Origin: an uncultured OCS116 cluster bacterium
Lineage (GTDB): Bacteria; Pseudomonadota; Alphaproteobacteria; Rhizobiales; TMED25
DNA: 64,000 nucleotides
NCBI GenBank assembly: GCA_902613795.1
Contig: CACMIP010000006.1
Location: forward strand, 1-64,000
Direction of reading: 5' to 3'
The notes under the pieces were generated by a model. It was not told the origin of the DNA. It ran no database searches and saw only the letters and a list, made by a program, of their open reading frames with translations. This document shows positions 1 to 64,000 of the stretch, in pieces. Positions within the stretch are counted from its first letter, which is position 1. Each line of letters starts with the position of its first letter. A program made the position numbers and the translations under genes.

Positions 1-471
1 TCTTTTTTTACTTTTATTCTGTCTGTGTTTATTGTGTTTTTAATTCATCACAAATTAGTGGAACTACCTGATTTATACGAAGGTGAAGTTCTAACTTGGA
101 TTTATATAATCTTTGTTTGGTTTGTTTTGGTTGGCCTTCGAACACAAGTGGATAGAAACTTCAATAGAAAATTTAAAACCTATGTTGAAGAAAGATTGAA
201 AGAACCGGCTCATGCGAAATATCTTCGTTTGTCTAGATATTCATTTTTTACAGTTATAGCTATATTGGCCTTAGAATCCATATATTTTTTGTCCGAGGGA
301 TCCTTTGAAGGGTTCTCACTATCAAATATCATACCAGAGTCTGACTCGCGCTTAGAAGGGTTGGATAAGATTCTAAATTTTTTCCTCAACATACCTATTT
401 GGCTATATTTTGTTCTAGCAACAATATTTGCATTCATCAAACTTAATACTGAAGAAACAAGGCGTGAATGA
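1..471 (+). CDS. Multi-pass membrane protein, 5' end cut by window edge
   Basis: I do not recognise this protein. The reading frame is open to base 1. The first possible start in the window (GTG at 25) lies in the middle of a hydrophobic stretch (SFFTFILSVFIVFLIHH), so the true start is probably upstream of the window. About four hydrophobic segments are visible: the N-terminal one, VLTWIYIIFVWFVLVGL, YSFFTVIAILALESIYFL and IPIWLYFVLATIFAFIKL. The charged loop after the second segment is rich in Arg/Lys, consistent with a cytoplasmic side. A second small membrane protein gene follows 46 bases later on the same strand. No catalytic motif is visible. Confidence 0.6.
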   Translation, partial: SFFTFILSVFIVFLIHHKLVELPDLYEGEVLTWIYIIFVWFVLVGLRTQVDRNFNRKFKTYVEERLKEPAHAKYLRLSRYSFFTVIAILALESIYFLSEGSFEGFSLSNIIPESDSRLEGLDKILNFFLNIPIWLYFVLATIFAFIKLNTEETRRE

Positions 472-517
472 GATTATATAACTTGACGGTATACTTTCAT
501 ATATAGAGGGATAATTA

Positions 518-823
518 ATGCCACTTGTAAATCCGAAGATAGCGAACAATATAAAAAAAATAACCGGAGGAAGTAAGCGGTTAATTTTAACTCTAATTTG
601 GCTAGTCTATCTCGCTTTTTTTTTCCGTCTTATAATTATTGATACATTTTTTAAACATTTTCGTACAGTTGAGGGTTGTAAAATAAGAAAGGAATTCTTT
701 GGTGTTGCTGAAGGTTATTGTGCGCGGTATGAGTTTGATGATTGGGAAAACTTTATTTATGCTAGCGCTTTTTTCATATTTATATATGCAGTACACCATT
801 TAATTAGTAAGTTCAAAAAATAA
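518..823 (+). CDS. Small two-helix membrane protein, unknown function
   Basis: This is a 101-residue protein of unknown function. The ATG is preceded by a purine-rich AGAGGG about 9 bases upstream. It has a basic N-terminus, a hydrophobic segment at about 22-44 (LILTLIWLVYLAFFFRLIII), a soluble loop containing two Cys (CKIRKEF..., GYCARY), and a second segment at about 81-95 (FIYASAFFIFIYAVHHL) ending in a basic tail. The topology suggests an exported loop between two helices, and the two Cys could form a disulfide there. It follows another membrane protein gene and lies on the 3' side of tRNA-Asn, where integrated DNA often sits. Confidence 0.6.
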   Translation: MPLVNPKIANNIKKITGGSKRLILTLIWLVYLAFFFRLIIIDTFFKHFRTVEGCKIRKEFFGVAEGYCARYEFDDWENFIYASAFFIFIYAVHHLISKFKK

Positions 824-951
824 CATTGGCATATTAATGGAGTTATTGTTTAATTTAGGATTTTCACACTATCGTCAACTTTAAACTGACCAACGGTTAC
901 GCGTGCATTTTTTAAACATTGTGGAAAAACAGTCAACTTGCCTACCAAACC

Positions 952-1039
952 AAAAATGGCAGTCTCGTCTTTTTTCGGACCCAACGACCAAAAATAACCA
1001 AACCATTTTGGCAGTCATTTTGGCAGTTTGGCCATTTTT
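952..1039. repeat. Inverted repeat AAAAATGGC / GCCATTTTT
   Basis: The sequence AAAAATGGC at 952-960 is matched by its exact reverse complement GCCATTTTT at 1031-1039. Between them lie the tandem 12-mers. The related core TGGCAGT appears at 957-963 region and again twice in the tandem repeat, so the same short motif family occurs in both orientations. Arms are only 9 bases and AT-rich, so chance cannot be excluded. Confidence 0.4.
1004..1027. repeat. Perfect tandem duplication of a 12-bp unit
   Basis: CATTTTGGCAGT occurs twice without a gap, at 1004-1015 and 1016-1027. It is followed by a partial third variant (TTGGCCATTTTT). Short direct repeats like this are seen in integrase arm-type binding regions and in decayed mobile-element ends; either reading is inference. 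Confidence 0.6.
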
Positions 1040-1122
1040 ACCCATTTTTTGTGTGTTTTTTTGCATAAGTAAATACCTCAATATTGTTACGTAAGTAACT
1101 GTATTTATTATGCTTTTTAGTG

Positions 1123-1197
1123 TGGCTCCGGAGGAGGGATTCGAACCCCCGACCAATTGATTAACAGTCAACTGCTCTACCACTGAGCTACTCCGGA
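1123..1197 (-). tRNA. tRNA-Asn (anticodon GTT)
   Basis: Read on the minus strand the cloverleaf is complete. The 7-bp acceptor stem TCCGGAG pairs with CTCCGGA. The D arm is GCTC/GAGC, the anticodon loop CTGTTAA gives anticodon GTT, and the T arm carries TTCGAAT. The discriminator is G and CCA is genome-encoded at 1125-1123. It lies 45 bases downstream of tRNA-Cys on the same strand, so the two are probably one transcript. Confidence 0.95.
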
Positions 1198-1242
1198 ATA
1201 ATGTATTTATAGATTTTATACACTATAAATGCAATTACAATT

Positions 1243-1316
1243 TGGAGGCCACGTCCGGAGTCGAACCGGATTAAAGGGTTTTGCAGACCCGCGCCTAACC
1301 GTTCGGCCACGTGGCC
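1243..1316 (-). tRNA. tRNA-Cys (anticodon GCA)
   Basis: On the minus strand the acceptor stem GGCCACG pairs with CGTGGCC. The D loop contains the GG of AACGGTTA, the anticodon loop CTGCAAA gives GCA, and the T loop is TTCGACT. The discriminator base is U, the identity element of cysteine tRNAs, and CCA is encoded at 1245-1243. It is upstream of tRNA-Asn in the same orientation. Confidence 0.95.
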
Positions 1317-1489
1317 CTCACAATTGATTTCAAATTAATATAAAAACATGTTCTGTACAAATAAAAAAATCTAGATATAGACTGACTCTGGCCACCTTGT
1401 TATTAATGAATTAAATCATATATTTATGATTGTTTAAGGTTGAAAAAAAATATATATCTAAAGAATAATTTTTATAGAAGTGGTATACG

Positions 1490-2161
1490 ATGACAGATTT
1501 TAACAGCATGCGTTTAAATATGGTAAACAACCAAATAAAACCATTTGCTGTAACAAATCCCACAATTTTAGACGCTTTCGCCACACTCCCTAGAGAGAAC
1601 TTTGGTCAATTTATATTAGAATCTGCAATTTACACAGATAATATTTTACACCTTAATCAGAAAAAGAAATTTGAGAGTAGATATTATTTATCTGCCGCAG
1701 TACATGCAAAAATGATACAGATTGCTGATATTAGAAAACATGAGAGTGTGCTTGATATTGGTTGCTTGACGGGATACTCATCCGCAATCTTATCAAAAAT
1801 CTGTAAAACAGTTGATGGGCTAGAGCAACATGAAGAATTGGTCGATATAGCAAAAGATAATATTAAAAAACTAGGTATTGAAAATATAAAGTTTCATCAT
1901 GGAAACCTGAAAGACGGATACAAAAAGAAAGATCTCTTTGATGCAATATTTATTAATGGATCAGTGGATTTAGTACCTCAAGCAATAATCGATCAAGTAA
2001 AAGATGGTGGCAAAATAGTTACAATAAAAAGGGAAGACCAAATTGGTTACATGGTCATCTTAAAAAAAGCTGATAATTATGTGAACCAAATTAATCATTT
2101 TGAAATTACCGTACCTTACATATCAAAAGACTTTATACGCAAGAGTGAGTTTGCTTTTTAA
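1490..2161 (+). CDS. Protein-L-isoaspartate O-methyltransferase-like protein
   Basis: This is a 223-residue SAM-dependent methyltransferase of the PCMT family, which methylates abnormal L-isoaspartyl residues so that they can be repaired. The N-terminal part (MRLNMVNNQIKP, then LPRENF) and the YLSAAVHAKM segment match the family's substrate-side region. SAM motif I is VLDIGCLTG at about 87-95 and the post-I acidic residue lies in GLEQHEELV. In alphaproteobacteria a divergent Pcm paralogue of this length typically precedes a TolC-family gene and valS, exactly as here. True isoaspartate repair activity in this branch is not assured, so I give no symbol. Confidence 0.8.
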   Translation: MTDFNSMRLNMVNNQIKPFAVTNPTILDAFATLPRENFGQFILESAIYTDNILHLNQKKKFESRYYLSAAVHAKMIQIADIRKHESVLDIGCLTGYSSAILSKICKTVDGLEQHEELVDIAKDNIKKLGIENIKFHHGNLKDGYKKKDLFDAIFINGSVDLVPQAIIDQVKDGGKIVTIKREDQIGYMVILKKADNYVNQINHFEITVPYISKDFIRKSEFAF

Positions 2162-2210
2162 AGCATTATAGTGTTGTTCCCTTTATTTAAAATCCTGATA
2201 TATTAAAAAT

Positions 2211-3473
2211 ATGAATCATATTTTCAAAAAATTTATTGTTGTTATTTCCCTTTTCCTGTTCAAGCCAGAAAACACCTATTCACTATCAATCAGTGAGCTT
2301 ATGACCATCACAAATGATAATAGTCTAGTTATTCAGGCTGACTATGAATACCTTAAAAAATTCCAAAACGATATTGAGCTTGCAAAGAAAAATAATGATC
2401 CATCTATTTCACTATCTGGATTTGTTGGTGCAAAACATCAAGAAACAGATAGTAGTGAAGCATCTTTCAATCCAAGAAATATAAGTCTTACAATGTCAAA
2501 AAATTTATTCGATGGTTATAAAACAAAATACTCTATAATACAGGCTAATGATCTATCCCTTCATGCAAACTATCTATTTGAGACATTAAAACAAAATGTC
2601 TACCTGGAGTCTATAAATTCCTACCTGGATTTAATTCACCTTAGGCAGTCATATAATCTGACAGAAAAAAGCTTAAAACTCTCAAAAAATAATTTAGATT
2701 TCAAAGTGCAACAACATAACTCAGGCGATATTTCAGATATTGAGCTAGAAAAAGCAAAACTTGAATATTCAAAATATAAATTCAGTCTCAACAAGATTCA
2801 GATTTCAATCTCCAATCAGGAGGACCAGCTCTTGGATTATTTGAGTACTGTTCCAAGTACAAATAAGTATCCAGACTTCATGGATAGAAATCTTGATTTA
2901 TCTTCGGAGGCATTAATTGAATTTGCCATCAACAATAACCCTTCAATCAAGTCCAGTCAGATTTATTTAAAAATTCTAGAGCATAGCAAGATGATTGAAA
3001 GATCAGCTAACTTACCAAAAGTAGATTTAGAAGCAGGATTTAGCAGAAATTGGGATGCAACGGACTCCGCTGGTCAAGCGGATGAGTACTCTATTATTGG
3101 AAGCATTAGTATACCGTTATATGAATCCGAGGAAGTGAATATCAAAGAGTCTAATATTGATCTTGACATAATTAGAAATGATAAAATTCTGAAGGACCAA
3201 ATCAACACTCTCAAAAGGGAAATAAATAGTCTGCTCGATCAAATAGAGTTGCTCAACACAGAATATGAAATTGAAAATAATCAAAAAGAAATATACGAAA
3301 AAGATATTGAAATCAATAAAGAAAGTTATAATGTTGGATCCGCATCAAAGCTTGATATTTATGATAGTCAAATTGAGTATAATGAGCATTTGATAAGCAT
3401 GGCTCAAATTATGAATTCAAAACAGAAGGCGCATTATCTTCTATTAAATAAAATAGGTAAACTAACCCAGTAA
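2211..3473 (+). CDS. TolC-family outer membrane efflux protein
   Basis: A 420-residue outer-membrane channel of the OEP/TolC family. It would form the trimeric exit duct for type I secretion or RND/ABC-type efflux. The N-terminus is a Sec signal (hydrophobic IVVISLFLF, cleavage near NTYS). The body shows the family's two long coiled-coil repeats with the typical SLSISELMTITNDNSLVIQADYE-like opening (about 24-46), the strand segment ISLTMSKNLFDGYKT and its second-half counterpart IGSISIPLYESEEVNIK. The C-terminal helix has GSASKLDIYDSQIEYNEH, a common TolC signature. It lies 49 bases after the Pcm-like gene and 24 bases before valS. No inner-membrane partner is adjacent. Confidence 0.88.
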   Translation: MNHIFKKFIVVISLFLFKPENTYSLSISELMTITNDNSLVIQADYEYLKKFQNDIELAKKNNDPSISLSGFVGAKHQETDSSEASFNPRNISLTMSKNLFDGYKTKYSIIQANDLSLHANYLFETLKQNVYLESINSYLDLIHLRQSYNLTEKSLKLSKNNLDFKVQQHNSGDISDIELEKAKLEYSKYKFSLNKIQISISNQEDQLLDYLSTVPSTNKYPDFMDRNLDLSSEALIEFAINNNPSIKSSQIYLKILEHSKMIERSANLPKVDLEAGFSRNWDATDSAGQADEYSIIGSISIPLYESEEVNIKESNIDLDIIRNDKILKDQINTLKREINSLLDQIELLNTEYEIENNQKEIYEKDIEINKESYNVGSASKLDIYDSQIEYNEHLISMAQIMNSKQKAHYLLLNKIGKLTQ

Positions 3474-3497
3474 AATTAACACCCTGCAGTACAAGTA

Positions 3498-6152
3498 ATG
3501 GAAAAGAAATATATACATCAAGATATAGAAAAGAGAATTTACTCACAATGGGAAGAGTCGAATTGTTTTTCTGCATCTACTGATATAAACAATCAAAGGG
3601 AAACCTACTGTATTGTAATACCACCACCAAATGTTACCGGTAACTTGCATATGGGTCACGCCCTAAATAATACACTTCAAGATATACTCATTAGATTTAA
3701 CCGTATGCAAGGAAAAGACGTATTATGGCAAGCTGGCACTGATCATGCCGGTATTGCTACACAAATGGTTGTTGAACGAAAGCTTGATAGCGAAAAGAAT
3801 TTAAGAAAAGAAGACCTTGGGCGAAATGAATTTGTCAATGAGATTTGGAAGTGGAAAGAGGAATCGGGTGGTCAAATAATTAATCAATTAAAGCGTCTGG
3901 GCTCATCCTGTGATTGGGAAAGAGAGAGGTTTACCCTCGATGAGGGTTTGAGTAAAGCTGTTCTTTATGTGTTTAATAAATTATTCGAAGACGGATTATT
4001 GTATAAAGATCAGAGACTTGTTAATTGGGATACAAAGTTTGAGACTGCAATATCCGATCTTGAGGTTCAACAAATAGAGATAGAGGGTAATCTCTGGTAT
4101 ATAAAATATCCACTACAAGATGATAAATCTAAATTTATCACTATTGCGACTACACGTCCTGAGACAATGCTTGGTGACACGGCAATAGCAGTTAACCCAA
4201 AAGACAAAAAACATAATATGCTAATTGGTAAAATGGCGATTATTCCTCTCTCGGGTCGTGTTATTCCAATAATTGGAGATGATTACGCGAAGATGGATGA
4301 AGGGACGGGTGCGGTTAAGATAACACCAGCTCATGATTTTAATGACTTTGAAGTGGGGAAGAGAAATAACCTTGAAATGCTCAATATATTGGATAAAAGC
4401 GGACATCTTGTCGATGATGATTTTATCCCAAAAAAATATCAAAAACTTGAGAGGTTCAGTGCGCGAAAAGAAATTCTCTCAGACCTTAAGGCTGAGGGAT
4501 CGCTTATAAAGACCGAAAAACATCTCCATAATGTTCCGCATGGGGATAGATCCGGCGTAATAATAGAACCATATTTAACAGATCAATGGTATGTTGATGC
4601 AAAAGAATTATCAAAAAAAGCCATTAAAGCTGTCAAAGATAAGAAAACACAATTTGTTCCAAAGAATTGGGAAAAGACTTATTTTGAGTGGATGGATAAC
4701 ATACAGCCATGGTGCGTATCCAGACAGCTATGGTGGGGGCATCAAATACCTGTATGGTATGGCCCTGATAACCATTTCTTTGTGGCCATGGACGAAAGTG
4801 AGGCTAAAGAAAAGGCATACAAACATTACGGTAAGGATACTGATCTCGTAAGGGATGAAGATGTCTTAGATACTTGGTTTTCATCCGCATTATGGCCTTT
4901 CAGTACCTTGGGATGGCCAGAAAAAACACCTGAGTTTGAGAAGTACTACAACACTGATGTGTTGGTCACCGGTTTCGATATTATTTTCTTCTGGGTCGCA
5001 CGAATGATGATGATGGGTCTCTATTTAACCGATGATGTCCCTTTTCATACGATATACATACACGCACTTGTCAGAGACGAAGAAGGTCAAAAGATGTCAA
5101 AATCGAAAGGTAATGTGATAGATCCGTTAAGCCTGATTGAGAAATATGGTGCAGACTCTCTAAGATTCACTCTTTCGTCAATGGCTGCACAGGGCCGAGA
5201 TATAAAATTAGCTGAGTCACGCGTTGAAGGTTATAGAAATTTTATTACAAAAATTTGGAATGCGGCACGTTTCATATCAACTTACAATATTATTCTAGAT
5301 ACAAATTTCGATCCAAAAACTGTTAAGCAGGACCAAAATAAATGGATACTTGGAGAGTTAGACAATTTAAATATGAACGTAAGTCAAGCGCTTGATAAAT
5401 TTCGTTTCAATGATGCTTCGGCAGAAATATATTCATTCACCTGGCACCTATTTTGTGACTGGTACATTGAGATTATAAAAGATGACATGACTCAATCGGG
5501 CAATGGCTCAATCGAGACAAAGCAAACGCTTATTTATACCTATCTCAATTTACTCAAAATTTGTCATCCCTTTATGCCTTTTGTAACCGAAGAGTTAAAT
5601 AGTATTTACACAGAGGAACAAGAGTTACTGGTTACCTCAAACTGGCCTAGTTTGGTCACCAACGACACAGTTCAATCAAAATCAGTCATAAATTTTTTAA
5701 TAGATACCATTACTGAAATCAGATCGATCCGATCTGAGTTAAGAGTTGTACCTTCAAATAAAATAAAACTCTTAGTTTTGAATGATACAAATGATTACAT
5801 CAATGTGCTAGTTGAGAATAATATTAAAATCCAAAGGATGGCAAGACTATCTAATATTGAGTATGTTGATACAATACCTGATAACGCCATCCAATTTAGT
5901 ATATCTGACATAGGTTTTGGGCTAGACTTAGAAGGTGTAGTAAATACAGAAGAGGAGCTCGCAAGACTCGATAAAGAATTGAGAAAGATTTTAGATGATT
6001 TGGCAATTGTTGATAAAAAATTAGAGAATAAACAGTTCCTTGATAATGCACCGCATGATGTAATTGAAAAACAAAAGGCTATCAAAGAGGATCTAACAAA
6101 CCAAAAAAATGAATTAGAGCACTCAAAAGAAAAGTTTATTAAATTGAGCTAA
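3498..6152 (+). CDS. valS: Valyl-tRNA synthetase
   Basis: This class I aminoacyl-tRNA synthetase charges tRNA-Val. At 884 residues it is of normal bacterial length. The HIGH-type motif is HMGH at 51-54 within PPPNVTGNLHMGH, and KMSKS is at 532-536. Between them lies the editing (CP1) domain with TTRPETMLGDTAIAV and GTGAVKITPAHDFND, which hydrolyses mis-charged Thr-tRNA. The C-terminus ends in the ValS coiled-coil arm (about 815-884, Lys/Glu/Leu rich) that contacts tRNA. The start ATG has only a weak ribosome site. It is followed, convergently, by the barrel gene on the minus strand. Confidence 0.98.
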   Translation: MEKKYIHQDIEKRIYSQWEESNCFSASTDINNQRETYCIVIPPPNVTGNLHMGHALNNTLQDILIRFNRMQGKDVLWQAGTDHAGIATQMVVERKLDSEKNLRKEDLGRNEFVNEIWKWKEESGGQIINQLKRLGSSCDWERERFTLDEGLSKAVLYVFNKLFEDGLLYKDQRLVNWDTKFETAISDLEVQQIEIEGNLWYIKYPLQDDKSKFITIATTRPETMLGDTAIAVNPKDKKHNMLIGKMAIIPLSGRVIPIIGDDYAKMDEGTGAVKITPAHDFNDFEVGKRNNLEMLNILDKSGHLVDDDFIPKKYQKLERFSARKEILSDLKAEGSLIKTEKHLHNVPHGDRSGVIIEPYLTDQWYVDAKELSKKAIKAVKDKKTQFVPKNWEKTYFEWMDNIQPWCVSRQLWWGHQIPVWYGPDNHFFVAMDESEAKEKAYKHYGKDTDLVRDEDVLDTWFSSALWPFSTLGWPEKTPEFEKYYNTDVLVTGFDIIFFWVARMMMMGLYLTDDVPFHTIYIHALVRDEEGQKMSKSKGNVIDPLSLIEKYGADSLRFTLSSMAAQGRDIKLAESRVEGYRNFITKIWNAARFISTYNIILDTNFDPKTVKQDQNKWILGELDNLNMNVSQALDKFRFNDASAEIYSFTWHLFCDWYIEIIKDDMTQSGNGSIETKQTLIYTYLNLLKICHPFMPFVTEELNSIYTEEQELLVTSNWPSLVTNDTVQSKSVINFLIDTITEIRSIRSELRVVPSNKIKLLVLNDTNDYINVLVENNIKIQRMARLSNIEYVDTIPDNAIQFSISDIGFGLDLEGVVNTEEELARLDKELRKILDDLAIVDKKLENKQFLDNAPHDVIEKQKAIKEDLTNQKNELEHSKEKFIKLS

Positions 6153-6167
6153 TTGATACGCAGTAAT

Positions 6168-7211
6168 TTAAAAATCATACATGAAGGATAGATTTACAGA
6201 GGGTGAAACAGTAATCCGTGAATCTAGATGGGCCGCCTCCGCCTGAGCCACGTATTCGGCACTATTGCAGTCCATACCAGTCGTGCATATTGGTTTTGAT
6301 ATAAATGGTAGGTCATTCCTTATATCAATCGATCCGGATAAAGAGATCACCGCACCTGACTCTAGTTGATTATTCATTCCAACAGCTAAGTTTATTATTC
6401 CCGCCACAGTAACTCTATCATCGTCTGCAGTGTATTTGTTTATGGAACCCCTGAAATTTTGTTCAGCTTGCATACTTTCTTTGGAAAGTAGAGCTGAAAT
6501 ATCAGCTTTATAATAAACATCAGTATTCTCGTTGAGGGATCCCTGATCAGACTCTAATCTGAGCATTGGTCCAACAGAAAATACACTAACCGAATCACTG
6601 GAGCTGCTATTTGCATAGCCAATAGCGTCATAGTCCCATCCTGAAGAGTAATGACTAATGTTAGATCTGAAGCCAAGCCTTGTTTCAAATTGTGAGTCTA
6701 ATTGCTGTAATAATTCATTTCCATTTAAATTTAATTCAGACAAATCCCAAAGGTGATTAAATGTTAAAACACTTAAATCTGATTCGGTGACCACAGTTAG
6801 AAGACCCCGGTCAGGAAGTTCAATTGAACCCAGTGATGATACTCCAGATACAGGAATTAAGTCTAGGTAATCGAAATTACCCTCGTTAGAAGTCTGGAAG
6901 TCAAAGTTTTCCTTTTGTGAACCGGTTATGAATGTAATATCAAACTTTCCCTCGTGAGAGACTGACACAGAGGGCTCATCAATGATCACATCTCCGTCAT
7001 CTTCGTGTGAAAAAAAATTGAAGGCATTGTCATCAACTGTTAAGCCAATAGAGTTGGATATTTTTAAATTTGGTATTGTGACACCAAATTTTAGTTCTTT
7101 TCCATTATTCTCAGTGATATCCACAGCAGGCGCATCGGCGGCATGACCAGTTGCTCCTAGTAATGGTAGTGCGAGGAGTGAATATAGAAATGTTCGTACA
7201 ATAAAATTCAT
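6168..7211 (-). CDS. Probable outer-membrane beta-barrel protein, unknown family
   Basis: I do not recognise the family. I place the start at the ATG at 7211, because the upstream in-frame codon at 7226 is TTG and the ATG gives a clean signal peptide (MNFIVRTFLYSLLALPLLG, cleavage near GHAA). The 347-residue product is Ser/Asp/Asn-rich with many alternating hydrophobic strands. It ends in SVNLSFMYDF, a C-terminal aromatic beta-signal typical of barrels inserted by BAM. One Cys pair (CTTGMDC) lies in a predicted loop near residue 310. It is transcribed away from xthA, 48 bases after that gene's stop, and converges on valS. Confidence 0.6.
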   Translation of the reverse strand: MNFIVRTFLYSLLALPLLGATGHAADAPAVDITENNGKELKFGVTIPNLKISNSIGLTVDDNAFNFFSHEDDGDVIIDEPSVSVSHEGKFDITFITGSQKENFDFQTSNEGNFDYLDLIPVSGVSSLGSIELPDRGLLTVVTESDLSVLTFNHLWDLSELNLNGNELLQQLDSQFETRLGFRSNISHYSSGWDYDAIGYANSSSSDSVSVFSVGPMLRLESDQGSLNENTDVYYKADISALLSKESMQAEQNFRGSINKYTADDDRVTVAGIINLAVGMNNQLESGAVISLSGSIDIRNDLPFISKPICTTGMDCNSAEYVAQAEAAHLDSRITVSPSVNLSFMYDF

Positions 7212-7259
7212 ATTATTTGTATACAACGTAACATTCTGATATACAATGTAAATGTATTT

Positions 7260-8054
7260 TTATGCTAATATAAATTCCGCTGATACGGGTACATGATCTG
7301 AAGGTTTTTCAGAGCCTCTCACATTTGTGTGTGTTCGCATGTTATTAAATGTATAGCATGCTGCGGGTGATAGTAGTATATGATCAATCCTGACCCCATG
7401 ATTTTTATCCCAAGCGCCCCCCTGGTAGTCCCAATGGGTATACTCCACCATAGTTTTCTTCTCCAAAAGAAAAGCGTCATAAAGTCCTAAATTGATTAAT
7501 TGACGGTATTTTTTTTTGGTTTCAATCCGAAATAATGCATCATCAAGCCAATTTGTATGATCGTAAACATCACTTTCTGTTGGAATAACATTAAAATCAC
7601 CAAGAATAATATAGGGTAGTTCTGTGGACATATTTTGTTTTGCCCTGTTAAATAGTTGTTCCATCCATTCTAACTTATAGTCGAATTTCTCAGATGGGTA
7701 AGGGTTTCCATTTGGAAGATAAATACAGTTTATTATGATTGTTGGATTATCCGGGATATTTAATTTTGCCTCAATAAACCGTGCCTGTTCATCATCTGAA
7801 CCAGGATACAAGTGAAAATCAATATCCGTTAATTCATATTTGGAAAATATGGCAACACCGTTAAAAGATTTTTGGCCATTAAGGTAGAGATTATAACCAA
7901 GTTCTTCAAAAATATTACTTGGAAAGTCCTCATTTAAACATTTCGTCTCATTTAGGCAAAGTATATCGGGATCATACTCTTTCAACCATTTTGGTATTTC
8001 TTCTATCCTGGCTCTAATGCCATTAACATTCCAAGATGAGATTTTTAATTTCAT
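7260..8054 (-). CDS. xthA: Exodeoxyribonuclease III
   Basis: A 264-residue Mg-dependent AP endonuclease/3' exonuclease of the EEP superfamily, acting in base excision repair. The opening MKLKISSWNVNGIRAR is the family N-terminus. The metal-binding Glu is in LNETK (E36), and further motifs are LGDFNVIP, GVRIDHILLSP and the catalytic SDHVPV near the C-terminus. I start it at the ATG at 8054, where ATGA overlaps the erpA stop. An upstream in-frame start would add nine unrelated residues inside erpA. The erpA-xthA pair is a usual alphaproteobacterial arrangement. Confidence 0.95.
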   Translation of the reverse strand: MKLKISSWNVNGIRARIEEIPKWLKEYDPDILCLNETKCLNEDFPSNIFEELGYNLYLNGQKSFNGVAIFSKYELTDIDFHLYPGSDDEQARFIEAKLNIPDNPTIIINCIYLPNGNPYPSEKFDYKLEWMEQLFNRAKQNMSTELPYIILGDFNVIPTESDVYDHTNWLDDALFRIETKKKYRQLINLGLYDAFLLEKKTMVEYTHWDYQGGAWDKNHGVRIDHILLSPAACYTFNNMRTHTNVRGSEKPSDHVPVSAEFILA

Positions 8055-8377
8055 ATGGTGAAGCTGACGCCACAACCACAAGAGGAGGAGGCATTTGGGT
8101 TTGTTATTTTGAATGATGATTCGATTAGACTGTCTGCGTAATCGATCGTTGACCCTTTCAGATAATTGATCGATATATTATCAACTAGGACCCTTGCACC
8201 ATTGTGTTTAAATTCAAGATCACCTGGTTCCATTTCATTTGTTAAGCTATATTCGTACTGGAAGCCAGAGCAGCCACCACCTTTTACTTCTATTCTTAAC
8301 GCGTCATTCTCGGTTTCGGTGGAAATTAGTTTTAGTATGTGTTTCGCAGCAAAATCAGTAATCTCGATCTCGTTCAT
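8051..8377 (-). CDS. erpA: Iron-sulfur cluster insertion protein ErpA
   Basis: A 108-residue A-type carrier that delivers Fe-S clusters to apoproteins. The three conserved Cys are all present: C36 in GGGCSGFQY, and C100 and C102 in SSSCGCGVSF. Length and the LKGSTIDYADSLIESSFKITNPNA segment are typical. It overlaps xthA by 4 bases (ATGA), so translation of the two is probably coupled. It is divergent from dgt across 62 bases of AT-rich DNA that must hold both promoters. IscA is the close alternative; the alphaproteobacterial neighbourhood favours ErpA. Confidence 0.9.
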   Translation of the reverse strand: MNEIEITDFAAKHILKLISTETENDALRIEVKGGGCSGFQYEYSLTNEMEPGDLEFKHNGARVLVDNISINYLKGSTIDYADSLIESSFKITNPNASSSCGCGVSFTI

Positions 8378-8439
8378 AATTGTATAAACTCCGAAAATAA
8401 ATATATTAAAGTCCTATACATATAATTATAATAAAGATA

Positions 8440-9582
8440 ATGAACAGTTTCAATAAAATTGGATTTAAAAAAGAGTACAATTATAAGAGGCTCAGCCCAG
8501 AGAAGGAAGATTTCCGTTCAGCTTTTCAAAGGGACAGAGATAGAGTTTTGCATTCAAATGCTTTCCGGAGGCTGGCTCATAAAACACAAGTTTTTTTTCT
8601 ATCCAATAATCAAGACCATTTTAGAAACAGATTAACGCATAGCCTTGAAGTTTCACAAATAGCACGATCAATTAGTTCAATAATGCAGCTTGATGAAGCC
8701 CTCACCGAAGCAATTTCACTAGCGCATGATTTGGGCCATCCTCCATTTGGCCACATTGGAGAGGGCATTCTCAATGATATAATGCTTAAACATGGAAATA
8801 ATGGATTTAATCATAATATTCAAACACTTAGAATTATTACAAAACTAGAGCAAAAATACGGTGCTTTTGATGGGTTAAACCTAACATATGAGACATTGGA
8901 AGGGGTATTAAAGCATGGTGGTCCGGTAGTTAAAAGTGACTATATTTTTCACCAAAAATTTCAATCCAATTATAATATAAATCTTACAACTCAATCGTCG
9001 TTAGAAGCGCAGATAGCGGCAATTTCCGATGATATAGCCTATAATTGTCATGATATTGATGATGGAATACGCGCTAATTTATTCACCTTAGATGATTTAA
9101 GTGAGATAGACTTGATAAAAAAACACTTAGACAAGATTCGGTCTGAATATCCTGGTATTGAAAGCTCTCGGCTTACTCATGAATTAAAGAGAAATCTAAT
9201 AAATTCATTCATAATTGATATTGTTGAAGAAAGTTCAAAAACAATCAACTTTAATAAAATTAAAAATCATCATGATGTTGTCAAATATAGAAGTACAATT
9301 ATTTCTTTATCAGACTATATGACTGAACAGATTTCCAACATAAGAAGATTTCTCTCAGCGAATATGTATCAGAGTAAGTTGATTTTAGATCACTCAAATT
9401 ATACTGAAGAAGTAATTAAGGGACTATTTTTTTTCTATAAAGAAAATTTAAATAAATTACCTTTAAAATTAAATTCAAGTAAAGATTATCCAATAAATAT
9501 AAATCGTATTATTTGTGATTTTATTTCTGGTATGACTGATAATTATGCAGATGAACAATATAAAGAACTTTTGAAGAAATAA
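8440..9582 (+). CDS. dgt: Deoxyguanosinetriphosphate triphosphohydrolase-like protein
   Basis: A 380-residue HD-domain dNTP triphosphohydrolase that splits dNTPs to nucleoside and tripolyphosphate, controlling nucleotide pools. Visible motifs are FRRLAHKTQVF, the metal-binding His in RNRLTHSLEV (H67), the HD pair in SLAHDLGHPPFGHIGE (H96-D97), and SDDIAYNCHDIDDGIR further on, supplying the last Asp. It begins the plus-strand run dgt-argS-SPOR-nagZ-scpA-scpB and overlaps argS by one base (TAATG), which indicates coupling. Substrate preference among dNTPs cannot be read from sequence. Confidence 0.93.
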   Translation: MNSFNKIGFKKEYNYKRLSPEKEDFRSAFQRDRDRVLHSNAFRRLAHKTQVFFLSNNQDHFRNRLTHSLEVSQIARSISSIMQLDEALTEAISLAHDLGHPPFGHIGEGILNDIMLKHGNNGFNHNIQTLRIITKLEQKYGAFDGLNLTYETLEGVLKHGGPVVKSDYIFHQKFQSNYNINLTTQSSLEAQIAAISDDIAYNCHDIDDGIRANLFTLDDLSEIDLIKKHLDKIRSEYPGIESSRLTHELKRNLINSFIIDIVEESSKTINFNKIKNHHDVVKYRSTIISLSDYMTEQISNIRRFLSANMYQSKLILDHSNYTEEVIKGLFFFYKENLNKLPLKLNSSKDYPININRIICDFISGMTDNYADEQYKELLKK

Positions 9583-11339
9583 TGAGTACTATAACAACCG
9601 AAATATTTAATCAAAAATTGCTAGAAGTAGTCCTTGCGCATAATAAGGAATTTGCAAAGGGGTTGATGGAATATAATCATAACCAAACATTCTTTGAAAT
9701 TACAAATAATTCCGAACATGGCGATCTCACAACAAATTTTGCAATGATGCATGCAAAATCTTTGAGGATGAACCCTATTAAACTGGCAGAAATTTTAGTT
9801 AATGGATTTGAAAAAGATAAAAAAGAGCTATTCATAAAAGATATTAAGATTGCTGGACCTGGATTTCTCAATCTGTATCTCGATGAGTCTTTTTGGCATC
9901 AAACTTTGGGTTACATGAAATCTAATTTAGTAGATTATGGTTTTGAGAATATTGGGAATGGATCAAAAGTAAATGTTGAGTATGTTTCAGCAAATCCAAC
10001 TGGCCCACTGCATATAGGCCACTGTAGAGGGGCTATCATAGGTGATGTTATAGCCTCATTATATGACAAGATGGGCTTTGATGTCACAAGAGAATATTAT
10101 GTGAATGACGCAGGCGGTCAAATTGAACAGCTAGTTTATTCGGTAGAAAGTAAATATAGAGAAAAAGCATCAATTAATTCAAATGAAAAAGATGTAACAT
10201 ATAATGGACAATATATTAATGACATAGCGAGTGAGTTATTTGAAAAATATCAGGACTCACTCTTTAAAAAAACTAACCACAACATCATCATAAAAGATTG
10301 CGCCATAAACTACATTCTAAATTTAATAAAGCAAGACTTAAATAAAGTGAACATTAAACATGATATATTTTTTTCAGAGGCTTCCTTGTTGGCAAATGAT
10401 GCAATCTCAAAAACAATTGAATACTTAAAAGGAAAAAAATATATATATTGGGGTAAGTTACCACTTCCAAAAAATCAAGAGGATATTAATCTTGAGCAGC
10501 GGGAGCAAGACATATTTGCTTCTACCATGTTTGGTGATGATATAGATCGAGCCGTGTCAAAAGAAGATGGCTCGCACACTTATTTTGCTTCTGACATCGC
10601 CTATCACCAGAATAAACTATCACGTGGATTTTCAAAATTGATAAATATTTGGGGCGCAGATCATGCTGGGTATGTAAAAAGATTACAAGGGGCAGTTTCA
10701 GCTCTGTCCGATGGTCAGGCAGGAGTGGAGGTCGTTTTATGTCAATTAGTTAAATTATTTCGCGATAATAAACCTGTAAAGATGTCTAAAAGAAATAATG
10801 ACTATGTCACAATTGGTGAGGTTGTTAATGAAGTTGGGTCAGATCCAGTAAGATTTATGATGCTATACAGAAAGTCAGATGCGCCCTTAGATTTTGATTT
10901 TGTTAAGGTATGTGATAAATCAAAAGAAAATCCAGTTTTTTATGTTCAATATGCCTATGCCCGAATTCACTCAGTAATTAGGAACTGGAATGATGAAAAT
11001 AATTACGATTTTATAAGCAATTTCAATAATTTAGAAATAGATTTCAATATGTTAAATCATATACAAGAGATTAATTTAATAAAGAAAATGTCATACTTTC
11101 CGGCGCTATTAAAAAATGTTGTTGTTACAAATGATGTTCATAGAATTGCCTATTATTTATATGAGTTGGCATCTGATTTCCATGCGCTATGGAATCTTGG
11201 AAATGATAATGAGAATATGAGGTTTATAACTAATGATGATAAAAAAACTTTACAGCGTTTATCCTTTATTTATTTAGTCTCGCAAATCATTGAAAGAGGT
11301 CTCGATATTTTGGGTGTAAGCTATCCAGAAAGGATGTAA
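9582..11339 (+). CDS. argS: Arginyl-tRNA synthetase
   Basis: A 585-residue class I synthetase that charges tRNA-Arg. The N-terminal add-on domain (about 1-115) recognises the tRNA D-loop. HIGH is exact at 144-147 within ANPTGPLHIGHCRG. The KMSKS-equivalent is KMSK at 400-403, followed by RNNDYVTIGEVV. The C-terminal helical anticodon-binding domain ends GLDILGVSYPERM, a strongly conserved ArgS terminus. It starts one base inside the dgt stop and is followed 12 bases later by the SPOR-domain gene. Confidence 0.98.
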   Translation: MSTITTEIFNQKLLEVVLAHNKEFAKGLMEYNHNQTFFEITNNSEHGDLTTNFAMMHAKSLRMNPIKLAEILVNGFEKDKKELFIKDIKIAGPGFLNLYLDESFWHQTLGYMKSNLVDYGFENIGNGSKVNVEYVSANPTGPLHIGHCRGAIIGDVIASLYDKMGFDVTREYYVNDAGGQIEQLVYSVESKYREKASINSNEKDVTYNGQYINDIASELFEKYQDSLFKKTNHNIIIKDCAINYILNLIKQDLNKVNIKHDIFFSEASLLANDAISKTIEYLKGKKYIYWGKLPLPKNQEDINLEQREQDIFASTMFGDDIDRAVSKEDGSHTYFASDIAYHQNKLSRGFSKLINIWGADHAGYVKRLQGAVSALSDGQAGVEVVLCQLVKLFRDNKPVKMSKRNNDYVTIGEVVNEVGSDPVRFMMLYRKSDAPLDFDFVKVCDKSKENPVFYVQYAYARIHSVIRNWNDENNYDFISNFNNLEIDFNMLNHIQEINLIKKMSYFPALLKNVVVTNDVHRIAYYLYELASDFHALWNLGNDNENMRFITNDDKKTLQRLSFIYLVSQIIERGLDILGVSYPERM

Positions 11340-11351
11340 AAAGAAGATTGC

Positions 11352-12458
11352 ATGAAATATTTATTCGGTAATACAAAATTAACTTTAGCAGCCTTAACGA
11401 TTACCCTCATTGGGTTACTTATCTATTATTTAAGCTATGATGATGGTGTTTATTATATTTACAAAGATAGTCAGTTTCCTTATAAAACCTACCCTGATAA
11501 TGTGGCGACAGTTGATAACAATGACTTAAATGTTCATACTAAAATTGTCTATCCAAATAATGATATAAATGCTGACCATCAGATTGTGGATCAATCATAT
11601 TTAGATGGCTCTGAATTAGATAGGGCAGAGCAATCACTGTCTTTTGAGTATAACGAAAATATTATCGAGTATAACAGCGATGATGATTTTATCATGGAAG
11701 CTATTAAATTACTAGATCCACAAAGTCCAACAAACCAAACCTATGGTATTTATGAAAAGCAACCAACTTTAAAAGAGTATGTTTTGCTAGATGATAACTT
11801 CATAATTATAGATGAAGATCTTAAAAAAAATTTTTATATTGAAAGTCCTGATAGTCAATTAACAAGCTTCGCAGCAATAGATAATAAAGCCAATAAGAAT
11901 CTAATAACTGATGATTTTAATAGCGATGCGTCCTACTTAGATCCTATAGATTTGGAATCCCTTCTGCGGAATAGTGAAATTTTTACTAATAATATTGTCG
12001 ATAGTGAAGTACTCGTAACCATGATTGATGATAAAGTAATTCCTAATGATTTAGGGTTTCAAAAATTAGAGATTGCGGGACCAATATATCCTCAAGATAA
12101 ACCCGAGGATCTATTTGTTAGCGATATAAAGTCAGTAATTATGGACGATTTTGATAGTAGCCCGATTTCGGAATCAGTGGAATTCAAGAAAATATACTAT
12201 GGTGTTCAAGTTTCCTCTGTAAATTCAAGACTGGAGGCAAATAAATTCTATGAAAGTTTGCTATTAAATTATAGTACTCTACTGAGTAGGAGCAATAATT
12301 CACATAAAAATCTGATAAAGCAAGAAAACCTTGGTAGTCTGGGTACATGGTACAAATTACGTATCGGCCCCTTTGACAGCAGATCAGAAGCCAAAAGACT
12401 ATGTTCATCGATGAGGGATGATGGTCTTGAAGGCTGTATAGTTGTGGAGTTAGAGTAG
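11352..12458 (+). CDS. SPOR-domain membrane-anchored protein
   Basis: A 368-residue cell-envelope protein. It has one N-terminal membrane helix (about 10-27, LTLAALTITLIGLLIYYL), a long Asp/Asn-rich low-complexity linker (about 35-275), and a C-terminal SPOR domain (about 282-366: YYGVQVSSVNSRLEANKF ... GTWYKLRIGPFDSRSEA ... GCIVVEL). SPOR domains bind denuded peptidoglycan at the division septum. The position between argS and nagZ is conserved in alphaproteobacteria. The linker is unusually acidic, and two Cys near the C-terminus could pair. A purine-rich AAGAAG precedes the ATG. Confidence 0.85.
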   Translation: MKYLFGNTKLTLAALTITLIGLLIYYLSYDDGVYYIYKDSQFPYKTYPDNVATVDNNDLNVHTKIVYPNNDINADHQIVDQSYLDGSELDRAEQSLSFEYNENIIEYNSDDDFIMEAIKLLDPQSPTNQTYGIYEKQPTLKEYVLLDDNFIIIDEDLKKNFYIESPDSQLTSFAAIDNKANKNLITDDFNSDASYLDPIDLESLLRNSEIFTNNIVDSEVLVTMIDDKVIPNDLGFQKLEIAGPIYPQDKPEDLFVSDIKSVIMDDFDSSPISESVEFKKIYYGVQVSSVNSRLEANKFYESLLLNYSTLLSRSNNSHKNLIKQENLGSLGTWYKLRIGPFDSRSEAKRLCSSMRDDGLEGCIVVELE

Positions 12459-12465
12459 AAAACTT

Positions 12466-13491
12466 ATGCTCATAACCCCATTAGTTCTTGGTATAAGCTC
12501 ATACAGTTTATCCGAATCTGAAGTGAGTGTTCTGAATGAGATAAACCCATATGGGTTAATACTATTCAAGCGTAATATAGTCGACAAAGTCCAATTAAAA
12601 AAATTAATAAATGAAGTAAAAGAAAAGGTTAGGGGGGATATACATATCCTCATAGATCAAGAGGGTGGAAAGGTTCAAAGATTAGATATCCCACACTGGA
12701 AACGCTATCCTTCTTATAGAAAAATTGGTGATCTCTACGTAAAATCTTCCAAAGCCGCAACTAGATTGTCTTATCTTGTTGGAAGGCTAATTTCTAATGA
12801 TCTGGTCAATGTAGGAGTCGATATAAATTGTGCGCCATGTGTTGATATTAGATATCGAAATACAAGTAATATTCTTGTCGAGCGAATTTTTTCATCAGAT
12901 ATAAATATAGTCCATCAACTTGCCAATGAGATGATTAAGGGATTTCAACAAGGTGCTATTGTTCCAATACTAAAGCATATCCCAGGACATGGGAGAGCAA
13001 GTCTTGATAGTCATATTGAATTACCAACTATAGATGATCCAATTGAAGAGCTAATCAATAATGATTTTGCTCCATTTATTAAATTTAATAATATGCCGAT
13101 TGCTATGACAGCGCATATTAAGTTCACATCAATATCTGATTGTCCAGTAACCATTTCAAAAAAAGCCATTAAAATGATTCGATCTAATATTGGCTTTGAT
13201 GGCTTAATTATTACAGATGATATTAATATGCAAGCCCTGGAAGGTAATCACGAATCAAGAGTTCTAGAAGCCTATAATGCTGGCTGTGATCTTGTATTAG
13301 ATTGTTCTGGTAATAATGAAAATTTTATAAAATTTCTGCATAAAGTTGAACAAATAGAGTCGAATATCATTGATTTGGGCGTGAATCATTTTAAATCCGC
13401 GCAGAAAGATGAGGATTTTCAAAATATTGATAATGTTTTTGACGAATACTACTCTATATTGAAGAATAATAATATTAATGTGGGCTCTTGA
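12466..13491 (+). CDS. nagZ: Beta-N-acetylhexosaminidase (GH3) NagZ
   Basis: A 341-residue cytoplasmic glycoside hydrolase of family 3 that removes GlcNAc from recycled anhydromuropeptides. The family loop KHIPGHGRASLDSH spans 170-183 and carries the His/Asp general acid-base pair. The nucleophile Asp lies in IITDDINM (D251). IDQEGGKVQRL (63-73) is the substrate-binding start of the barrel. It sits 7 bases after the SPOR gene and 3 bases before scpA. Context suggests cell-wall recycling linked with division functions. Confidence 0.93.
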   Translation: MLITPLVLGISSYSLSESEVSVLNEINPYGLILFKRNIVDKVQLKKLINEVKEKVRGDIHILIDQEGGKVQRLDIPHWKRYPSYRKIGDLYVKSSKAATRLSYLVGRLISNDLVNVGVDINCAPCVDIRYRNTSNILVERIFSSDINIVHQLANEMIKGFQQGAIVPILKHIPGHGRASLDSHIELPTIDDPIEELINNDFAPFIKFNNMPIAMTAHIKFTSISDCPVTISKKAIKMIRSNIGFDGLIITDDINMQALEGNHESRVLEAYNAGCDLVLDCSGNNENFIKFLHKVEQIESNIIDLGVNHFKSAQKDEDFQNIDNVFDEYYSILKNNNINVGS

Positions 13492-13494
13492 ATA

Positions 13495-14250
13495 GTGAGT
13501 AACGTTCTAGAAGTAAAAAATCATTTAATAATAGATATCGGGGGGTTCGAAGGCCCAATTGATCTTTTGCTTAGCTTGGCGCGAAGTCAGAAAGTCGACC
13601 TAAAGGAAATCTCCGTATTTGAATTAGCGCAGCAGTACATAAACTATATCAACAGTCAAACAGCTTTAAAAATAGATATAGCCGCTGATTATTTAGTAAT
13701 GGCTGCTTGGCTTGCTTATCTTAAGAGTAAATTGTTGTTACCTGATGAACCAATTGATGAGCAAGATGAGTATACCGCTGAAGAATTAGCAGGGCAACTT
13801 AGGCATAGAATGCAGCGCCTGGATGCAATGAAAACTGCCTCACTTTTGTTATTTGATAGGCCAATCGTAAATAGAGATATGCTCTTAAGGGGGGTACCGG
13901 AGGAGTTTGATGAGGTTACTAAACTAATTTATAATGCGTCTACTTTCGATCTCATAAGATCGTATATTAGCAGGCAAGATGATAGAGTGCTGGAGTCGAT
14001 GTCAATATTTAAATTAGATTATCTTGCATTGGATAACGCAAAAAATTTTCTTTCTAATATTTTCAAGAGGATATCAGGCTGGGCGAACTTTTTCCGACTT
14101 GTAAGTAAAAATAAACATATCGAAAATGATAGAAGTGTCGCTGCTAGTGCCTTCAGTGTTCTGTTAGATATGGTAAACGAACAAAAAGCATACACAAAAC
14201 AAGAGAAACAGTTTGGTGAAATCCTTGTTAAAAAAATAGGTAGCGATTAG
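13495..14250 (+). CDS. scpA: Segregation and condensation protein A
   Basis: A 251-residue kleisin subunit of the SMC-ScpAB condensin. The N-terminal signature GFEGPIDLLLSLARSQKVDLKEI-type sequence is clear at about 17-40, followed by AADYLVMAAWLAYLKSKLLLP and the acidic linker. The C-terminal winged-helix region is present. The start is GTG at 13495, three bases after the nagZ stop. ScpB follows 5 bases after the stop. The pair works with SMC on chromosome segregation. Confidence 0.94.
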   Translation: MSNVLEVKNHLIIDIGGFEGPIDLLLSLARSQKVDLKEISVFELAQQYINYINSQTALKIDIAADYLVMAAWLAYLKSKLLLPDEPIDEQDEYTAEELAGQLRHRMQRLDAMKTASLLLFDRPIVNRDMLLRGVPEEFDEVTKLIYNASTFDLIRSYISRQDDRVLESMSIFKLDYLALDNAKNFLSNIFKRISGWANFFRLVSKNKHIENDRSVAASAFSVLLDMVNEQKAYTKQEKQFGEILVKKIGSD

Positions 14251-14255
14251 ACAAT

Positions 14256-14867
14256 ATGAAAAAAAATTTCTTAAAAAAACTTGGTCTCAAATCAAATGTT
14301 AGAGTTTTAAATAATGACACTGCAGCTGAATTCGATGATTTGCATATTATCGAGGCAATAGTTTTCGCGAGTAGAGAGCCAATTCATATAGAATATCTAC
14401 TAACTAAAATCTCAAAATCCGATAGAGCTTACCTACATGAGCTAATGGATAAACTTAGAGCGCATTATGATAATCGGGGTGTGAACTTTGAATATAACGA
14501 TAATTATTGTGTCTTTAAAACCTCACCGATGATCAAGGCTGCCCTAGTGGATGAATTTGAAGAAACACGTGATCTCTCGAAAGCGGCGAAAGAAACACTC
14601 GCCATAATTGCTTATCATCAGCCCACAACAAGATCTGAGATTGAGGAGATAAGGGGGGTATCCTCAAGTAAGGGTTCGTTGGATATTCTGCTTGAATATA
14701 ATTGGATTGAAATTTCCGGAAAAAAAAATGTTCCGGGTCGTCCATTAGTGTATAGAACAACAAAAAAATTTCTTTTAGATTTTAATCTTGGTGATATAAA
14801 TGACCTGCCAAATCTAAGCGAGCTCAGACGAGAAGGTCTACTCTCTGGTTATGAAGATAACACATGA
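14256..14867 (+). CDS. scpB: Segregation and condensation protein B
   Basis: A 203-residue partner of ScpA made of two winged-helix domains. Visible motifs include IIEAIVFASREPI (about 31-43), SKAAKETLAIIAYHQPTTRSEIEEIRG and GRPLVYRTTKKFL near the C-terminus, all standard ScpB segments. It is immediately downstream of scpA. In many relatives tat genes follow; here an ABC ATPase gene follows 18 bases later instead. Confidence 0.94.
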   Translation: MKKNFLKKLGLKSNVRVLNNDTAAEFDDLHIIEAIVFASREPIHIEYLLTKISKSDRAYLHELMDKLRAHYDNRGVNFEYNDNYCVFKTSPMIKAALVDEFEETRDLSKAAKETLAIIAYHQPTTRSEIEEIRGVSSSKGSLDILLEYNWIEISGKKNVPGRPLVYRTTKKFLLDFNLGDINDLPNLSELRREGLLSGYEDNT

Positions 14868-14885
14868 ATGGATAATAAATAAGTT

Positions 14886-15941
14886 ATGAAAAAAATTGTA
14901 AATTACTTGTGTGCGCCAAGATTACGCGTAAATTCTTTATCATGGAGAAATGGTAATAATAAGATACTTGATGACGTCTCATTTAGTCTCTTCCCAGGTG
15001 AAGTTTTGTGTCTTTTAGGTGACTCTGGCTGTGGCAAGACCTCATTGTTACGAGTATTGAGCGGTTTAGATAAGCAGGATTTAGGTGAAATTTATATCAA
15101 TGAAGAACCTATTTCATCAGGTAAGATTAATATGCCACCAGAGTCTAGGCCAATCAGTCTTATTTTCCAAGACTATGCATTATTTCCTCACATGACTGTG
15201 TATCAAAATATTGCATATGGGCTAAAAGATTTAAGCAAGCAACAAAAAAGATTAAAAATTGATAAAGTGCTGACCGATCTTGGTCTTATACAATATTCCG
15301 ACAAATATCCACATGAGTTATCAGGTGGTGAACAGCAAAGAGTCGCCCTTGCAAGGGCGACCGCTCCAGAGCCTATAATACTCCTTATGGATGAACCATT
15401 TTCGGGCTTGGATAGGTCATTAAGAGAATATATTAGAGAGGAAACAATATCTGTTTTAAGAAATAGTGAATCTGCTATAATTTTAGTTACTCACGATCCA
15501 GAAGAAGCAATGCTTATGGGGGATAGAATTGCTCTAATGAAAGATGGGAAGATAATCCAAATTGGTTCTAATGATGAATTAATTTTTCAACCCGTAAATG
15601 ACTATACAGTAAGCACATTCTCGAATGTAAATACATATAAAACAAGGATACAAAGTAAAAAAGCGCAAACTCCTTTTGGGGAGTTTAGCGTTACGAATAT
15701 TGACGAGGGTAATGAAGTAAAGGTGCTTATAAGGGATCAAGCATTTAACTTAACAGAACCTTCAAAAAAAAATTGTTATATTGTAAAGCAGATTGACTTT
15801 ACAGGTGAAAATACACGAATTCAACTAAGTCCAATAGATTCAGAAGATATTGTAAAAATTACTGTTCCCGGTATACCCTCTGTCAAAATAAATGATAATA
15901 TTGGACTAACGGTAGATGAGAGGTTTGTACACATATTTTAA
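14886..15941 (+). CDS. FbpC-like ABC transporter ATP-binding protein (orphan)
   Basis: A 351-residue ATPase of the Fe3+/spermidine/sulfate importer class. Walker A is GDSGCGKT (45-52), the signature LSGGEQQR begins at 145, Walker B is ILLMDE (165-170), and the switch His is in VTHDPEEAM. About residues 245-351 form the TOBE-type regulatory region. The closest-looking group is FbpC (iron(III)), by the SRPISLIFQDYALFPHMTV segment and overall length. No permease or binding protein is adjacent, so the partner genes must be elsewhere or the ATPase is shared. It lies between scpB and kdsA. Confidence 0.82.
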   Translation: MKKIVNYLCAPRLRVNSLSWRNGNNKILDDVSFSLFPGEVLCLLGDSGCGKTSLLRVLSGLDKQDLGEIYINEEPISSGKINMPPESRPISLIFQDYALFPHMTVYQNIAYGLKDLSKQQKRLKIDKVLTDLGLIQYSDKYPHELSGGEQQRVALARATAPEPIILLMDEPFSGLDRSLREYIREETISVLRNSESAIILVTHDPEEAMLMGDRIALMKDGKIIQIGSNDELIFQPVNDYTVSTFSNVNTYKTRIQSKKAQTPFGEFSVTNIDEGNEVKVLIRDQAFNLTEPSKKNCYIVKQIDFTGENTRIQLSPIDSEDIVKITVPGIPSVKINDNIGLTVDERFVHIF

Positions 15942-15955
15942 AAAGGAGAGTTATA

Positions 15956-16777
15956 TTGAGCTCAATAAAAATAGATAAGCTAGAAATATCAAATAATGGC
16001 CCTTTAGTTTTTATAGCAGGTCCATGTGCAATGGAGTCTAGGGCACATTCATTATCAATGGCGCATAGTTTAAAGAAAATATCAACTGAACTTGGAGTAG
16101 GGCTTATATTTAAATGCTCTTTTGATAAAGCAAATAGAACGAGTATTAAATCGAAAAGAGGCATTGGTTTAAGTAGCTCATTGGATATATTTACGGCAAT
16201 TAAAGCAGAAACTGAGCTACCAATATTAACGGATGTGCATGAACCTGAGCAGTGTGATATTGTTAAAGACTATGTCGATGTTATACAAATACCTGCCTTC
16301 CTTGCGAGGCAAACAGACTTAATTTTAGCTGCAGCAAATACGCAGAAACCTGTGAATATTAAAAAATCTCAATTTATGTCACCATGGGATATAAAATACT
16401 CAGCAGAAAAAATACTTTCCCAATCAAATACTAATATATGCCTAACCGAAAGAGGGCATAGTTTTGGTTACAACAATCTAGTTGTAGATTTCCGTTCAAT
16501 CGAAATTATGAAAAAACTTGATTTTCCAATAATTTTTGATGCTACACACTCAGTCCAATTGCCAGGTGGTGGAGAGAGTAGTAGTGGTCAAAAGGAATTT
16601 ATAGAGTCATTATCAACCGCAGCCGTTTCAATTGGCGTCTCTGCTGTATTCGCTGAAGTTCATAATAATCCACCTGCTGCAATATCAGATGGGGATAATC
16701 AGCTTGATCTAGATGAATTTCATTTGCTCGCGAAAAAATTAATACAATTTGATAATTTATCGAAAAATTTCAATTAA
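15956..16777 (+). CDS. kdsA: 2-dehydro-3-deoxyphosphooctonate aldolase (KDO8P synthase)
   Basis: This enzyme condenses phosphoenolpyruvate and arabinose-5-phosphate to Kdo-8-phosphate for LPS inner core. At 273 residues it is normal length. Motifs are [12 protein letters not shown] (about 20-31), [19 protein letters not shown] and [12 protein letters not shown]. The start is TTG at 15956, supported by a strong AAAGGAGAG ribosome site 5-6 bases upstream and by the family N-terminus. Eno follows after 13 bases. The presence of kdsA shows a Kdo-containing outer membrane. Confidence 0.96.
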
Positions 16778-16790
16778 AATAGGTGAAAGA

Positions 16791-18071
16791 GTGGCAAAAA
16801 TATCAAAGATAATGGGTCGTGAGATATTAGACAGTAGGGGAAACCCTACGGTTGAAGCAGATGTAACTTTAGATAACGGTGTTCAGTCACGATATTCTGT
16901 ACCTTCTGGAGCTTCAACTGGAATACATGAGGCTGTAGAATTACGAGACGGCGATGATAGATATAAAGGTATGGGTGTAATGAAAGCTGTTAACAACATC
17001 AATACCGAGATTAATGAATCCCTAATTGGCTTAAGTCCACTCAACCAGTCGGATATTGATAAAATGTTAGTTGAATTAGATGGCACAGAAAATAAAAGCA
17101 GACTTGGTGCAAATGCAATATTGGCTGTATCTATCGCAATTGCAAAAGCAGCTTCAATTTATGAAAATAAAAAACTGTACGAGTATCTAGCAGATAGTAA
17201 AGATTTTAAATTACCAGTACCGATGATGAATATTTTGAATGGAGGTGCACATGCAGATAATCCAATCAACATACAAGAATTTATGATAATTCCCGCTAAA
17301 TTTAATTCATTCCGGGAGTCTCTGAGGGCGGGTGCTGAAGTATTTAAATATCTGAAGGAAAATCTCAAATCAAAATCACTCGGGACATCTGTTGGTGATG
17401 AAGGTGGCTTCGCTCCAAATCTTGCAAGTACAAAAGATGCAATAGAAATTATTATCAAGTCAATTTCTGATGCTGGCTATACTAGCGGTAAAGATATTTT
17501 TCTTGCGTTAGACGCTGCCTCCAGTGAATTCTTTGAAGATAGTAAGTATCAAATAGAACCTCATGGAGATGCAGAAACCGTTGAAGGTATGATCAATTTT
17601 TATGAACAATTAATTAAAGATTACCCAATAATATCAATAGAAGATGCTATGTCTGAAGATGATTGGGATGGCTGGAAAAAATTAACAAGTTCAATCGGCG
17701 GCAAGTGTCAGTTAGTAGGTGATGATTTGTTTGTTACTAATGAGAAAAGGTTCTTAAAAGGAATAAATGCGAATATTGCAAATTCAATACTCATTAAGGT
17801 TAACCAAATAGGAACACTTACAGAAACACTAAATGCAATTAATATAGCAAAGAGCCATGATTATTCTTGTGTCATATCACATAGATCCGGTGAAACAGAA
17901 GATACTACAATTGCCGATTTGTCAGTTGCGACTAATGCAGGTCAGATAAAAACTGGTTCTCTGTCACGATCAGACCGCACAGCGAAATATAATCAATTAT
18001 TAAGAATTGAAGAAGAGCTTGGTGACAGATGTTACTATCCTGGCAGGAGTGAATTTAGTAAATATATTTAA
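16791..18071 (+). CDS. eno: Enolase
   Basis: A 426-residue glycolytic enzyme converting 2-phosphoglycerate to PEP. I start it at GTG 16791 ([21 protein letters not shown]), with AGGTGAAAG just upstream; a longer frame would overlap kdsA and adds residues absent from enolases. Key features are [23 protein letters not shown], the metal ligands in [17 protein letters not shown] and VGDDLF, and the [14 protein letters not shown] loop. The PEP produced is also a kdsA substrate. Order kdsA-eno-ftsB-pdh is the usual alphaproteobacterial one. Confidence 0.98.
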
Positions 18072-18105
18072 TTAAATATTAAAATTTATCTAATACAAAA
18101 TATTT

Positions 18106-18408
18106 ATGTTATTCCTCAAATTAAAAAAATATGCCTCGACTCTATTACTGCCATTATTGTTAGTTTTTTTTCTCGGGTACATTTCCTATCACACTTTTAT
18201 CGGCGACTCGGGACTATCCAAAAATGCAATTCTCAAGAGTCAGTTAAATGCATTGCATGTTGATTTGGCCTCAGTTAAGGAGGAAAGGCTTTTGTTAGAA
18301 AAACATATATCCTTATTGGAGAAAAATATAGACGCTGATATGTTACAAGAGAAGGCTAAAAAAATACTATATTACGCTCATCCAGATGAAATTATTATAA
18401 TTAAATAA
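18106..18408 (+). CDS. ftsB: Septum formation initiator FtsB/DivIC family protein
   Basis: A 100-residue bitopic division protein. It has a short basic N-terminus, one membrane helix (about 12-29, LLLPLLLVFFLGYISYHT), then a Leu-zipper-like coiled coil (about 40-75, QLNALHVDLASVKEERLLLEKHI in heptads) and a short tail with LQEKAKKILYYAHPDEIIII, the DivIC motif region. Homologues bridge FtsQ and FtsL in the divisome. The place between eno and pdhA is conserved in alphaproteobacteria. The symbol follows the family and not a demonstrated function. Confidence 0.85.
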   Translation: MLFLKLKKYASTLLLPLLLVFFLGYISYHTFIGDSGLSKNAILKSQLNALHVDLASVKEERLLLEKHISLLEKNIDADMLQEKAKKILYYAHPDEIIIIK

Positions 18409-18506
18409 TTTAATTAACAAAAATCGAACGATCATTCTAATTTTTGTCAATTTTGTATATTTGTAGTAATTATATATATATAATATCAATATTAAGTACT
18501 TTATTT

Positions 18507-19496
18507 ATGATAAATAAAACTAAAAAAAACAACAGAAAACTATCTAAATCTGATGCAATTGAAGCATACAAGAAAATGCTTTTAATAAGAAGATTTGAAG
18601 AAAAGGCCGGGCAGTCATACGGGTTAGGTCAAATAGGAGGTTTCTGTCATCTATACATAGGTCAGGAGGCTGTTGTTGTAGGTCTTCAAATGTGTATTAG
18701 AGACGGTGATCAGGTTATAACTACCTACAGAGATCACGGACATATGCTAGCTTGCGGTATGAGCCCTGATGGCGTTATGGCTGAGCTTTACGGTCGTGCA
18801 GACGGTTATTCAAAAGGAAAAGGAGGATCAATGCACATGTTTTCCAAAGAAGCAAATTTTTTTGGTGGGCATGGTATTGTTGGTGCGTCCGTTCCACTTG
18901 GAACTGGTTTGGCATTTTCAAACAAGTACAAAAAAAATAAAGCTGTTACCCTGACTTATTTTGGTGATGGAGCAGCGAACCAAGGTCAGGTGTATGAAAG
19001 TTTTAATATGGCCAAATTATGGGAACTCCCATGTATTTATGTAATAGAAAATAATAGATATGCTATGGGAACTTCAGTACAGCGTTCATCTGCTCAGAAA
19101 GATTTATCTCAAAGGGGAATAAGCTTTGGGATTGAAGGGGAGCAGGTTAATGGTATGGACATTGAGTCTGTTATTGATGCCGGAAAAAGGGCTGTAACCA
19201 AAGTTAGGAACAATGGAGGGCCATACATACTAGAAATGCTCACATATAGGTATAGGGGTCATTCAATGTCTGATCCTGCGCAATATAGGACTCGCGATGA
19301 GGTAAAGGAGGTGAGAGAACACTCTGACCCGATAGAAAGCCTTAAGAATTTAATTATCGAGAATAACTTTCTTACAGAAGACAAATTGCAAGTATTAAAT
19401 GCTGAAATCAAGCAAGTGGTTGATCAATCAGCTCAATTTGCCGCAGATAGTCCGTTACCCGATCCGTCTGAGTTATTTGTCGATGTTTACCAATAG
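18507..19496 (+). CDS. pdhA: Pyruvate dehydrogenase E1 component, alpha subunit
   Basis: A 329-residue subunit of the heterotetrameric E1, which decarboxylates pyruvate using thiamine diphosphate. The TPP motif is [15 protein letters not shown] from 153, with the phosphorylation-loop-like [15 protein letters not shown] later. I choose ATG 18507: the frame continues upstream to a TTG at 18444, but that extra segment is a hydrophobic run unlike E1 alpha. The 98-base gap upstream of 18507 separates it from ftsB and may hold its own promoter. pdhB follows 8 bases after the stop. Confidence 0.95.
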
Positions 19497-19504
19497 GATT
19501 CGTA

Positions 19505-20821
19505 ATGAAAACTGAAGTTTACATGCCCGCAATGTCACCCAGCATGACTGAAGGTACCTTGACAAAGTGGCTTGTTAAAGTCGGTGATCATCTAAAAATT
19601 GGTGATCCAATTGCCGAAATAGAAACCGATAAAGCATCAATGGAAGTTGAAAGTCAAATTGAAGGTGTTATATCTGAATTTTTGGTGGAAAATGGTCAAG
19701 ATCAAATTGCAGTAAAAACACCCATTGCAATAATCGAGACAAATACAAGTACAGAAAAACTCAAAGGTAAGCTATTCACGAATACTATAGATGATCAACC
19801 TAAGAAGAAAATCATAAAAGACCGCGTCATTGATCAAGATAAAAAACAAGATAAGATATCGGTCCGAGAGGCTATCAGGGATGCCCTTGCTGAAGAAATG
19901 CGAAGAGATAAGAATGTATTTGTGATGGGCGAAGAAGTAGCTGAATATCAAGGCGCCTACAAGGTAACCCAGGGTTTACTTCAGGAATTCGGTGCCTCAA
20001 GGGTAATCGATACTCCTATTACCGAAAATGGTTTTGCAGGCTTAGCAATCGGCGCATCTTTTTCCGGGTTAAAACCTGTTGTAGAATTTATGACTTTTAA
20101 TTTTTCTCTTCAGGCAATGGATCACATAATCAATTCAGCAGCTAAAACACTTTATATGGGCGGTGGGCAACTAAACTGCCCAATAGTATTTCGTGGGCCA
20201 AATGGAGCAGCAGCCAGAGTTGCCGCGCAACATAGTCAAGATTTGACGGCTTGGTTTTCGCATATACCAGGGCTAAAAGTTATATCACCGTTCTCTGCAA
20301 GAGATCATAAGGGGCTACTCAAGGCTGCCATCAGAGATCCTAATCCAGTTATCTTTCTAGAGAATGAAATCTTGTATTCCGATCAAGAGTCGATCGAAGA
20401 AGATAATGATGATGTAATTTCAATAGGGAAGGCAAAAATACTCAGGGAAGGCTCTGATATAACTCTAATTTCCCATTCAATTTCATTAAAACTGTGTCTT
20501 GAAGCATCAAAGAAATTAGCAAAGAAAAATATCGATTGTGAGGTTCTTGACTTAAGAACCATTAAACCACTCGACACGAAAGCAATTATTAGCTCAATAC
20601 AGAAAACAAATAAATGTGTTGTTGTTGAACAAGGTTGGTCACAATGCGGGGTATCATCGGAAATTATATCTGTTATAATGGAAAACGCTTTTGACTGGCT
20701 TGATGCTCCTGTTTTACGTCTTACAGGTAAAGATGTTCCAATGCCATACGCTGAGAATTTAGAGAGTTTAGCATTGCCATCAGAAGATGAATTAATCAAG
20801 ATTATTGAAAGTTTAGTCTAA
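19505..20821 (+). CDS. pdhB: Pyruvate dehydrogenase E1 beta subunit with N-terminal lipoyl domain
   Basis: A 438-residue protein in two parts. Residues 1-80 form a biotinyl/lipoyl domain with the lipoylated Lys in EIETDKASM (K43). After a Lys-rich linker (about 85-118), residues 119-438 form the E1 beta transketolase-like domain ([19 protein letters not shown] ... [17 protein letters not shown] ... [21 protein letters not shown]). The fused lipoyl domain is a known alphaproteobacterial variant and adds an extra lipoyl arm to the complex. AGGA precedes the ATG. Confidence 0.95.
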
Positions 20822-20834
20822 TAAGGAGCTACAA

Positions 20835-22181
20835 ATGTCAATAACTATTTATATGCCAGCATTATCTCCAACAATGGAAATGGGTAATATTGTTAAGTGG
20901 CATAAGGCAGAGGGCGATCAAATATCATCCGGCGATATTATTGCTGAAATAGAAACAGATAAAGCCGTAATGGAATTCGAGTCAGCGGACGAGGGCATAT
21001 TGGGAAAAATACTGATTGCAGAAGGTTCTGTTGATGTAAAAGTTAATGAACCAATAGCCATAATACTGGAGTCTGAAAATGATACCATTGAAGATTTGGA
21101 TATAATTGACAGTAATAATATGGAAGCAACAGATGACAATGAATATTCTATCATTGATAAAGAGAGCGGTGAAGACGTGGTTCGAGAATTGGTCGACGAA
21201 ATTGACACAACAGAGCCGGATATTGATGATGGAAATCGAATATTTATTAGCCCCATCGCAAAAAGGATTGCCAAAGATAAAGGTATAGAGCTTACAGATA
21301 TTCGTGGAACAGGTCCAAACGGTAGAATACTCAAGAAGGATGTTGAGGCACATAAAACAGAAGCAAATGTGTCCGCCCAGACATATGTTGGAACTGATTT
21401 AAAACTCGAAAGTGGTGTAAGTTTGGAGTCGGGGGTAAGACTTGAAGATGTTAGTCCATCGACGAAGACTGATATAATAAATGAGGGTAATAAATTAAAT
21501 TATACTGTGACTCCGATAGATACAATGAGATCTGTTATCGCAGAACGATTACAGCAGTCAAACTCAACGATACCCTCATACACGCTAAATATTGATGCAA
21601 GTATAAAGAAGCTAAATGAAGTGAGAAAAAAAATGAATGAGGATATGCTTGATGAAACAAAATTATCATTCAATCATTTCTTAATTAAAATAACTTCAAT
21701 GGCGATGTTGCATACGCCTGAGGTGAATGCATCATGGGAAGGGGATCAAATCTATTCATACAATTCTACCGATATCGGCATAGCTGTAGCGATAGATAAT
21801 GGGCTAATCACACCAATTATAAGGAACGTTGAAAATAAAGGACTGCTCAAAATTAGTAATGAAATTAGTGATCTTATTTCAAGAGCTCGAGAGAAGAAAT
21901 TATCCCCATCAGAATATCAAGGGGGAACAATTTCAATTTCAAACCTTGGCTCATATGGCATTAAGAGTTTCACATCAATCATAAATCCACCGCAAGCATC
22001 AATACTATCAATTGGAGCATCACGAAAAGTTCCTGTTGTAATTGATGATGCTGTGGATATAGATGAACTAATTTCTGTAACACTTACTGCTGATCACAGA
22101 TTAATTGATGGAGCAGTTGGTGCAAAATTTCTTGCATACATGAAGCGGCTAATTGAAAACCCGAACCTTATGTTATTATAA
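20835..22181 (+). CDS. aceF: Pyruvate dehydrogenase E2, dihydrolipoamide acetyltransferase
   Basis: A 448-residue E2 core subunit that moves the acetyl group from lipoyl to CoA. One lipoyl domain comes first (1-77, K43 in ETDKAVM). It is followed by an acidic linker, the peripheral subunit-binding domain (about 136-172, ISPIAKRIAKDKGIELTDI then GPNGRILKKDV), a second linker and the catalytic domain (about 215-448). The active-site motif is DHRLIDG with H421. AAGGAG stands 8 bases before the ATG. The linkers carry direct similarity (LESGVSLESGVRLE), a small internal repeat. Confidence 0.96.
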   Translation: MSITIYMPALSPTMEMGNIVKWHKAEGDQISSGDIIAEIETDKAVMEFESADEGILGKILIAEGSVDVKVNEPIAIILESENDTIEDLDIIDSNNMEATDDNEYSIIDKESGEDVVRELVDEIDTTEPDIDDGNRIFISPIAKRIAKDKGIELTDIRGTGPNGRILKKDVEAHKTEANVSAQTYVGTDLKLESGVSLESGVRLEDVSPSTKTDIINEGNKLNYTVTPIDTMRSVIAERLQQSNSTIPSYTLNIDASIKKLNEVRKKMNEDMLDETKLSFNHFLIKITSMAMLHTPEVNASWEGDQIYSYNSTDIGIAVAIDNGLITPIIRNVENKGLLKISNEISDLISRAREKKLSPSEYQGGTISISNLGSYGIKSFTSIINPPQASILSIGASRKVPVVIDDAVDIDELISVTLTADHRLIDGAVGAKFLAYMKRLIENPNLMLL

Positions 22182-22201
22182 ATTACCACATGGAAAGTTA
22201 A

Positions 22202-23599
22202 ATGGATTTAAAATATGATGTTACCATTATTGGCTCCGGTCCTGGAGGTTATGTCGCAGCAATTCGTTCTGCGCAATTGGGACACAAAACAGCAATAATT
22301 GAAAAAGATAAACTAGGTGGTATTTGTCTTAATTGGGGCTGCATACCCACAAAAGCACTTCTAAAATCGTCAGAAGTTTATTCCATCATGAAGAAGTCAG
22401 ATTATTATGGAGTGACAGCTGAAAATGTAAGTTTTAACTTTAAAAATATTATTGATCGATCTCGTGGTGTGGCTAACGACCTTTCTCAAGGTATTGGTTA
22501 CCTATTAAAAAAGAATAAAATTGATTTAATTAATGGGAATGGCTATATCCTAGACAACAACACTATCAAGATTCAAGCTGATAATAAAGAAACTATTATA
22601 TCTACAAAGAATATTATTATTTCAACTGGTGCACGCCCAAAAGAATTACCTGGTATAAGCTTTAGCGAGGATGTTTGGTCTTATAAACAAGCAATGGTAC
22701 CAGACAAGATGCCTAAATCAATTGTTGTGATTGGATCAGGAGCAATCGGAATAGAATTTGCTAATTTTTACAACGCAATCGGGGTTAAGGTGAATGTGGT
22801 AGAGTTAGCAGATAGAATTCTTCCGAATGAGGATGGTGAAGTATCCGAATATGCAAAGACTGAATTTGAAAAACAAGGAATAAAGTTTCACTTAGGCTCA
22901 TATGTGAACTCCATAACAAAAAGTAGAGACGCCTTAAATGTAGAGTTGATACATAATATCAATAAGAAGCGCAGCAAACTGAATGCTAATAAAGTCGTAA
23001 TGGCTGTTGGGATAACTGGCAATATTGAAAATATTGGCTTGGAACATAATAATATAAATATTAGTGATGGTCACATTATAACAAATGAGTTTATGCAAAC
23101 AAATGTAAAAAATATTTACGCAATTGGGGATGTAGCGGGGGCACCTTGGTTGGCCCATAAAGCCTCTCATGAAGGCATAATAGCAGCAGAGCATATATCT
23201 GGTATCCAGACACATACAATTGAAAAGGCCAATATACCCGGATGTGTATATTCTTCGCCACAAATTGCATCAATTGGGCTTTCTGAAAGTGAAGCAAAAA
23301 ATAAGTACAGCTCCGTTAAGGTTGGTAAATTCCCCTTAATTGCAAATGGGAAGGCCAAGGCAATTTCTAATGACGCAGGTTTTGTGAAAGTGATATATGA
23401 GAGTGCTACCGGTGAACTGCTTGGCGCACACATGATTGGGGACGGTGTTACGGAGCTAATTCATGGGTATGCTATTGCAAAAAATATGGAAGGTACCGAA
23501 GAAGATATTATGAACACAATATTTCCTCACCCAACGATTTCAGAGTCAATGCACGAAGCTGTTCTCAGCGCATATGATATTCCAATTCATTACAAATAA
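22202..23599 (+). CDS. lpdA: Dihydrolipoamide dehydrogenase (E3)
   Basis: A 465-residue flavoprotein disulfide reductase that reoxidises dihydrolipoyl groups with NAD+. The FAD site is [10 protein letters not shown] (11-20), the redox disulfide is C42-C47 in [13 protein letters not shown], and the NAD site is [12 protein letters not shown]. The second FAD motif is [16 protein letters not shown] and the catalytic dyad is H443 and E448 in HPTISE. It is the last catalytic gene of the PDH operon, 20 bases after aceF and 2 bases before lipA. Confidence 0.97.
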
Positions 23600-23601
23600 T
23601 T

Positions 23602-24543
23602 ATGGTAAATATAATAAATAAATTAAATCAGCCAGAAAAATTACGTCACCCACAATTTCGTAATAAACCACAAAACCCAAGCGGGAAGAAACCGCCTTGG
23701 ATTAAAGTCAGATATAGGAATTCAGTTAATTATCTTGAAACACATAAAATTATCAAGGAGAATAATCTTGTAACGGTTTGCCAAGAAGCGGCTTGTCCGA
23801 ACGTGTCGGATTGTTGGGATAAGAAACATGCAACCTTTATGATACTGGGTGACACTTGTACCCGAGCATGCTCCTTTTGTAATGTTAAAACTGGCATACC
23901 CGAGCCCATTGATCAAAATGAGGCGCTATCCGTCGCAAACGCGGTAAAAAAAATGGATCTAAGGCACGTTGTCATAACCTCAGTTGACAGAGATGATCTC
24001 GAAGATGGCGGAGCACAGCATTTTGTAAATGTAATAGCAAACATTAGAAAGATATCCCCATCTACGACAATTGAGATTTTAACACCAGATTTTTTAAGAA
24101 AAGATAGAGCAATCGACATCTTAATGAAGCAAAAACCGGATGTCTTTAATCACAATCTTGAGACAGTTCCTTCAATGTATCTTAGTATCCGCCCTGGTGC
24201 ACGATACTTTCATTCATTGAATTTATTAAAAGAAATAAAGAATAGGGATAATTCAATATTTACAAAATCTGGAATAATGGTTGGTTTAGGTGAAAAAAGA
24301 GAAGAGGTTTTGCAGGTGATGGATGATATGATATCTGCCAATGTCGATTTTATAACAATAGGTCAATATCTACAACCAACGATAAGGCATGCAAAAGTAA
24401 TGGAGTACGTGCACCCTGAAATTTTTGAAAGCTACGCATCAATTGCAAAGTCAAAAGGTTTCAAGATGGTCTCTGCAAGTCCTTTTACACGTTCATCTTT
24501 TCATGCGGATGAGGATTTTATCAAACTTAAGAATGCTACATAA
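23602..24543 (+). CDS. lipA: Lipoyl synthase
   Basis: A 313-residue radical SAM enzyme that inserts sulfur at C6 and C8 of protein-bound octanoyl groups. Both [4Fe-4S] sites are intact: C60, C65 and C71 bind the auxiliary sulfur-donating cluster, and C86, C90 and C93 (CTRACSFC) the SAM cluster. The C-terminal Ser ligand region RSSFHAD is present. It is placed directly behind the PDH genes whose E1 beta and E2 lipoyl domains it modifies. It ends 4 bases before the ratA-type gene. Confidence 0.98.
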
Positions 24544-24547
24544 TTTG

Positions 24548-24991
24548 ATGAAGTCAAAAAAACTCTCAAGAACAGTACAATATAGTGCAAATGATATGTA
24601 TGCCTTAGTCTCGGATATTGAGAGTTATCCATATTTTGTGCCGGCCTGCAAGTCGCTAGAGGTTATAAAAAAAAGAAAAGATGGAGATATTATCTATATT
24701 GATGCAATTATGGAGGTTGGATATGGTTTTTTAAATGAATTTTTTACATCACATATCATCTTGAATAAGAAAAAATTTACGATTGAAGTTGTAAACAGCG
24801 ACGGACCATTTCGTAAATTAAATAATTATTGGCAATTTATAGATATTGAAAATGGTTCAGAAATTTTATTTGAGATCGATTTTATCGCAAAAAATTCATT
24901 CACAGGAAAGGTTATCAATCTTATGTTTGAAAGGGTATTCAGTAAATATATTTTTGCTTTTGAAAGCAGGGCGAATAAGCTTTATAGTTGA
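24548..24991 (+). CDS. COQ10/RatA-type START-domain protein
   Basis: A 147-residue protein of the START/polyketide-cyclase fold, the Coq10/RatA family. Homologues bind ubiquinone (Coq10) or were reported as a ribosome-associated toxin (RatA). The opening KLSRTVQYSANDMYALVSDIESYPYF, split here as KLSRTVQYSA and DMYALVSDIESYPYFVPAC, is the family signature. I start it at ATG 24548, 4 bases after lipA; upstream in-frame codons lie inside lipA. The conserved lipA-coq10 neighbourhood favours the quinone role. The last 10 bases overlap the convergent pncC gene. Confidence 0.88.
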   Translation: MKSKKLSRTVQYSANDMYALVSDIESYPYFVPACKSLEVIKKRKDGDIIYIDAIMEVGYGFLNEFFTSHIILNKKKFTIEVVNSDGPFRKLNNYWQFIDIENGSEILFEIDFIAKNSFTGKVINLMFERVFSKYIFAFESRANKLYS

Positions 24992-25473
24992 CTGGCTAAC
25001 TCGTATGAGATCTCAAATGCTTCAATTGATGTATTAAGCCTTACATTATCTCTTCCAATTTCACCAAACTTGTATTCTTTACACAGCGTTTTTTTATTAA
25101 ATGATACAGAAACATAAACAAGTCCAACTTCTTTTTTTGTATCATCACTTTTTGGTCCCGCAATACCTGAGACAGCGATAGACAAGTTAATATTTGGATG
25201 TAGAGATAGTAGATTAGATGACATTTGTGAACAAACCACTCTACTTACCGCACCATAATCCTGAATATCTCTATAATTAACTTTTAATAAATCAATCTTT
25301 GACTGATTAGAATACGTCACATAGCCTAGTTCAAAAACTTCAGAAGAACCTGAAATCGATGTTATTATTGAAGATATAAGCCCTCCAGTACAAGATTCAG
25401 CTGTACCAATTTTTAGATTTTTCTGCTTACATATTTCTATAAGATTTATGGCTGATTGGGTTAATTGTTTCAT
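24982..25473 (-). CDS. pncC: Nicotinamide-nucleotide amidohydrolase (CinA C-terminal type)
   Basis: A 163-residue stand-alone CinA C-terminal domain, which deamidates nicotinamide mononucleotide to nicotinate mononucleotide in NAD recycling. Signature segments are KIGTAESCTGGLISS (catalytic Ser/Thr region), FELGYVTYSNQSK, GAVSRVVCSQM and AVSGIAGPKSD. The N-terminal MoCF-like domain found in full CinA is missing, which is normal for PncC. It overlaps the ispDF stop by 4 bases (ATGA) and converges on the ratA-type gene with a 10-base overlap. Confidence 0.93.
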   Translation of the reverse strand: MKQLTQSAINLIEICKQKNLKIGTAESCTGGLISSIITSISGSSEVFELGYVTYSNQSKIDLLKVNYRDIQDYGAVSRVVCSQMSSNLLSLHPNINLSIAVSGIAGPKSDDTKKEVGLVYVSVSFNKKTLCKEYKFGEIGRDNVRLNTSIEAFEISYELASQL

Positions 25474-26645
25474 TTCTTGACCGATATGTTAACAATTGTT
25501 TGTACAGCAATTCCTTCCTTTCTACCAGCAAAACCTAATTTTTCTGTTGTCGTAGCTTTTAAACCAATATTTGACTCATCAATCTTTAGTAGTTCTGACA
25601 GCTCCTTTTTTATAGCATTCTTATATGAATTAATATTTGGCTCTTCTGCAATTACAACAAGATCGACATTTAGTATCTTTCCTCCAAATTCTTCTAATTT
25701 AAATAGTGAATGATCTAGGAATATTTTTGAGTCTGCTCCCTGCCATCTCTTATCTGCTGGATTAAAGTGAGAGCCAATATCGTCAGAGCCAATTGAGCCA
25801 TATATTGCATCAGTTATCGCATGAAGGCCTACATCTGCATCGGAGTGACCTACCAATCTTTTATTGAAAGGAATATCAATTCCGAATATTCGAATATTAT
25901 GACCCTCTCCAAATTTATGCACATCAAAACCAATACCAACTCTTGAAGAAGACATATTTTCGCTTTCCATTTTAAAACGATCTAAATCATCGTGTACTGT
26001 TATTTTATAATTCTTTTTGCTATCTTTAAAGGTATTTACTTTAAGCCCAGCTAATTCTGCAACTTGAGCATCATCAGTTACATGATTAACACCAGTCGTA
26101 AGCTTGGCTAGATTTCTATAAGAATTATATATTGCCATGAATTCAAAAAATTGAGGGGTTTGCGATTCTACAATGGACGATCGATCAAGCGTATTTAATT
26201 TTTCATTTTTAAATTGTTTAATTGTATTTGAAGCTTCTACTATTGGTATTGAACCATGATGGCCTTCTGCCGCTTTTATCAGATTATTAGGTAGTGCTTG
26301 CGAAAAATTTGGTCTTGCGGCATCATGAATAAAAACGTGTGTAGTTCCAGAAGCGTTAAGATATTCCAAGCCTTTCATAACAGACTTTAGCCTTGTGGTG
26401 GAGCCATGAATTATAAAAACTTTATCTTTGTAAGCATCCTTCTGGATTATATCAAGAGCATATTGAGAGTGACTTGGATTTATTGTAATTACTATATTTT
26501 CTATAATATCAAGCTCTATGAACTTATCTATTGAGTATTCAATAATGGATTTTCCATTTACGACTAAATATTGTTTTGGGGTAGGGTTTGCACTATTTAA
26601 CCGCTTCCCATCACCGGCTGCACAAATTATAACTGATATTTTCAT
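25470..26645 (-). CDS. ispDF: Bifunctional IspD/IspF, MEP isoprenoid pathway
   Basis: A 391-residue fusion of two non-consecutive MEP-pathway enzymes. Residues 1-225 are IspD (2-C-methyl-D-erythritol 4-phosphate cytidylyltransferase: VIICAAGDGKRLNS, PKQYL, FIHDAARPN). Residues 235-391 are IspF (MEcPP synthase: metal ligands D241 and H243 in GFDVHKF, H275 in ADVGLHAI, then GADS and ATTTEKLGF). This fusion is common in alphaproteobacteria. The gene is divergent from ntrB; the dusB gene usually found between them in relatives is not here. Confidence 0.96.
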   Translation of the reverse strand: MKISVIICAAGDGKRLNSANPTPKQYLVVNGKSIIEYSIDKFIELDIIENIVITINPSHSQYALDIIQKDAYKDKVFIIHGSTTRLKSVMKGLEYLNASGTTHVFIHDAARPNFSQALPNNLIKAAEGHHGSIPIVEASNTIKQFKNEKLNTLDRSSIVESQTPQFFEFMAIYNSYRNLAKLTTGVNHVTDDAQVAELAGLKVNTFKDSKKNYKITVHDDLDRFKMESENMSSSRVGIGFDVHKFGEGHNIRIFGIDIPFNKRLVGHSDADVGLHAITDAIYGSIGSDDIGSHFNPADKRWQGADSKIFLDHSLFKLEEFGGKILNVDLVVIAEEPNINSYKNAIKKELSELLKIDESNIGLKATTTEKLGFAGRKEGIAVQTIVNISVKK

Positions 26646-26682
26646 AAGAAATCATTGCATAATTTAAATAATTTATTTATAA

Positions 26683-26715
26683 ATATGATTAATAATTAAT
26701 CATATGTAACATATG
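26683..26715. promoter_or_regulatory. Nested palindromes in the ispDF/ntrB intergenic region
   Basis: ATATGATTAA and TTAATCATAT at 26683-26705 are perfect 10-base inverted arms around TAA. The right arm overlaps a second symmetric block, CATATG-TAA-CATATG, at 26701-26715. Both share a 3-base TAA spacer. They sit about 45-75 bases upstream of the ntrB start, where an operator for ntrBC or ispDF would be expected. The sequence is all-AT except for the G/C of CATATG and GATTAA blocks, so chance palindromy is a real alternative. Confidence 0.45.
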
Positions 26716-26758
26716 CCCTTTTTTTAATCAAATTAACCATATTATTTATAGCACAGAA

Positions 26759-27847
26759 ATGGAAACAATATTAGATAAAATGCACATAGATCTGGACGGA
26801 TTGTTTAGAACAATTAAACATCCGCTCGTAATCTTGGACAAGGATGATAATATCGTGACCTCTAATGATGATGCTGAATTTTTTTTTGGGCTTAGTCGCA
26901 ATATACTTAATAAATACAAATTCACCGCCTTGTATAGTACAACATCACCGCTATATTATCTAATCAATCAATCACGTGAAAAAAAAACTACAATTCGTGA
27001 ATATTCCTTAATGTTAAAAAATATCATAGATAAAAAAGAGCATGAGGTAGATATTCAGGTATCACCCTTTGAGGACACAGATTATCTGCTTTTAATGTTT
27101 ATTGAGCGTGGTATTGCAAAGAAATTTAATCGACAATACATGCAGGCTGGATCAGCAAAATCACTAGTTGAAATGTCATCAATTCTTGCACATGAAATAA
27201 AAAATCCCCTATCTGGTATAAAGGGGGCCGCTCAATTGCTACTTGATGGCGCAAGTCACGAAAATCAATCACTCATATCAATAATATGTGATGAAACTGA
27301 TAGAATAAATAATTTGATCAATAGTATGCAAATCTTTTCAGACAGTTCGCAAATAAAAAAAGAAAAAATTAATATGCATACAATCTTCAACCATGTAAAA
27401 ATGATTGCTGAAAATGGCTTTGCCAAAGATATTAAGTTTGTTGAGAAGTTCGATCCATCACTACCCCATGTTTATGGCAATAAAGACCTGCTTATTCAGG
27501 TTCTGATGAATTTAATAAAAAACAGTAGTGAGGCAATAAAGAATAACGCAAGTAAAGGAGAAATAATTTTAAGCTCCTCATTCTTATCCAGTGTTCGTAT
27601 AAGCTTACCAACATCAAGTAAGAAAATTGAATTACCGCTATGTTTTTCAATTGAAGATAATGGTGGTGGTATCGATAAAGATATCTATGAAAATATATTT
27701 GACCCATTTATTACAAGTAAAAAAGATGGGAAGGGGCTTGGCCTGTCGATTGTATCAAAAATAATACAAGATCATGATGGTGTTATTGAATGCGGTACAA
27801 CAAGCAAAGGTACAAAAATGTCAATTCTATTCCCCGTATCACATTAG
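26759..27847 (+). CDS. ntrB: Nitrogen regulation sensor kinase NtrB
   Basis: A 362-residue soluble histidine kinase that phosphorylates NtrC under nitrogen limitation. It has an N-terminal PAS domain (about 15-115), a HisKA domain with the phospho-acceptor H145 in LAHEIKNPLSGIKGAAQLL, and an ATPase domain with the N box (LMNLIKNSSEAI), G1 (DNGGGID) and G2 (KKDGKGLGLSIV). It has no membrane segments, as expected for NtrB. It lies 8 bases before ntrC. PII control is expected from the family; no PII gene is in the window. Confidence 0.95.
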   Translation: METILDKMHIDLDGLFRTIKHPLVILDKDDNIVTSNDDAEFFFGLSRNILNKYKFTALYSTTSPLYYLINQSREKKTTIREYSLMLKNIIDKKEHEVDIQVSPFEDTDYLLLMFIERGIAKKFNRQYMQAGSAKSLVEMSSILAHEIKNPLSGIKGAAQLLLDGASHENQSLISIICDETDRINNLINSMQIFSDSSQIKKEKINMHTIFNHVKMIAENGFAKDIKFVEKFDPSLPHVYGNKDLLIQVLMNLIKNSSEAIKNNASKGEIILSSSFLSSVRISLPTSSKKIELPLCFSIEDNGGGIDKDIYENIFDPFITSKKDGKGLGLSIVSKIIQDHDGVIECGTTSKGTKMSILFPVSH

Positions 27848-27855
27848 GAAGATTT

Positions 27856-29286
27856 ATGACAAAAAAGACACATATACTTGTTGCAGATGATGATAAAGCC
27901 ATAAGACTTGTCCTCGAGACTGCCCTTAAAAGATCAGGTTTTGATGTTACTGTGACTGAAAATGCTGCCGGTTTATGGACTCTTGCTCAACAAAATTTTG
28001 CTGATTTAATTATTACAGATGTTGTTATGCCAGATGCAAACGCGTTTGAGCTTATACCAAAAATTAAAAAGATTAATGCTGAAATACCAATTATTGTAAT
28101 GAGTGCACAAAATACACTTATGACTGCAATTAAAGCTAATGAGCTTGGTGCGTTTGAATACATACCAAAACCATTTGATATAGCTGAGTTGCTTAATATT
28201 ATTAATCGTTCTATCAATGAAAGCAAGAAGGTAGTCGAAGAGGAAAGCTTCGAGTCGCCTGATGGCTTTCCCTTAATTGGTCGTTCAAAACCCATGCAAG
28301 AAGTTTACAGAGTGATGGCCAGATTAATGAATTCAGATTTAACAGTTCTCATAACTGGTGAGTCTGGTACTGGAAAAGAGCTAATTGCAAAAGCATTACA
28401 CGAATTTGGTAACAGAAAAGACTCTACGTTTGTTCCAATAAACATGGCTGCAATACCTAAAGATCTGATTGAGTCTGAGTTATTTGGACATGAGAAAGGT
28501 GCTTTTACAGGTGCAATTGACAAAAAAATTGGAAAGTTTCAAATCGCCGATGGAGGAACACTTTTTTTAGATGAAATTGGCGATATGCCTATCGACGCAC
28601 AAACCCGCTTATTGAGGGTACTGCAAGAAGGTGAATTTCTAACTGTTGGAGGCACCAGTCCAATTAAAACAAATGTTAGGATTATTGCTGCTACAAATAA
28701 ATCATTAGGAGACCAGATAAAACTTGGAGCATTTCGTGAGGACTTGTATTACAGGATAAACGTAATACCAATAACATTACCACCATTAAGAGAACGAAAA
28801 GACGATCTTCCTTCTCTAGTCAATCATTTTATGGCCAAAAACGCTCCAAATGATAATGCGAGTAGAATTGAACAGGATGCGCTGAACTATATCAAAAACT
28901 ATGATTGGCCTGGTAATATTAGGGAATTAGAGAATTTTATTAAAAGGTTGATTACACTCTATCCAAATGAGATAATTTCACTTGATATTATAAAAAATGA
29001 ATTTTCTTTTTTGGATCAAAAAAATTACAAAACAGATAGTAAGCAACTAAGGTCATTAGAGGACCATGTTGAAAGTTATTTAAGTAAGTATTCGATTGAA
29101 GACTTCCACGAAGGAGATGAGGGGATCTATCATAAGGTTCTTCTACAATTTGAGAAACCTATTTTAAATTTTGTGATGGACTCTACTAAAGGAAATCAAA
29201 TTAAGGCATCTAAAATCCTTGGCTTAAATCGAAATACACTTCGTAAAAAGTTACGTCAATTAAACTCTGATCTACCAAAAAATTAG
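27856..29286 (+). CDS. ntrC: Nitrogen regulation response regulator NtrC
   Basis: A 476-residue sigma-54 activator. The receiver has phospho-acceptor D55 (LIITDVVMPD). The AAA+ domain has Walker A GESGTGKE (168-175), an intact GAFTGA loop (215-220), Walker B LFLDE, and an arginine finger region in FREDLYYRINV. The C-terminus is a Fis-type helix-turn-helix (GNQIKASKILGLNRNTLRKKL). I start at ATG 27856 with AGGAAG upstream; an earlier in-frame codon lies inside ntrB. The complete ATPase motifs imply that an active RpoN exists elsewhere in the genome. Confidence 0.96.
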   Translation: MTKKTHILVADDDKAIRLVLETALKRSGFDVTVTENAAGLWTLAQQNFADLIITDVVMPDANAFELIPKIKKINAEIPIIVMSAQNTLMTAIKANELGAFEYIPKPFDIAELLNIINRSINESKKVVEEESFESPDGFPLIGRSKPMQEVYRVMARLMNSDLTVLITGESGTGKELIAKALHEFGNRKDSTFVPINMAAIPKDLIESELFGHEKGAFTGAIDKKIGKFQIADGGTLFLDEIGDMPIDAQTRLLRVLQEGEFLTVGGTSPIKTNVRIIAATNKSLGDQIKLGAFREDLYYRINVIPITLPPLRERKDDLPSLVNHFMAKNAPNDNASRIEQDALNYIKNYDWPGNIRELENFIKRLITLYPNEIISLDIIKNEFSFLDQKNYKTDSKQLRSLEDHVESYLSKYSIEDFHEGDEGIYHKVLLQFEKPILNFVMDSTKGNQIKASKILGLNRNTLRKKLRQLNSDLPKN

Positions 29287-29353
29287 TACTCAATTTTCAT
29301 TAAGATAAAATTTATCATTAAAAAATATATTATTAGTAATATAATACGAAGCC

Positions 29354-31576
29354 ATGAGTAATATTGATACACTTAAATTATTTAATCCGTTAAAGGAATT
29401 CCTAAATTCCTATAGGGAGACCTTATTCAATGTCTTGATTTTATTTCTTGCAATTTTTCTTATTTCATCAACATGGCTCATATTAACTGGCCAAGTTTTT
29501 ATTCCGTCCAATACTGTAATTTTTCTTTTATTCATAATGAATACAATCTTTATAGTTTTTATGGTTTTGCTTATAATTAGCAAATTTTCACAAATTTTAA
29601 TTGCAAGAAAAAGAAATATTGCAGGTGCAAGTCTTCAAATTAAGTTAATAACCTTATTTGGTATTGTCTCCGCTTTGCCGGCTTTAGTCGTGGCAATACT
29701 TGCAACAATTACACTTGATAGGGGGTTAGATAAATGGTTTTCGGATAGAACGAAGTCAATGCTTGAAAAATCAAATATTGTCGCAAAAAGTTATTTACGA
29801 GAACATTCAAATAATCTTAGATCTGAAATTGGAGCAATGCAGTTAGATCTGAATAATTCAGTAAATATATTTGAAAATAATATTAATGCATTTGGAGATT
29901 ATTTTCTAAAACAAGCAAAATTGAGAAAGTTATCAGGTGCTTATATCGTGAATCGAGATGGAAATATACTAATAAATACAACAACGCCTGAGTATGAATT
30001 GGGCTACACAAAACCATCACAATTATCTTATGATCGAGCAGACCAAGGGGACATTATAATATTTAAACCAAACGACTCTAATATGGTTAGCGCCTTTGTA
30101 CTTTTACCAGATTTTATTGATGGGTATTTACTGATATATAAAGCTGTTGATCCAATTGTCATTAAACATTTAAAGCAATTAGAACTTACAAGAAACGAAT
30201 ATTCAAATCTTGAAGAGAGGCGTTTTAATACGCAAGTTACTTTCGCTCTCCAATATGTTGGTTTCTCGCTCGTTTTTTTAACAGTGGCAATTTGGTTTAG
30301 TATATTTTTTGCAAATAGACTATCTGCTCCAATTGCTAAGCTAATATATGCATCAAAAAAAGTATCCGATGGAGACCTTGATGTTAATATTGAGAGTAAG
30401 TCGACAATTGATAATGACATGCACAATCTTGTGTGTACCTTTAACAACATGACAACCGATCTCAAAAATCAACGTGAGAACTTAGTTTCAAACAATCAGC
30501 TTCTTGATGAAAGACGAAAATTTACAGAAGCGGTGCTTTCTGGGATTACATCGTGTGTTATTAGTATAGATAGTAACGGAAGCATTCAAATTGCGAATTT
30601 ATCTGCATGCTTCTTTTTTGATAAAGAGCTTAGTGAGATTCTGGGAGTTAACATTATTGATATAATGCCACAATTTTCAGATATTCTAATAAAAGCCTAC
30701 AAAAGTAGAGGTAATATCGATGAATATATTACAGTGCTAATAAATGATCAATATAGGAATATTCATATAAAAATAACAAAAGAAGATAAGTCCAAGAAAA
30801 GTTCAATGGTCATAGCGTTCGATGATGTTACAGATTTATTTGATGCTCAAAGAACATCAGTTTGGGCTGATGTTGCACGCAGGATAGCCCATGAGATAAA
30901 AAACCCCCTTACACCAATACAATTGTCTGCGGAAAGGCTTAAAAGGAAGTATAAAGATCAAATCACCAATGATCTTGAAGTATTTGAAGACTGCACAGAT
31001 ACAATCATCAGGCAGGTTGGGGATTTAGGTAAAATAGTAGACGAGTTCTCAGCATTTGCAAAAGTCCCAACAGCAAATATGAATAACTATGACATATGTG
31101 ATACTATAAAACAGGCGGTCCTTCTCCAAAAGATCACATTTGAGTCTATTAATATAAAATTAGATATTCCAGATGGAGAAATATTTTTTAATTTTGACCG
31201 CAGACTAATCAGCCAAGCCCTCATAAATCTGATTAAAAACTCATCTGAGTCGATATTCTTATTGCATAAGAATGATAATTCTGGAGTAATTAATATATCT
31301 TTGGAGAATAAACCTGAACATGTGTTAATAAAAATTGCTGACAATGGAACCGGTTTTCCAAAAAGTGATCTTGATAAGCTTTTAGAGCCTTATTACACAA
31401 CAAGAGAGATGGGAACAGGAATTGGTTTATCAGTCGTCAAAAACATAATTGAGGTACATAAAGGGGATTTGAAACTTAAAAATGATACAACTTCCGATAA
31501 GGCAATTAGTGGAGCAATTGTTGAAATAATTTTACCAAAATCACTTGATAGTAACTCCGAAAAAATTAATGATTGA
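29354..31576 (+). CDS. ntrY: Membrane sensor histidine kinase NtrY
   Basis: A 740-residue kinase paired with NtrX. Three N-terminal hydrophobic segments (about 25-47, 54-80, 96-120) precede a periplasmic sensor part (about 125-296). A fourth segment (about 298-321) leads to HAMP (NRLSAPIAKLIYASKKVSDGD region), PAS (about 385-500), HisKA with H513 (RRIAHEIKNPLTP) and an ATPase domain (LINLIKNSSESI, DNGTGFP, GTGIGLSVVKNI). It follows ntrC after 67 bases and its end overlaps ntrX by 8 bases, so the pair is translationally coupled. Confidence 0.95.
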   Translation: MSNIDTLKLFNPLKEFLNSYRETLFNVLILFLAIFLISSTWLILTGQVFIPSNTVIFLLFIMNTIFIVFMVLLIISKFSQILIARKRNIAGASLQIKLITLFGIVSALPALVVAILATITLDRGLDKWFSDRTKSMLEKSNIVAKSYLREHSNNLRSEIGAMQLDLNNSVNIFENNINAFGDYFLKQAKLRKLSGAYIVNRDGNILINTTTPEYELGYTKPSQLSYDRADQGDIIIFKPNDSNMVSAFVLLPDFIDGYLLIYKAVDPIVIKHLKQLELTRNEYSNLEERRFNTQVTFALQYVGFSLVFLTVAIWFSIFFANRLSAPIAKLIYASKKVSDGDLDVNIESKSTIDNDMHNLVCTFNNMTTDLKNQRENLVSNNQLLDERRKFTEAVLSGITSCVISIDSNGSIQIANLSACFFFDKELSEILGVNIIDIMPQFSDILIKAYKSRGNIDEYITVLINDQYRNIHIKITKEDKSKKSSMVIAFDDVTDLFDAQRTSVWADVARRIAHEIKNPLTPIQLSAERLKRKYKDQITNDLEVFEDCTDTIIRQVGDLGKIVDEFSAFAKVPTANMNNYDICDTIKQAVLLQKITFESINIKLDIPDGEIFFNFDRRLISQALINLIKNSSESIFLLHKNDNSGVINISLENKPEHVLIKIADNGTGFPKSDLDKLLEPYYTTREMGTGIGLSVVKNIIEVHKGDLKLKNDTTSDKAISGAIVEIILPKSLDSNSEKIND

Positions 31577-32915
31577 AAATAAAAATATATTAATAATTGA
31601 TGATGAAATCGACATCTGTAAATTAATATCCGGAGTCCTTGAGGATGAGGGGTACCAGACTTATAATGCCCAAAACAGTGACAGTGCTATTAGTATTTTA
31701 TCAGAAGATAATATTGATTTAATAATATTAGACGTATGGCTTGAAGGTAGCAAGTTGGACGGCATTGAGTTATTACAGGAAATTCATAGCACACGTCCAG
31801 AAATCCCAATTATAATTATTTCGGGCCATGGTAACATTGATACTGCTGTAACAGCAATAAAAATTGGTGCATATGATTACTTAGAAAAACCATTTAAAAC
31901 AGAACGTCTTATGCATACCATAAAAAGAGCCTCTGAAACATATAATCTTCGGCAAGAAATTACCAATATCCGAAATAAATCAAATTATGCCATAGATTAC
32001 ATAGGTGATTCAAATACGGTAATACAATTAAATCAGGCTATAGAGAGACTTTCAGATGTTAAAAGTCGAATACTCATAACGGGTGGCAGCGGTGTTGGTA
32101 AGGAACTTGTGGCACGATTAATACACAACAAATCAAGCAGATCAAAGTATTTATTCACACGCCTTAATGCAAGAAATATTAATGCAGCTGAATTTGAGGA
32201 TAGGATATGTATCGCTGAGTCAAATAATGATAAAAGTTTTATTAAAGAATTGAATGGTGGAACTTTATTTATAAATGAAATATCTGAACTATCCACCGAG
32301 GCCCAGCAGGTTCTCTTAAATTTAATAAATAATAAATATAAAACAGAAAGTTTGGACTTTAGGCTAATTGCAAGTACATCTAAGGATTTAAAGTCATATG
32401 TTTCATTAGGGCTCTTTCTTGATGACTTATTTAATAGAATTTCAATTGAAGAAATACATATTCCAAGCTTAATTGATCGAAAAGAAGATATTCCGCCATT
32501 AGTTAGATATTTTATCGATGATTATACGAGCACAACAGAAATTTTACATAATTTAAGCATAACGGAGGATGCACTTGCGATACTGCAGTCTTATTCGTGG
32601 CCAGGAAATATAAAAGAACTGAGAAATTGCATTGAAAGGGTGATTTTGCAACTGAATTCAGAAAATGATTATTCAATCAAGGCTAGTCACATTCCCATTG
32701 AAATTAGAAATAATAATCCCAATATATCTAATAATAATGAGGTTTTGATTTCATATAATATGAAAGATGCAAGGGATCTTTTCGAGAGAAATTATATTGT
32801 TACTCAACTTGCCAGATTTAATGGTAATATATCAAAAACAGCTGAATTCATTGGTATGGAAAGAACAGCACTTCACAGAAAATTAAAATATCTAGGCATA
32901 GATAAAAGAACTTAA
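31569..32915 (+). CDS. ntrX: Response regulator NtrX with degenerate AAA+ domain
   Basis: A 448-residue NtrC-like regulator. The receiver has D55 in LIILDVWLEG. The AAA+ domain keeps Walker A (GGSGVGKE, 172-179) but lacks GAFTGA: the corresponding segment reads INAAEFEDRICIAESNND. Its Walker B reads GTLFINEI, with Asn (N236) where Asp is expected. The C-terminal Fis-type HTH is intact (GNISKTAEFIGMERTALHRKL). NtrX proteins lacking GAFTGA are known to act without sigma-54; the Asn change further suggests lost ATPase activity. I use the ATG at 31569, overlapping ntrY by 8 bases. Confidence 0.92.
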   Translation: MIENKNILIIDDEIDICKLISGVLEDEGYQTYNAQNSDSAISILSEDNIDLIILDVWLEGSKLDGIELLQEIHSTRPEIPIIIISGHGNIDTAVTAIKIGAYDYLEKPFKTERLMHTIKRASETYNLRQEITNIRNKSNYAIDYIGDSNTVIQLNQAIERLSDVKSRILITGGSGVGKELVARLIHNKSSRSKYLFTRLNARNINAAEFEDRICIAESNNDKSFIKELNGGTLFINEISELSTEAQQVLLNLINNKYKTESLDFRLIASTSKDLKSYVSLGLFLDDLFNRISIEEIHIPSLIDRKEDIPPLVRYFIDDYTSTTEILHNLSITEDALAILQSYSWPGNIKELRNCIERVILQLNSENDYSIKASHIPIEIRNNNPNISNNNEVLISYNMKDARDLFERNYIVTQLARFNGNISKTAEFIGMERTALHRKLKYLGIDKRT

Positions 32916-32928
32916 ATAGGTATAAAAG

Positions 32929-34305
32929 ATGAAAATTATTATATGTGGAGCAGGGCAGGTTGGCTATGGTATTGCTGAACAACTTTCTGTACAAAAAAAC
33001 GATGTTACGGTAATTGATGATTCTCAAAAGTTAATTGATAATATGAACAAGACTCTTGATGTCCGAACAATTAGAGGTAATGGATCATACCCAGAGGTAT
33101 TGGATGAGGCTGGAGCCAACGATGCTGATGTTATTATTGCAGTAACGCAGTACGATGAGATCAACATGGTTATCTGCACAATTTCACATTTGATATTTGG
33201 CATCCCAACAAAAATTGGTCGTATTCGTTCAAATAACTTCCTAAATCCTAACTATGAAAACCTTTTCACGCGTGAGAATATACCAATAGATGTAATTATT
33301 TCACCAGAAAGAGAAATTGCAGACTCAATATTAAAAAATATAACACTGCCGGGGGCTTTTGAAATTATTGAGTTTGGTGAAAAAAAGATTTCCTTTTTAG
33401 GTGTGAACATAGATGAGAATTGTAAAGTTGTTGACACACCACTCCGTAAGTTAACAGAAAAATATCCTGATTTGATGTGTACTGTAGTTGGAATTAATCG
33501 TGATGATAAAATAATTATTCCTACACAAAAAGATAGTTTAAATCGAAATGATAAAATATATCTCGTCTGTAACTCTGATCATATCAGTAAAATATTATCA
33601 GTTTTAGGTCACACTGAGCCTGAGGCACATAATATTATTATAGCTGGCGCTGGTAATGTTGGAACGTATCTTGCGAAGGCGCTTGAGTCTAATGTATCAA
33701 ATATAAACATCAAACTTATTGAGTTAAATCAAGAAATAGCAGAAAAAGCAGCGAAGGAGCTCAAAAAATCTATTGTGTTAAATGGTAATTCTATTGATAA
33801 AAATTTACTTGAACAAGCTGGTATAATTAAAACTGATGCATTTGTTGCAATAACTAATAATGATAATATAAATCTAATATCATCTGTTATTGCTAAGGAA
33901 ATGGGTGCAAAACAAGCCCTTTCGCTGCTACAGGATAATAATTATAACGATCTTCAGTCAAGATTAAGTATTGATGCGTTAATTGATCCTCGTGCAACCA
34001 CAATATCGAGTATCCTCAGATACCTGAGAAAAGGAAGAATCAGAGATGCACACTCACTTTACGATGGAAAAGTTGAGGTCTTAGAGGCTGAAATTGTCGA
34101 CGCCTCACCATTAATTGGAAAACAAATTAAAGAAGCAGATATTCCTGATGATCTAAGATTTGGTGCGATTTTACGAAAAGACGATGTAATTCGACCCGAT
34201 GGCGAAACAGTGCTTGAAGTGAATGATCGTATCGTTCTGTTTTCTCTATCAGAAAGCATACATGCCGTTGAACAGCTTTTTAGAACAAGTCAAGATTATT
34301 ATTAA
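32929..34305 (+). CDS. trkA: Trk system potassium uptake regulator TrkA
   Basis: A 458-residue peripheral protein that gates the TrkH/TrkG K+ channel in response to nucleotides. Two Rossmann RCK_N domains are visible, beginning IIICGAGQVGYGIAEQL (about 2-18) and IIIAGAGNVGTYLAKAL (about 236-252). Each is followed by a TrkA_C domain; the second ends with IGKQIKEADIPDDLRFGAILR. It follows ntrX after 13 bases, the normal alphaproteobacterial order. The channel gene itself is not in this window. Confidence 0.96.
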   Translation: MKIIICGAGQVGYGIAEQLSVQKNDVTVIDDSQKLIDNMNKTLDVRTIRGNGSYPEVLDEAGANDADVIIAVTQYDEINMVICTISHLIFGIPTKIGRIRSNNFLNPNYENLFTRENIPIDVIISPEREIADSILKNITLPGAFEIIEFGEKKISFLGVNIDENCKVVDTPLRKLTEKYPDLMCTVVGINRDDKIIIPTQKDSLNRNDKIYLVCNSDHISKILSVLGHTEPEAHNIIIAGAGNVGTYLAKALESNVSNINIKLIELNQEIAEKAAKELKKSIVLNGNSIDKNLLEQAGIIKTDAFVAITNNDNINLISSVIAKEMGAKQALSLLQDNNYNDLQSRLSIDALIDPRATTISSILRYLRKGRIRDAHSLYDGKVEVLEAEIVDASPLIGKQIKEADIPDDLRFGAILRKDDVIRPDGETVLEVNDRIVLFSLSESIHAVEQLFRTSQDYY

Positions 34306-34321
34306 TACTATTATTTAGAAA

Positions 34322-35602
34322 TTGATAAATAAAATATATAAATCAATAGTTTGTCATCCTGACTTAAGAAATAAGTTTAAGAAAAAAACTACAATTGACC
34401 CCAATGATTGCATAAATGAAGCTGTACTGCTTGCGAATTCACTTGGGATAAAGGTTCAATTTTCAAAAATCTATAAAATTGATAGACCAAATAACTCCAC
34501 ATTATTTAATAATGGCCAGGTTGAACTAATAAATGATAAAATTAAAGAACTTAACGTTGATTTTCTGATAATTGACGGAAAACTATCACCCATACAACAA
34601 AGAAACTTAGAAAAGAGATTACTTGTTAAGGTAATTGATAGAACGCGCTTAATATTGGATATCTTTGAGAAGAGGGCGACAACAAGAGAAGGGGCCTTAC
34701 AAGTTGAGTTAGCTCAGCTTGAATATCAAAAAACTAGACTTGTCAAATCATGGACACATTTGGAGAGGCAGAGAGGTTCACTAAGCTTTATTGGTGGGCC
34801 AGGGGAGTCACAACTTGAAATAGATCGCAGACTTATTAACGGTCAGATTATAAAAATAAAGAAGAAATTACGAGATTTTAAAAACACACGAAGCTTACAT
34901 CGCAATCAACGCGACAAAAAGCCCTACTTTATAATTGCGCTTGTCGGCTATACAAATGCAGGAAAATCTACACTGTTTAATAAATTGACAGGTGAAAATG
35001 CATTGTCAAAGAATATGTTATTTGCCACGCTGGACACAAAGATGAAAAAACTTAATAAGAGTAGTCTTAAAAACATAATACTAACGGATACAGTTGGATT
35101 CATCTCTGAGCTACCAACCGAATTAATAATGTCTTTTAGGTCCACCTTGGAAGAAATAAATTATGCAGATTTGATAATAAATGTGAGGGATATCTCGTCC
35201 GGATATACAGAGGTACAAAACATTGATGTAATTAATACCATCAAAGAGATTGGTAAAGAAATAAATGATAATAATTATCTGGAAATACTGAATAAAGTGG
35301 ATCTAATAGATAAGAATTACGCAGAGTTAATAAAAAAAAATATAGCAAAAAATCAAGTAATGGTATCTGCAACAACGGGTAAGGGTATAAGTGATTTATA
35401 CGTCGCGATTGAAAAAAAGGTAAATAATAATTTTGAAATTTGTAGAATTAAATTGAAATATAATAAATCGGCTGCGGAATCCTGGCTGCATGAGAATGCA
35501 GTTATCCTAGACAAGAAATACTACGCTGATCATGTAAATATCAAATTAAAAATATCAAAAAAAAATCATGCCCGCTTACAATCTATGCTAATCGATAGAT
35601 AA
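34322..35602 (+). CDS. hflX: GTPase HflX
   Basis: A 426-residue ribosome-associated GTPase that splits stalled ribosomes. The HflX-specific glycine-rich motif is GGPGESQLEIDRR (158-170), preceded by a coiled coil. G1 is GYTNAGKST (209-217), G3 DTVGF, and G4 NKVD. The start is probably TTG at 34322; no strong ribosome site is seen, so a nearby alternative is possible. In most alphaproteobacteria hfq sits immediately before hflX; here only 16 bases separate trkA and hflX, so hfq is not in its usual place. Confidence 0.93.
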   Translation: MINKIYKSIVCHPDLRNKFKKKTTIDPNDCINEAVLLANSLGIKVQFSKIYKIDRPNNSTLFNNGQVELINDKIKELNVDFLIIDGKLSPIQQRNLEKRLLVKVIDRTRLILDIFEKRATTREGALQVELAQLEYQKTRLVKSWTHLERQRGSLSFIGGPGESQLEIDRRLINGQIIKIKKKLRDFKNTRSLHRNQRDKKPYFIIALVGYTNAGKSTLFNKLTGENALSKNMLFATLDTKMKKLNKSSLKNIILTDTVGFISELPTELIMSFRSTLEEINYADLIINVRDISSGYTEVQNIDVINTIKEIGKEINDNNYLEILNKVDLIDKNYAELIKKNIAKNQVMVSATTGKGISDLYVAIEKKVNNNFEICRIKLKYNKSAAESWLHENAVILDKKYYADHVNIKLKISKKNHARLQSMLIDR

Positions 35603-35613
35603 AGTTATATTCG

Positions 35614-35629
35614 CATAATATATATTATG
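35614..35629. repeat. 16-bp perfect AT palindrome between convergent genes
   Basis: CATAATATATATTATG is its own reverse complement and lies 11 bases after the hflX stop, before the convergent MBL gene's end. It could form a weak hairpin from either strand. It has only one G-C pair and no T-tract, so I would not call it a terminator. Confidence 0.35.
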
Positions 35630-35675
35630 GAATGTAAAATATAATATAATAAAATCAATGTGTTAAATGAATTAA

Positions 35676-36473
35676 TTAAACCTGCATACCATCATATGCT
35701 GGCGTAATATTTTCTGGCAGATAATCACAGAGTTGTTTGTAATCCAAGTCTATGTGCATATTTGTCAGTATTGCACGTTCTACATTTAAATCTGTAACTA
35801 ATTGTAATACTTTGTCTACATGGAAATGTGTTGGGTGCGGATTCCAACGTAATGCGTCTACTATCCATATTTCACAATTTTTTATATACTGTATAGACTC
35901 ATTTGGTAATTCGCTAATATCTGAAGAATACACTATATTTTCTATTTTGTAGCCAAAAGAATTAATATTTCCATGCACTTGATTTATTGGCATAATACCT
36001 AGACTACCTCCCTCGCCCTCGATGTTGTATATTTTCCCATGCTCAATCAAATTAAGGTTTAAGATCGGTGGGTAACCGCTTCCGATCTTTGTGTCAAAAC
36101 AATACCCGAATTTTTGCTTAAGATTTTCCGATGTTGCGGCAGAAGCAAAAACATCAACTCTTTTTTTATCCCTAAGCGCATACATTCTTAGATCATCAAT
36201 GCCATGAGTATGATCAGCGTGTTCATGTGTGTAAAAAACAGCATCAATTTTCTTTATGTTCTCTCTGTTCACTTGACTTCTGAAGTCTGGACCAGTATCA
36301 ACAATTACAGAGGTAATGTCATTCTCATTAATTTTTTCAATTAAAATTGAACATCTGGTACGATTATTCTCAATAATTTTTGGATTACATGCCCCCCATT
36401 CGTTGCCGACGCGTGGCACACCCGTCGATGAGCCGCAGCCAAGTATTGTAATCTTTGTATTATTTTTTTTCAT
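35676..36473 (-). CDS. MBL-fold metallohydrolase (PhnP-like)
   Basis: A 265-residue metallo-beta-lactamase-fold phosphodiesterase-type protein. The metal site HxHxDH is THEHADHTHGIDDLR with H83, H85, D87 and H88; further ligands lie in HGN, YSSDIS and NMHIDLDY. The opening ITILGCGSSTGVPRVGNEWGAC is typical of the PhnP/YycJ-related group that follows tatD in alphaproteobacteria. Homologue PhnP is a cyclic phosphodiesterase, but this operon has no phosphonate genes, so the substrate is unknown. It overlaps tatD by 4 bases. Confidence 0.88.
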   Translation of the reverse strand: MKKNNTKITILGCGSSTGVPRVGNEWGACNPKIIENNRTRCSILIEKINENDITSVIVDTGPDFRSQVNRENIKKIDAVFYTHEHADHTHGIDDLRMYALRDKKRVDVFASAATSENLKQKFGYCFDTKIGSGYPPILNLNLIEHGKIYNIEGEGGSLGIMPINQVHGNINSFGYKIENIVYSSDISELPNESIQYIKNCEIWIVDALRWNPHPTHFHVDKVLQLVTDLNVERAILTNMHIDLDYKQLCDYLPENITPAYDGMQV

Positions 36474-37270
36474 ACTTTAATCTTGTCAAAAAATTTAAGA
36501 CTATTCTTAGTTGTTAGGTTAATAACTTCAGCTATCGGAATTTGCTTAACCTCAGCTATTTTATCAACTATTTTTGTTATATATGATGGTTCATTTCTTT
36601 TTCCACGATGAGGCATTGGAGCTAAAAAAGGTGAGTCTGTCTCAACAAATATCCTATCATTTGGAATTTTTCGAAGAATATCTCGTACTGAATTAGCATT
36701 TTTAAATGTAATGATACCTGTAAATGATAGGCTAAGGCCTAAATCTATTGCAACCATTGCAAGTCTTTCGGACGAGCTAAAACAATGGAGAACACCTCTT
36801 AATTTATTTTTTTTTGCCTCATCTAGCAATATCCGCTCCATATCCTCATCTGAATTTCTATTATGAATTATAAATGGTAGCCCACTCACATTCGAGCATT
36901 CAATTTGCAATCGAAACATTGACTCTTGCTCTTTTTTATTATCATGTTTTAACCGAGAGTAATCTAAACCACACTCACCAATTGCAACAACTTTACTATT
37001 GTTGCATGCGTTTAAAAGATCAGATGGTGTATAGCTTGCGTACTCATCATCGATATATAAAGGGTGCGTTCCCACGCTACAATAAACATTATCAAAACGG
37101 GATACCAAGTTTTCAATCTTATGAAAAAGTTTAAATTTGGTAGATATGGTTATCAGATATCTCACATTAGCATTCAATGCATTTTTGATGACAGCATCAA
37201 TATCTAAAACATAGTCATCAAAATCAAGATGGCAGTGTGTATCAATTAGAAAATCATATTTTTTATTCAT
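36470..37270 (-). CDS. TatD family deoxyribonuclease/hydrolase
   Basis: A 266-residue TIM-barrel metal-dependent hydrolase. The metal-binding start is DTHCHLDFDDY (His at 12 and 14). It continues with GECGLDYSR, FIIHNRNSDEDM, LHCFSSS and FVETDSPFLAPMPHRGKRNEPSYI, the standard TatD series. I take the ATG at 37270 inside the end of metG (8-base overlap); a second in-frame ATG at 37282 would add four residues. Family members have 3'-5' DNase or RNase activity. It is coupled to metG upstream and to the MBL gene downstream (4-base overlap). Confidence 0.93.
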   Translation of the reverse strand: MNKKYDFLIDTHCHLDFDDYVLDIDAVIKNALNANVRYLITISTKFKLFHKIENLVSRFDNVYCSVGTHPLYIDDEYASYTPSDLLNACNNSKVVAIGECGLDYSRLKHDNKKEQESMFRLQIECSNVSGLPFIIHNRNSDEDMERILLDEAKKNKLRGVLHCFSSSERLAMVAIDLGLSLSFTGIITFKNANSVRDILRKIPNDRIFVETDSPFLAPMPHRGKRNEPSYITKIVDKIAEVKQIPIAEVINLTTKNSLKFFDKIKV

Positions 37271-38807
37271 CGCTAATTTCAACTTTTGGGAATATTGGGG
37301 TAACCTCCCCTAATCTATTGTCGCTTATATCTATATTTTCATCCGTAATAGACTTGAAGGTACGATCTGTATCATTGATATTTAATAAGTTTAAAATTTT
37401 TTCTGATGATGTTGGAATGACTGGAAGCAGCATTATTGCAATTTTTCTTATATTATTGAGAGTAATGAATAGTACAGTCTGCATTCTTTCATTATTATTT
37501 TTTCGCAACTCCCAAGGCTTTTGGTCTGAAAAATATTTATTTAAATTTGAAATTTGTTCCCATATTTCTGATAATATTTTATTAAACTCTAATGTTTCCA
37601 CTAAAATTTCTACTCTGCTAGCAAGGTTGGCCACATTTGAGTTAATATTAAGATCATCATCGTTAAGCTCAGAAGAGATTGATGGAATAATTCCATCACA
37701 ATTCTTTTGTACCATTGAGCAAGATCTTTGTATTAGGTTCCCTAAATCGTTTGCTAGGTCAGCATTTACCCTTCTCGATATACTTTCATCATCATAATTT
37801 CCATCATTTCCCATAGATACCTCCCGTAAAAAAAAATATCTCAATTGGTCAATACCATATTTCTCTATTAACTCTCCTGGGCTGACAACATTTCCCAAAG
37901 ACTTTGACATTTTGACACCTCTATTGAATAGAAAACCGTGGGCAAATACTGTTAGAGGCAGTTCGATGTTTGCAGATAATAGAAACGCTGGCCAATAAAC
38001 AGCATGAAACCTTAATATATCTTTTCCGATTATATGATAATTTGCTGGCCAATAGTTTTTATACTTCTCACTTGGAAAATTAACGCCAGTTAAATAATTC
38101 GTTAAAGCGTCCACCCATACATACATTACATGACTATCATCATTTGGCACATGAATGCCCCAATCAAAAGTTGTCCGTGATATAGATAAATCCTTTAGGC
38201 CAGATTGTACAAATTTAATAACTTCATTTTTCCTACTTTCTGGTAAAATGAATTTCGGATTATTTTTGTAATGCTCTAGAAGTCTATCCTGATATTTAGA
38301 TAATCTAAAGAAATAACTCTCCTCTTCTACCCACGTAACTTCGGTTCCCTGAGGAGAATAGAATTGGCCATTTTTTTTAGTCAACTCTTTTTCTTCATAG
38401 TAAGCCTCATCTCGAATAGAGTACCAGCCCGCATATTTACCCTTGTATATATCATCATTTTGAGACATCCTATTCCAAATTTCTATGCATGCTATTTTGT
38501 GCCTCTCTTCAGTCGTCCTTATGAAATCATCATGCGTAGAATTGACTTCTTTTAGCATTTTTATAAATAATGGTGCGTTTTTATCTGCAAGCTGCTTGGC
38601 TGTTAAATTCAATTTTTTTGCTGTTTGCAGCATTTTAATCCCATGCTCATCCGTCCCCGTGAGAAACATCACATTATTATCAAAAAGTCTGTGGTATCTT
38701 GCAATCGTATCTGTGATTATGGCTTCGTAAGCATGGCCAATGTGTGGCTCACCATTTGGATATGAAATTGCAGTTGTTAAATAAAAAGTCTTCTTTTCTT
38801 TACCCAT
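37263..38807 (-). CDS. metG: Methionyl-tRNA synthetase
   Basis: A 514-residue class I synthetase. HIGH is at 22-25 in YPNGEPHIGHAYEA, and KMSKS at 299-303 in RGVKMSKSLGN. The connective domain (about 120-165) lacks the Cys knuckles of the zinc type. The C-terminal tRNA-binding EMAP domain is absent, consistent with the shorter monomeric form common in alphaproteobacteria. Its start overlaps holB by 8 bases and its end overlaps tatD, so holB-metG-tatD-MBL reads as a tightly coupled operon. Confidence 0.97.
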   Translation of the reverse strand: MGKEKKTFYLTTAISYPNGEPHIGHAYEAIITDTIARYHRLFDNNVMFLTGTDEHGIKMLQTAKKLNLTAKQLADKNAPLFIKMLKEVNSTHDDFIRTTEERHKIACIEIWNRMSQNDDIYKGKYAGWYSIRDEAYYEEKELTKKNGQFYSPQGTEVTWVEEESYFFRLSKYQDRLLEHYKNNPKFILPESRKNEVIKFVQSGLKDLSISRTTFDWGIHVPNDDSHVMYVWVDALTNYLTGVNFPSEKYKNYWPANYHIIGKDILRFHAVYWPAFLLSANIELPLTVFAHGFLFNRGVKMSKSLGNVVSPGELIEKYGIDQLRYFFLREVSMGNDGNYDDESISRRVNADLANDLGNLIQRSCSMVQKNCDGIIPSISSELNDDDLNINSNVANLASRVEILVETLEFNKILSEIWEQISNLNKYFSDQKPWELRKNNNERMQTVLFITLNNIRKIAIMLLPVIPTSSEKILNLLNINDTDRTFKSITDENIDISDNRLGEVTPIFPKVEISDE

Positions 38808-39801
38808 CTATTTCCCTGTTAGATAAACGCCATACATCTCTGTGAATATTTAGCAGAAGCTCTTCCCTGCTTAGGTTAAAAATATTTAAATTGTAATACT
38901 TGTCTGAATACTTATCCCAATAACCAAGTAAATCATATAATTTGTAATCCTCTTTTAAATCCACCAAGAAACTAATAGCATTTTTCTTCATCCAAATCAT
39001 AAAAAGTTCAAATAGTATATTAAATGAACCTAAATTCTCTTTTTTTGAATAATGCTTAATAGTTTTTAAAGTATTCTTTTCGTTTATTTTTTTTGATTTT
39101 ATTAAATCATTAAAATCCTGAATAATTTCCTCAAAATTATTATTCATAAGATTAACAATCTTTCCTGGTGATGCATTTATTCCGTACATATCAATGATTT
39201 GTTCAGCGTTGATCTCATGGCTAAGATGAGCAATCACTTCTTTGGTATCAGAAATTGATAAGGCATTAAAACTAAACTTCAGGCACCTAGACAAGATTGT
39301 ATCCGGTACATTGCTAATATTGTGTGTAATTAATATAAATAATGTATTAACAGGTGGCTCTTCCAGTATCTTCAATAGTGCGTTTTGTGCTGATTTATTC
39401 AAATCATTTATCGTATCAATGATTATCACGCGATAGCCGCCATTTAGCAATTTTCCGGTAAGGTTTTCTTTAAGTTTTCTGATTTCTTCAATTTTTATTT
39501 CAGGTGAGCTTCCATTCTCATCAGTATTAGATATGTAATGTAGATTTGGGTACGAATGATTTGATATTTGGTTGAATGTATTATTATCTAATTGCTTATA
39601 ATCCATAAAAGAAGAGGTTTTATCAGCAAATATATAGTTAGAATATCTAAATGCGAGAGTGCACTTTCCTATACCAATCGGACCACTAAAAAGAAGTGTA
39701 TTGGTAAGAGAGTTATTATTTTTTAGCCGATCAAGTTGACTAATAATTGGTTGGTGACCAATAAATAATTTATTCTGCCAAGGTTCATAAATTTCATTCA
39801 T
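38800..39801 (-). CDS. holB: DNA polymerase III delta' subunit
   Basis: A 333-residue clamp-loader subunit. The AAA+ P-loop region is SGPIGIGKCTLAFRY (about 39-53). Later motifs are YRVIIIDTINDLNKSAQNALLKILEEPP-type sequence (Walker B and sensor region, about 123-150) and ILSRCLKF, the SRC arginine-finger motif. It overlaps tmk at the start and metG at the end by 8 bases each. The tmk-holB-metG order is conserved. Similarity to DnaX is expected, but the length and context give delta'. Confidence 0.92.
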   Translation of the reverse strand: MNEIYEPWQNKLFIGHQPIISQLDRLKNNNSLTNTLLFSGPIGIGKCTLAFRYSNYIFADKTSSFMDYKQLDNNTFNQISNHSYPNLHYISNTDENGSSPEIKIEEIRKLKENLTGKLLNGGYRVIIIDTINDLNKSAQNALLKILEEPPVNTLFILITHNISNVPDTILSRCLKFSFNALSISDTKEVIAHLSHEINAEQIIDMYGINASPGKIVNLMNNNFEEIIQDFNDLIKSKKINEKNTLKTIKHYSKKENLGSFNILFELFMIWMKKNAISFLVDLKEDYKLYDLLGYWDKYSDKYYNLNIFNLSREELLLNIHRDVWRLSNREIDG

Positions 39802-40426
39802 TTATTTTATCTAGGGTTAATTCCAAAATCTTTTTTGATATCTGTTCTATATCATCGGTTCCGTTTATAACGACACATCTGTGCGGATTATCTCGAGCTA
39901 TGTTCATATATCCATCCCTAATCTTTTTATGATACATAATATCTTTTTCTTCGAATCTTGTCTCTTTGTTATTCTCTCCAAGAGCCCTTTCAATTCCTTG
40001 GGTTGGATCTATATCAAAAATAAAGGTAATATCCGGATAAATTTCACCAATAGATATTTTATTTACTTCCTTTACGATAGCTAAATCTAAGTTTCCTGCA
40101 TAACCTTGATATGCAAGTGTAGAGTCAATGAATCTATCGCAAATGACAATTTTATGATTTTTGAGGCTTTCTTTTATTACTTTTTGTACATGATCTGCCC
40201 TTGCGGCCGCAAAGAGAAATAACTCGCTTATATTATCAATTTTATTTGATTCTCCTTGAACTAATATTTCACGGATTGTTTCTGCAAATTTAGTGCCCCC
40301 TGGTTCTCGAGTTTTTATTACCTCAAATCCTTTTTCTTTTAACGTATCATATAGTATTTGTGACTGAGTAGATTTACCACTTCCCTCACCCCCTTCAAAT
40401 GTTATTAATAAGCTATTTTGTATCAT
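39794..40426 (-). CDS. tmk: Thymidylate kinase
   Basis: A 210-residue kinase converting dTMP to dTDP. The P-loop is FEGGEGSGKST (10-20), the substrate site DRF lies in VICDRFIDSTLAYQGY, and TREPGGTKFAETIRE is the lid-proximal motif. The absence of Arg in the P-loop X positions and the later RFEEKD segment suit the bacterial type II form. It begins 4 bases after the rlpA stop. In relatives a D-Ala-D-Ala carboxypeptidase gene lies between these two; here there is no room for it. Confidence 0.96.
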   Translation of the reverse strand: MIQNSLLITFEGGEGSGKSTQSQILYDTLKEKGFEVIKTREPGGTKFAETIREILVQGESNKIDNISELFLFAAARADHVQKVIKESLKNHKIVICDRFIDSTLAYQGYAGNLDLAIVKEVNKISIGEIYPDITFIFDIDPTQGIERALGENNKETRFEEKDIMYHKKIRDGYMNIARDNPHRCVVINGTDDIEQISKKILELTLDKINE

Positions 40427-40430
40427 TTTA

Positions 40431-41030
40431 TTATAGATCCGTTAATGCTGACGATGTAGCTCTCCAGATTTTACGAAGAAAACCGGGCTTGGAGTTGTTA
40501 AAGTAATTTCCTTGATTGCCGTCAAGCGGGGCTACCTCGATATATTGAACACGTACTTTTGCAGTACCTTTATTTAACATTTCTAATTCTATAGCAGCTT
40601 TTTTTGACAAATCTATTATTCTATCATCAATGTATGGCCCCCTATCATTTAAACGGACAACAATTGATTTGTTATTTTCAAGATTTGTAACTCGTAAATA
40701 TGATGGCAATGGTAAAGTTTTATGTGCTGCGGATAATGCATTCATATCATAATACTCACCATTTGCAGTTAGTCTACCGTGAAAATAATCTCCATACCAT
40801 GAAGCTATTCCCACCTGATCATAATCATTGTCGACTTCTGGATAATACCATTTTCCATTAATTTCATATGGTTCGCCAACTTTGTAATGCCCTCCACCCT
40901 GAGGTACATGGTCGTACTTTCCATATACTTGAGGGTTGTTTTCCACTTTAAACCAAGAGCTGCATGAGCTTAATGTAATAATCAATGCAAAAGATATAAT
41001 TACGATATATTTATAAGTAAAATTTCGCAT
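40431..41030 (-). CDS. rlpA: RlpA-family septal ring lytic transglycosylase lipoprotein
   Basis: A 199-residue lipoprotein: the N-terminus FALIITLSSCSS has a lipobox with C23. The body is a double-psi beta-barrel with QVGIASWYGDYFHGR (catalytic Glu/Asp region), ANGEYYDMNALSAAHKTLPL and VVRLNDRGPYIDDRIIDLSKKAA, all classic RlpA. RlpA cuts glycan strands at the septum. The C-terminal SPOR domain common in RlpA is missing; a separate SPOR protein is encoded at 11352. A 182-base AT-rich gap upstream probably holds its promoter. Confidence 0.93.
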   Translation of the reverse strand: MRNFTYKYIVIISFALIITLSSCSSWFKVENNPQVYGKYDHVPQGGGHYKVGEPYEINGKWYYPEVDNDYDQVGIASWYGDYFHGRLTANGEYYDMNALSAAHKTLPLPSYLRVTNLENNKSIVVRLNDRGPYIDDRIIDLSKKAAIELEMLNKGTAKVRVQYIEVAPLDGNQGNYFNNSKPGFLRKIWRATSSALTDL

Positions 41031-41212
41031 TTTTTAATTATAAAATAAAAAGTATAAAAATAAATAAACAAAGTATAATTCTAAAACTTATAAGTAAATA
41101 ATATTATATTTGCCATTTATTTTTATTATAACTCACATATTCAAAATTAGAGAAACTAGTACAAATTACTGATAGCTCAACAGGGCGTAAAAAAATAAAG
41201 AAACTGATAATT

Positions 41213-42964
41213 CTATTTTAAAAATGCAGAACTGATTAAATCTTGAAAATACTTATTTTCTTCTTTTAGATCTTCATATTTTCCTGCACCAACCATATTT
41301 CCATCTTTCAGAACGATTATATTATCCGCGTCTTTTATTGTCTCGAGCTTGTGTGCGATGATTAGAACAGTCTTATCTTTGAAATATTTATCCAATGTTT
41401 TATTTATTTCAATCTCATTTATTGAATCTAGTGAATTAGTTGCCTCATCTAATAATAACAATGGCGCATTCTTGTATATCGCTCTTGCAATCGCAAGCCT
41501 CTGAAGTTCACCACCAGAGAGTGATATTCCATCAATACCAATTTTTGTATTATATCTACTTGGTAATTTATCAGCAAAGTTATTGATATTGAGATCGTCC
41601 ATTAATTTATCAAAATCAATATTTTTAGGACCTTCATTCTCCTTTAAATTTATATTATTTTTTAGAGTATCATTAAAAATAAAGGTATTTTGTGAAACCA
41701 TGGATATGCAGGATCTCAATGATTTAATCTGAATATCTTCTATATCCGTGTCTCCAAACTTAATATGACCAGATTTGGCTTCATGGAGTCTAATTAATAA
41801 TTTAAATATTGTTGATTTACCTGCTCCACTCTCACCAATTATATAATTTCTAGTGCCCTTTTTAATTGTAAAAGTTACAGCATTTAATACATTCCGTTGG
41901 TCTGATTTATATTTAAAGGATAAATTCTCAAACTTAAGTTCGTTGTAATCGTATGGAAAATTAATAGAGTCGGGATTATCTTCAATGATGTTGCAATCAC
42001 TGTATAAGCCGTAGGCCCTTTCAACAGCAGCAAGCCCTTCTTGATAGACAGAATTTAATGTGCTTATGCCTCTTATTGGATCTGAAATCATCAATAAGGC
42101 TGTTATAAAAGCTGTCAGTTGACCCAATGAACTATTACCCTCTAATATCTGATAACCCGCAAAGGTCAATAGAAGGCCAATAAAAATACCAGCTAAAACT
42201 TCGATTATAGGACCCATAATCGACCTATATTTTGTTAATTTGAATAAGTTGAATATCCTTCTCTCAATTTCTTGATTAGCATTTTGGATTTCACGATTTT
42301 CAAGTTGAAAAGATTTAATTGTTTGAATATTTTGAAAGCTTTGATTTAAAAGATTTGTAAATTGTCCAATTTGTATTTGCGCCCCCTTTGAAATTTTATT
42401 AACTTTTTTACCTATTCTATAAATTGGGAAGGAAATAAATGGTACAAGGAAACAAATTACAATCGCAAGCTTCCAATCGAGATAAATCATTGTAATTAGA
42501 AGAACTAACGCCGTTAACCCATCTTTTAATAGGCTATTCATGAGTCTTTCTAGCCCCTGAAGAATTAGTATTGTATCATTTGATAGCCTGGATATTAAAT
42601 TACCAGCACCATTATCATCAATAATTTCTATGTTTGATTTGATAATTTTTTCATAAAGTTTTTTTTGCAGATCCCCAACTATATTTAGTGCGGTCTTATT
42701 TACTAATAATATTTGTAAGTAATTAGAAAAACCCCTTATAAGTGCAATAATCGGAACAATGAGCATGACTAAATAAAGGTATTCCCCATTCCCATTTTCT
42801 ATTAATTTGAAACTCCAGTTTATTGCCAATGGATAGAAGCTTGAACTTATTGCAACTACAGCAATTAGTAGGATAGATATAATTATTTTAAGTCTATAAA
42901 CCTTGATATACTCATTCCAGAACCTTCTGGACGAACTAAGTTCTTTCATCTTATATGCATTCAT
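41213..42964 (-). CDS. ABC transporter, fused permease/ATPase (MsbA/lipid-exporter-like)
   Basis: A 583-residue half-transporter. Six hydrophobic segments lie within about 25-300 (type IV exporter fold), followed by the ATPase: Walker A GESGAGKS (377-384), signature SLSGGELQR, Walker B LLLLDEATNSLD and the switch His in IIAHKLETI. Such homodimers export lipids, peptides or drugs. The start is 21 bases after livM, so it could be read through from the importer operon even though its function is export. Substrate is not evident; MsbA-like lipid export is one option. Confidence 0.88.
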   Translation of the reverse strand: MNAYKMKELSSSRRFWNEYIKVYRLKIIISILLIAVVAISSSFYPLAINWSFKLIENGNGEYLYLVMLIVPIIALIRGFSNYLQILLVNKTALNIVGDLQKKLYEKIIKSNIEIIDDNGAGNLISRLSNDTILILQGLERLMNSLLKDGLTALVLLITMIYLDWKLAIVICFLVPFISFPIYRIGKKVNKISKGAQIQIGQFTNLLNQSFQNIQTIKSFQLENREIQNANQEIERRIFNLFKLTKYRSIMGPIIEVLAGIFIGLLLTFAGYQILEGNSSLGQLTAFITALLMISDPIRGISTLNSVYQEGLAAVERAYGLYSDCNIIEDNPDSINFPYDYNELKFENLSFKYKSDQRNVLNAVTFTIKKGTRNYIIGESGAGKSTIFKLLIRLHEAKSGHIKFGDTDIEDIQIKSLRSCISMVSQNTFIFNDTLKNNINLKENEGPKNIDFDKLMDDLNINNFADKLPSRYNTKIGIDGISLSGGELQRLAIARAIYKNAPLLLLDEATNSLDSINEIEINKTLDKYFKDKTVLIIAHKLETIKDADNIIVLKDGNMVGAGKYEDLKEENKYFQDLISSAFLK

Positions 42965-42985
42965 TAGGTTGATATAATAGGGATT

Positions 42986-43954
42986 TTATCCCCAATCAAG
43001 AAATCTTGGTAACTTTCCTTTATTTTTTAGAGTACCAACAATACCGTTCGGAAAATATAATAATGTTATAACAAGGAGTAATCCAGTAAATAATAAATTT
43101 AATTCGGTGGCGCCTAGGTATGATAATATTAACTCATTAAAAGCGATGAAAATAATCGTACCAACAATAGGCCCCGTGACAGTACCCATTCCACCAAGTA
43201 TTACCATCAAAACAACATTTGCAGCAATTAATATAATTAAAAATATATTTGGCCTAACATATGTTAAATAGTCTGCCCATATAGCCCCGGCACAGCCTAT
43301 AAAGAATGTAGATAGCACAAATGCTGTAACTTTAATATATTTAACATTAATACCCGCAACAGCACTTCTTATTTCATCATGCGAGATAGCTCTTAAAGCA
43401 AGGCCAAATTTTGAATGCCTCACATACCAATTCATATAGATTGTTATTATAGCGAGTGCAAGAAATCCATAATAATGAGGAAATTTTGAGAATTCTACTG
43501 ATAAGGAGTTATAGGGTAATGTTATTCCGCTTGCGCCACCAACTAATTCCCACCTGTCGAATATTATTCTTAATATCATAATTAAAGCTATAGATGATAT
43601 TATAAACGATGGTCCTTTGACGCGAAGTGTAATCAAACCAACAAAAAAACCAAAAATACCAGCACCAATCCCTGCAAGTAATATTAGATAGAAAGGAGAA
43701 ACACCCCACATGATAGAATAATATCCAGCAATATAAGCGCCGATGCACAAGAAGGCATTATGACCTACAGAAATAAACCCCCCATAACCACCAATTATAT
43801 TCCAGCTACTTGTCATTACCATATAATAAAAAGCATATAACATTAGATGAATTACATAATTTTGATCACCAAATACTGACGGAAAGAACTGAATTAAAGG
43901 AAAAAATAGGAGCATCACAAGTGTTGCTATTGGTATGATTTTTCTTGAATCCAT
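42986..43954 (-). CDS. livM: Branched-chain amino acid/amide ABC importer permease LivM
   Basis: A 322-residue inner-membrane permease with about eight to ten hydrophobic segments. The LivM signature is visible: GGYGGFISVGHNAFLCIGAYIAGY near 55-78, LRVKGPSFIISSIALIMILR, and the C-terminal GGMGTVTGPIVGTIIFIAFNE coupling segment. It pairs with LivH, 5 bases upstream. Together with LivG, LivF and the binding protein it completes a HAAT-family importer for branched-chain or other hydrophobic amino acids, amides or urea-like compounds. Confidence 0.93.
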   Translation of the reverse strand: MDSRKIIPIATLVMLLFFPLIQFFPSVFGDQNYVIHLMLYAFYYMVMTSSWNIIGGYGGFISVGHNAFLCIGAYIAGYYSIMWGVSPFYLILLAGIGAGIFGFFVGLITLRVKGPSFIISSIALIMILRIIFDRWELVGGASGITLPYNSLSVEFSKFPHYYGFLALAIITIYMNWYVRHSKFGLALRAISHDEIRSAVAGINVKYIKVTAFVLSTFFIGCAGAIWADYLTYVRPNIFLIILIAANVVLMVILGGMGTVTGPIVGTIIFIAFNELILSYLGATELNLLFTGLLLVITLLYFPNGIVGTLKNKGKLPRFLDWG

Positions 43955-43959
43955 TATTT

Positions 43960-44829
43960 TTACTCCAAATATTTACCAAACATGCCATGTGGTTTTACCA
44001 AGAGCATCACAAATAGTGCAACAAAGAAAACCATTGTAGACCATGCGGGTGCAATGAATGCGCCAACCAATGATGCCATAACAGATAATATTGCAGCAGA
44101 TATTACAACACCAAGAATGCTACCCATTCCTCCAAGTACAACTAAGGACATTAGAATAGCTATCCATTCCCAATGTTTTGCTGGGAAAAATGAGAAGACA
44201 AAACTAACCAATGAGCCTGCGGCGCCTGCTAATGCACATCCGAGAACAAATGAGAAGATGCATACAAACTTAACGTCTATCCCAACTAATTCAGCGTTAA
44301 CACGACTTAGCGAAGTTGCGCGTATTGCAATACCTAATTTACTAAATTTTAAGAATAAACCCAATCCAACAATTAATGCTATACTTATTAGCCCCGAATA
44401 TAATTGCGCTGTTGGTAAAAAAATATCACCAATAAAAATTGCGTCAGTTGCATACGGGGGTGACGTAATTCTCTGTGTATTTTTGAAAAGGTAAGATAAC
44501 GTACCATCCAACACCATAGCTGTACCGAAAGTAAGCAAAACTGTCATCTCAGAATAAGTTTGAGATCCTGCATCTTTTTCAAATACGAGTTTGTAGGTTA
44601 TGGCGCCTAAAATTGCAGTTGTCGCTGCGCACAATGGTATTGCAAATATGGGATCCATACCAAATATCACGAATAAGTAATATGCAGCAAATGCACCAAC
44701 TAATATAAATATAGGATGGGCAAGGTTTACGATCCTCATTACTCCAAATATGAGTGTTAAACCTGTCGCCATAAGGGCGTATACGAAACCTAAACAAAGT
44801 CCTAAAATTATTGTTTGGATGATAAACAT
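43960..44829 (-). CDS. livH: Branched-chain amino acid/amide ABC importer permease LivH
   Basis: A 289-residue permease with about eight hydrophobic segments. Family motifs are GLCLGFVYALMATGLTLIFG (about 10-29), VMRIVNLAHPIFILVGAFAAY and the coupling loop SLVVLGGMGSILGVVI near 228-243. The ATG lies within the livF stop (TAATG), showing coupling to livF. The substrate cannot be deduced from the permease alone. Confidence 0.93.
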   Translation of the reverse strand: MFIIQTIILGLCLGFVYALMATGLTLIFGVMRIVNLAHPIFILVGAFAAYYLFVIFGMDPIFAIPLCAATTAILGAITYKLVFEKDAGSQTYSEMTVLLTFGTAMVLDGTLSYLFKNTQRITSPPYATDAIFIGDIFLPTAQLYSGLISIALIVGLGLFLKFSKLGIAIRATSLSRVNAELVGIDVKFVCIFSFVLGCALAGAAGSLVSFVFSFFPAKHWEWIAILMSLVVLGGMGSILGVVISAAILSVMASLVGAFIAPAWSTMVFFVALFVMLLVKPHGMFGKYLE

Positions 44830-45572
44830 TATTTTTTCTTCCTCTTTCCTAAGTATAGCTCCTGTATCCTGTCATCACTTAGAACCTGGTTTGCTGGTTT
44901 TTCAAAAACAATTTCACCTAAATCCATTACAGTACCGAAATTGGATGATGATAGCCCCCTTCTTGCATTTTGTTCAACAAGCAAAATAGATACTCCTTGT
45001 GACGCAATATTTTCTATGTGCTGGAATGCTTGCTCTACAATTGCAGGAGCAAGTCCGAGCGATGGTTCATCAATTAATATTACTCTTGGCTTTAATATGA
45101 TAGCTCTGGCAAAAATTAATTGTTGTTGCTCGCCACCAGACATTGTGCCAGCATACTGTGTTAGCCTCTCTTTTAGACGAGGAAACGTATCCAGTGCTTC
45201 ATCTATTCGCCCTCTCAAATCTTGCTTATCATTAATTGTATAACCAGCCATCGCAAGATTCTCAGCTACTGTTAACGTATTAAATAGAGATCTATCCTGT
45301 GGTATAAAACATAAGCCTGTTTTCATTATTTCATATGTTTCCATACCAGAGAGCTCTAAATTACCTTTTTCAGAATTGAATGATACTGTTCCATTTCTTG
45401 GTATAATTATTCCAGCAATTGCTTTAAGTACTGTTGATTTACCAGCTCCGTTTGGCCCTATAATGCACTTAATATCACCTTTATTGAGCTCAAGATTAAT
45501 ATTTTTTATTATGTCAGGACCATACCCATAGCCTGCAACTATATTCTCTAATTTAAGCATACATTCAGACAT
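44829..45572 (-). CDS. livF: ABC importer ATP-binding protein LivF
   Basis: A 247-residue ATPase. Walker A is GPNGAGKST in CIIGPNGAGKSTVLKAIAGI, the signature is TMSGGEQQQL, Walker B is VILIDEPSLGL and the switch His is replaced by Gln/Asn in LLVEQNARR, normal for LivF. VAGYGYGPDIIKNINLELNKGD, read as AGYGYGP then NINLELNKGD, fits the LivF opening. It starts 5 bases after livG. Confidence 0.94.
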   Translation of the reverse strand: MSECMLKLENIVAGYGYGPDIIKNINLELNKGDIKCIIGPNGAGKSTVLKAIAGIIIPRNGTVSFNSEKGNLELSGMETYEIMKTGLCFIPQDRSLFNTLTVAENLAMAGYTINDKQDLRGRIDEALDTFPRLKERLTQYAGTMSGGEQQQLIFARAIILKPRVILIDEPSLGLAPAIVEQAFQHIENIASQGVSILLVEQNARRGLSSSNFGTVMDLGEIVFEKPANQVLSDDRIQELYLGKRKKK

Positions 45573-45577
45573 TAAAT

Positions 45578-46303
45578 TTATCCTGTTAAATACACTTCTA
45601 AAACCTGTTTATCACTTTGAACTTCATCAGGTGTTCCGTTTGCTATAATTGATCCTGCAGCCATAACAACAACCTTATCACTAATCCCCATTACCAAATC
45701 CATGTTGTGTTCCACAAGAAGAATTGTTTTACCCTGCTTTTTGAGTACAAGGATCCTATCAAGTATCGTTTCTAATAATCTTGGATTAACTCCGGCAGCA
45801 GGTTCATCAAGTAAAATAACGCTTGGATCGGACATTAGTACTGAGCCCAAATCCAATAATTTTTTTTGGCCGTATGATAGTTCTTTCATCGGTAAATCTC
45901 TGATGTGAGTAATATTTAGAAATTCCATTATCTGTTCAGCCCGTGCCTTATCATCTCTGGTTACCCCAGCTTTCAATAAATGAAAATTAAAACCAGCAGC
46001 TGTATGAAGTGATAAATTTTCTGTAACAGATAATTCATCCAATACCCTTGTCAGTTGGAATGATCTACCAACGCCTAATGTTGCAATTTTATGTGCAGGC
46101 ATTGTATCTATTCTTGTGTCACCAAGGTATATTGCCCCTTCATCAATTGGATAAACACGTGAGATACAATTGAATAATGTACTTTTACCAGCTCCGTTTG
46201 GACCAATCAATGAGCATATTGTAGAGCTCATAACATCAAAGGAAGAGTCGTCAACAGCGATGATGCCACCAAAGCGTTTTGTTACATTTTTTATTGATAT
46301 CAT
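45578..46303 (-). CDS. livG: ABC importer ATP-binding protein LivG
   Basis: A 241-residue ATPase. It opens ISIKNVTKRFGGIIAVDDSSF, with Walker A GPNGAGKST (about 34-42), signature ELSYGQKKLLDLG, Walker B VILLDEPAAGVNP and the switch region LLVEHNMDLVM with His. The LSYGQ signature and the RLFGG-like start distinguish LivG from LivF. It is separated from the binding-protein gene by 56 bases that contain a strong hairpin (see 46321-46346). Confidence 0.94.
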   Translation of the reverse strand: MISIKNVTKRFGGIIAVDDSSFDVMSSTICSLIGPNGAGKSTLFNCISRVYPIDEGAIYLGDTRIDTMPAHKIATLGVGRSFQLTRVLDELSVTENLSLHTAAGFNFHLLKAGVTRDDKARAEQIMEFLNITHIRDLPMKELSYGQKKLLDLGSVLMSDPSVILLDEPAAGVNPRLLETILDRILVLKKQGKTILLVEHNMDLVMGISDKVVVMAAGSIIANGTPDEVQSDKQVLEVYLTG

Positions 46304-46320
46304 TTATTTGCCATAAAAAT

Positions 46321-46346
46321 ATGCGACCAATGGATATTGGCCGCAT
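46321..46346 (-). terminator. Hairpin between binding-protein gene and livG
   Basis: In the transcript (minus strand) ATGCGGCCAA pairs with TTGGTCGCAT across a 6-base loop (TATCCA). All ten positions pair with one G-U, and ATTTTTAT follows. It begins about 14 bases after the binding-protein stop and ends before livG. This is the usual place for a partial terminator or 3' RNA-stabilising stem that keeps binding-protein mRNA above transporter mRNA. Confidence 0.7.
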
Positions 46347-46359
46347 AAATTTTAGATGA

Positions 46360-47646
46360 TTACCATTGTGGTTTAGGATCAACAATTTCAGCAGTATCGA
46401 ACTCATTTGTAGGATATACAAATTCTAAATTACCGCCATCTTGCCATTGAACCATTAGGAATGACTTGCCTAGAGGAAGCCCCCTATCATCCCATGCGAA
46501 ATTGCCAAGTACTGTTTTTACTGGGTCTTCTGGTGTTCTTGCATGCAACCAATCCATTATAGTTTGGTCATCAACAGATCCAGTTGCCCGAACAGCTTGG
46601 TCTATACCTTGGCATAGAGCAAAAGTAATCGCAACATCCTCATCTGGTTTATTTCCAGTTGTAATATGATACTCGGCGGCAAAATCAGCATTATTCATTT
46701 GCATACCTGCAAGAGATCCTTTAAATGGAGCTTTTGGATGGTATGCTGACATGATTATTACGCCATTTGCATCATCCCCGAGCCCTTCATAAAACTCTTT
46801 CTGAGTTCCTTGAGATAGAAGAATGTGCTTTGGGTTATGTCTCACGGTTTTAAGTGCCCTTGTAAACTGTGTTGCTTCTTCTGGCGATGCCATAAGACCA
46901 ATTACTAGATCAGCACCAGAATTCTTGATTGAATTTGCTAAAACAAGCCAATCTGAGAATCCTTCTTCTGGCCATTGCTCGTGATATACAAGCTCGATCC
47001 CAGCTGCTCTGATGTATCCCGGTGCAAGATCTTCAACTAATTCACCACTTCCTGGCATTACAACCTTTTCACCAAGTAGACCAGTTGCAATTGAGTTTGC
47101 AAAAAAGTCATCAGCATGAACAACAGCTGCCTTAGTTGGTTTATCATCAACTAGATCGTTAATTAACCCAACCATATTTGTTCCAACATACTCAGCTGCA
47201 CTAGCCTGGAAATAAAATAAATTTTTATGTCCTTGTGAAAAAATTCTCAACGCGCCACCAGATGGAATTGGATGAATAGCGTTATATTTCGCTAAGATTG
47301 GAGATATTGGAAATGTTAATTTACTTGAAAAAGTACCAAAAGTAAGATCAACTTTATCAACGTTTATAAACCTTTCGTACTGTGCAATAGCAGTCTCAGT
47401 ATCTGATCTGTTATCACTTACAACGAGTTCTACTTCCTGATCTAACCATCCACCATGTCTATTAATAATATCTACACACATCTCATAGCCTTCTAAATGC
47501 TTAGATCCAGGAACAGCAAAGTTTCCTGTCAATGGCATAGAAGCGCCAATTTTTATTGATGCATTGGTATCATTTATTGGCAGAAATGATAATGTGAGGA
47601 ATGCTGCTAAACCGAATAGGTTCAGCCCAAAAAATTTCTTTGTCAT
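46360..47646 (-). CDS. Periplasmic substrate-binding protein of HAAT-type ABC importer
   Basis: A 428-residue type I periplasmic binding protein. The signal peptide (about 1-29, GLAAFLTLSFLPINDTNA) is followed by IKIGASMPLTGNFAVPGSKHLEGYEMCVDIINRHGG, given here in part as IKIGASMPLTGNFAVPG, the standard opening. GGAGG lies 7 bases before the ATG, predicting high expression. It heads the livG-livF-livH-livM run. The binding pocket sequence FGTFSSKLTFPISPI and the long C-terminal part resemble amide/urea/aromatic-type members more than LivJ, but the ligand is not determined. Confidence 0.88.
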   Translation of the reverse strand: MTKKFFGLNLFGLAAFLTLSFLPINDTNASIKIGASMPLTGNFAVPGSKHLEGYEMCVDIINRHGGWLDQEVELVVSDNRSDTETAIAQYERFINVDKVDLTFGTFSSKLTFPISPILAKYNAIHPIPSGGALRIFSQGHKNLFYFQASAAEYVGTNMVGLINDLVDDKPTKAAVVHADDFFANSIATGLLGEKVVMPGSGELVEDLAPGYIRAAGIELVYHEQWPEEGFSDWLVLANSIKNSGADLVIGLMASPEEATQFTRALKTVRHNPKHILLSQGTQKEFYEGLGDDANGVIIMSAYHPKAPFKGSLAGMQMNNADFAAEYHITTGNKPDEDVAITFALCQGIDQAVRATGSVDDQTIMDWLHARTPEDPVKTVLGNFAWDDRGLPLGKSFLMVQWQDGGNLEFVYPTNEFDTAEIVDPKPQW

Positions 47647-47723
47647 GTTTACCTCCCTATTAAATAAACGTTAAGACAATGTTAATAAATTATAGAGGTA
47701 TTTAGAAATTTTACAAACAGTAT

Positions 47724-49001
47724 TTACCGACCGGTATATTCGAGTATATGTAATCCGAGACCCCACCGATCAGACATGTAAATTAATCCTGTTTCACGAT
47801 CGACATAAACATCATTGCTTTGAGGACAGCTGCGTTCTTTATTACCGGGCGGAATGTAGTAACCAACCTCTCGTGGTGAGAATGGGTTGCTCCAATCAAT
47901 AATACGTAATCCAGCATTGAACCATGCTATATATATAAGGTCATCTTTTTCCATATCGAGCCATATATTATGCGCTCCGTGCCTTGACCCTGTTTTACTC
48001 CATTTTGTATCTATTGGTCTCATTTCGTATGGGTCAGTTTCAAATGGCATATAGGTACTAATAGGTAATGGCATATCTTTGTTTCTTAAGTCGTAGAATG
48101 TGACAAATGCTGGTGGGTGTTCACAATTAACTGTGACTGTCTCTTGTGTAACAATACCGAATTCAGAGCCTTTTGGGACAAGAAAACTATGGTAACAACC
48201 TGCCCAACCGTGTGTTTCATGTGGGTTATGTCTCCATTTAAATTCTGGTTTACTAGGATCCGTGCAATCAAATAAAACGATACCACCATCCCACCAGCCA
48301 GCTGTAACATAATTCCCCCAAGGATTACCCTCATGACACCATGCTTCATTCTGAACAATAGAATTATCCCAACTATAACTTTCACCATCCTTTTGGCCTT
48401 CAACCCATCCCTGACCAATAAATACAGGATTTGCGGGATCCTTCATATCGTGAATTAAAAGAATTTTTTTATCGAACCCGTCTCGATATCCTGAACTATA
48501 CATTAGCTGTCTCTCTCTATCATAAATTGGTCTGTGTATACCCATTCCATCTGTTTCAACGTATCTAAGAAATTTTGGATTAATTGGGTCAGATATGTCA
48601 AATACTTTCATACCTCCCTTTAATTCAGGATACTTTTCTCTTAAATTCGGCCTAAGTTCTGAATTCGTAATCATAATATCATCATTAATTTTCAGGACTT
48701 TGTGGGTTCTGGCCCCCGGTGAGTCTGAAATTTGATTAAGTATTGTTGGTTTGGATGGATCACTAACATCTAATATAGTAAGACCATCATGTCCATTGAC
48801 ACCAGAGGCTGCCACATAACATATGCCTTTTGAAACTTGGATCTGAAATGCATCGCCCCACCCATTAAGATCAGAGTGACCTACTAATTTTACATTATGA
48901 GCTTGTTCTTTCCATGGCTCACTGAGTTTATGTTCAGCACTAATGTATTGTGCTGGACCACCGCCTGTTATTGGATCAGTTTTATAATATGGTCGTGACA
49001 A
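47724..49001 (-). CDS. LVIVD-repeat beta-propeller protein
   Basis: A 425-residue protein with repeated blades of the LVIVD type. Turn motifs of the form D-x-S/x-D/N-P-x-x-P occur at about 78, 135, 185, 245 and 369 (DVSDPSKP, DISDPINP, DMKDPANP, DCTDPSKP, DWSNPFSP). Each blade also carries a His at an equivalent place: H100, H156, H223, H271, H344. No signal peptide is seen. The start is TTG at 49001, fixed by a perfect AGGAGG 7 bases upstream that overlaps the tctB stop. It is probably the last gene of the tctCAB operon. Function unknown. Confidence 0.75.
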   Translation of the reverse strand: MSRPYYKTDPITGGGPAQYISAEHKLSEPWKEQAHNVKLVGHSDLNGWGDAFQIQVSKGICYVAASGVNGHDGLTILDVSDPSKPTILNQISDSPGARTHKVLKINDDIMITNSELRPNLREKYPELKGGMKVFDISDPINPKFLRYVETDGMGIHRPIYDRERQLMYSSGYRDGFDKKILLIHDMKDPANPVFIGQGWVEGQKDGESYSWDNSIVQNEAWCHEGNPWGNYVTAGWWDGGIVLFDCTDPSKPEFKWRHNPHETHGWAGCYHSFLVPKGSEFGIVTQETVTVNCEHPPAFVTFYDLRNKDMPLPISTYMPFETDPYEMRPIDTKWSKTGSRHGAHNIWLDMEKDDLIYIAWFNAGLRIIDWSNPFSPREVGYYIPPGNKERSCPQSNDVYVDRETGLIYMSDRWGLGLHILEYTGR

Positions 49002-49011
49002 AATTTACCTC

Positions 49012-49521
49012 CTAAATCCAAATTCGTGATTTTGGAAATGGTACATAAAATAACCAGCCGGAGCTGAAAACAATGTACGCAATTAAACATGTTATAATTG
49101 CAATTCCTAAGGACTTCATTATTGAGTTTAAATTCTTTTCTGGTCTAAAATATAATATTCCTGCCCATAATAGTAATAAACTTGCTGGCCAGAAGCCGAA
49201 GGCAAATAAACAAACAAGATAAAAGAACAGTATTATACTATACACAAATACGTTAATTATTGAAGGTATCTCTTCTTTGCTAATCTTGAGATCATTATCA
49301 ATATTTTTTAATAAAATTTTCCTTATGGACTTTACTAAAAATATAGTCGCAATAATAAATAAAATATAGGATGAGGCCAATGGAAAAACCCAATCAATAT
49401 ATAGATAATCATTCCAAATATTGTCTGGCACACCTCTAAAAGACAGTCCAGCAATTGCAAATAATAATATTGTAATCGCAACATCGCTATCTTGAATATA
49501 TTTTAATAATTTACGATGCAT
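49012..49521 (-). CDS. tctB: Tripartite tricarboxylate transporter small membrane subunit TctB
   Basis: A 169-residue membrane protein with four hydrophobic segments (about 15-30, 42-62, 88-115, 135-158). Size and topology match TctB, the poorly conserved small subunit of TTT carriers. It overlaps the end of tctA by 11 bases and ends 10 bases before the propeller gene. The assignment rests mainly on context and topology. Confidence 0.85.
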   Translation of the reverse strand: MHRKLLKYIQDSDVAITILLFAIAGLSFRGVPDNIWNDYLYIDWVFPLASSYILFIIATIFLVKSIRKILLKNIDNDLKISKEEIPSIINVFVYSIILFFYLVCLFAFGFWPASLLLLWAGILYFRPEKNLNSIMKSLGIAIITCLIAYIVFSSGWLFYVPFPKSRIWI

Positions 49522-51004
49522 TTTCTTTTTTCCTAGATCTATATCTGGATATAGCGACAGCTGAAACTGATATTACAGATAAGCTTATAAGTATGATGCT
49601 GACGGACCCACTAAAGAATACTCTTTGGACACCAACTGCGTGAGAGATGTATAGCGCCTGTACCAGTGATGGTTCAATTATTGGACCAAGTATAAAGCCA
49701 AGCCCAATTGGACCAGGGTGAAAACCAAGTGGTCTTATGAGAAAAACAAAGAGACCGATAATGAGCATCAAATAGACATCAAAAACGTTATTTCGAATTG
49801 CGTAAGCCCCAATTATGGCTAAAAACATTATAAGTGGTGCTAAAAGCCTCAGTGGTATTTTAATTATTCTTACTAGAATTGGGGTTGCAAGCATACCAAT
49901 AAAAAATACGACAATACCTGCTATCAGTAGAGACCATCCAAACGAATAAACCAGCGTAGCATTTGTTCCAAATAATTCAGGACCCGGGTTTAAGCCGCGG
50001 AGCATTAGCGCACCAGCAATAACTGCTGCAGGTGCCGATCCCGGTACTCCCAGTGTTACAAGTGGTATCATAGCAGCAGGAGCGGCAGCATTATTGGCAA
50101 TCTCAGAAGCTGTTACACCTCTGACATCACCTTTACCATATTGGCTTTTATCTTTACTCCATCGAAGTGCTTCATTATACGAGACGATAGCAGCAATTGG
50201 ACTTCCAGCGCCAGGCAATATGCCAATAAAGGCACCAATGACTCCTGATCTTAAAAAATGTATTGGGGCTGATACTACTTTTATTATTGTTTTTAGGATT
50301 ACGCCTTTTTCCGGTTTGTACTCTGCAACATACTCTTCCTTTCGAAGATTTAAAATCATGCTAAGTACCTGCGGTACAGCAAAGACTCCGATTAAGGCTG
50401 CCACCAATGATACACCACCTCTTAGTTCAGGAATATTTAATGTAAATCTATTAACTTCCGCGGCATGACTTATTCCTATACAGCTTATAATTATACCAAT
50501 AGCTGCACCTGCAAGTCCTTTGAGTATTGATTTTCCAGCAAGACTTCCGATTATAGTTAAAGCAAATACACCTAACCAAAAAAACTGTGGTGGACCAAAC
50601 TTTAATGCGACAGATACCATGGGCCATGCAAGTAATAGGTAGCAAGCAGCACCAAATATGGTGCCTAGAGCAGAACTGAAGCAAGCTGCCACAATCGCTT
50701 CTTGCCCCCTACCCTGTTTCACCATGGGGTGGCCATCAAAACCCGTTGCCATTGCGGCAGGAGTTCCTGGTGTGTTGACTAGGCAGGCAGGAATGGCATC
50801 CGAAAACATCGCGCATACATACAGGCCACCGAGCATTGCAATACCTTCACCAGTTGGCAAGCCAAAAGTAAATGGCACTAATAAAGCTGTTCCCATAGTT
50901 GCAGTTAAACCCGGTAAGGTTCCAACAACGAGACCCAGTAGCACACCAATTGTCATATACATTAAGTAAGTCGGGCTAATAGCCATAAGCAAGGCTTCAA
51001 ACAT
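49511..51004 (-). CDS. tctA: Tripartite tricarboxylate transporter large permease TctA
   Basis: A 497-residue permease with about eleven to twelve hydrophobic segments. Typical TctA stretches are GVLLGLVVGTLPGLTATMG (about 18-36), PACLVNTPGTPAAMATGFDG and GVPGSAPAAVIAGALMLRGL, which include the substrate-binding duplications of the family. It imports carboxylates using an ion gradient and a TctC-type binding protein. It lies 103 bases after tctC with a hairpin in between and overlaps tctB by 11 bases. Confidence 0.95.
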   Translation of the reverse strand: MFEALLMAISPTYLMYMTIGVLLGLVVGTLPGLTATMGTALLVPFTFGLPTGEGIAMLGGLYVCAMFSDAIPACLVNTPGTPAAMATGFDGHPMVKQGRGQEAIVAACFSSALGTIFGAACYLLLAWPMVSVALKFGPPQFFWLGVFALTIIGSLAGKSILKGLAGAAIGIIISCIGISHAAEVNRFTLNIPELRGGVSLVAALIGVFAVPQVLSMILNLRKEEYVAEYKPEKGVILKTIIKVVSAPIHFLRSGVIGAFIGILPGAGSPIAAIVSYNEALRWSKDKSQYGKGDVRGVTASEIANNAAAPAAMIPLVTLGVPGSAPAAVIAGALMLRGLNPGPELFGTNATLVYSFGWSLLIAGIVVFFIGMLATPILVRIIKIPLRLLAPLIMFLAIIGAYAIRNNVFDVYLMLIIGLFVFLIRPLGFHPGPIGLGFILGPIIEPSLVQALYISHAVGVQRVFFSGSVSIILISLSVISVSAVAISRYRSRKKENAS

Positions 51005-51058
51005 TCGGTAAATCCTGTATTAGTCAATATTCATTGAAAATAATGGTAAACCCTGAAA

Positions 51059-51086
51059 TCTCATAGCCCAGAAATGAGCTATGAGA
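51059..51086 (-). terminator. Hairpin between tctC and tctA
   Basis: In the minus-strand transcript TCTCATAGC (51086-51078) pairs perfectly with GCTATGAGA (51067-51059) over a 10-base loop. It starts about 20 bases after the tctC stop. No clear T-tract follows, so an RNA-stabilising stem or partial attenuator is more likely than a full terminator. It parallels the stem after the liv binding-protein gene. Confidence 0.65.
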
Positions 51087-51107
51087 AATTCTAGGTCGCG
51101 TTTTATA

Positions 51108-52031
51108 CTAGTCTGCGTATTTCGCTATTTCAGCATCCATAAACGCGTTAACTTCAGCAACTGTCATATCATGTGTTACATAACCGCCTTTTGTAAGCGC
51201 GTCTTGCACAGCAGGATCAGAAGCTGCTGATCTTAATGCAGCATTAAGTGTTTCAACGATATCAGATGGTGTTCCCGGAGGTGCCATTAGGCCCCAAGTA
51301 ATAACATAATTCCAATCTGGTTCGTTCGGCACACCAGGAAGCGTAGGTACTTCATTTGCTCCCGCAACAAGAATTGCGTCAACAATTCCTTTATGTTTTG
51401 TTGCATGGTTTGCACCAGTAGCGGCACCGTCAACGTGTGAGCCGGCAAGCATCGGTATCATTTTACCCACACCACCACCAACGGGTACGTATGTTGTTTC
51501 AATTCCAAGAACTGACTCGAGTTGCGTCCATCGTGATAGACCACTACCGCCTGTACCAGCTACAGTTAACATGCCCGGGTTTTCATTTGCAGCAGCAATA
51601 AAATCTTCAATCGTTTTATACTTACTGTCTTTAGGAACCATAAGTGTACCAGCTGATGACTCAGTCATACCGATATAGGCAAAATCACCTGGTTTATAGC
51701 CCACACCTTCACCTTTTGAACTAATTATAACATTAGGAACAACAGTGTTTGAAAATGTACAACCATCTGGTGCAGATCGGTGTAATTCACTAAATCCTAC
51801 AGCACCACCACCGCCTGTTTTATACACGATGTTTACACCTACACCAAGTGCTTCCTCAAGTCCAGGTACGAGTCTTCTGGCCATTTGGTCAGAACCACCA
51901 CCTGGTGAGTAAGGCACAATAAATGTAGCTTCTTTACATGGATAATCAGCTTGCGCTGTTCCACCTGTTAGTAGCATTGCAGCTCCAAATACGGATGCAA
52001 CAACGCCTTTAATTAAATAAGAAAATTTCAT
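51108..52031 (-). CDS. tctC: TctC/Bug-family periplasmic binding protein
   Basis: A 307-residue binding protein. The signal peptide ends near GGTAQA-DYPCK (about 28), and the mature start EATFIVPYSPGGGSDQMAR is the Bug-family signature. Later segments VAGTGGSGLSR, VGGGVGKMIPMLAG and GLMAPPGTPSDIVETLN are also typical. A strong GGGAGGT precedes the ATG, predicting abundant product. It is the first gene of the tctC-tctA-tctB run. Bug proteins bind varied carboxylates, so citrate is only one possibility. Confidence 0.92.
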   Translation of the reverse strand: MKFSYLIKGVVASVFGAAMLLTGGTAQADYPCKEATFIVPYSPGGGSDQMARRLVPGLEEALGVGVNIVYKTGGGGAVGFSELHRSAPDGCTFSNTVVPNVIISSKGEGVGYKPGDFAYIGMTESSAGTLMVPKDSKYKTIEDFIAAANENPGMLTVAGTGGSGLSRWTQLESVLGIETTYVPVGGGVGKMIPMLAGSHVDGAATGANHATKHKGIVDAILVAGANEVPTLPGVPNEPDWNYVITWGLMAPPGTPSDIVETLNAALRSAASDPAVQDALTKGGYVTHDMTVAEVNAFMDAEIAKYAD

Positions 52032-52420
52032 TTAAAACCTCCCTTTCTGTAAAGTTAATTTTACAAATATAAATTTGAGGTATCTGATATAAATACACAT
52101 CCCAAAATTTATCCCTAAAGAGCAAGATTATTTAATTTTAAATTGTTTGCAAGAGAAAAAATTTGAATAATTCGCTTTAGCTGCTTGGCTTATACCTCAA
52201 CAGTTTCTAATAATTCCAATGGCCACAACGGAAAAGCGCTTGAGTAGAGATTTTCCAGCTAGGCGCCAGTAATTGATAATAAAAATATACCCAATAAAAA
52301 AAAATTGTTGGTGTGTTGTAAAAAAAAGTAATATTGATAATTTGTAACACTTTTGTAATATTTTTTTACACCAATCTAATTTAGATATTTGAATAATTTA
52401 CTTGATCAACTTTTAGAAAA
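52032..52420. other. Divergent intergenic region between tctC and azlC
   Basis: These 389 bases must hold the promoters of tctC (minus) and azlC (plus). Positions 52190-52262 are richer in G+C than their flanks and carry a short open frame on the minus strand ending in TAA at 52192-52190 (LYSSAFPLWPLELLETVEV), which could be a gene remnant. Positions 52308-52374 hold a symmetric block listed separately. Otherwise the DNA is A/T-tract rich and I see no gene. Confidence 0.5.
52308..52374. promoter_or_regulatory. Inverted repeat with TTGTAA direct repeats upstream of azlC
   Basis: TTGGTGT at 52308-52314 and ACACCAA at 52368-52374 are exact inverted arms, flanked inwardly by an A-tract (52320-52327) and a T-tract (52361-52367). 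Between them TTGTAA occurs at 52316, 52342 and 52353. The block ends 46 bases before the azlC start. It looks like an operator or a large hairpin controlling azlCD; no known regulator site is recognised. Confidence 0.4.
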
Positions 52421-53113
52421 ATGGCAACAAGAACATATATTTCGAATGATTTCATAAATGGAGCTAAGGCAAATACCCCAATTGGTCTCAGTGTATTTGC
52501 ATATGGTGCTGTCCTAGGAATGCTATGTGCCCAAAAAGGCGTAGAGATATATCAATTAACACTAATGAATGTTTTTATATTTGCTGGCACTTCACAATTT
52601 ATTATCGTTGATAAATGGAATAATATTTCAGAGATTTTTACAATTGTTGCTGCAGCGCTATTGATAAATCTGAGATATTTTTTGATAGGCGCATCCCTCA
52701 ATTCATTATTTAAGAAGAGCTCATTAAGGGATAAGTTCATATATATGCACCTTGTTGCCGATGAAAATTGGGCAGTTACGATTGAGCGAAGTAAACGTGA
52801 AAGCATAACACCACTTTTCCTTTTCGGTGGAGGTATATGTTTATTTTCTATATGGTCCATTGGTACATACATCGGATATATATTTTCAGGATTTATTAGC
52901 GATCCATCTAAATATGCACTAGATTTTGCCTTCATCGCAATATTTACAGCTTTATGTTTTAACCTGTATCAGGGCAAAAGAAATCTCATTCCGTGGTTAA
53001 TTGCGGCCGTAGTTGCATATGTTACGGAATATTTATTTGGAGGCAACCTATACATTGTATTAGGCGCAATTGCCGGGTCTCTGGTTGGTGTGATTTTAGA
53101 GGCAAAAAAATGA
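52421..53113 (+). CDS. azlC: AzlC-family branched-chain amino acid exporter large subunit
   Basis: A 230-residue membrane protein with about six hydrophobic segments. The opening (FINGAKANTPIGLSVFAYGAVLGML), given in part as NTPIGLSVFAYGAVLGML, then FAGTSQFIIVDKW and LLINLRYFLIGASLN are the AzlC pattern. With AzlD it exports branched-chain amino acids or similar compounds. The stop overlaps the azlD start by 4 bases (ATGA). It is divergent from the tct operon and near the liv importer, so uptake and release of related solutes may be balanced here. Confidence 0.9.
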   Translation: MATRTYISNDFINGAKANTPIGLSVFAYGAVLGMLCAQKGVEIYQLTLMNVFIFAGTSQFIIVDKWNNISEIFTIVAAALLINLRYFLIGASLNSLFKKSSLRDKFIYMHLVADENWAVTIERSKRESITPLFLFGGGICLFSIWSIGTYIGYIFSGFISDPSKYALDFAFIAIFTALCFNLYQGKRNLIPWLIAAVVAYVTEYLFGGNLYIVLGAIAGSLVGVILEAKK

Positions 53114-53418
53114 ATAATCATGAGTTATACGCATTAATAATTATTCTGCTTGTTTCTATTGGCACTTATGGGCTGAGGTTATCTGGATTATTGCTATCAG
53201 GTAAAATATCTGATGAAGGCAAAATAAGAATATTTTTGGATTATTTACCTCCGACTTTATTGTTATCATTTGTAACTCCAGTAATATTGAGAGAAGGTTT
53301 GGCAGGCATTTTTGCAATATTTTTTATAGCAGTGTGCATGTATAAAACAAAAAATGTTTTTCTTTCAATGGTCATTGGCGTTGTTACCATTGCAATAAGT
53401 AGAAACTTCTTTTATTAA
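53110..53418 (+). CDS. azlD: AzlD-family exporter small subunit
   Basis: A 102-residue membrane protein with three to four hydrophobic segments (LYALIIILLVSIGTYGLRL, YLPPTLLLSFVTPVIL, GIFAIFFIAVCMY, FLSMVIGVVTIAIS). The motif GTYGLRLSG and the LPP turn are typical of AzlD. I start it at ATG 53110, overlapping azlC by 4 bases; the longer open frame upstream lies inside azlC. It is the obligate partner of AzlC. Confidence 0.88.
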   Translation: MNNHELYALIIILLVSIGTYGLRLSGLLLSGKISDEGKIRIFLDYLPPTLLLSFVTPVILREGLAGIFAIFFIAVCMYKTKNVFLSMVIGVVTIAISRNFFY

Positions 53419-53427
53419 AAGAGGTAA

Positions 53428-54021
53428 TTATTTTCTTCCTTCGTTCGTTAATGCCTCCTCTGTTGCACTATCATAATAGTCACTGAATTCTTTTTTAGAT
53501 TTACCGACGTGTTCTGCAAACATTTCTCGAGTCGAGTAGTCTCTAACTAGTTTGTCAGGGTTCCAAATATCTGAGCGCGCAATTGCTTTTGCACAATGTA
53601 GATATATTTCATTAACACTAATAATGAGTGCAGTTTTCGGCATCTGATCGTTTACAGACATTTTTGCTAATAAATTTTTATCTTGAGATATTTCAGCCAT
53701 ACCCCTAATTCTTAGTACTTCGCTTATGCCAGGAATTAAAAACATGACCGCGACTTTTGGGTTATCTAGTATATTTGTATATGAATCAAGACGGTTATTG
53801 CCCGACCTATCTGGGATCGCAATTGTGTTATCATCTATAACGTCGACAAATCCAGGAAAATCACCTTTAGGTGAAACATCTCCGTCGGTACCGAGAATTA
53901 TAAAGGGTGATCTGCTAATAAACTCTTTGCAATGTTGATCGATTTTATACTGAACCTTTGCGAGTGATGTTGGCCTTGGTTCTGCATATAAATTTCTTAA
54001 TAATTCATGGTCTACGGACAT
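53428..54021 (-). CDS. PPOX-class FMN-dependent flavoprotein (pyridoxamine-oxidase fold)
   Basis: A 197-residue split-barrel flavin-binding protein. The core reads SPFIILGTDGDVSPKGDFPGFVDVID (about 39-64), then NNRLDSYTNIL, AVMFLIPGISEVLRIRGMAEI and a C-terminal CAKAIARSDIWNP, the pattern of the MSMEG_1061-type family. Members bind FMN or F420 and act on unknown substrates. GAGGG lies upstream of the ATG. It is the second gene of a two-gene minus-strand unit, 10 bases after the 54032-54655 gene. Confidence 0.85.
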   Translation of the reverse strand: MSVDHELLRNLYAEPRPTSLAKVQYKIDQHCKEFISRSPFIILGTDGDVSPKGDFPGFVDVIDDNTIAIPDRSGNNRLDSYTNILDNPKVAVMFLIPGISEVLRIRGMAEISQDKNLLAKMSVNDQMPKTALIISVNEIYLHCAKAIARSDIWNPDKLVRDYSTREMFAEHVGKSKKEFSDYYDSATEEALTNEGRK

Positions 54022-54031
54022 TATTTAACCC

Positions 54032-54655
54032 TCATAATAATTGTATCTCGCGTTTATATATTGCATCAATCTTGTTATTGGAAGATGATATCTTATTGTC
54101 GATATCTGGATCAATTATTTTATTAATTTCTTCTGCTTCAATTATCGTAAAATTATCATGCCCTCCCTCAACAGTTATATATCGTCTTAGAGGTAATAGA
54201 TCTAAATTATTTATATTAGTAATAAAATTAGAATGATATTTTTGCACATCAGCGCCTGTTATATTCTCTCTTATGATTTTAACACAGTCTAAAAAACCAC
54301 TATGATCTTTCTCTATCAATGGAGGAATAAGTGTGAGAATATATCGCGATGGATTTTTAAAACTCTTGTGGAACTTTGTATCCAAAGGTGATCTATTCTC
54401 ACGCAACATTTGATAAGGTCTATCATACAAGGATGCAATATTATCGACTTCGTAAAGTGTGAGAAATTTTTGTCCATCTCCGCTAATTTTTTCAAAACTG
54501 GCACAACTATTAAAGCCTATTTTTAATCTCGCAGGGAACATTTCATTCAAAAGCCATGGGTGAAATTCTTTTTGGTCTTTAGGATCTAAGTCACAAAATA
54601 TAGCAAGCAAGCCTGATCCATTAGCTGGTTTATTTGTTAATTTTATCATATTCAT
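54032..54655 (-). CDS. Unrecognised protein, probably dimeric alpha/beta-barrel (ferredoxin-like) fold
   Basis: I do not recognise this 207-residue protein with confidence. Two similar halves are suggested: GSGLLAIFCDLDPKDQKEFHPWLLNEMFPARLKIGFNSC... with YLTLYEVDNIASLYD-like LTLYEVDNIASL, and a second half with SRYILTLIPPLIEKD and LPLRRYITVEGGHDNFTIIEAE. The W-x-x-E-F-P...F...YE pattern recalls dimeric alpha/beta-barrel proteins. No signal or membrane segment is present. It lies upstream of the PPOX flavoprotein on the same strand and divergent from the 54767 hydrolase, so a role in the same degradative pathway is possible. Confidence 0.5.
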   Translation of the reverse strand: MNMIKLTNKPANGSGLLAIFCDLDPKDQKEFHPWLLNEMFPARLKIGFNSCASFEKISGDGQKFLTLYEVDNIASLYDRPYQMLRENRSPLDTKFHKSFKNPSRYILTLIPPLIEKDHSGFLDCVKIIRENITGADVQKYHSNFITNINNLDLLPLRRYITVEGGHDNFTIIEAEEINKIIDPDIDNKISSSNNKIDAIYKREIQLL

Positions 54656-54766
54656 AAATCTCTAATAAAAATAAGAACATTTATTCATTGCAAGATCAAA
54701 TCAATAACCTAATATTATAGTAAATTTCAACACAGTTAAAACAAAGTATTTTTTAGGGAGATACAA

Positions 54767-55990
54767 ATGAGAACCTTAAGGACAAAAAGAGATAATCAAC
54801 AGTGGATGCTTGATTTAGCTTTGAATATGCGTGGGCGAGTACAGAATTTCGAGAGAGATGATTGGGAAACACCAAAACGAGCCCATAACTATAGGATGCT
54901 ACCAAAGATGTGGCGGCAAAAAGCTGAACATGACGAATCCTTAGCAAAACAAGCTCTTAAACAAGGTTTTAAAATGACTGCGCTCGAGCATTTTGAACAT
55001 GCCGTGGAGTCATATAGGATGGCACAACACCCAATTTACTATGATGATAATCCAGTCAAAATAAACCTTACAAATAAACTGAAAGAAATGGTCGATAGAC
55101 GAAGTGAACTCTCCCCCTATCCTATTGAAAGAGTCGAGGTACCTTTTGATGACGGAAAAACAATATCCTGTCTTTTGCATTTATTACCAGATCGAAGAAA
55201 AGCGCCATGCATTATCTATGTGCCAGGTATGGATCAAACTAAAGAGTATTTTCCGAAAGTAATGAATAATTTAGCTATAAATAGGGGCATGCATGTAATA
55301 TCGATGGATGGGCCTGGCCAAGGCAATTCAAATATTCAAAAAATCAGAGCTGTTGGTGATAATTATGAACGTGCAGGTGCAGCAGTTATGACGTATTTAC
55401 AGGGCCGAGAGGAGATTGATAGTGATAGAATTGGGATATATGGAGTCAGCATGGGAAGTTATTGGTCTCTAAGACTTGCAAGTTATGACCACAGAGCAGC
55501 TGCAATTGCAAGTGGTGTTGCCTGTTTTAACCCAAACAATACTATTTTTTCAGAGTCTTCTCCGAGATTTAAGCAAATGTTCATGTACATGGCGGGGATA
55601 GATAATGAAGAAGAATTTGATAAAATGTCATCAAAAATGACAGTTAAAGGATATTCAGAAAAAATAAAATGCCCCACATTACTTGTGACTGGTGAGTTTG
55701 ACCCATTATGTCCACTTGAAGATGCGATCGAAGTATTTGAGGATCTCACATGCAAAAAAGAAATGTGGGTAATTGAAGATCAATTTCATCCTCTTTGGAA
55801 TATACCAAACTTAGGTAAATTAGATTGTCACCATTATACCGTCGATTGGCTACAAAGAGTTCTTTTTTCAAAAAATCCCAATCAGGGTGTATCTAATGGC
55901 AGAATAGCGTACGTTGAAAATCATGGCGATGGTCCATTTGGTGACTGTGAGTGGAAACCTACAGTTGGACCCAACCAATCTTACTTTTAA
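54767..55990 (+). CDS. Alpha/beta hydrolase with helical N-terminal cap (FrsA / DHPON-hydrolase-like)
   Basis: A 407-residue hydrolase. Residues 1-115 are helical (EHDESLAKQALKQGFKMTALEHFEHAVESY) as in FrsA and 2,6-dihydroxypseudooxynicotine hydrolase. The alpha/beta core follows: oxyanion region VPGMDQTKE, nucleophile S228 in YGVSMGSYW, acid D312 in TGEFDPLCPLEDA, and H341 in DQFHPLW. A GGGAGA ribosome site precedes the ATG. It is the first of three plus-strand genes with a CxxC CMD-type protein and a secreted hydrolase. The substrate (ester, amide or C-C bond) is unknown. Confidence 0.8.
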   Translation: MRTLRTKRDNQQWMLDLALNMRGRVQNFERDDWETPKRAHNYRMLPKMWRQKAEHDESLAKQALKQGFKMTALEHFEHAVESYRMAQHPIYYDDNPVKINLTNKLKEMVDRRSELSPYPIERVEVPFDDGKTISCLLHLLPDRRKAPCIIYVPGMDQTKEYFPKVMNNLAINRGMHVISMDGPGQGNSNIQKIRAVGDNYERAGAAVMTYLQGREEIDSDRIGIYGVSMGSYWSLRLASYDHRAAAIASGVACFNPNNTIFSESSPRFKQMFMYMAGIDNEEEFDKMSSKMTVKGYSEKIKCPTLLVTGEFDPLCPLEDAIEVFEDLTCKKEMWVIEDQFHPLWNIPNLGKLDCHHYTVDWLQRVLFSKNPNQGVSNGRIAYVENHGDGPFGDCEWKPTVGPNQSYF

Positions 55991-56008
55991 AAAAATAGGG
56001 AGAAATAA

Positions 56009-56659
56009 ATGTCGAGAGTTAAATTAATTCAGCAAACAGATCTAAGTGATGAGAACAAAGAGTTTTTTGATATGGTGCCAAATTTATTAGGAAGAATACC
56101 TAATTTTTATAAGACACTGAGTCATTCACCTTACCTTGCAATGGCCTTGCTACCAATCAATTCAGCGGCGCAGCGTGAATGGTCGGGAACAGATATTTCT
56201 GGCAGAATTAAAGAGCTTATTGTCATAAAAACAAGTCATACCAATGCATGTAAGTACTGTTATGCGCACAATACAGCACTAGGGCAAGCAGCTGGCATTG
56301 AAGAGGAACATATTAAGGCTTTATCATTGAATGATTTTAGTGATCCAGATCTCTTTACCCACGAGGAAGTTTTAGCAATAAAATGGGCCGAGTCTGTTAC
56401 TAATAACTCAGCGAATTCAAATGATAAACTGTTTGCAGACCTTAAAGAAGTTTTCACCGAAAAACAAATTGTGGAAATGACGATATTGGCAGCTATGTTT
56501 AATATGCTAAACAGAATTAATGACTCACTTGATGTTGATCTTGAGGAGCAAGGTGAAATAAACAAAATAAAGAAATCTTTACATTTAAAAACAGAGGCTT
56601 ATGGAGATTACTTAGAGTGGTTTGCTAAGTTTTGGAAGAAGAATATAAACCATGCATGA
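56009..56659 (+). CDS. Carboxymuconolactone decarboxylase/AhpD-like protein
   Basis: A 216-residue all-helical protein of the CMD/AhpD superfamily. The redox motif is CKYCYAHN (C81, C84) with the nearby His (H87), as in AhpD-type peroxidase-related proteins. The N-terminal PNLLGRIPNFYKTLSHSPYLAMALL and the later EVLAIKWAESVTNN fit uncharacterised peroxidase-related members. GGGAGAAA lies before the ATG, and the gene is 18 bases after the hydrolase. It is probably a disulfide reductase or peroxidase, not a true lactone decarboxylase. Confidence 0.85.
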   Translation: MSRVKLIQQTDLSDENKEFFDMVPNLLGRIPNFYKTLSHSPYLAMALLPINSAAQREWSGTDISGRIKELIVIKTSHTNACKYCYAHNTALGQAAGIEEEHIKALSLNDFSDPDLFTHEEVLAIKWAESVTNNSANSNDKLFADLKEVFTEKQIVEMTILAAMFNMLNRINDSLDVDLEEQGEINKIKKSLHLKTEAYGDYLEWFAKFWKKNINHA

Positions 56660-56737
56660 TTAATTTGTTTACCAAAAAATAATCCCAACAAAAATAAAAA
56701 AATTGATTCAGCATAATTCTAAGTTAAATAAAATTGT

Positions 56738-57643
56738 ATGAAATTAAATTACCAAATTCTAACTCTTGTGTTTATCCTGCTTCATGCATCAAGTGTTCTT
56801 GCGCATCACACGAAGGTTACGTCAAATATTATTTATGCAGAAAAAATAAATCAAAATGGCGATCCTGAGAAACTTGAATTAGATCTCTATCAGCCCAGGA
56901 ATAATGGAAAAAAGAAAATTGTTTATCTCATGCATGGTGGTGGTTTTCTTGATGGCGAAAAGGCTGATTTTAATGAATATTCGAAATATTTAGCACGGCA
57001 GGGTTTTGTAGTTTGCAACCTTAATTACAGACTGATACCCGATGAATTTCATGAACAACTAAATTATGATATTTATGCGACCTCATTGGTGTTCGCAATG
57101 GATGATTTGGATAGTGCAATCCGATACATACACGATAACTCAGATAAATATGGCTTTAATGATCATGAAATTATAATTGGTGGTTATTCCGCTGGTGCAG
57201 TAACTTCACTTCACTATGCATACATCAACTCCGTGGATGATTTATTTTTGCTTTCAGAGAGTGATATATTTACAAAATTTACACAAGAAAAACAATCATT
57301 TATGTCGAAATTTACAGAAAAAAAATATGAAATTAATAAGGTGTTGAATATTGCAGGCTCACTATTATCGCCGTATTTAATTCATGAAGGTGAACCCTCT
57401 ATTGTTAGCGTTCATTCTGTCGGAGATGATGTAGTTCCCTACGGAATGGGAGATACAGATGGCACGGGTATTATCAGCTACGGGTCTAAGGCAATACATC
57501 AAAGAGCAGATAATTTACAAATAGCCAATCATTTAATAACGATAAACGATGATGACCATGCCTCATTTGGTAGCGGCATTGAGAATGAAAATTGTCATGA
57601 CTGCCGCGTAATGGTAGATGAATTCCTATCACAACAAGACTAG
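56738..57643 (+). CDS. Secreted alpha/beta hydrolase (carboxylesterase type)
   Basis: A 301-residue esterase with a signal peptide (about 1-22, LVFILLHASSVLA). The oxyanion-hole motif is MHGGGF (HGGG at 66-69) and the nucleophile S151 lies in IIGGYSAGA. The probable acid is in SVGDDVVPY and the His in DDDHASFG. Two Cys pairs (NCHDC) near the C-terminus could bridge in the periplasm. This is a BD-FAE-like or lipase-like member. Its end overlaps the convergent 57640 gene by 4 bases. Its periplasmic location suggests it acts before uptake. Confidence 0.8.
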   Translation: MKLNYQILTLVFILLHASSVLAHHTKVTSNIIYAEKINQNGDPEKLELDLYQPRNNGKKKIVYLMHGGGFLDGEKADFNEYSKYLARQGFVVCNLNYRLIPDEFHEQLNYDIYATSLVFAMDDLDSAIRYIHDNSDKYGFNDHEIIIGGYSAGAVTSLHYAYINSVDDLFLLSESDIFTKFTQEKQSFMSKFTEKKYEINKVLNIAGSLLSPYLIHEGEPSIVSVHSVGDDVVPYGMGDTDGTGIISYGSKAIHQRADNLQIANHLITINDDDHASFGSGIENENCHDCRVMVDEFLSQQD

Positions 57644-58410
57644 AGTAGATGATTGTTAGTCAGATATTTTTCGATATATTCATAGACCTCAAATGGTTTT
57701 TCCGACAACATAAAATGGGTTACATCATCAATTGTTACATGTTTAATGTTGCCCCTCTTTGGTTTGCTAAAATAACTACTATTTGATCCAGTGATTAGTA
57801 ATTTGGGTATTGGGCTATTGCAAAATAGATTGTACAAGTCACCTGATTTTGACCAATTAACAATAGTTTTTGAGGTTTTATAAAATACTTCTGCGGGTAT
57901 TTTGGCGAGTGACTCACCTCTGAATATATCAGACTTGTAATCCGAATTCACCAATTCACCTTTTAACGACTCAAAATAATCTTGAAATTTACTAAAAGTC
58001 ATACTGGCTACATTGATGCTTTCACCACAATCTTCTTCAACTAGGTTTCCCTCTAGGTTTATTATGGACTTAATCTCCAGGTCTGCAGATTGAAGCAGCT
58101 TGGTTCCAATCATTCCCCCATAACTGTGACCAATGATAATAAGATCTTTTATTTCCAATTCATATAAAAGCTTCTTTATTTTATTAACTTGATCTAATAA
58201 ATCATATCTGAAGTTTTCAGGCTTATCGGATTGCCCAAATCCAATTAAATCTAGGGATATAAGAGACCTTTTTGTTTTCGGTGGAAAATTATTTAGATAG
58301 ATATCAAAAGTCTCTTTTCTCGATTGTAAGCCATGTATGAATAAAAATGCACTATGAGATCCTTTATCGATAAGATTTATCGATAAATTGATATTACCAA
58401 TTTTAGTCAT
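57640..58410 (-). CDS. Alpha/beta hydrolase (MhpC-like)
   Basis: A 256-residue cytoplasmic alpha/beta hydrolase. The oxyanion His is in FLFIHGLQS (H26), DLIGFGQSDKP is the strand-4 motif, and the nucleophile S96 lies in IIGHSYGGM. The C-terminal triad includes the Asp near TGSNSSYF and the His in DDVTHFMLSEKP. It is the last of three minus-strand genes, dehydrogenase-RidA-hydrolase, with 5 bases after RidA. A general ester or C-C hydrolase role is possible. Confidence 0.82.
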   Translation of the reverse strand: MTKIGNINLSINLIDKGSHSAFLFIHGLQSRKETFDIYLNNFPPKTKRSLISLDLIGFGQSDKPENFRYDLLDQVNKIKKLLYELEIKDLIIIGHSYGGMIGTKLLQSADLEIKSIINLEGNLVEEDCGESINVASMTFSKFQDYFESLKGELVNSDYKSDIFRGESLAKIPAEVFYKTSKTIVNWSKSGDLYNLFCNSPIPKLLITGSNSSYFSKPKRGNIKHVTIDDVTHFMLSEKPFEVYEYIEKYLTNNHLL

Positions 58411-58415
58411 TATGC

Positions 58416-58850
58416 TTATTCTTTAATTTTAAATATAGCGTCGGCTTCTACTAGTGACCCTAACGGCAAGCTTTTAATCCCAATAGTTGTTCTGGTGTGG
58501 TTTTGAGGTGGTTGTAAAAAATCATTTATCATGTCTGAACCAATATTTGAGATAAGAGCATGCTCAAAGAAGCCATCGGGCGGGACAAGATACGCAGTTA
58601 GTTTAACACATGACTCAATCCTATTTTTATCACCATCTACAGCAGACATCACATGCGATAAAATATTAAGAGTAACAATCTCCATCTGTAATTGAGCTAT
58701 CTCAACAAAGCTATTATCTCCAGCAGTTGTAACGAGCTTTCCGTCTCTTATCGGTAGTTGGCCCGATATGTAGATAAGGTTTCCATCTATGTGATAAGGA
58801 GTATAATTTCCATTTGCAGGCACAGGACTCGGGAGATTAAATTTATTCAT
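58416..58850 (-). CDS. RidA family protein
   Basis: A 144-residue trimeric YjgF/RidA-type protein. IYISGQLPIRDGKLV is the family's first motif; the conserved region continues with QLQMEIVTLNILSHVMSAVDGD and ends TTIGIKSLPLGSLVEADAI, where the catalytic Arg of strict RidA (usually R-x-x-V) is represented by TRTTIGI. Family members deaminate reactive enamines or imines. It lies between a semialdehyde dehydrogenase and a hydrolase, so it may detoxify an intermediate of their pathway. Confidence 0.85.
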   Translation of the reverse strand: MNKFNLPSPVPANGNYTPYHIDGNLIYISGQLPIRDGKLVTTAGDNSFVEIAQLQMEIVTLNILSHVMSAVDGDKNRIESCVKLTAYLVPPDGFFEHALISNIGSDMINDFLQPPQNHTRTTIGIKSLPLGSLVEADAIFKIKE

Positions 58851-58860
58851 TTTTATACGC

Positions 58861-60306
58861 CTATAAAACAGTCTTGTGTGTTATAAATTTTGTATTCATA
58901 TACCCCTCAATACCTTCTTGACCGCCCTCGGAGCCATAACCCGAGTCTTTAACCCCTCCAAAAGGTGTTTCAATTAGTGCGATACCATGATGGTTAATTG
59001 ATACCATGCCGCTTTCAATCTGCGATCCTAATTTTTCCGCAGTCTCTGCAGAAGATGTATAGGCATATGATGCAAGGCCGTAATCGAGACGATTTGCTTC
59101 TTCTACGGCGCTGTCAAAGTCACTAAATGGTGTCATGGGGGCAACAGGGCCGAACGGTTCTTCATTCATCATACGCGCATCTAACGGCACATCTGTAAGA
59201 ACGGTAGGTTCAAAGAAATAACCCTCATTTCCGATCCTATTACCGCCAGTCCTTATTTTAGCGCCTTTGCTCACAGCATCACTTACAAAGCCCTCAATTG
59301 CTTCAACTCTTCGGTCATGAGCAAGTGGCCCCATCTGTGTTTCTGGGTCCAGTCCATTACCTATTTTAATTTTTTTAGACATATCTGTGAAGCGGTCCAC
59401 AAACTCATCATAGAGATTTTCGTGAATTAAAAACCTTGTTGGAGATACACATACCTGTCCTGCGTTTCGATATTTATTCTCGACGAGAACGTTCAGTGCA
59501 ACTTCTAGGTTTGCATCTTCACAAACAATTGCAGGGGCATGCCCACCAAGCTCCATGGTTACCTTCTTCATATGAGCGCCTGCTATAGATGCGAGTTGCT
59601 TTCCAACCGCTGTAGAACCAGTGAAAGTTGCTTTTTTGATGATAGGATTTGAAATTAAATATTCTGAAATCTCAGCTGGAGTTCCATAGACCAGGTTTAC
59701 TACTCCATCTGGAATACCGGCATCAGCAAAACATTTAACAAGGGCAGCGGTACTTGCTGGAGTCTCTTCTGCACCTTTAAGAATAATAGAGCACCCTGCG
59801 GCAAGAGCCGATGATATTTTTCTAACACCTTGATTTATAGGAAAATTCCATGGCGTAAACCCTGCAACAGGACCGACGGGTTCTTTTGTTACGAGTTGAT
59901 AAACACCTTCTGTTCGTGCTGGGATAACCCTTCCATATGCTCGCCTACCCTCTTCTGCAAACCAATCAATTATATCCACCGCTAGAGAAATTTCCGACTT
60001 TGACTGTTGTAATGGCTTACCCTGTTCTTGTGTTAAAACGGGTGCGATTTCTTTAACTCTTTCCTTTAAGAGACTTGCGACATTACGCATCATTTTATAT
60101 CTGCTAAATGGAGAAGTTTTTTTCCAAACCTCAAATCCAGATTTAGCAGCTTCAAGAGCTAAGTCCAGATCAGCTGTTCTTGCATGGGCAACCGCACCAA
60201 TTGGCTCCCCTGTAGCTGGGTTAATTACATCAATTGTTTCACCGCCAAGAGCGTCAACCCATTTACCACCAATGTGAAGTTTCGTATTTGGATAAGTTTC
60301 AGTCAT
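58861..60306 (-). CDS. NAD(P)-dependent succinate-semialdehyde-type dehydrogenase
   Basis: A 481-residue aldehyde dehydrogenase. Catalytic C286 (GQVCVSPTRF), general base E252 (VTMELGGHAP) and K177 (ILKGAEETP) are all present, and FTPWNFPINQGVRKISSALAAG is the cofactor loop. The closest-looking group is GabD/succinate-semialdehyde dehydrogenase by length and the C-terminal ETPFGGVKDSGYGSEGG segment. It heads the minus-strand unit with RidA and a hydrolase (10 and 5 base gaps). Glutarate or other omega-semialdehydes are alternatives. Confidence 0.88.
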   Translation of the reverse strand: MTETYPNTKLHIGGKWVDALGGETIDVINPATGEPIGAVAHARTADLDLALEAAKSGFEVWKKTSPFSRYKMMRNVASLLKERVKEIAPVLTQEQGKPLQQSKSEISLAVDIIDWFAEEGRRAYGRVIPARTEGVYQLVTKEPVGPVAGFTPWNFPINQGVRKISSALAAGCSIILKGAEETPASTAALVKCFADAGIPDGVVNLVYGTPAEISEYLISNPIIKKATFTGSTAVGKQLASIAGAHMKKVTMELGGHAPAIVCEDANLEVALNVLVENKYRNAGQVCVSPTRFLIHENLYDEFVDRFTDMSKKIKIGNGLDPETQMGPLAHDRRVEAIEGFVSDAVSKGAKIRTGGNRIGNEGYFFEPTVLTDVPLDARMMNEEPFGPVAPMTPFSDFDSAVEEANRLDYGLASYAYTSSAETAEKLGSQIESGMVSINHHGIALIETPFGGVKDSGYGSEGGQEGIEGYMNTKFITHKTVL

Positions 60307-60414
60307 TTCATTTTCCTTTAATTATATGTTTATAATATAGGGACTATGAGCGCATTAGCAAGTATATATGTGATCAAATTTGAACACTAAAATACTGTTT
60401 AATTAATCAATTAC

Positions 60415-61068
60415 CTATATTTTTCGTGATTCATGCTCATTAATTTTTTTAAGTTGTTCGAGCCTATAAATACCATGTAAATTATAGACGAAAATACCAA
60501 GCATGATGACATAGAAGATAAGAACGAGAAAATTAATCCCAGCAATATAGTTATAAAATCCGTGAACTATTATTGGGATTATCAAAGAGTAAATTATATA
60601 TTTCTCCCCGCCTCTGAACACATATAATCCAAAATAAAAACCCATTATTATTCCACACCCTGCATGTAATGGAATAGCAGTAAATGCCCTTATGAGCGCC
60701 AATGTACTAGCCTGCATTCCAAAATACTCAGCACTGTAGACATAATTAAAATTCTCCAAGGTAGCAAAACCAAGTGATATTAATGTACCGTAAACAATTG
60801 CATCCATAGGTTCATTAAAATCAATTTTATTTCTTAAGAATAAATATAGAGCAGTGAATTTAAGAGACTCCTCGGTAAGGCCTGCAAGATATGACATGTT
60901 GGTATCTCCTATCAGCATTGTATTAATGATACCGGCCGGAATACATAAAAATACACCAAGGAGAAATGTACGCCTGATCATATTCATAGGCTCAGGAAAC
61001 CTATCAGATTTGATGATGTAATAAAGAATAAGAAAAGGAGGAAATATCGTAAGAGCAATGAGTATCAT
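60415..61068 (-). CDS. PrsW-family intramembrane metalloprotease
   Basis: A 217-residue membrane protein with about seven hydrophobic segments. The family's active-site pieces are visible: EESLK (E66-E67, in LAGLTEESLKF), H135 in IPLHAGCGIIMGF and H169 in IVHGFYNYI. PrsW cleaves anti-sigma factors such as RsiW in Bacillus; other members act on unknown membrane targets. No anti-sigma gene is in view. It is the last of a run of small membrane-protein genes and starts 7 bases after the DUF2905 gene. Confidence 0.85.
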   Translation of the reverse strand: MILIALTIFPPFLILYYIIKSDRFPEPMNMIRRTFLLGVFLCIPAGIINTMLIGDTNMSYLAGLTEESLKFTALYLFLRNKIDFNEPMDAIVYGTLISLGFATLENFNYVYSAEYFGMQASTLALIRAFTAIPLHAGCGIIMGFYFGLYVFRGGEKYIIYSLIIPIIVHGFYNYIAGINFLVLIFYVIMLGIFVYNLHGIYRLEQLKKINEHESRKI

Positions 61069-61075
61069 AATAGTA

Positions 61076-61273
61076 TTATTTCATTAGATTGATGATTATC
61101 GTTAAAACGATACTGATTATAATACAAGTTACTACAGGAAAGTAGAATGAAGAATTGCCAAATTTGAAAAATAAATCGCCCGGTAGCCTGCCGAGTCCTA
61201 TCTTTTTTAAAAGAGGATAGATAAGCGCCGCAGTAATAAAAATAAGACCTATTATTAATAAAATCTTTTGCAT
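61076..61273 (-). CDS. DUF2905-like small membrane protein
   Basis: A 65-residue protein with two hydrophobic segments (about 4-20 and 44-63) joined by KKIGLGRLPGDLFFKFGNSSFYFPV. The GRLPGD motif and the FxFPV end of the loop are the DUF2905 pattern. Function unknown. It is 7 bases upstream of the PrsW gene and 19 bases after a 44-residue gene, suggesting one transcript. Confidence 0.8.
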   Translation of the reverse strand: MQKILLIIGLIFITAALIYPLLKKIGLGRLPGDLFFKFGNSSFYFPVVTCIIISIVLTIIINLMK

Positions 61274-61292
61274 GAATTACAACAAGTTAATG

Positions 61293-61427
61293 CTAATCAT
61301 CTTCTGTTTCTAATATTTTTTGGTGTCGATCAACAGTCTGCTCTAGTACATACAACTTATTCCATAACCATAAGTTCATAAGTATTAAACCAAAAATAAT
61401 TACGGTACCAAAATTACTAAATTCCAT
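61293..61427 (-). CDS. 44-residue single-helix membrane protein
   Basis: This short gene reads MEFSNFGTVIIFGLILMNLW then LWNKLYVLEQTVDRHQKILE and TEDD, then TAG. It has one membrane helix (about 8-22) followed by an amphipathic, heptad-like tail ending in acids. TAGGAGAAG lies 4-5 bases before the ATG, the clearest ribosome site in this run. It sits 18 bases after the 107-residue gene and 19 bases before DUF2905, in the same direction. No homologue is recognised; the topology resembles small regulatory or scaffold subunits of membrane complexes. Confidence 0.65.
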   Translation of the reverse strand: MEFSNFGTVIIFGLILMNLWLWNKLYVLEQTVDRHQKILETEDD

Positions 61428-61445
61428 ATTACTTCTCCTAAATTA

Positions 61446-61769
61446 TTATTGAAATTTCTTACGCATCCATGCCGTAATGGGCTTTCGGTATCTCAGTGTG
61501 AAAAATGTAACTATAAAGGCAAGCCAAAAGAATGAGTCCATCAATCGATTGAGATTTTCGGTTTGCGAAAAATCTATTGCAAAACACATTACTAGTATGC
61601 CTACCATTGCTGATATCAAAATATGTGTGATAGTTGTCTCCGGTTTTACGTCATTCATGCATATAATATAGTCACTTGTAAATATAAAAACAATGCAGAC
61701 AAATTGAATACTGGCTCTCTCATCTCTCTTTTCCGAGAGCACCCACAAACCGTATTTTTCAGCCTTCAA
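61446..61769 (-). CDS. Small membrane protein with three hydrophobic segments, start uncertain
   Basis: A 107-residue protein if it begins at the TTG at 61769, which overlaps the upstream gene by 11 bases; no ribosome site is visible there. An ATG at 61658 would give 70 residues but would lose the first hydrophobic segment (IQFVCIVFIFTSDYIIC). The other segments are ITHILISAMVGILVMCFAI and FFWLAFIVTFFTL, followed by a basic tail (RKPITAWMRKK). Family unknown. It belongs to the run of small membrane genes ending in PrsW. Confidence 0.5.
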   Translation of the reverse strand: MKAEKYGLWVLSEKRDERASIQFVCIVFIFTSDYIICMNDVKPETTITHILISAMVGILVMCFAIDFSQTENLNRLMDSFFWLAFIVTFFTLRYRKPITAWMRKKFQ

Positions 61770-62031
61770 GTGTTTTATATTTCTTTATTGTTTTTAATAA
61801 AACAAAACAGAATGTGAAACCAACAATGAAACTAAGACAATTTTGATCATGCAGAGGTTCATCCCACTCTCGTATACTAAATATATCATAATACCAGGAG
61901 AAATAACCCTCGTTTTCCTGAAATAATCTTATGAAAACAGTCAAGCTGAACGCAGCTAATAGACACCATATAAACTCAATTCTTATTTTTGATGCCGTGA
62001 ACAAGAGAAAAATATTTTTGAGTGTTCTCAT
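61759..62031 (-). CDS. Small two-helix membrane protein, unknown function
   Basis: A 90-residue protein with hydrophobic segments at about 19-36 (IEFIWCLLAAFSLTVFI) and 66-80 (LSFIVGFTFCFVLL). Between them is an acidic, aromatic loop (ENEGYFSWYYDIFSIREWDEP). The N- and C-termini are basic, giving a predicted exported loop. Its end overlaps the next gene by 11 bases. No family is recognised. Confidence 0.55.
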   Translation of the reverse strand: MRTLKNIFLLFTASKIRIEFIWCLLAAFSLTVFIRLFQENEGYFSWYYDIFSIREWDEPLHDQNCLSFIVGFTFCFVLLKTIKKYKTLEG

Positions 62032-62082
62032 ATGAGAATTTTATAAAAAATATTCTTTATGATCAATAATGGATTTCATGCC

Positions 62083-62388
62083 CTAACAAGTGATATTGTC
62101 ATTGTAGTATCCATCATCGTATGCGTACCCACTAGCATAACAATCTTCAATTATATCTCGAACACTACTTTCAAAAGAATATAATTCATACACGTCGTGA
62201 TTGTGATATTCATCTGCATAATCATAGTGGATATGTTCTGCGGTCCACCATTCATAGACATGGTCATGATCATTTCCATAGCTATTTGCGTCCTTTATGA
62301 AGTCTCCTTTAAAGAAGTGAATGTTTACTCCTACTATTCCAACAGCAATAATCGTTAATACGACTTTTGTGTATCTATCTATTTTCAT
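62083..62388 (-). CDS. Exported/anchored His-, Asp- and Tyr-rich small protein
   Basis: A 101-residue protein. A basic start and one hydrophobic segment (about 8-24, KVVLTIIAVGIVGVNIHFF) act as signal or anchor. The remainder is unusually rich in His, Asp, Glu and Tyr (NDHDHVYEWWTAEHIHYDYA, DEYHNHDVYELYSF, CYASGYAYDDGYYNDN) and has a terminal Cys. This composition suggests metal binding outside the membrane. AGGGGGC precedes the ATG. It is the second gene of the run after the large unknown protein, 52 bases downstream of it. Confidence 0.6.
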   Translation of the reverse strand: MKIDRYTKVVLTIIAVGIVGVNIHFFKGDFIKDANSYGNDHDHVYEWWTAEHIHYDYADEYHNHDVYELYSFESSVRDIIEDCYASGYAYDDGYYNDNITC

Positions 62389-62440
62389 TGTGCCCCCTAT
62401 TTGTGGTGAAAAATTTAATATTAATCGTCATACGACTTCC

Positions 62441-64000
62441 TTAGTTGTAGGAAAATGCGATACCATAGAGTGAACTTGCTTCATCGACTTGTAAAAGTTC
62501 GTGCGTTACCTGATCATATATTTTTACGCTTAAAGTTGCATCATCACTTGCATTTTGTGCAGATAAGTTAAAATTACGTGGTAAATCAATTACTAATGTT
62601 TGGCCTTCATATTCACCAAGATCTGTGAAGTTATAGAATTTTTTTTCTCTGGATTGATTATTTGTATCGAGAGTTATTGTTGTATCATTATACTCACCCA
62701 TGAAGCACACAGCTAAAGCAGTTTCGTTTCCAAACATGTCGCACGATATTTTGGCATAAAAAGGATAATCTCTAAGATATTCTTGTCGCGCAATTCTATC
62801 TTGTTCTGCCGCTTCTACCTCAGCTTCTTGGAAAAGTCTCTTTTTCTCATCAATTAATGTGCTTACCGGTAGTCCTCTCAATGATGCCTCTTCCTCGAGA
62901 GACAAGTAGTCATATATATCTTGATTTGTATCGAGGGAATAATCAGGTGTTTCGATTTGAGCATTCGCAATGTAATTATTGAGCTTTACTTTGGAGTCAA
63001 TATTATTTTTCAAAAGCTTTTCAAAAAGCACTTCGTCATATCCATAATCTACAAAAAAATTATAAAATTTTTCGTCTGGAATTGGAATTTTGTCGTAAAA
63101 ATTATCTATAGTTTGAATAGTTAAAACTTCCTCTTTAATAATTGTTTTGTCATCTTCATATTTAATTGTTTTCCTATCTAATGCCTTTTTAAGTTTTTCC
63201 TTATCCGCTAATGTTAAAAGCAAATCATTGCAGTTATATTCTTTTTTTTGCGTTACCTCTACAAACAAACTATTTATATCGCTGAAGTATATTGGTACAT
63301 AATTACCTTCCCATCTATCGATAATCGCGGCATCAGCTTGTATATTTGTTATTCCTTCAATAACACATGTACTTCCATAATCATCACCATCCGCTGGAGG
63401 TATATCCAACCATGAGATGCTATCTGGACTACTTTCAACGAGCTTCTGATATTCTATGGCTTGATTGTTTTTTGAAGAGATCAGAGACTCTAAAATTTCA
63501 CCTCTAGAGTAAAACTCTACATACTCCAAACCGCTATCGAGAGGGAGTTTAATACCTGAACGCGCTACAGTCCAGCTCCGCCCTGAGTATATGCAACTCA
63601 CGGGAGCAACTATCAAATCATAATTTGCAGAGTATTGCTGAATTGTATTCAAGCAACCGACATTATCTATTTTATATGAAGGCCCATATGGATCCTGAAT
63701 ATCTATATTTATTATTTCAAATTCATAAGGTTTGAAGTTAAAATATTCAACTGGTTGTAAAGTTTGTATATTGCTGATTATAGTTTGATTGATTGCATCA
63801 TTGAGCTCTCTGTCATATGCCGATTCAGTATTGCAGTTGGTATATATAAACACATCACCATCAGTAGAAAAAGTATCAACTAAAAATAGACCGACTTTTA
63901 CCACATCAGAGTCAAAAGAAAGGTTACCGTCAATATCCTCAATAAATTTAGCTGGCTTGTTACTCAAAAAAAGTGCTGAGTCAAGAACAATAGCCCCACT
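62441..64000 (-). CDS. Large unrecognised protein, N-terminus beyond window
   Basis: The frame stays open to the window edge. The first start inside is a TTG at 63967, but the preceding codons (SGAIVLDSALF) continue the same kind of protein sequence, so the gene probably begins outside. At least 519 residues are present. The visible part is acidic, with several Cys, a middle coiled-coil region rich in Glu/Arg (about ISTLIDEKKRLFQEAEVEAAEQD) and a beta-rich C-terminal part (TTITLDTNNQ, TLVIDLPRNFNL, LSVKIYDQVTHEL). A segment with YDLIVAPVSCIYSG resembles the core of periplasmic or subtilisin-like folds only weakly. Function unknown. Confidence 0.55.
   Translation of the reverse strand, partial: SGAIVLDSALFLSNKPAKFIEDIDGNLSFDSDVVKVGLFLVDTFSTDGDVFIYTNCNTESAYDRELNDAINQTIISNIQTLQPVEYFNFKPYEFEIINIDIQDPYGPSYKIDNVGCLNTIQQYSANYDLIVAPVSCIYSGRSWTVARSGIKLPLDSGLEYVEFYSRGEILESLISSKNNQAIEYQKLVESSPDSISWLDIPPADGDDYGSTCVIEGITNIQADAAIIDRWEGNYVPIYFSDINSLFVEVTQKKEYNCNDLLLTLADKEKLKKALDRKTIKYEDDKTIIKEEVLTIQTIDNFYDKIPIPDEKFYNFFVDYGYDEVLFEKLLKNNIDSKVKLNNYIANAQIETPDYSLDTNQDIYDYLSLEEEASLRGLPVSTLIDEKKRLFQEAEVEAAEQDRIARQEYLRDYPFYAKISCDMFGNETALAVCFMGEYNDTTITLDTNNQSREKKFYNFTDLGEYEGQTLVIDLPRNFNLSAQNASDDATLSVKIYDQVTHELLQVDEASSLYGIAFSYN

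Follow-up and report, generated by a model that had tools for sequence, protein, structure and literature searches.

The seven consecutive minus-strand genes at the end of the analysed window are two parts that meet: a conserved four-gene block, m70-s44-DUF2905-prsW, which includes the gene of a PrsW-type protease, and, upstream of it, a variable gene slot. The original prediction had read all seven as a candidate single module. That reading held for the four downstream genes, which form a conserved and selected block in five genomes, but not for the three upstream genes, which are not members; the seven-gene module thus becomes a four-gene block adjoining a variable slot. The window is the whole 64,000-base stretch of DNA that was analysed (G000:C6:1-64000). 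It reaches nearly to the end of its contig, C6, which totals 64,227 bases, and belongs to the 1.32 Mb genome (G000) of a streamlined marine alphaproteobacterium of the OCS116 cluster.

All seven open reading frames are present, in one direction and in the place described. The most downstream is prsW (60415..61068, on the minus strand like every other feature of the run), encoding a PrsW-family intramembrane protease of 217 aa; this assignment draws on PF13367 (97.3 bits against a cut-off of 23.5), on identity among relatives, on motifs and on dN/dS. Next upstream is the gene for DUF2905 (61076..61273), a protein of 65 aa with two hydrophobic segments and a full-length match to PF11146 (75.2 bits against a cut-off of 22.2). 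It is followed by s44 (61293..61427), encoding 44 aa with one hydrophobic segment and a charged C-terminal tail, and by m70 (61446..61658), encoding a 70-aa hydrophobic membrane protein. Beyond a gap come m90 (61759..62031; 90 aa, two hydrophobic segments) and hd101 (62083..62388), whose 101-aa product is, by hydropathy and composition, N-terminally anchored and rich in His, Asp and Tyr. The run is headed, as predicted, by a large secreted-type protein, but the window holds only the 3' part of its gene (62441..64000); the full frame of 572 aa extends to contig position 64159. Profile scans of all seven proteins against Pfam, NCBIfam, PHROGs and PADLOC gave matches above cut-off for PrsW and DUF2905 only. 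Both identities had been correctly called, as had the lack of a known family for the other five proteins, which have no Pfam or NCBIfam match above cut-off. The predicted gaps of 7, 19, 18, 51 and 52 bases were also right, but an overlap given for m90 is actually a 100-base gap.

The genus sample comprised 12 genomes, G000 and 11 others. A complete prsW was found in 5 of the 12, and in a sixth a fragment of the gene lies at the end of a contig; as several of the relatives are incomplete, the absences should be read as "not found" and not as proven. Each of the five genomes with a complete prsW has the order m70-s44-DUF2905-prsW intact, and the gaps measure 14-18 bases between m70 and s44, 19-20 between s44 and DUF2905, and 7 between DUF2905 and prsW; the end of s44 is shifted in G005. 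PrsW is 93-98% identical in the four other genomes and DUF2905 94-95%, its position unchanged. The s44 protein (89-100%) is always encoded between m70 and DUF2905, and m70 (57-90%) keeps its start. The dN/dS ratios of genus genome pairs indicate purifying selection on all four genes (prsW 0.03-0.06, DUF2905 at most 0.11, s44 at most 0.31, m70 0.08-0.21). The small proteins of the block are membrane-type by hydropathy, and the four genes are probably co-transcribed as an inner-membrane block; a promoter scan gave no signal above shuffle level. In several genome pairs, dS is lower for DUF2905 and s44 (61076-61427 and the equivalent stretch in relatives) than for prsW, and the s44 protein is identical between G000 and G001. 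The low dS hints at recombination inside the block.

The upstream edge of the conserved block falls in the 100-base gap before m70 (61659..61758). The original call of a 107-aa membrane ORF here placed the start too far upstream, since comparison with relatives gives a protein of 70 aa. Those genomes encode a 70-71 aa protein beginning with MNxxKPETT. Because of this common start, and because the DNA common to the genomes extends only about 45 bases ahead of it, the longer ORF can be put down to mechanical over-extension. In the alignment, these ~45 bases next to m70 are common to the relatives and the rest of the gap is not shared. No terminator-like site or hairpin was found between m90 and m70, the fold of this interval (z -0.45) being no better than that of shuffles.

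Upstream of this edge, gene content changes from genome to genome. The slot lies between an amino-acid ABC-transporter (aap) operon and m70. It is occupied by the large protein, hd101 and m90 in G000, by MORN-repeat genes in G007 and G010, and in G005 by a 102-aa gene that adjoins the aap operon; in G001, an unrelated island lies upstream of the block. Thus, prsW is present in four other genus genomes without the three upstream genes in front of it, and unrelated genes stand at their place in every relative with upstream sequence. Both hd101 and m90 are orphans, with no homologue in 60 other genomes. The downstream flank also varies: the neighbour of the block on that side is an aldehyde dehydrogenase gene (58861..60306, minus strand), which in G001 is separated from prsW by two inverted genes. 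The block remains whole despite these changes on both flanks. Since its order is kept in five genomes while upstream and downstream content differs, the block is the unit and the flanks move. Judged by gene content, the large protein, hd101 and m90 are accessory and not part of the PrsW unit, and the block itself is, as far as we searched, specific to part of one OCS116-cluster genus.

In G000 the slot would span a contig gap. The aap ATPase gene lies on contig C9, heading toward the contig end, and is nearly identical to the G007 copy; after it come homologues of the 102-aa G005 gene and of a 71-aa G007 gene. From the gene order in G005 and G007, we infer that position 1 of C9 faces position 64227 of C6 across a gap within the slot. 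Pairs of tRNA-Ser genes with anticodons TGA and CGA (L133, on G000:C9, 5595-5684 and 7130-7219; L012, 2298-2387 and 3520-3609; L013, in G001, 14582-14671 and 17444-17533) lie beyond the aap operon in G000 and G005 and beyond the island in G001. As the genes between and around these pairs differ among the genomes, gene exchange seems to be frequent in this neighbourhood, and the tRNA-Ser-flanked stretches near the aap operon and the block are likely an insertion hot spot. Between the two tRNA-Ser genes of L133, a 415-aa protein (5716-6963) has a hydrophobic N-terminus and, by eye, an HELVH motif; BLASTP found it unrelated to the large protein. The G001 island near the block (L013 13618-17431) encodes an AbiU-like protein (PADLOC, 107 bits), a protein with a weak Cas4-like nuclease match and, in an additional ORF, one that looks HNH-like by eye.

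Bacillus PrsW is the site-1 protease of the anti-sigma-W factor RsiW, which it cuts. The protein encoded in the block is like it in passing the family cut-off, in its size (~215 aa) and in the motifs EExxK, FATxEN and HGxYN/D. The core motifs are kept as E66 E67 xx K70, FATLEN at 101-106 (with E105) and HGFYN at 169-173 (with H169). E66, E67, K70, E105 and H169 are common to the order relatives and to a Priestia PrsW, a plasmid copy from the Bacillales annotated as such and 34% identical to the protein here; H135 occurs in the order relatives but not in Priestia. The differences from the Bacillus enzyme are that the protein falls below the NCBIfam equivalog cut-off for that enzyme proper (NF033739, 107.7 bits against 225), that its gene sits with DUF2905 and microprotein genes, and that no RsiW-type partner was detected in the genus. 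The family is expected to have about eight membrane helices. An AlphaFold2 model has eight helices, but it is of low confidence, with a mean pLDDT of only 68 from six input sequences. A fold search of the PDB with this model gave nothing significant (best APH-1B of gamma-secretase, E 0.16), a profile search of the PDB gave no match, and the viral contigs searched held no PrsW relative.

Most likely, the block is an inner-membrane operon specific to this lineage, in which PrsW acts on a membrane protein, perhaps a co-encoded microprotein. The two-part anatomy is shown with high confidence; our overall explanation, which is tentative, joins it to a mechanism in which PrsW, with its core catalytic residues kept, would cut a small membrane protein within the bilayer. 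The nearest candidates for the substrate or regulator would be s44, a single-span microprotein, and m70. On this view the block would be a local unit for the surveillance or turnover of membrane proteins and not an RsiW-type sigma-factor switch.

We place this functional reading a little above one in which prsW, DUF2905, s44 and m70 are separate membrane genes with no functional link, kept side by side by common descent in a compact (1.32 Mb) genome. Such an absence of linkage is doubtful in our estimate but a serious contender. The four-gene order occurs in one genus only, and within-genus order is weak evidence of a functional link, since synteny extends to the aap and aldehyde dehydrogenase genes on the flanks. 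Elsewhere in the order, PrsW and DUF2905 occur apart. Conserved order with PrsW in unrelated genomes, which the original prediction had named as support for a module, was not seen: the two genes are adjacent in none of the 286 order members outside the genus. DUF2905 was found in 32 and PrsW in 17 of the 297 order genomes, and outside the genus both occur in only 2, about the number that chance would give (1.3 expected from independent draws); in those 2, they are on separate contigs or 0.7 Mb from each other. The closest PrsW outside the genus, with 54% identity and from an alphaproteobacterial genome, has none of m70, s44 and DUF2905 in its vicinity, and the two annotated plasmid neighbourhoods, one with a DUF2905 match and one with a PrsW match, show no pairing either; a further plasmid match to PrsW came from Acetoanaerobium. 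Against coincidence by descent stand the short, near-constant gaps and a block that stays intact while both flanks change. In the outside alphaproteobacterium (L101 4675-6799), the prsW frame overlaps or abuts a ligand-gated-ion-channel-like frame directly downstream (NF033918 and TIGR00860, both below cut-off), and the two are a possible PrsW-channel gene pair.

A more specific form of the functional reading, that this is a sigma-factor-independent unit in which a dedicated protease cuts the co-encoded s44 or m70 with DUF2905 as its partner, is in our judgement unlikely. Slightly less probable still is that PrsW works as in Bacillus, performing the initial cleavage of a membrane-bound anti-sigma factor, with one of the small membrane proteins as the anti-sigma or its regulator. 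Family membership and the conserved core motifs would fit this, and the original prediction had drawn the RsiW analogy, which our searches did not bear out. No zf-HC2 anti-sigma factor was detected in G000 or the 11 other genus members, while the Bacillus subtilis control was positive, and the small proteins of the run match no anti-sigma family. G000 has three sigma-70 region-2 proteins, of which the single ECF sigma factor (~180 aa) adjoins a ChrR anti-sigma (TIGR02451, 170.8 bits against a cut-off of 124.5) with no strong hydrophobic segment; an ECF sigma factor with a membrane-anchored anti-sigma, as in PrsW-RsiW-SigW, was not found in this genome. This only ECF pair found in G000 corresponds to RpoE-ChrR, the singlet-oxygen system of Rhodobacter. 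It lies on contig C3, away from the prsW block, and G002 and G008, in neither of which prsW was found, keep the same pair. In Rhodobacter sphaeroides, membrane proteases of the DegS and RseP types help to break down ChrR, which is found partly in the membrane fraction and may sit at the membrane (PMC3818230); by this precedent, it is conceivable that a membrane protease acts on the one anti-sigma here. We consider it probable, from these gene inventories, that PrsW in this bacterium has a substrate other than an RsiW-type anti-sigma.

That the seven genes together are a module for envelope or metal sensing, in which the large protein would be an exported sensor, is very improbable. The genes do share a strand and short gaps, and the membrane genes are preceded by the anchored His/Asp-rich hd101 and by the large protein, whose N-terminal region has a signal-peptide-like hydrophobic segment. 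However, these three upstream genes are missing at this place from every relative with upstream sequence, and the 100-base gap separates them from m70. The suggested metal-related role would depend on a single orphan, hd101, which is absent from all relatives. The large protein also has homologues in other company: those in G002 and G008, genus members without a detected prsW, are 56% identical and have Sir2-family, AbrB-like membrane and epimerase genes as their neighbours, and those in G012 and G013, from the sister genus, are 41% identical with the N-terminal unit duplicated. The last 90 residues of the large protein are also present in a protein of G013 (426-aa frame) and in one encoded on a Caballeronia plasmid, its one plasmid match and confined to those residues; no phage homologue was found. 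This small C-terminal domain, which forms the end of the frame at L009 6442-8160 and is seen also at L091 5758-6345 and L096 near 3275-3631, has no Pfam match in the large protein. With a profile built from five members of the large-protein family, neither a Pfam family above cut-off nor a credible PDB match was obtained, and a single-sequence AlphaFold2 prediction reached a pLDDT of only 33. On this distribution, the large protein is family-restricted; it belongs to a divergent family of this lineage and is not a PrsW partner.

Least probable of all is that PrsW serves in the export or processing of toxins, with the slot genes encoding the cargo. A proposal for polymorphic toxins fused to PrsW gives it the role of releasing peptidase (PMC3482391), and the slot content is variable, but the 217-aa protein shows the PrsW domain alone above cut-off, with no fused C-terminal toxin domain, and the G000 slot genes match no toxin or defence family.

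A streamlined ocean bacterium without a detected RsiW-type anti-sigma keeps a PrsW-family protease, and two neighbouring microproteins offer testable candidates for its substrate. None of the papers searched mentions the name DUF2905. If the sigma-independent PrsW unit were real, it would provide the first functional setting for DUF2905.
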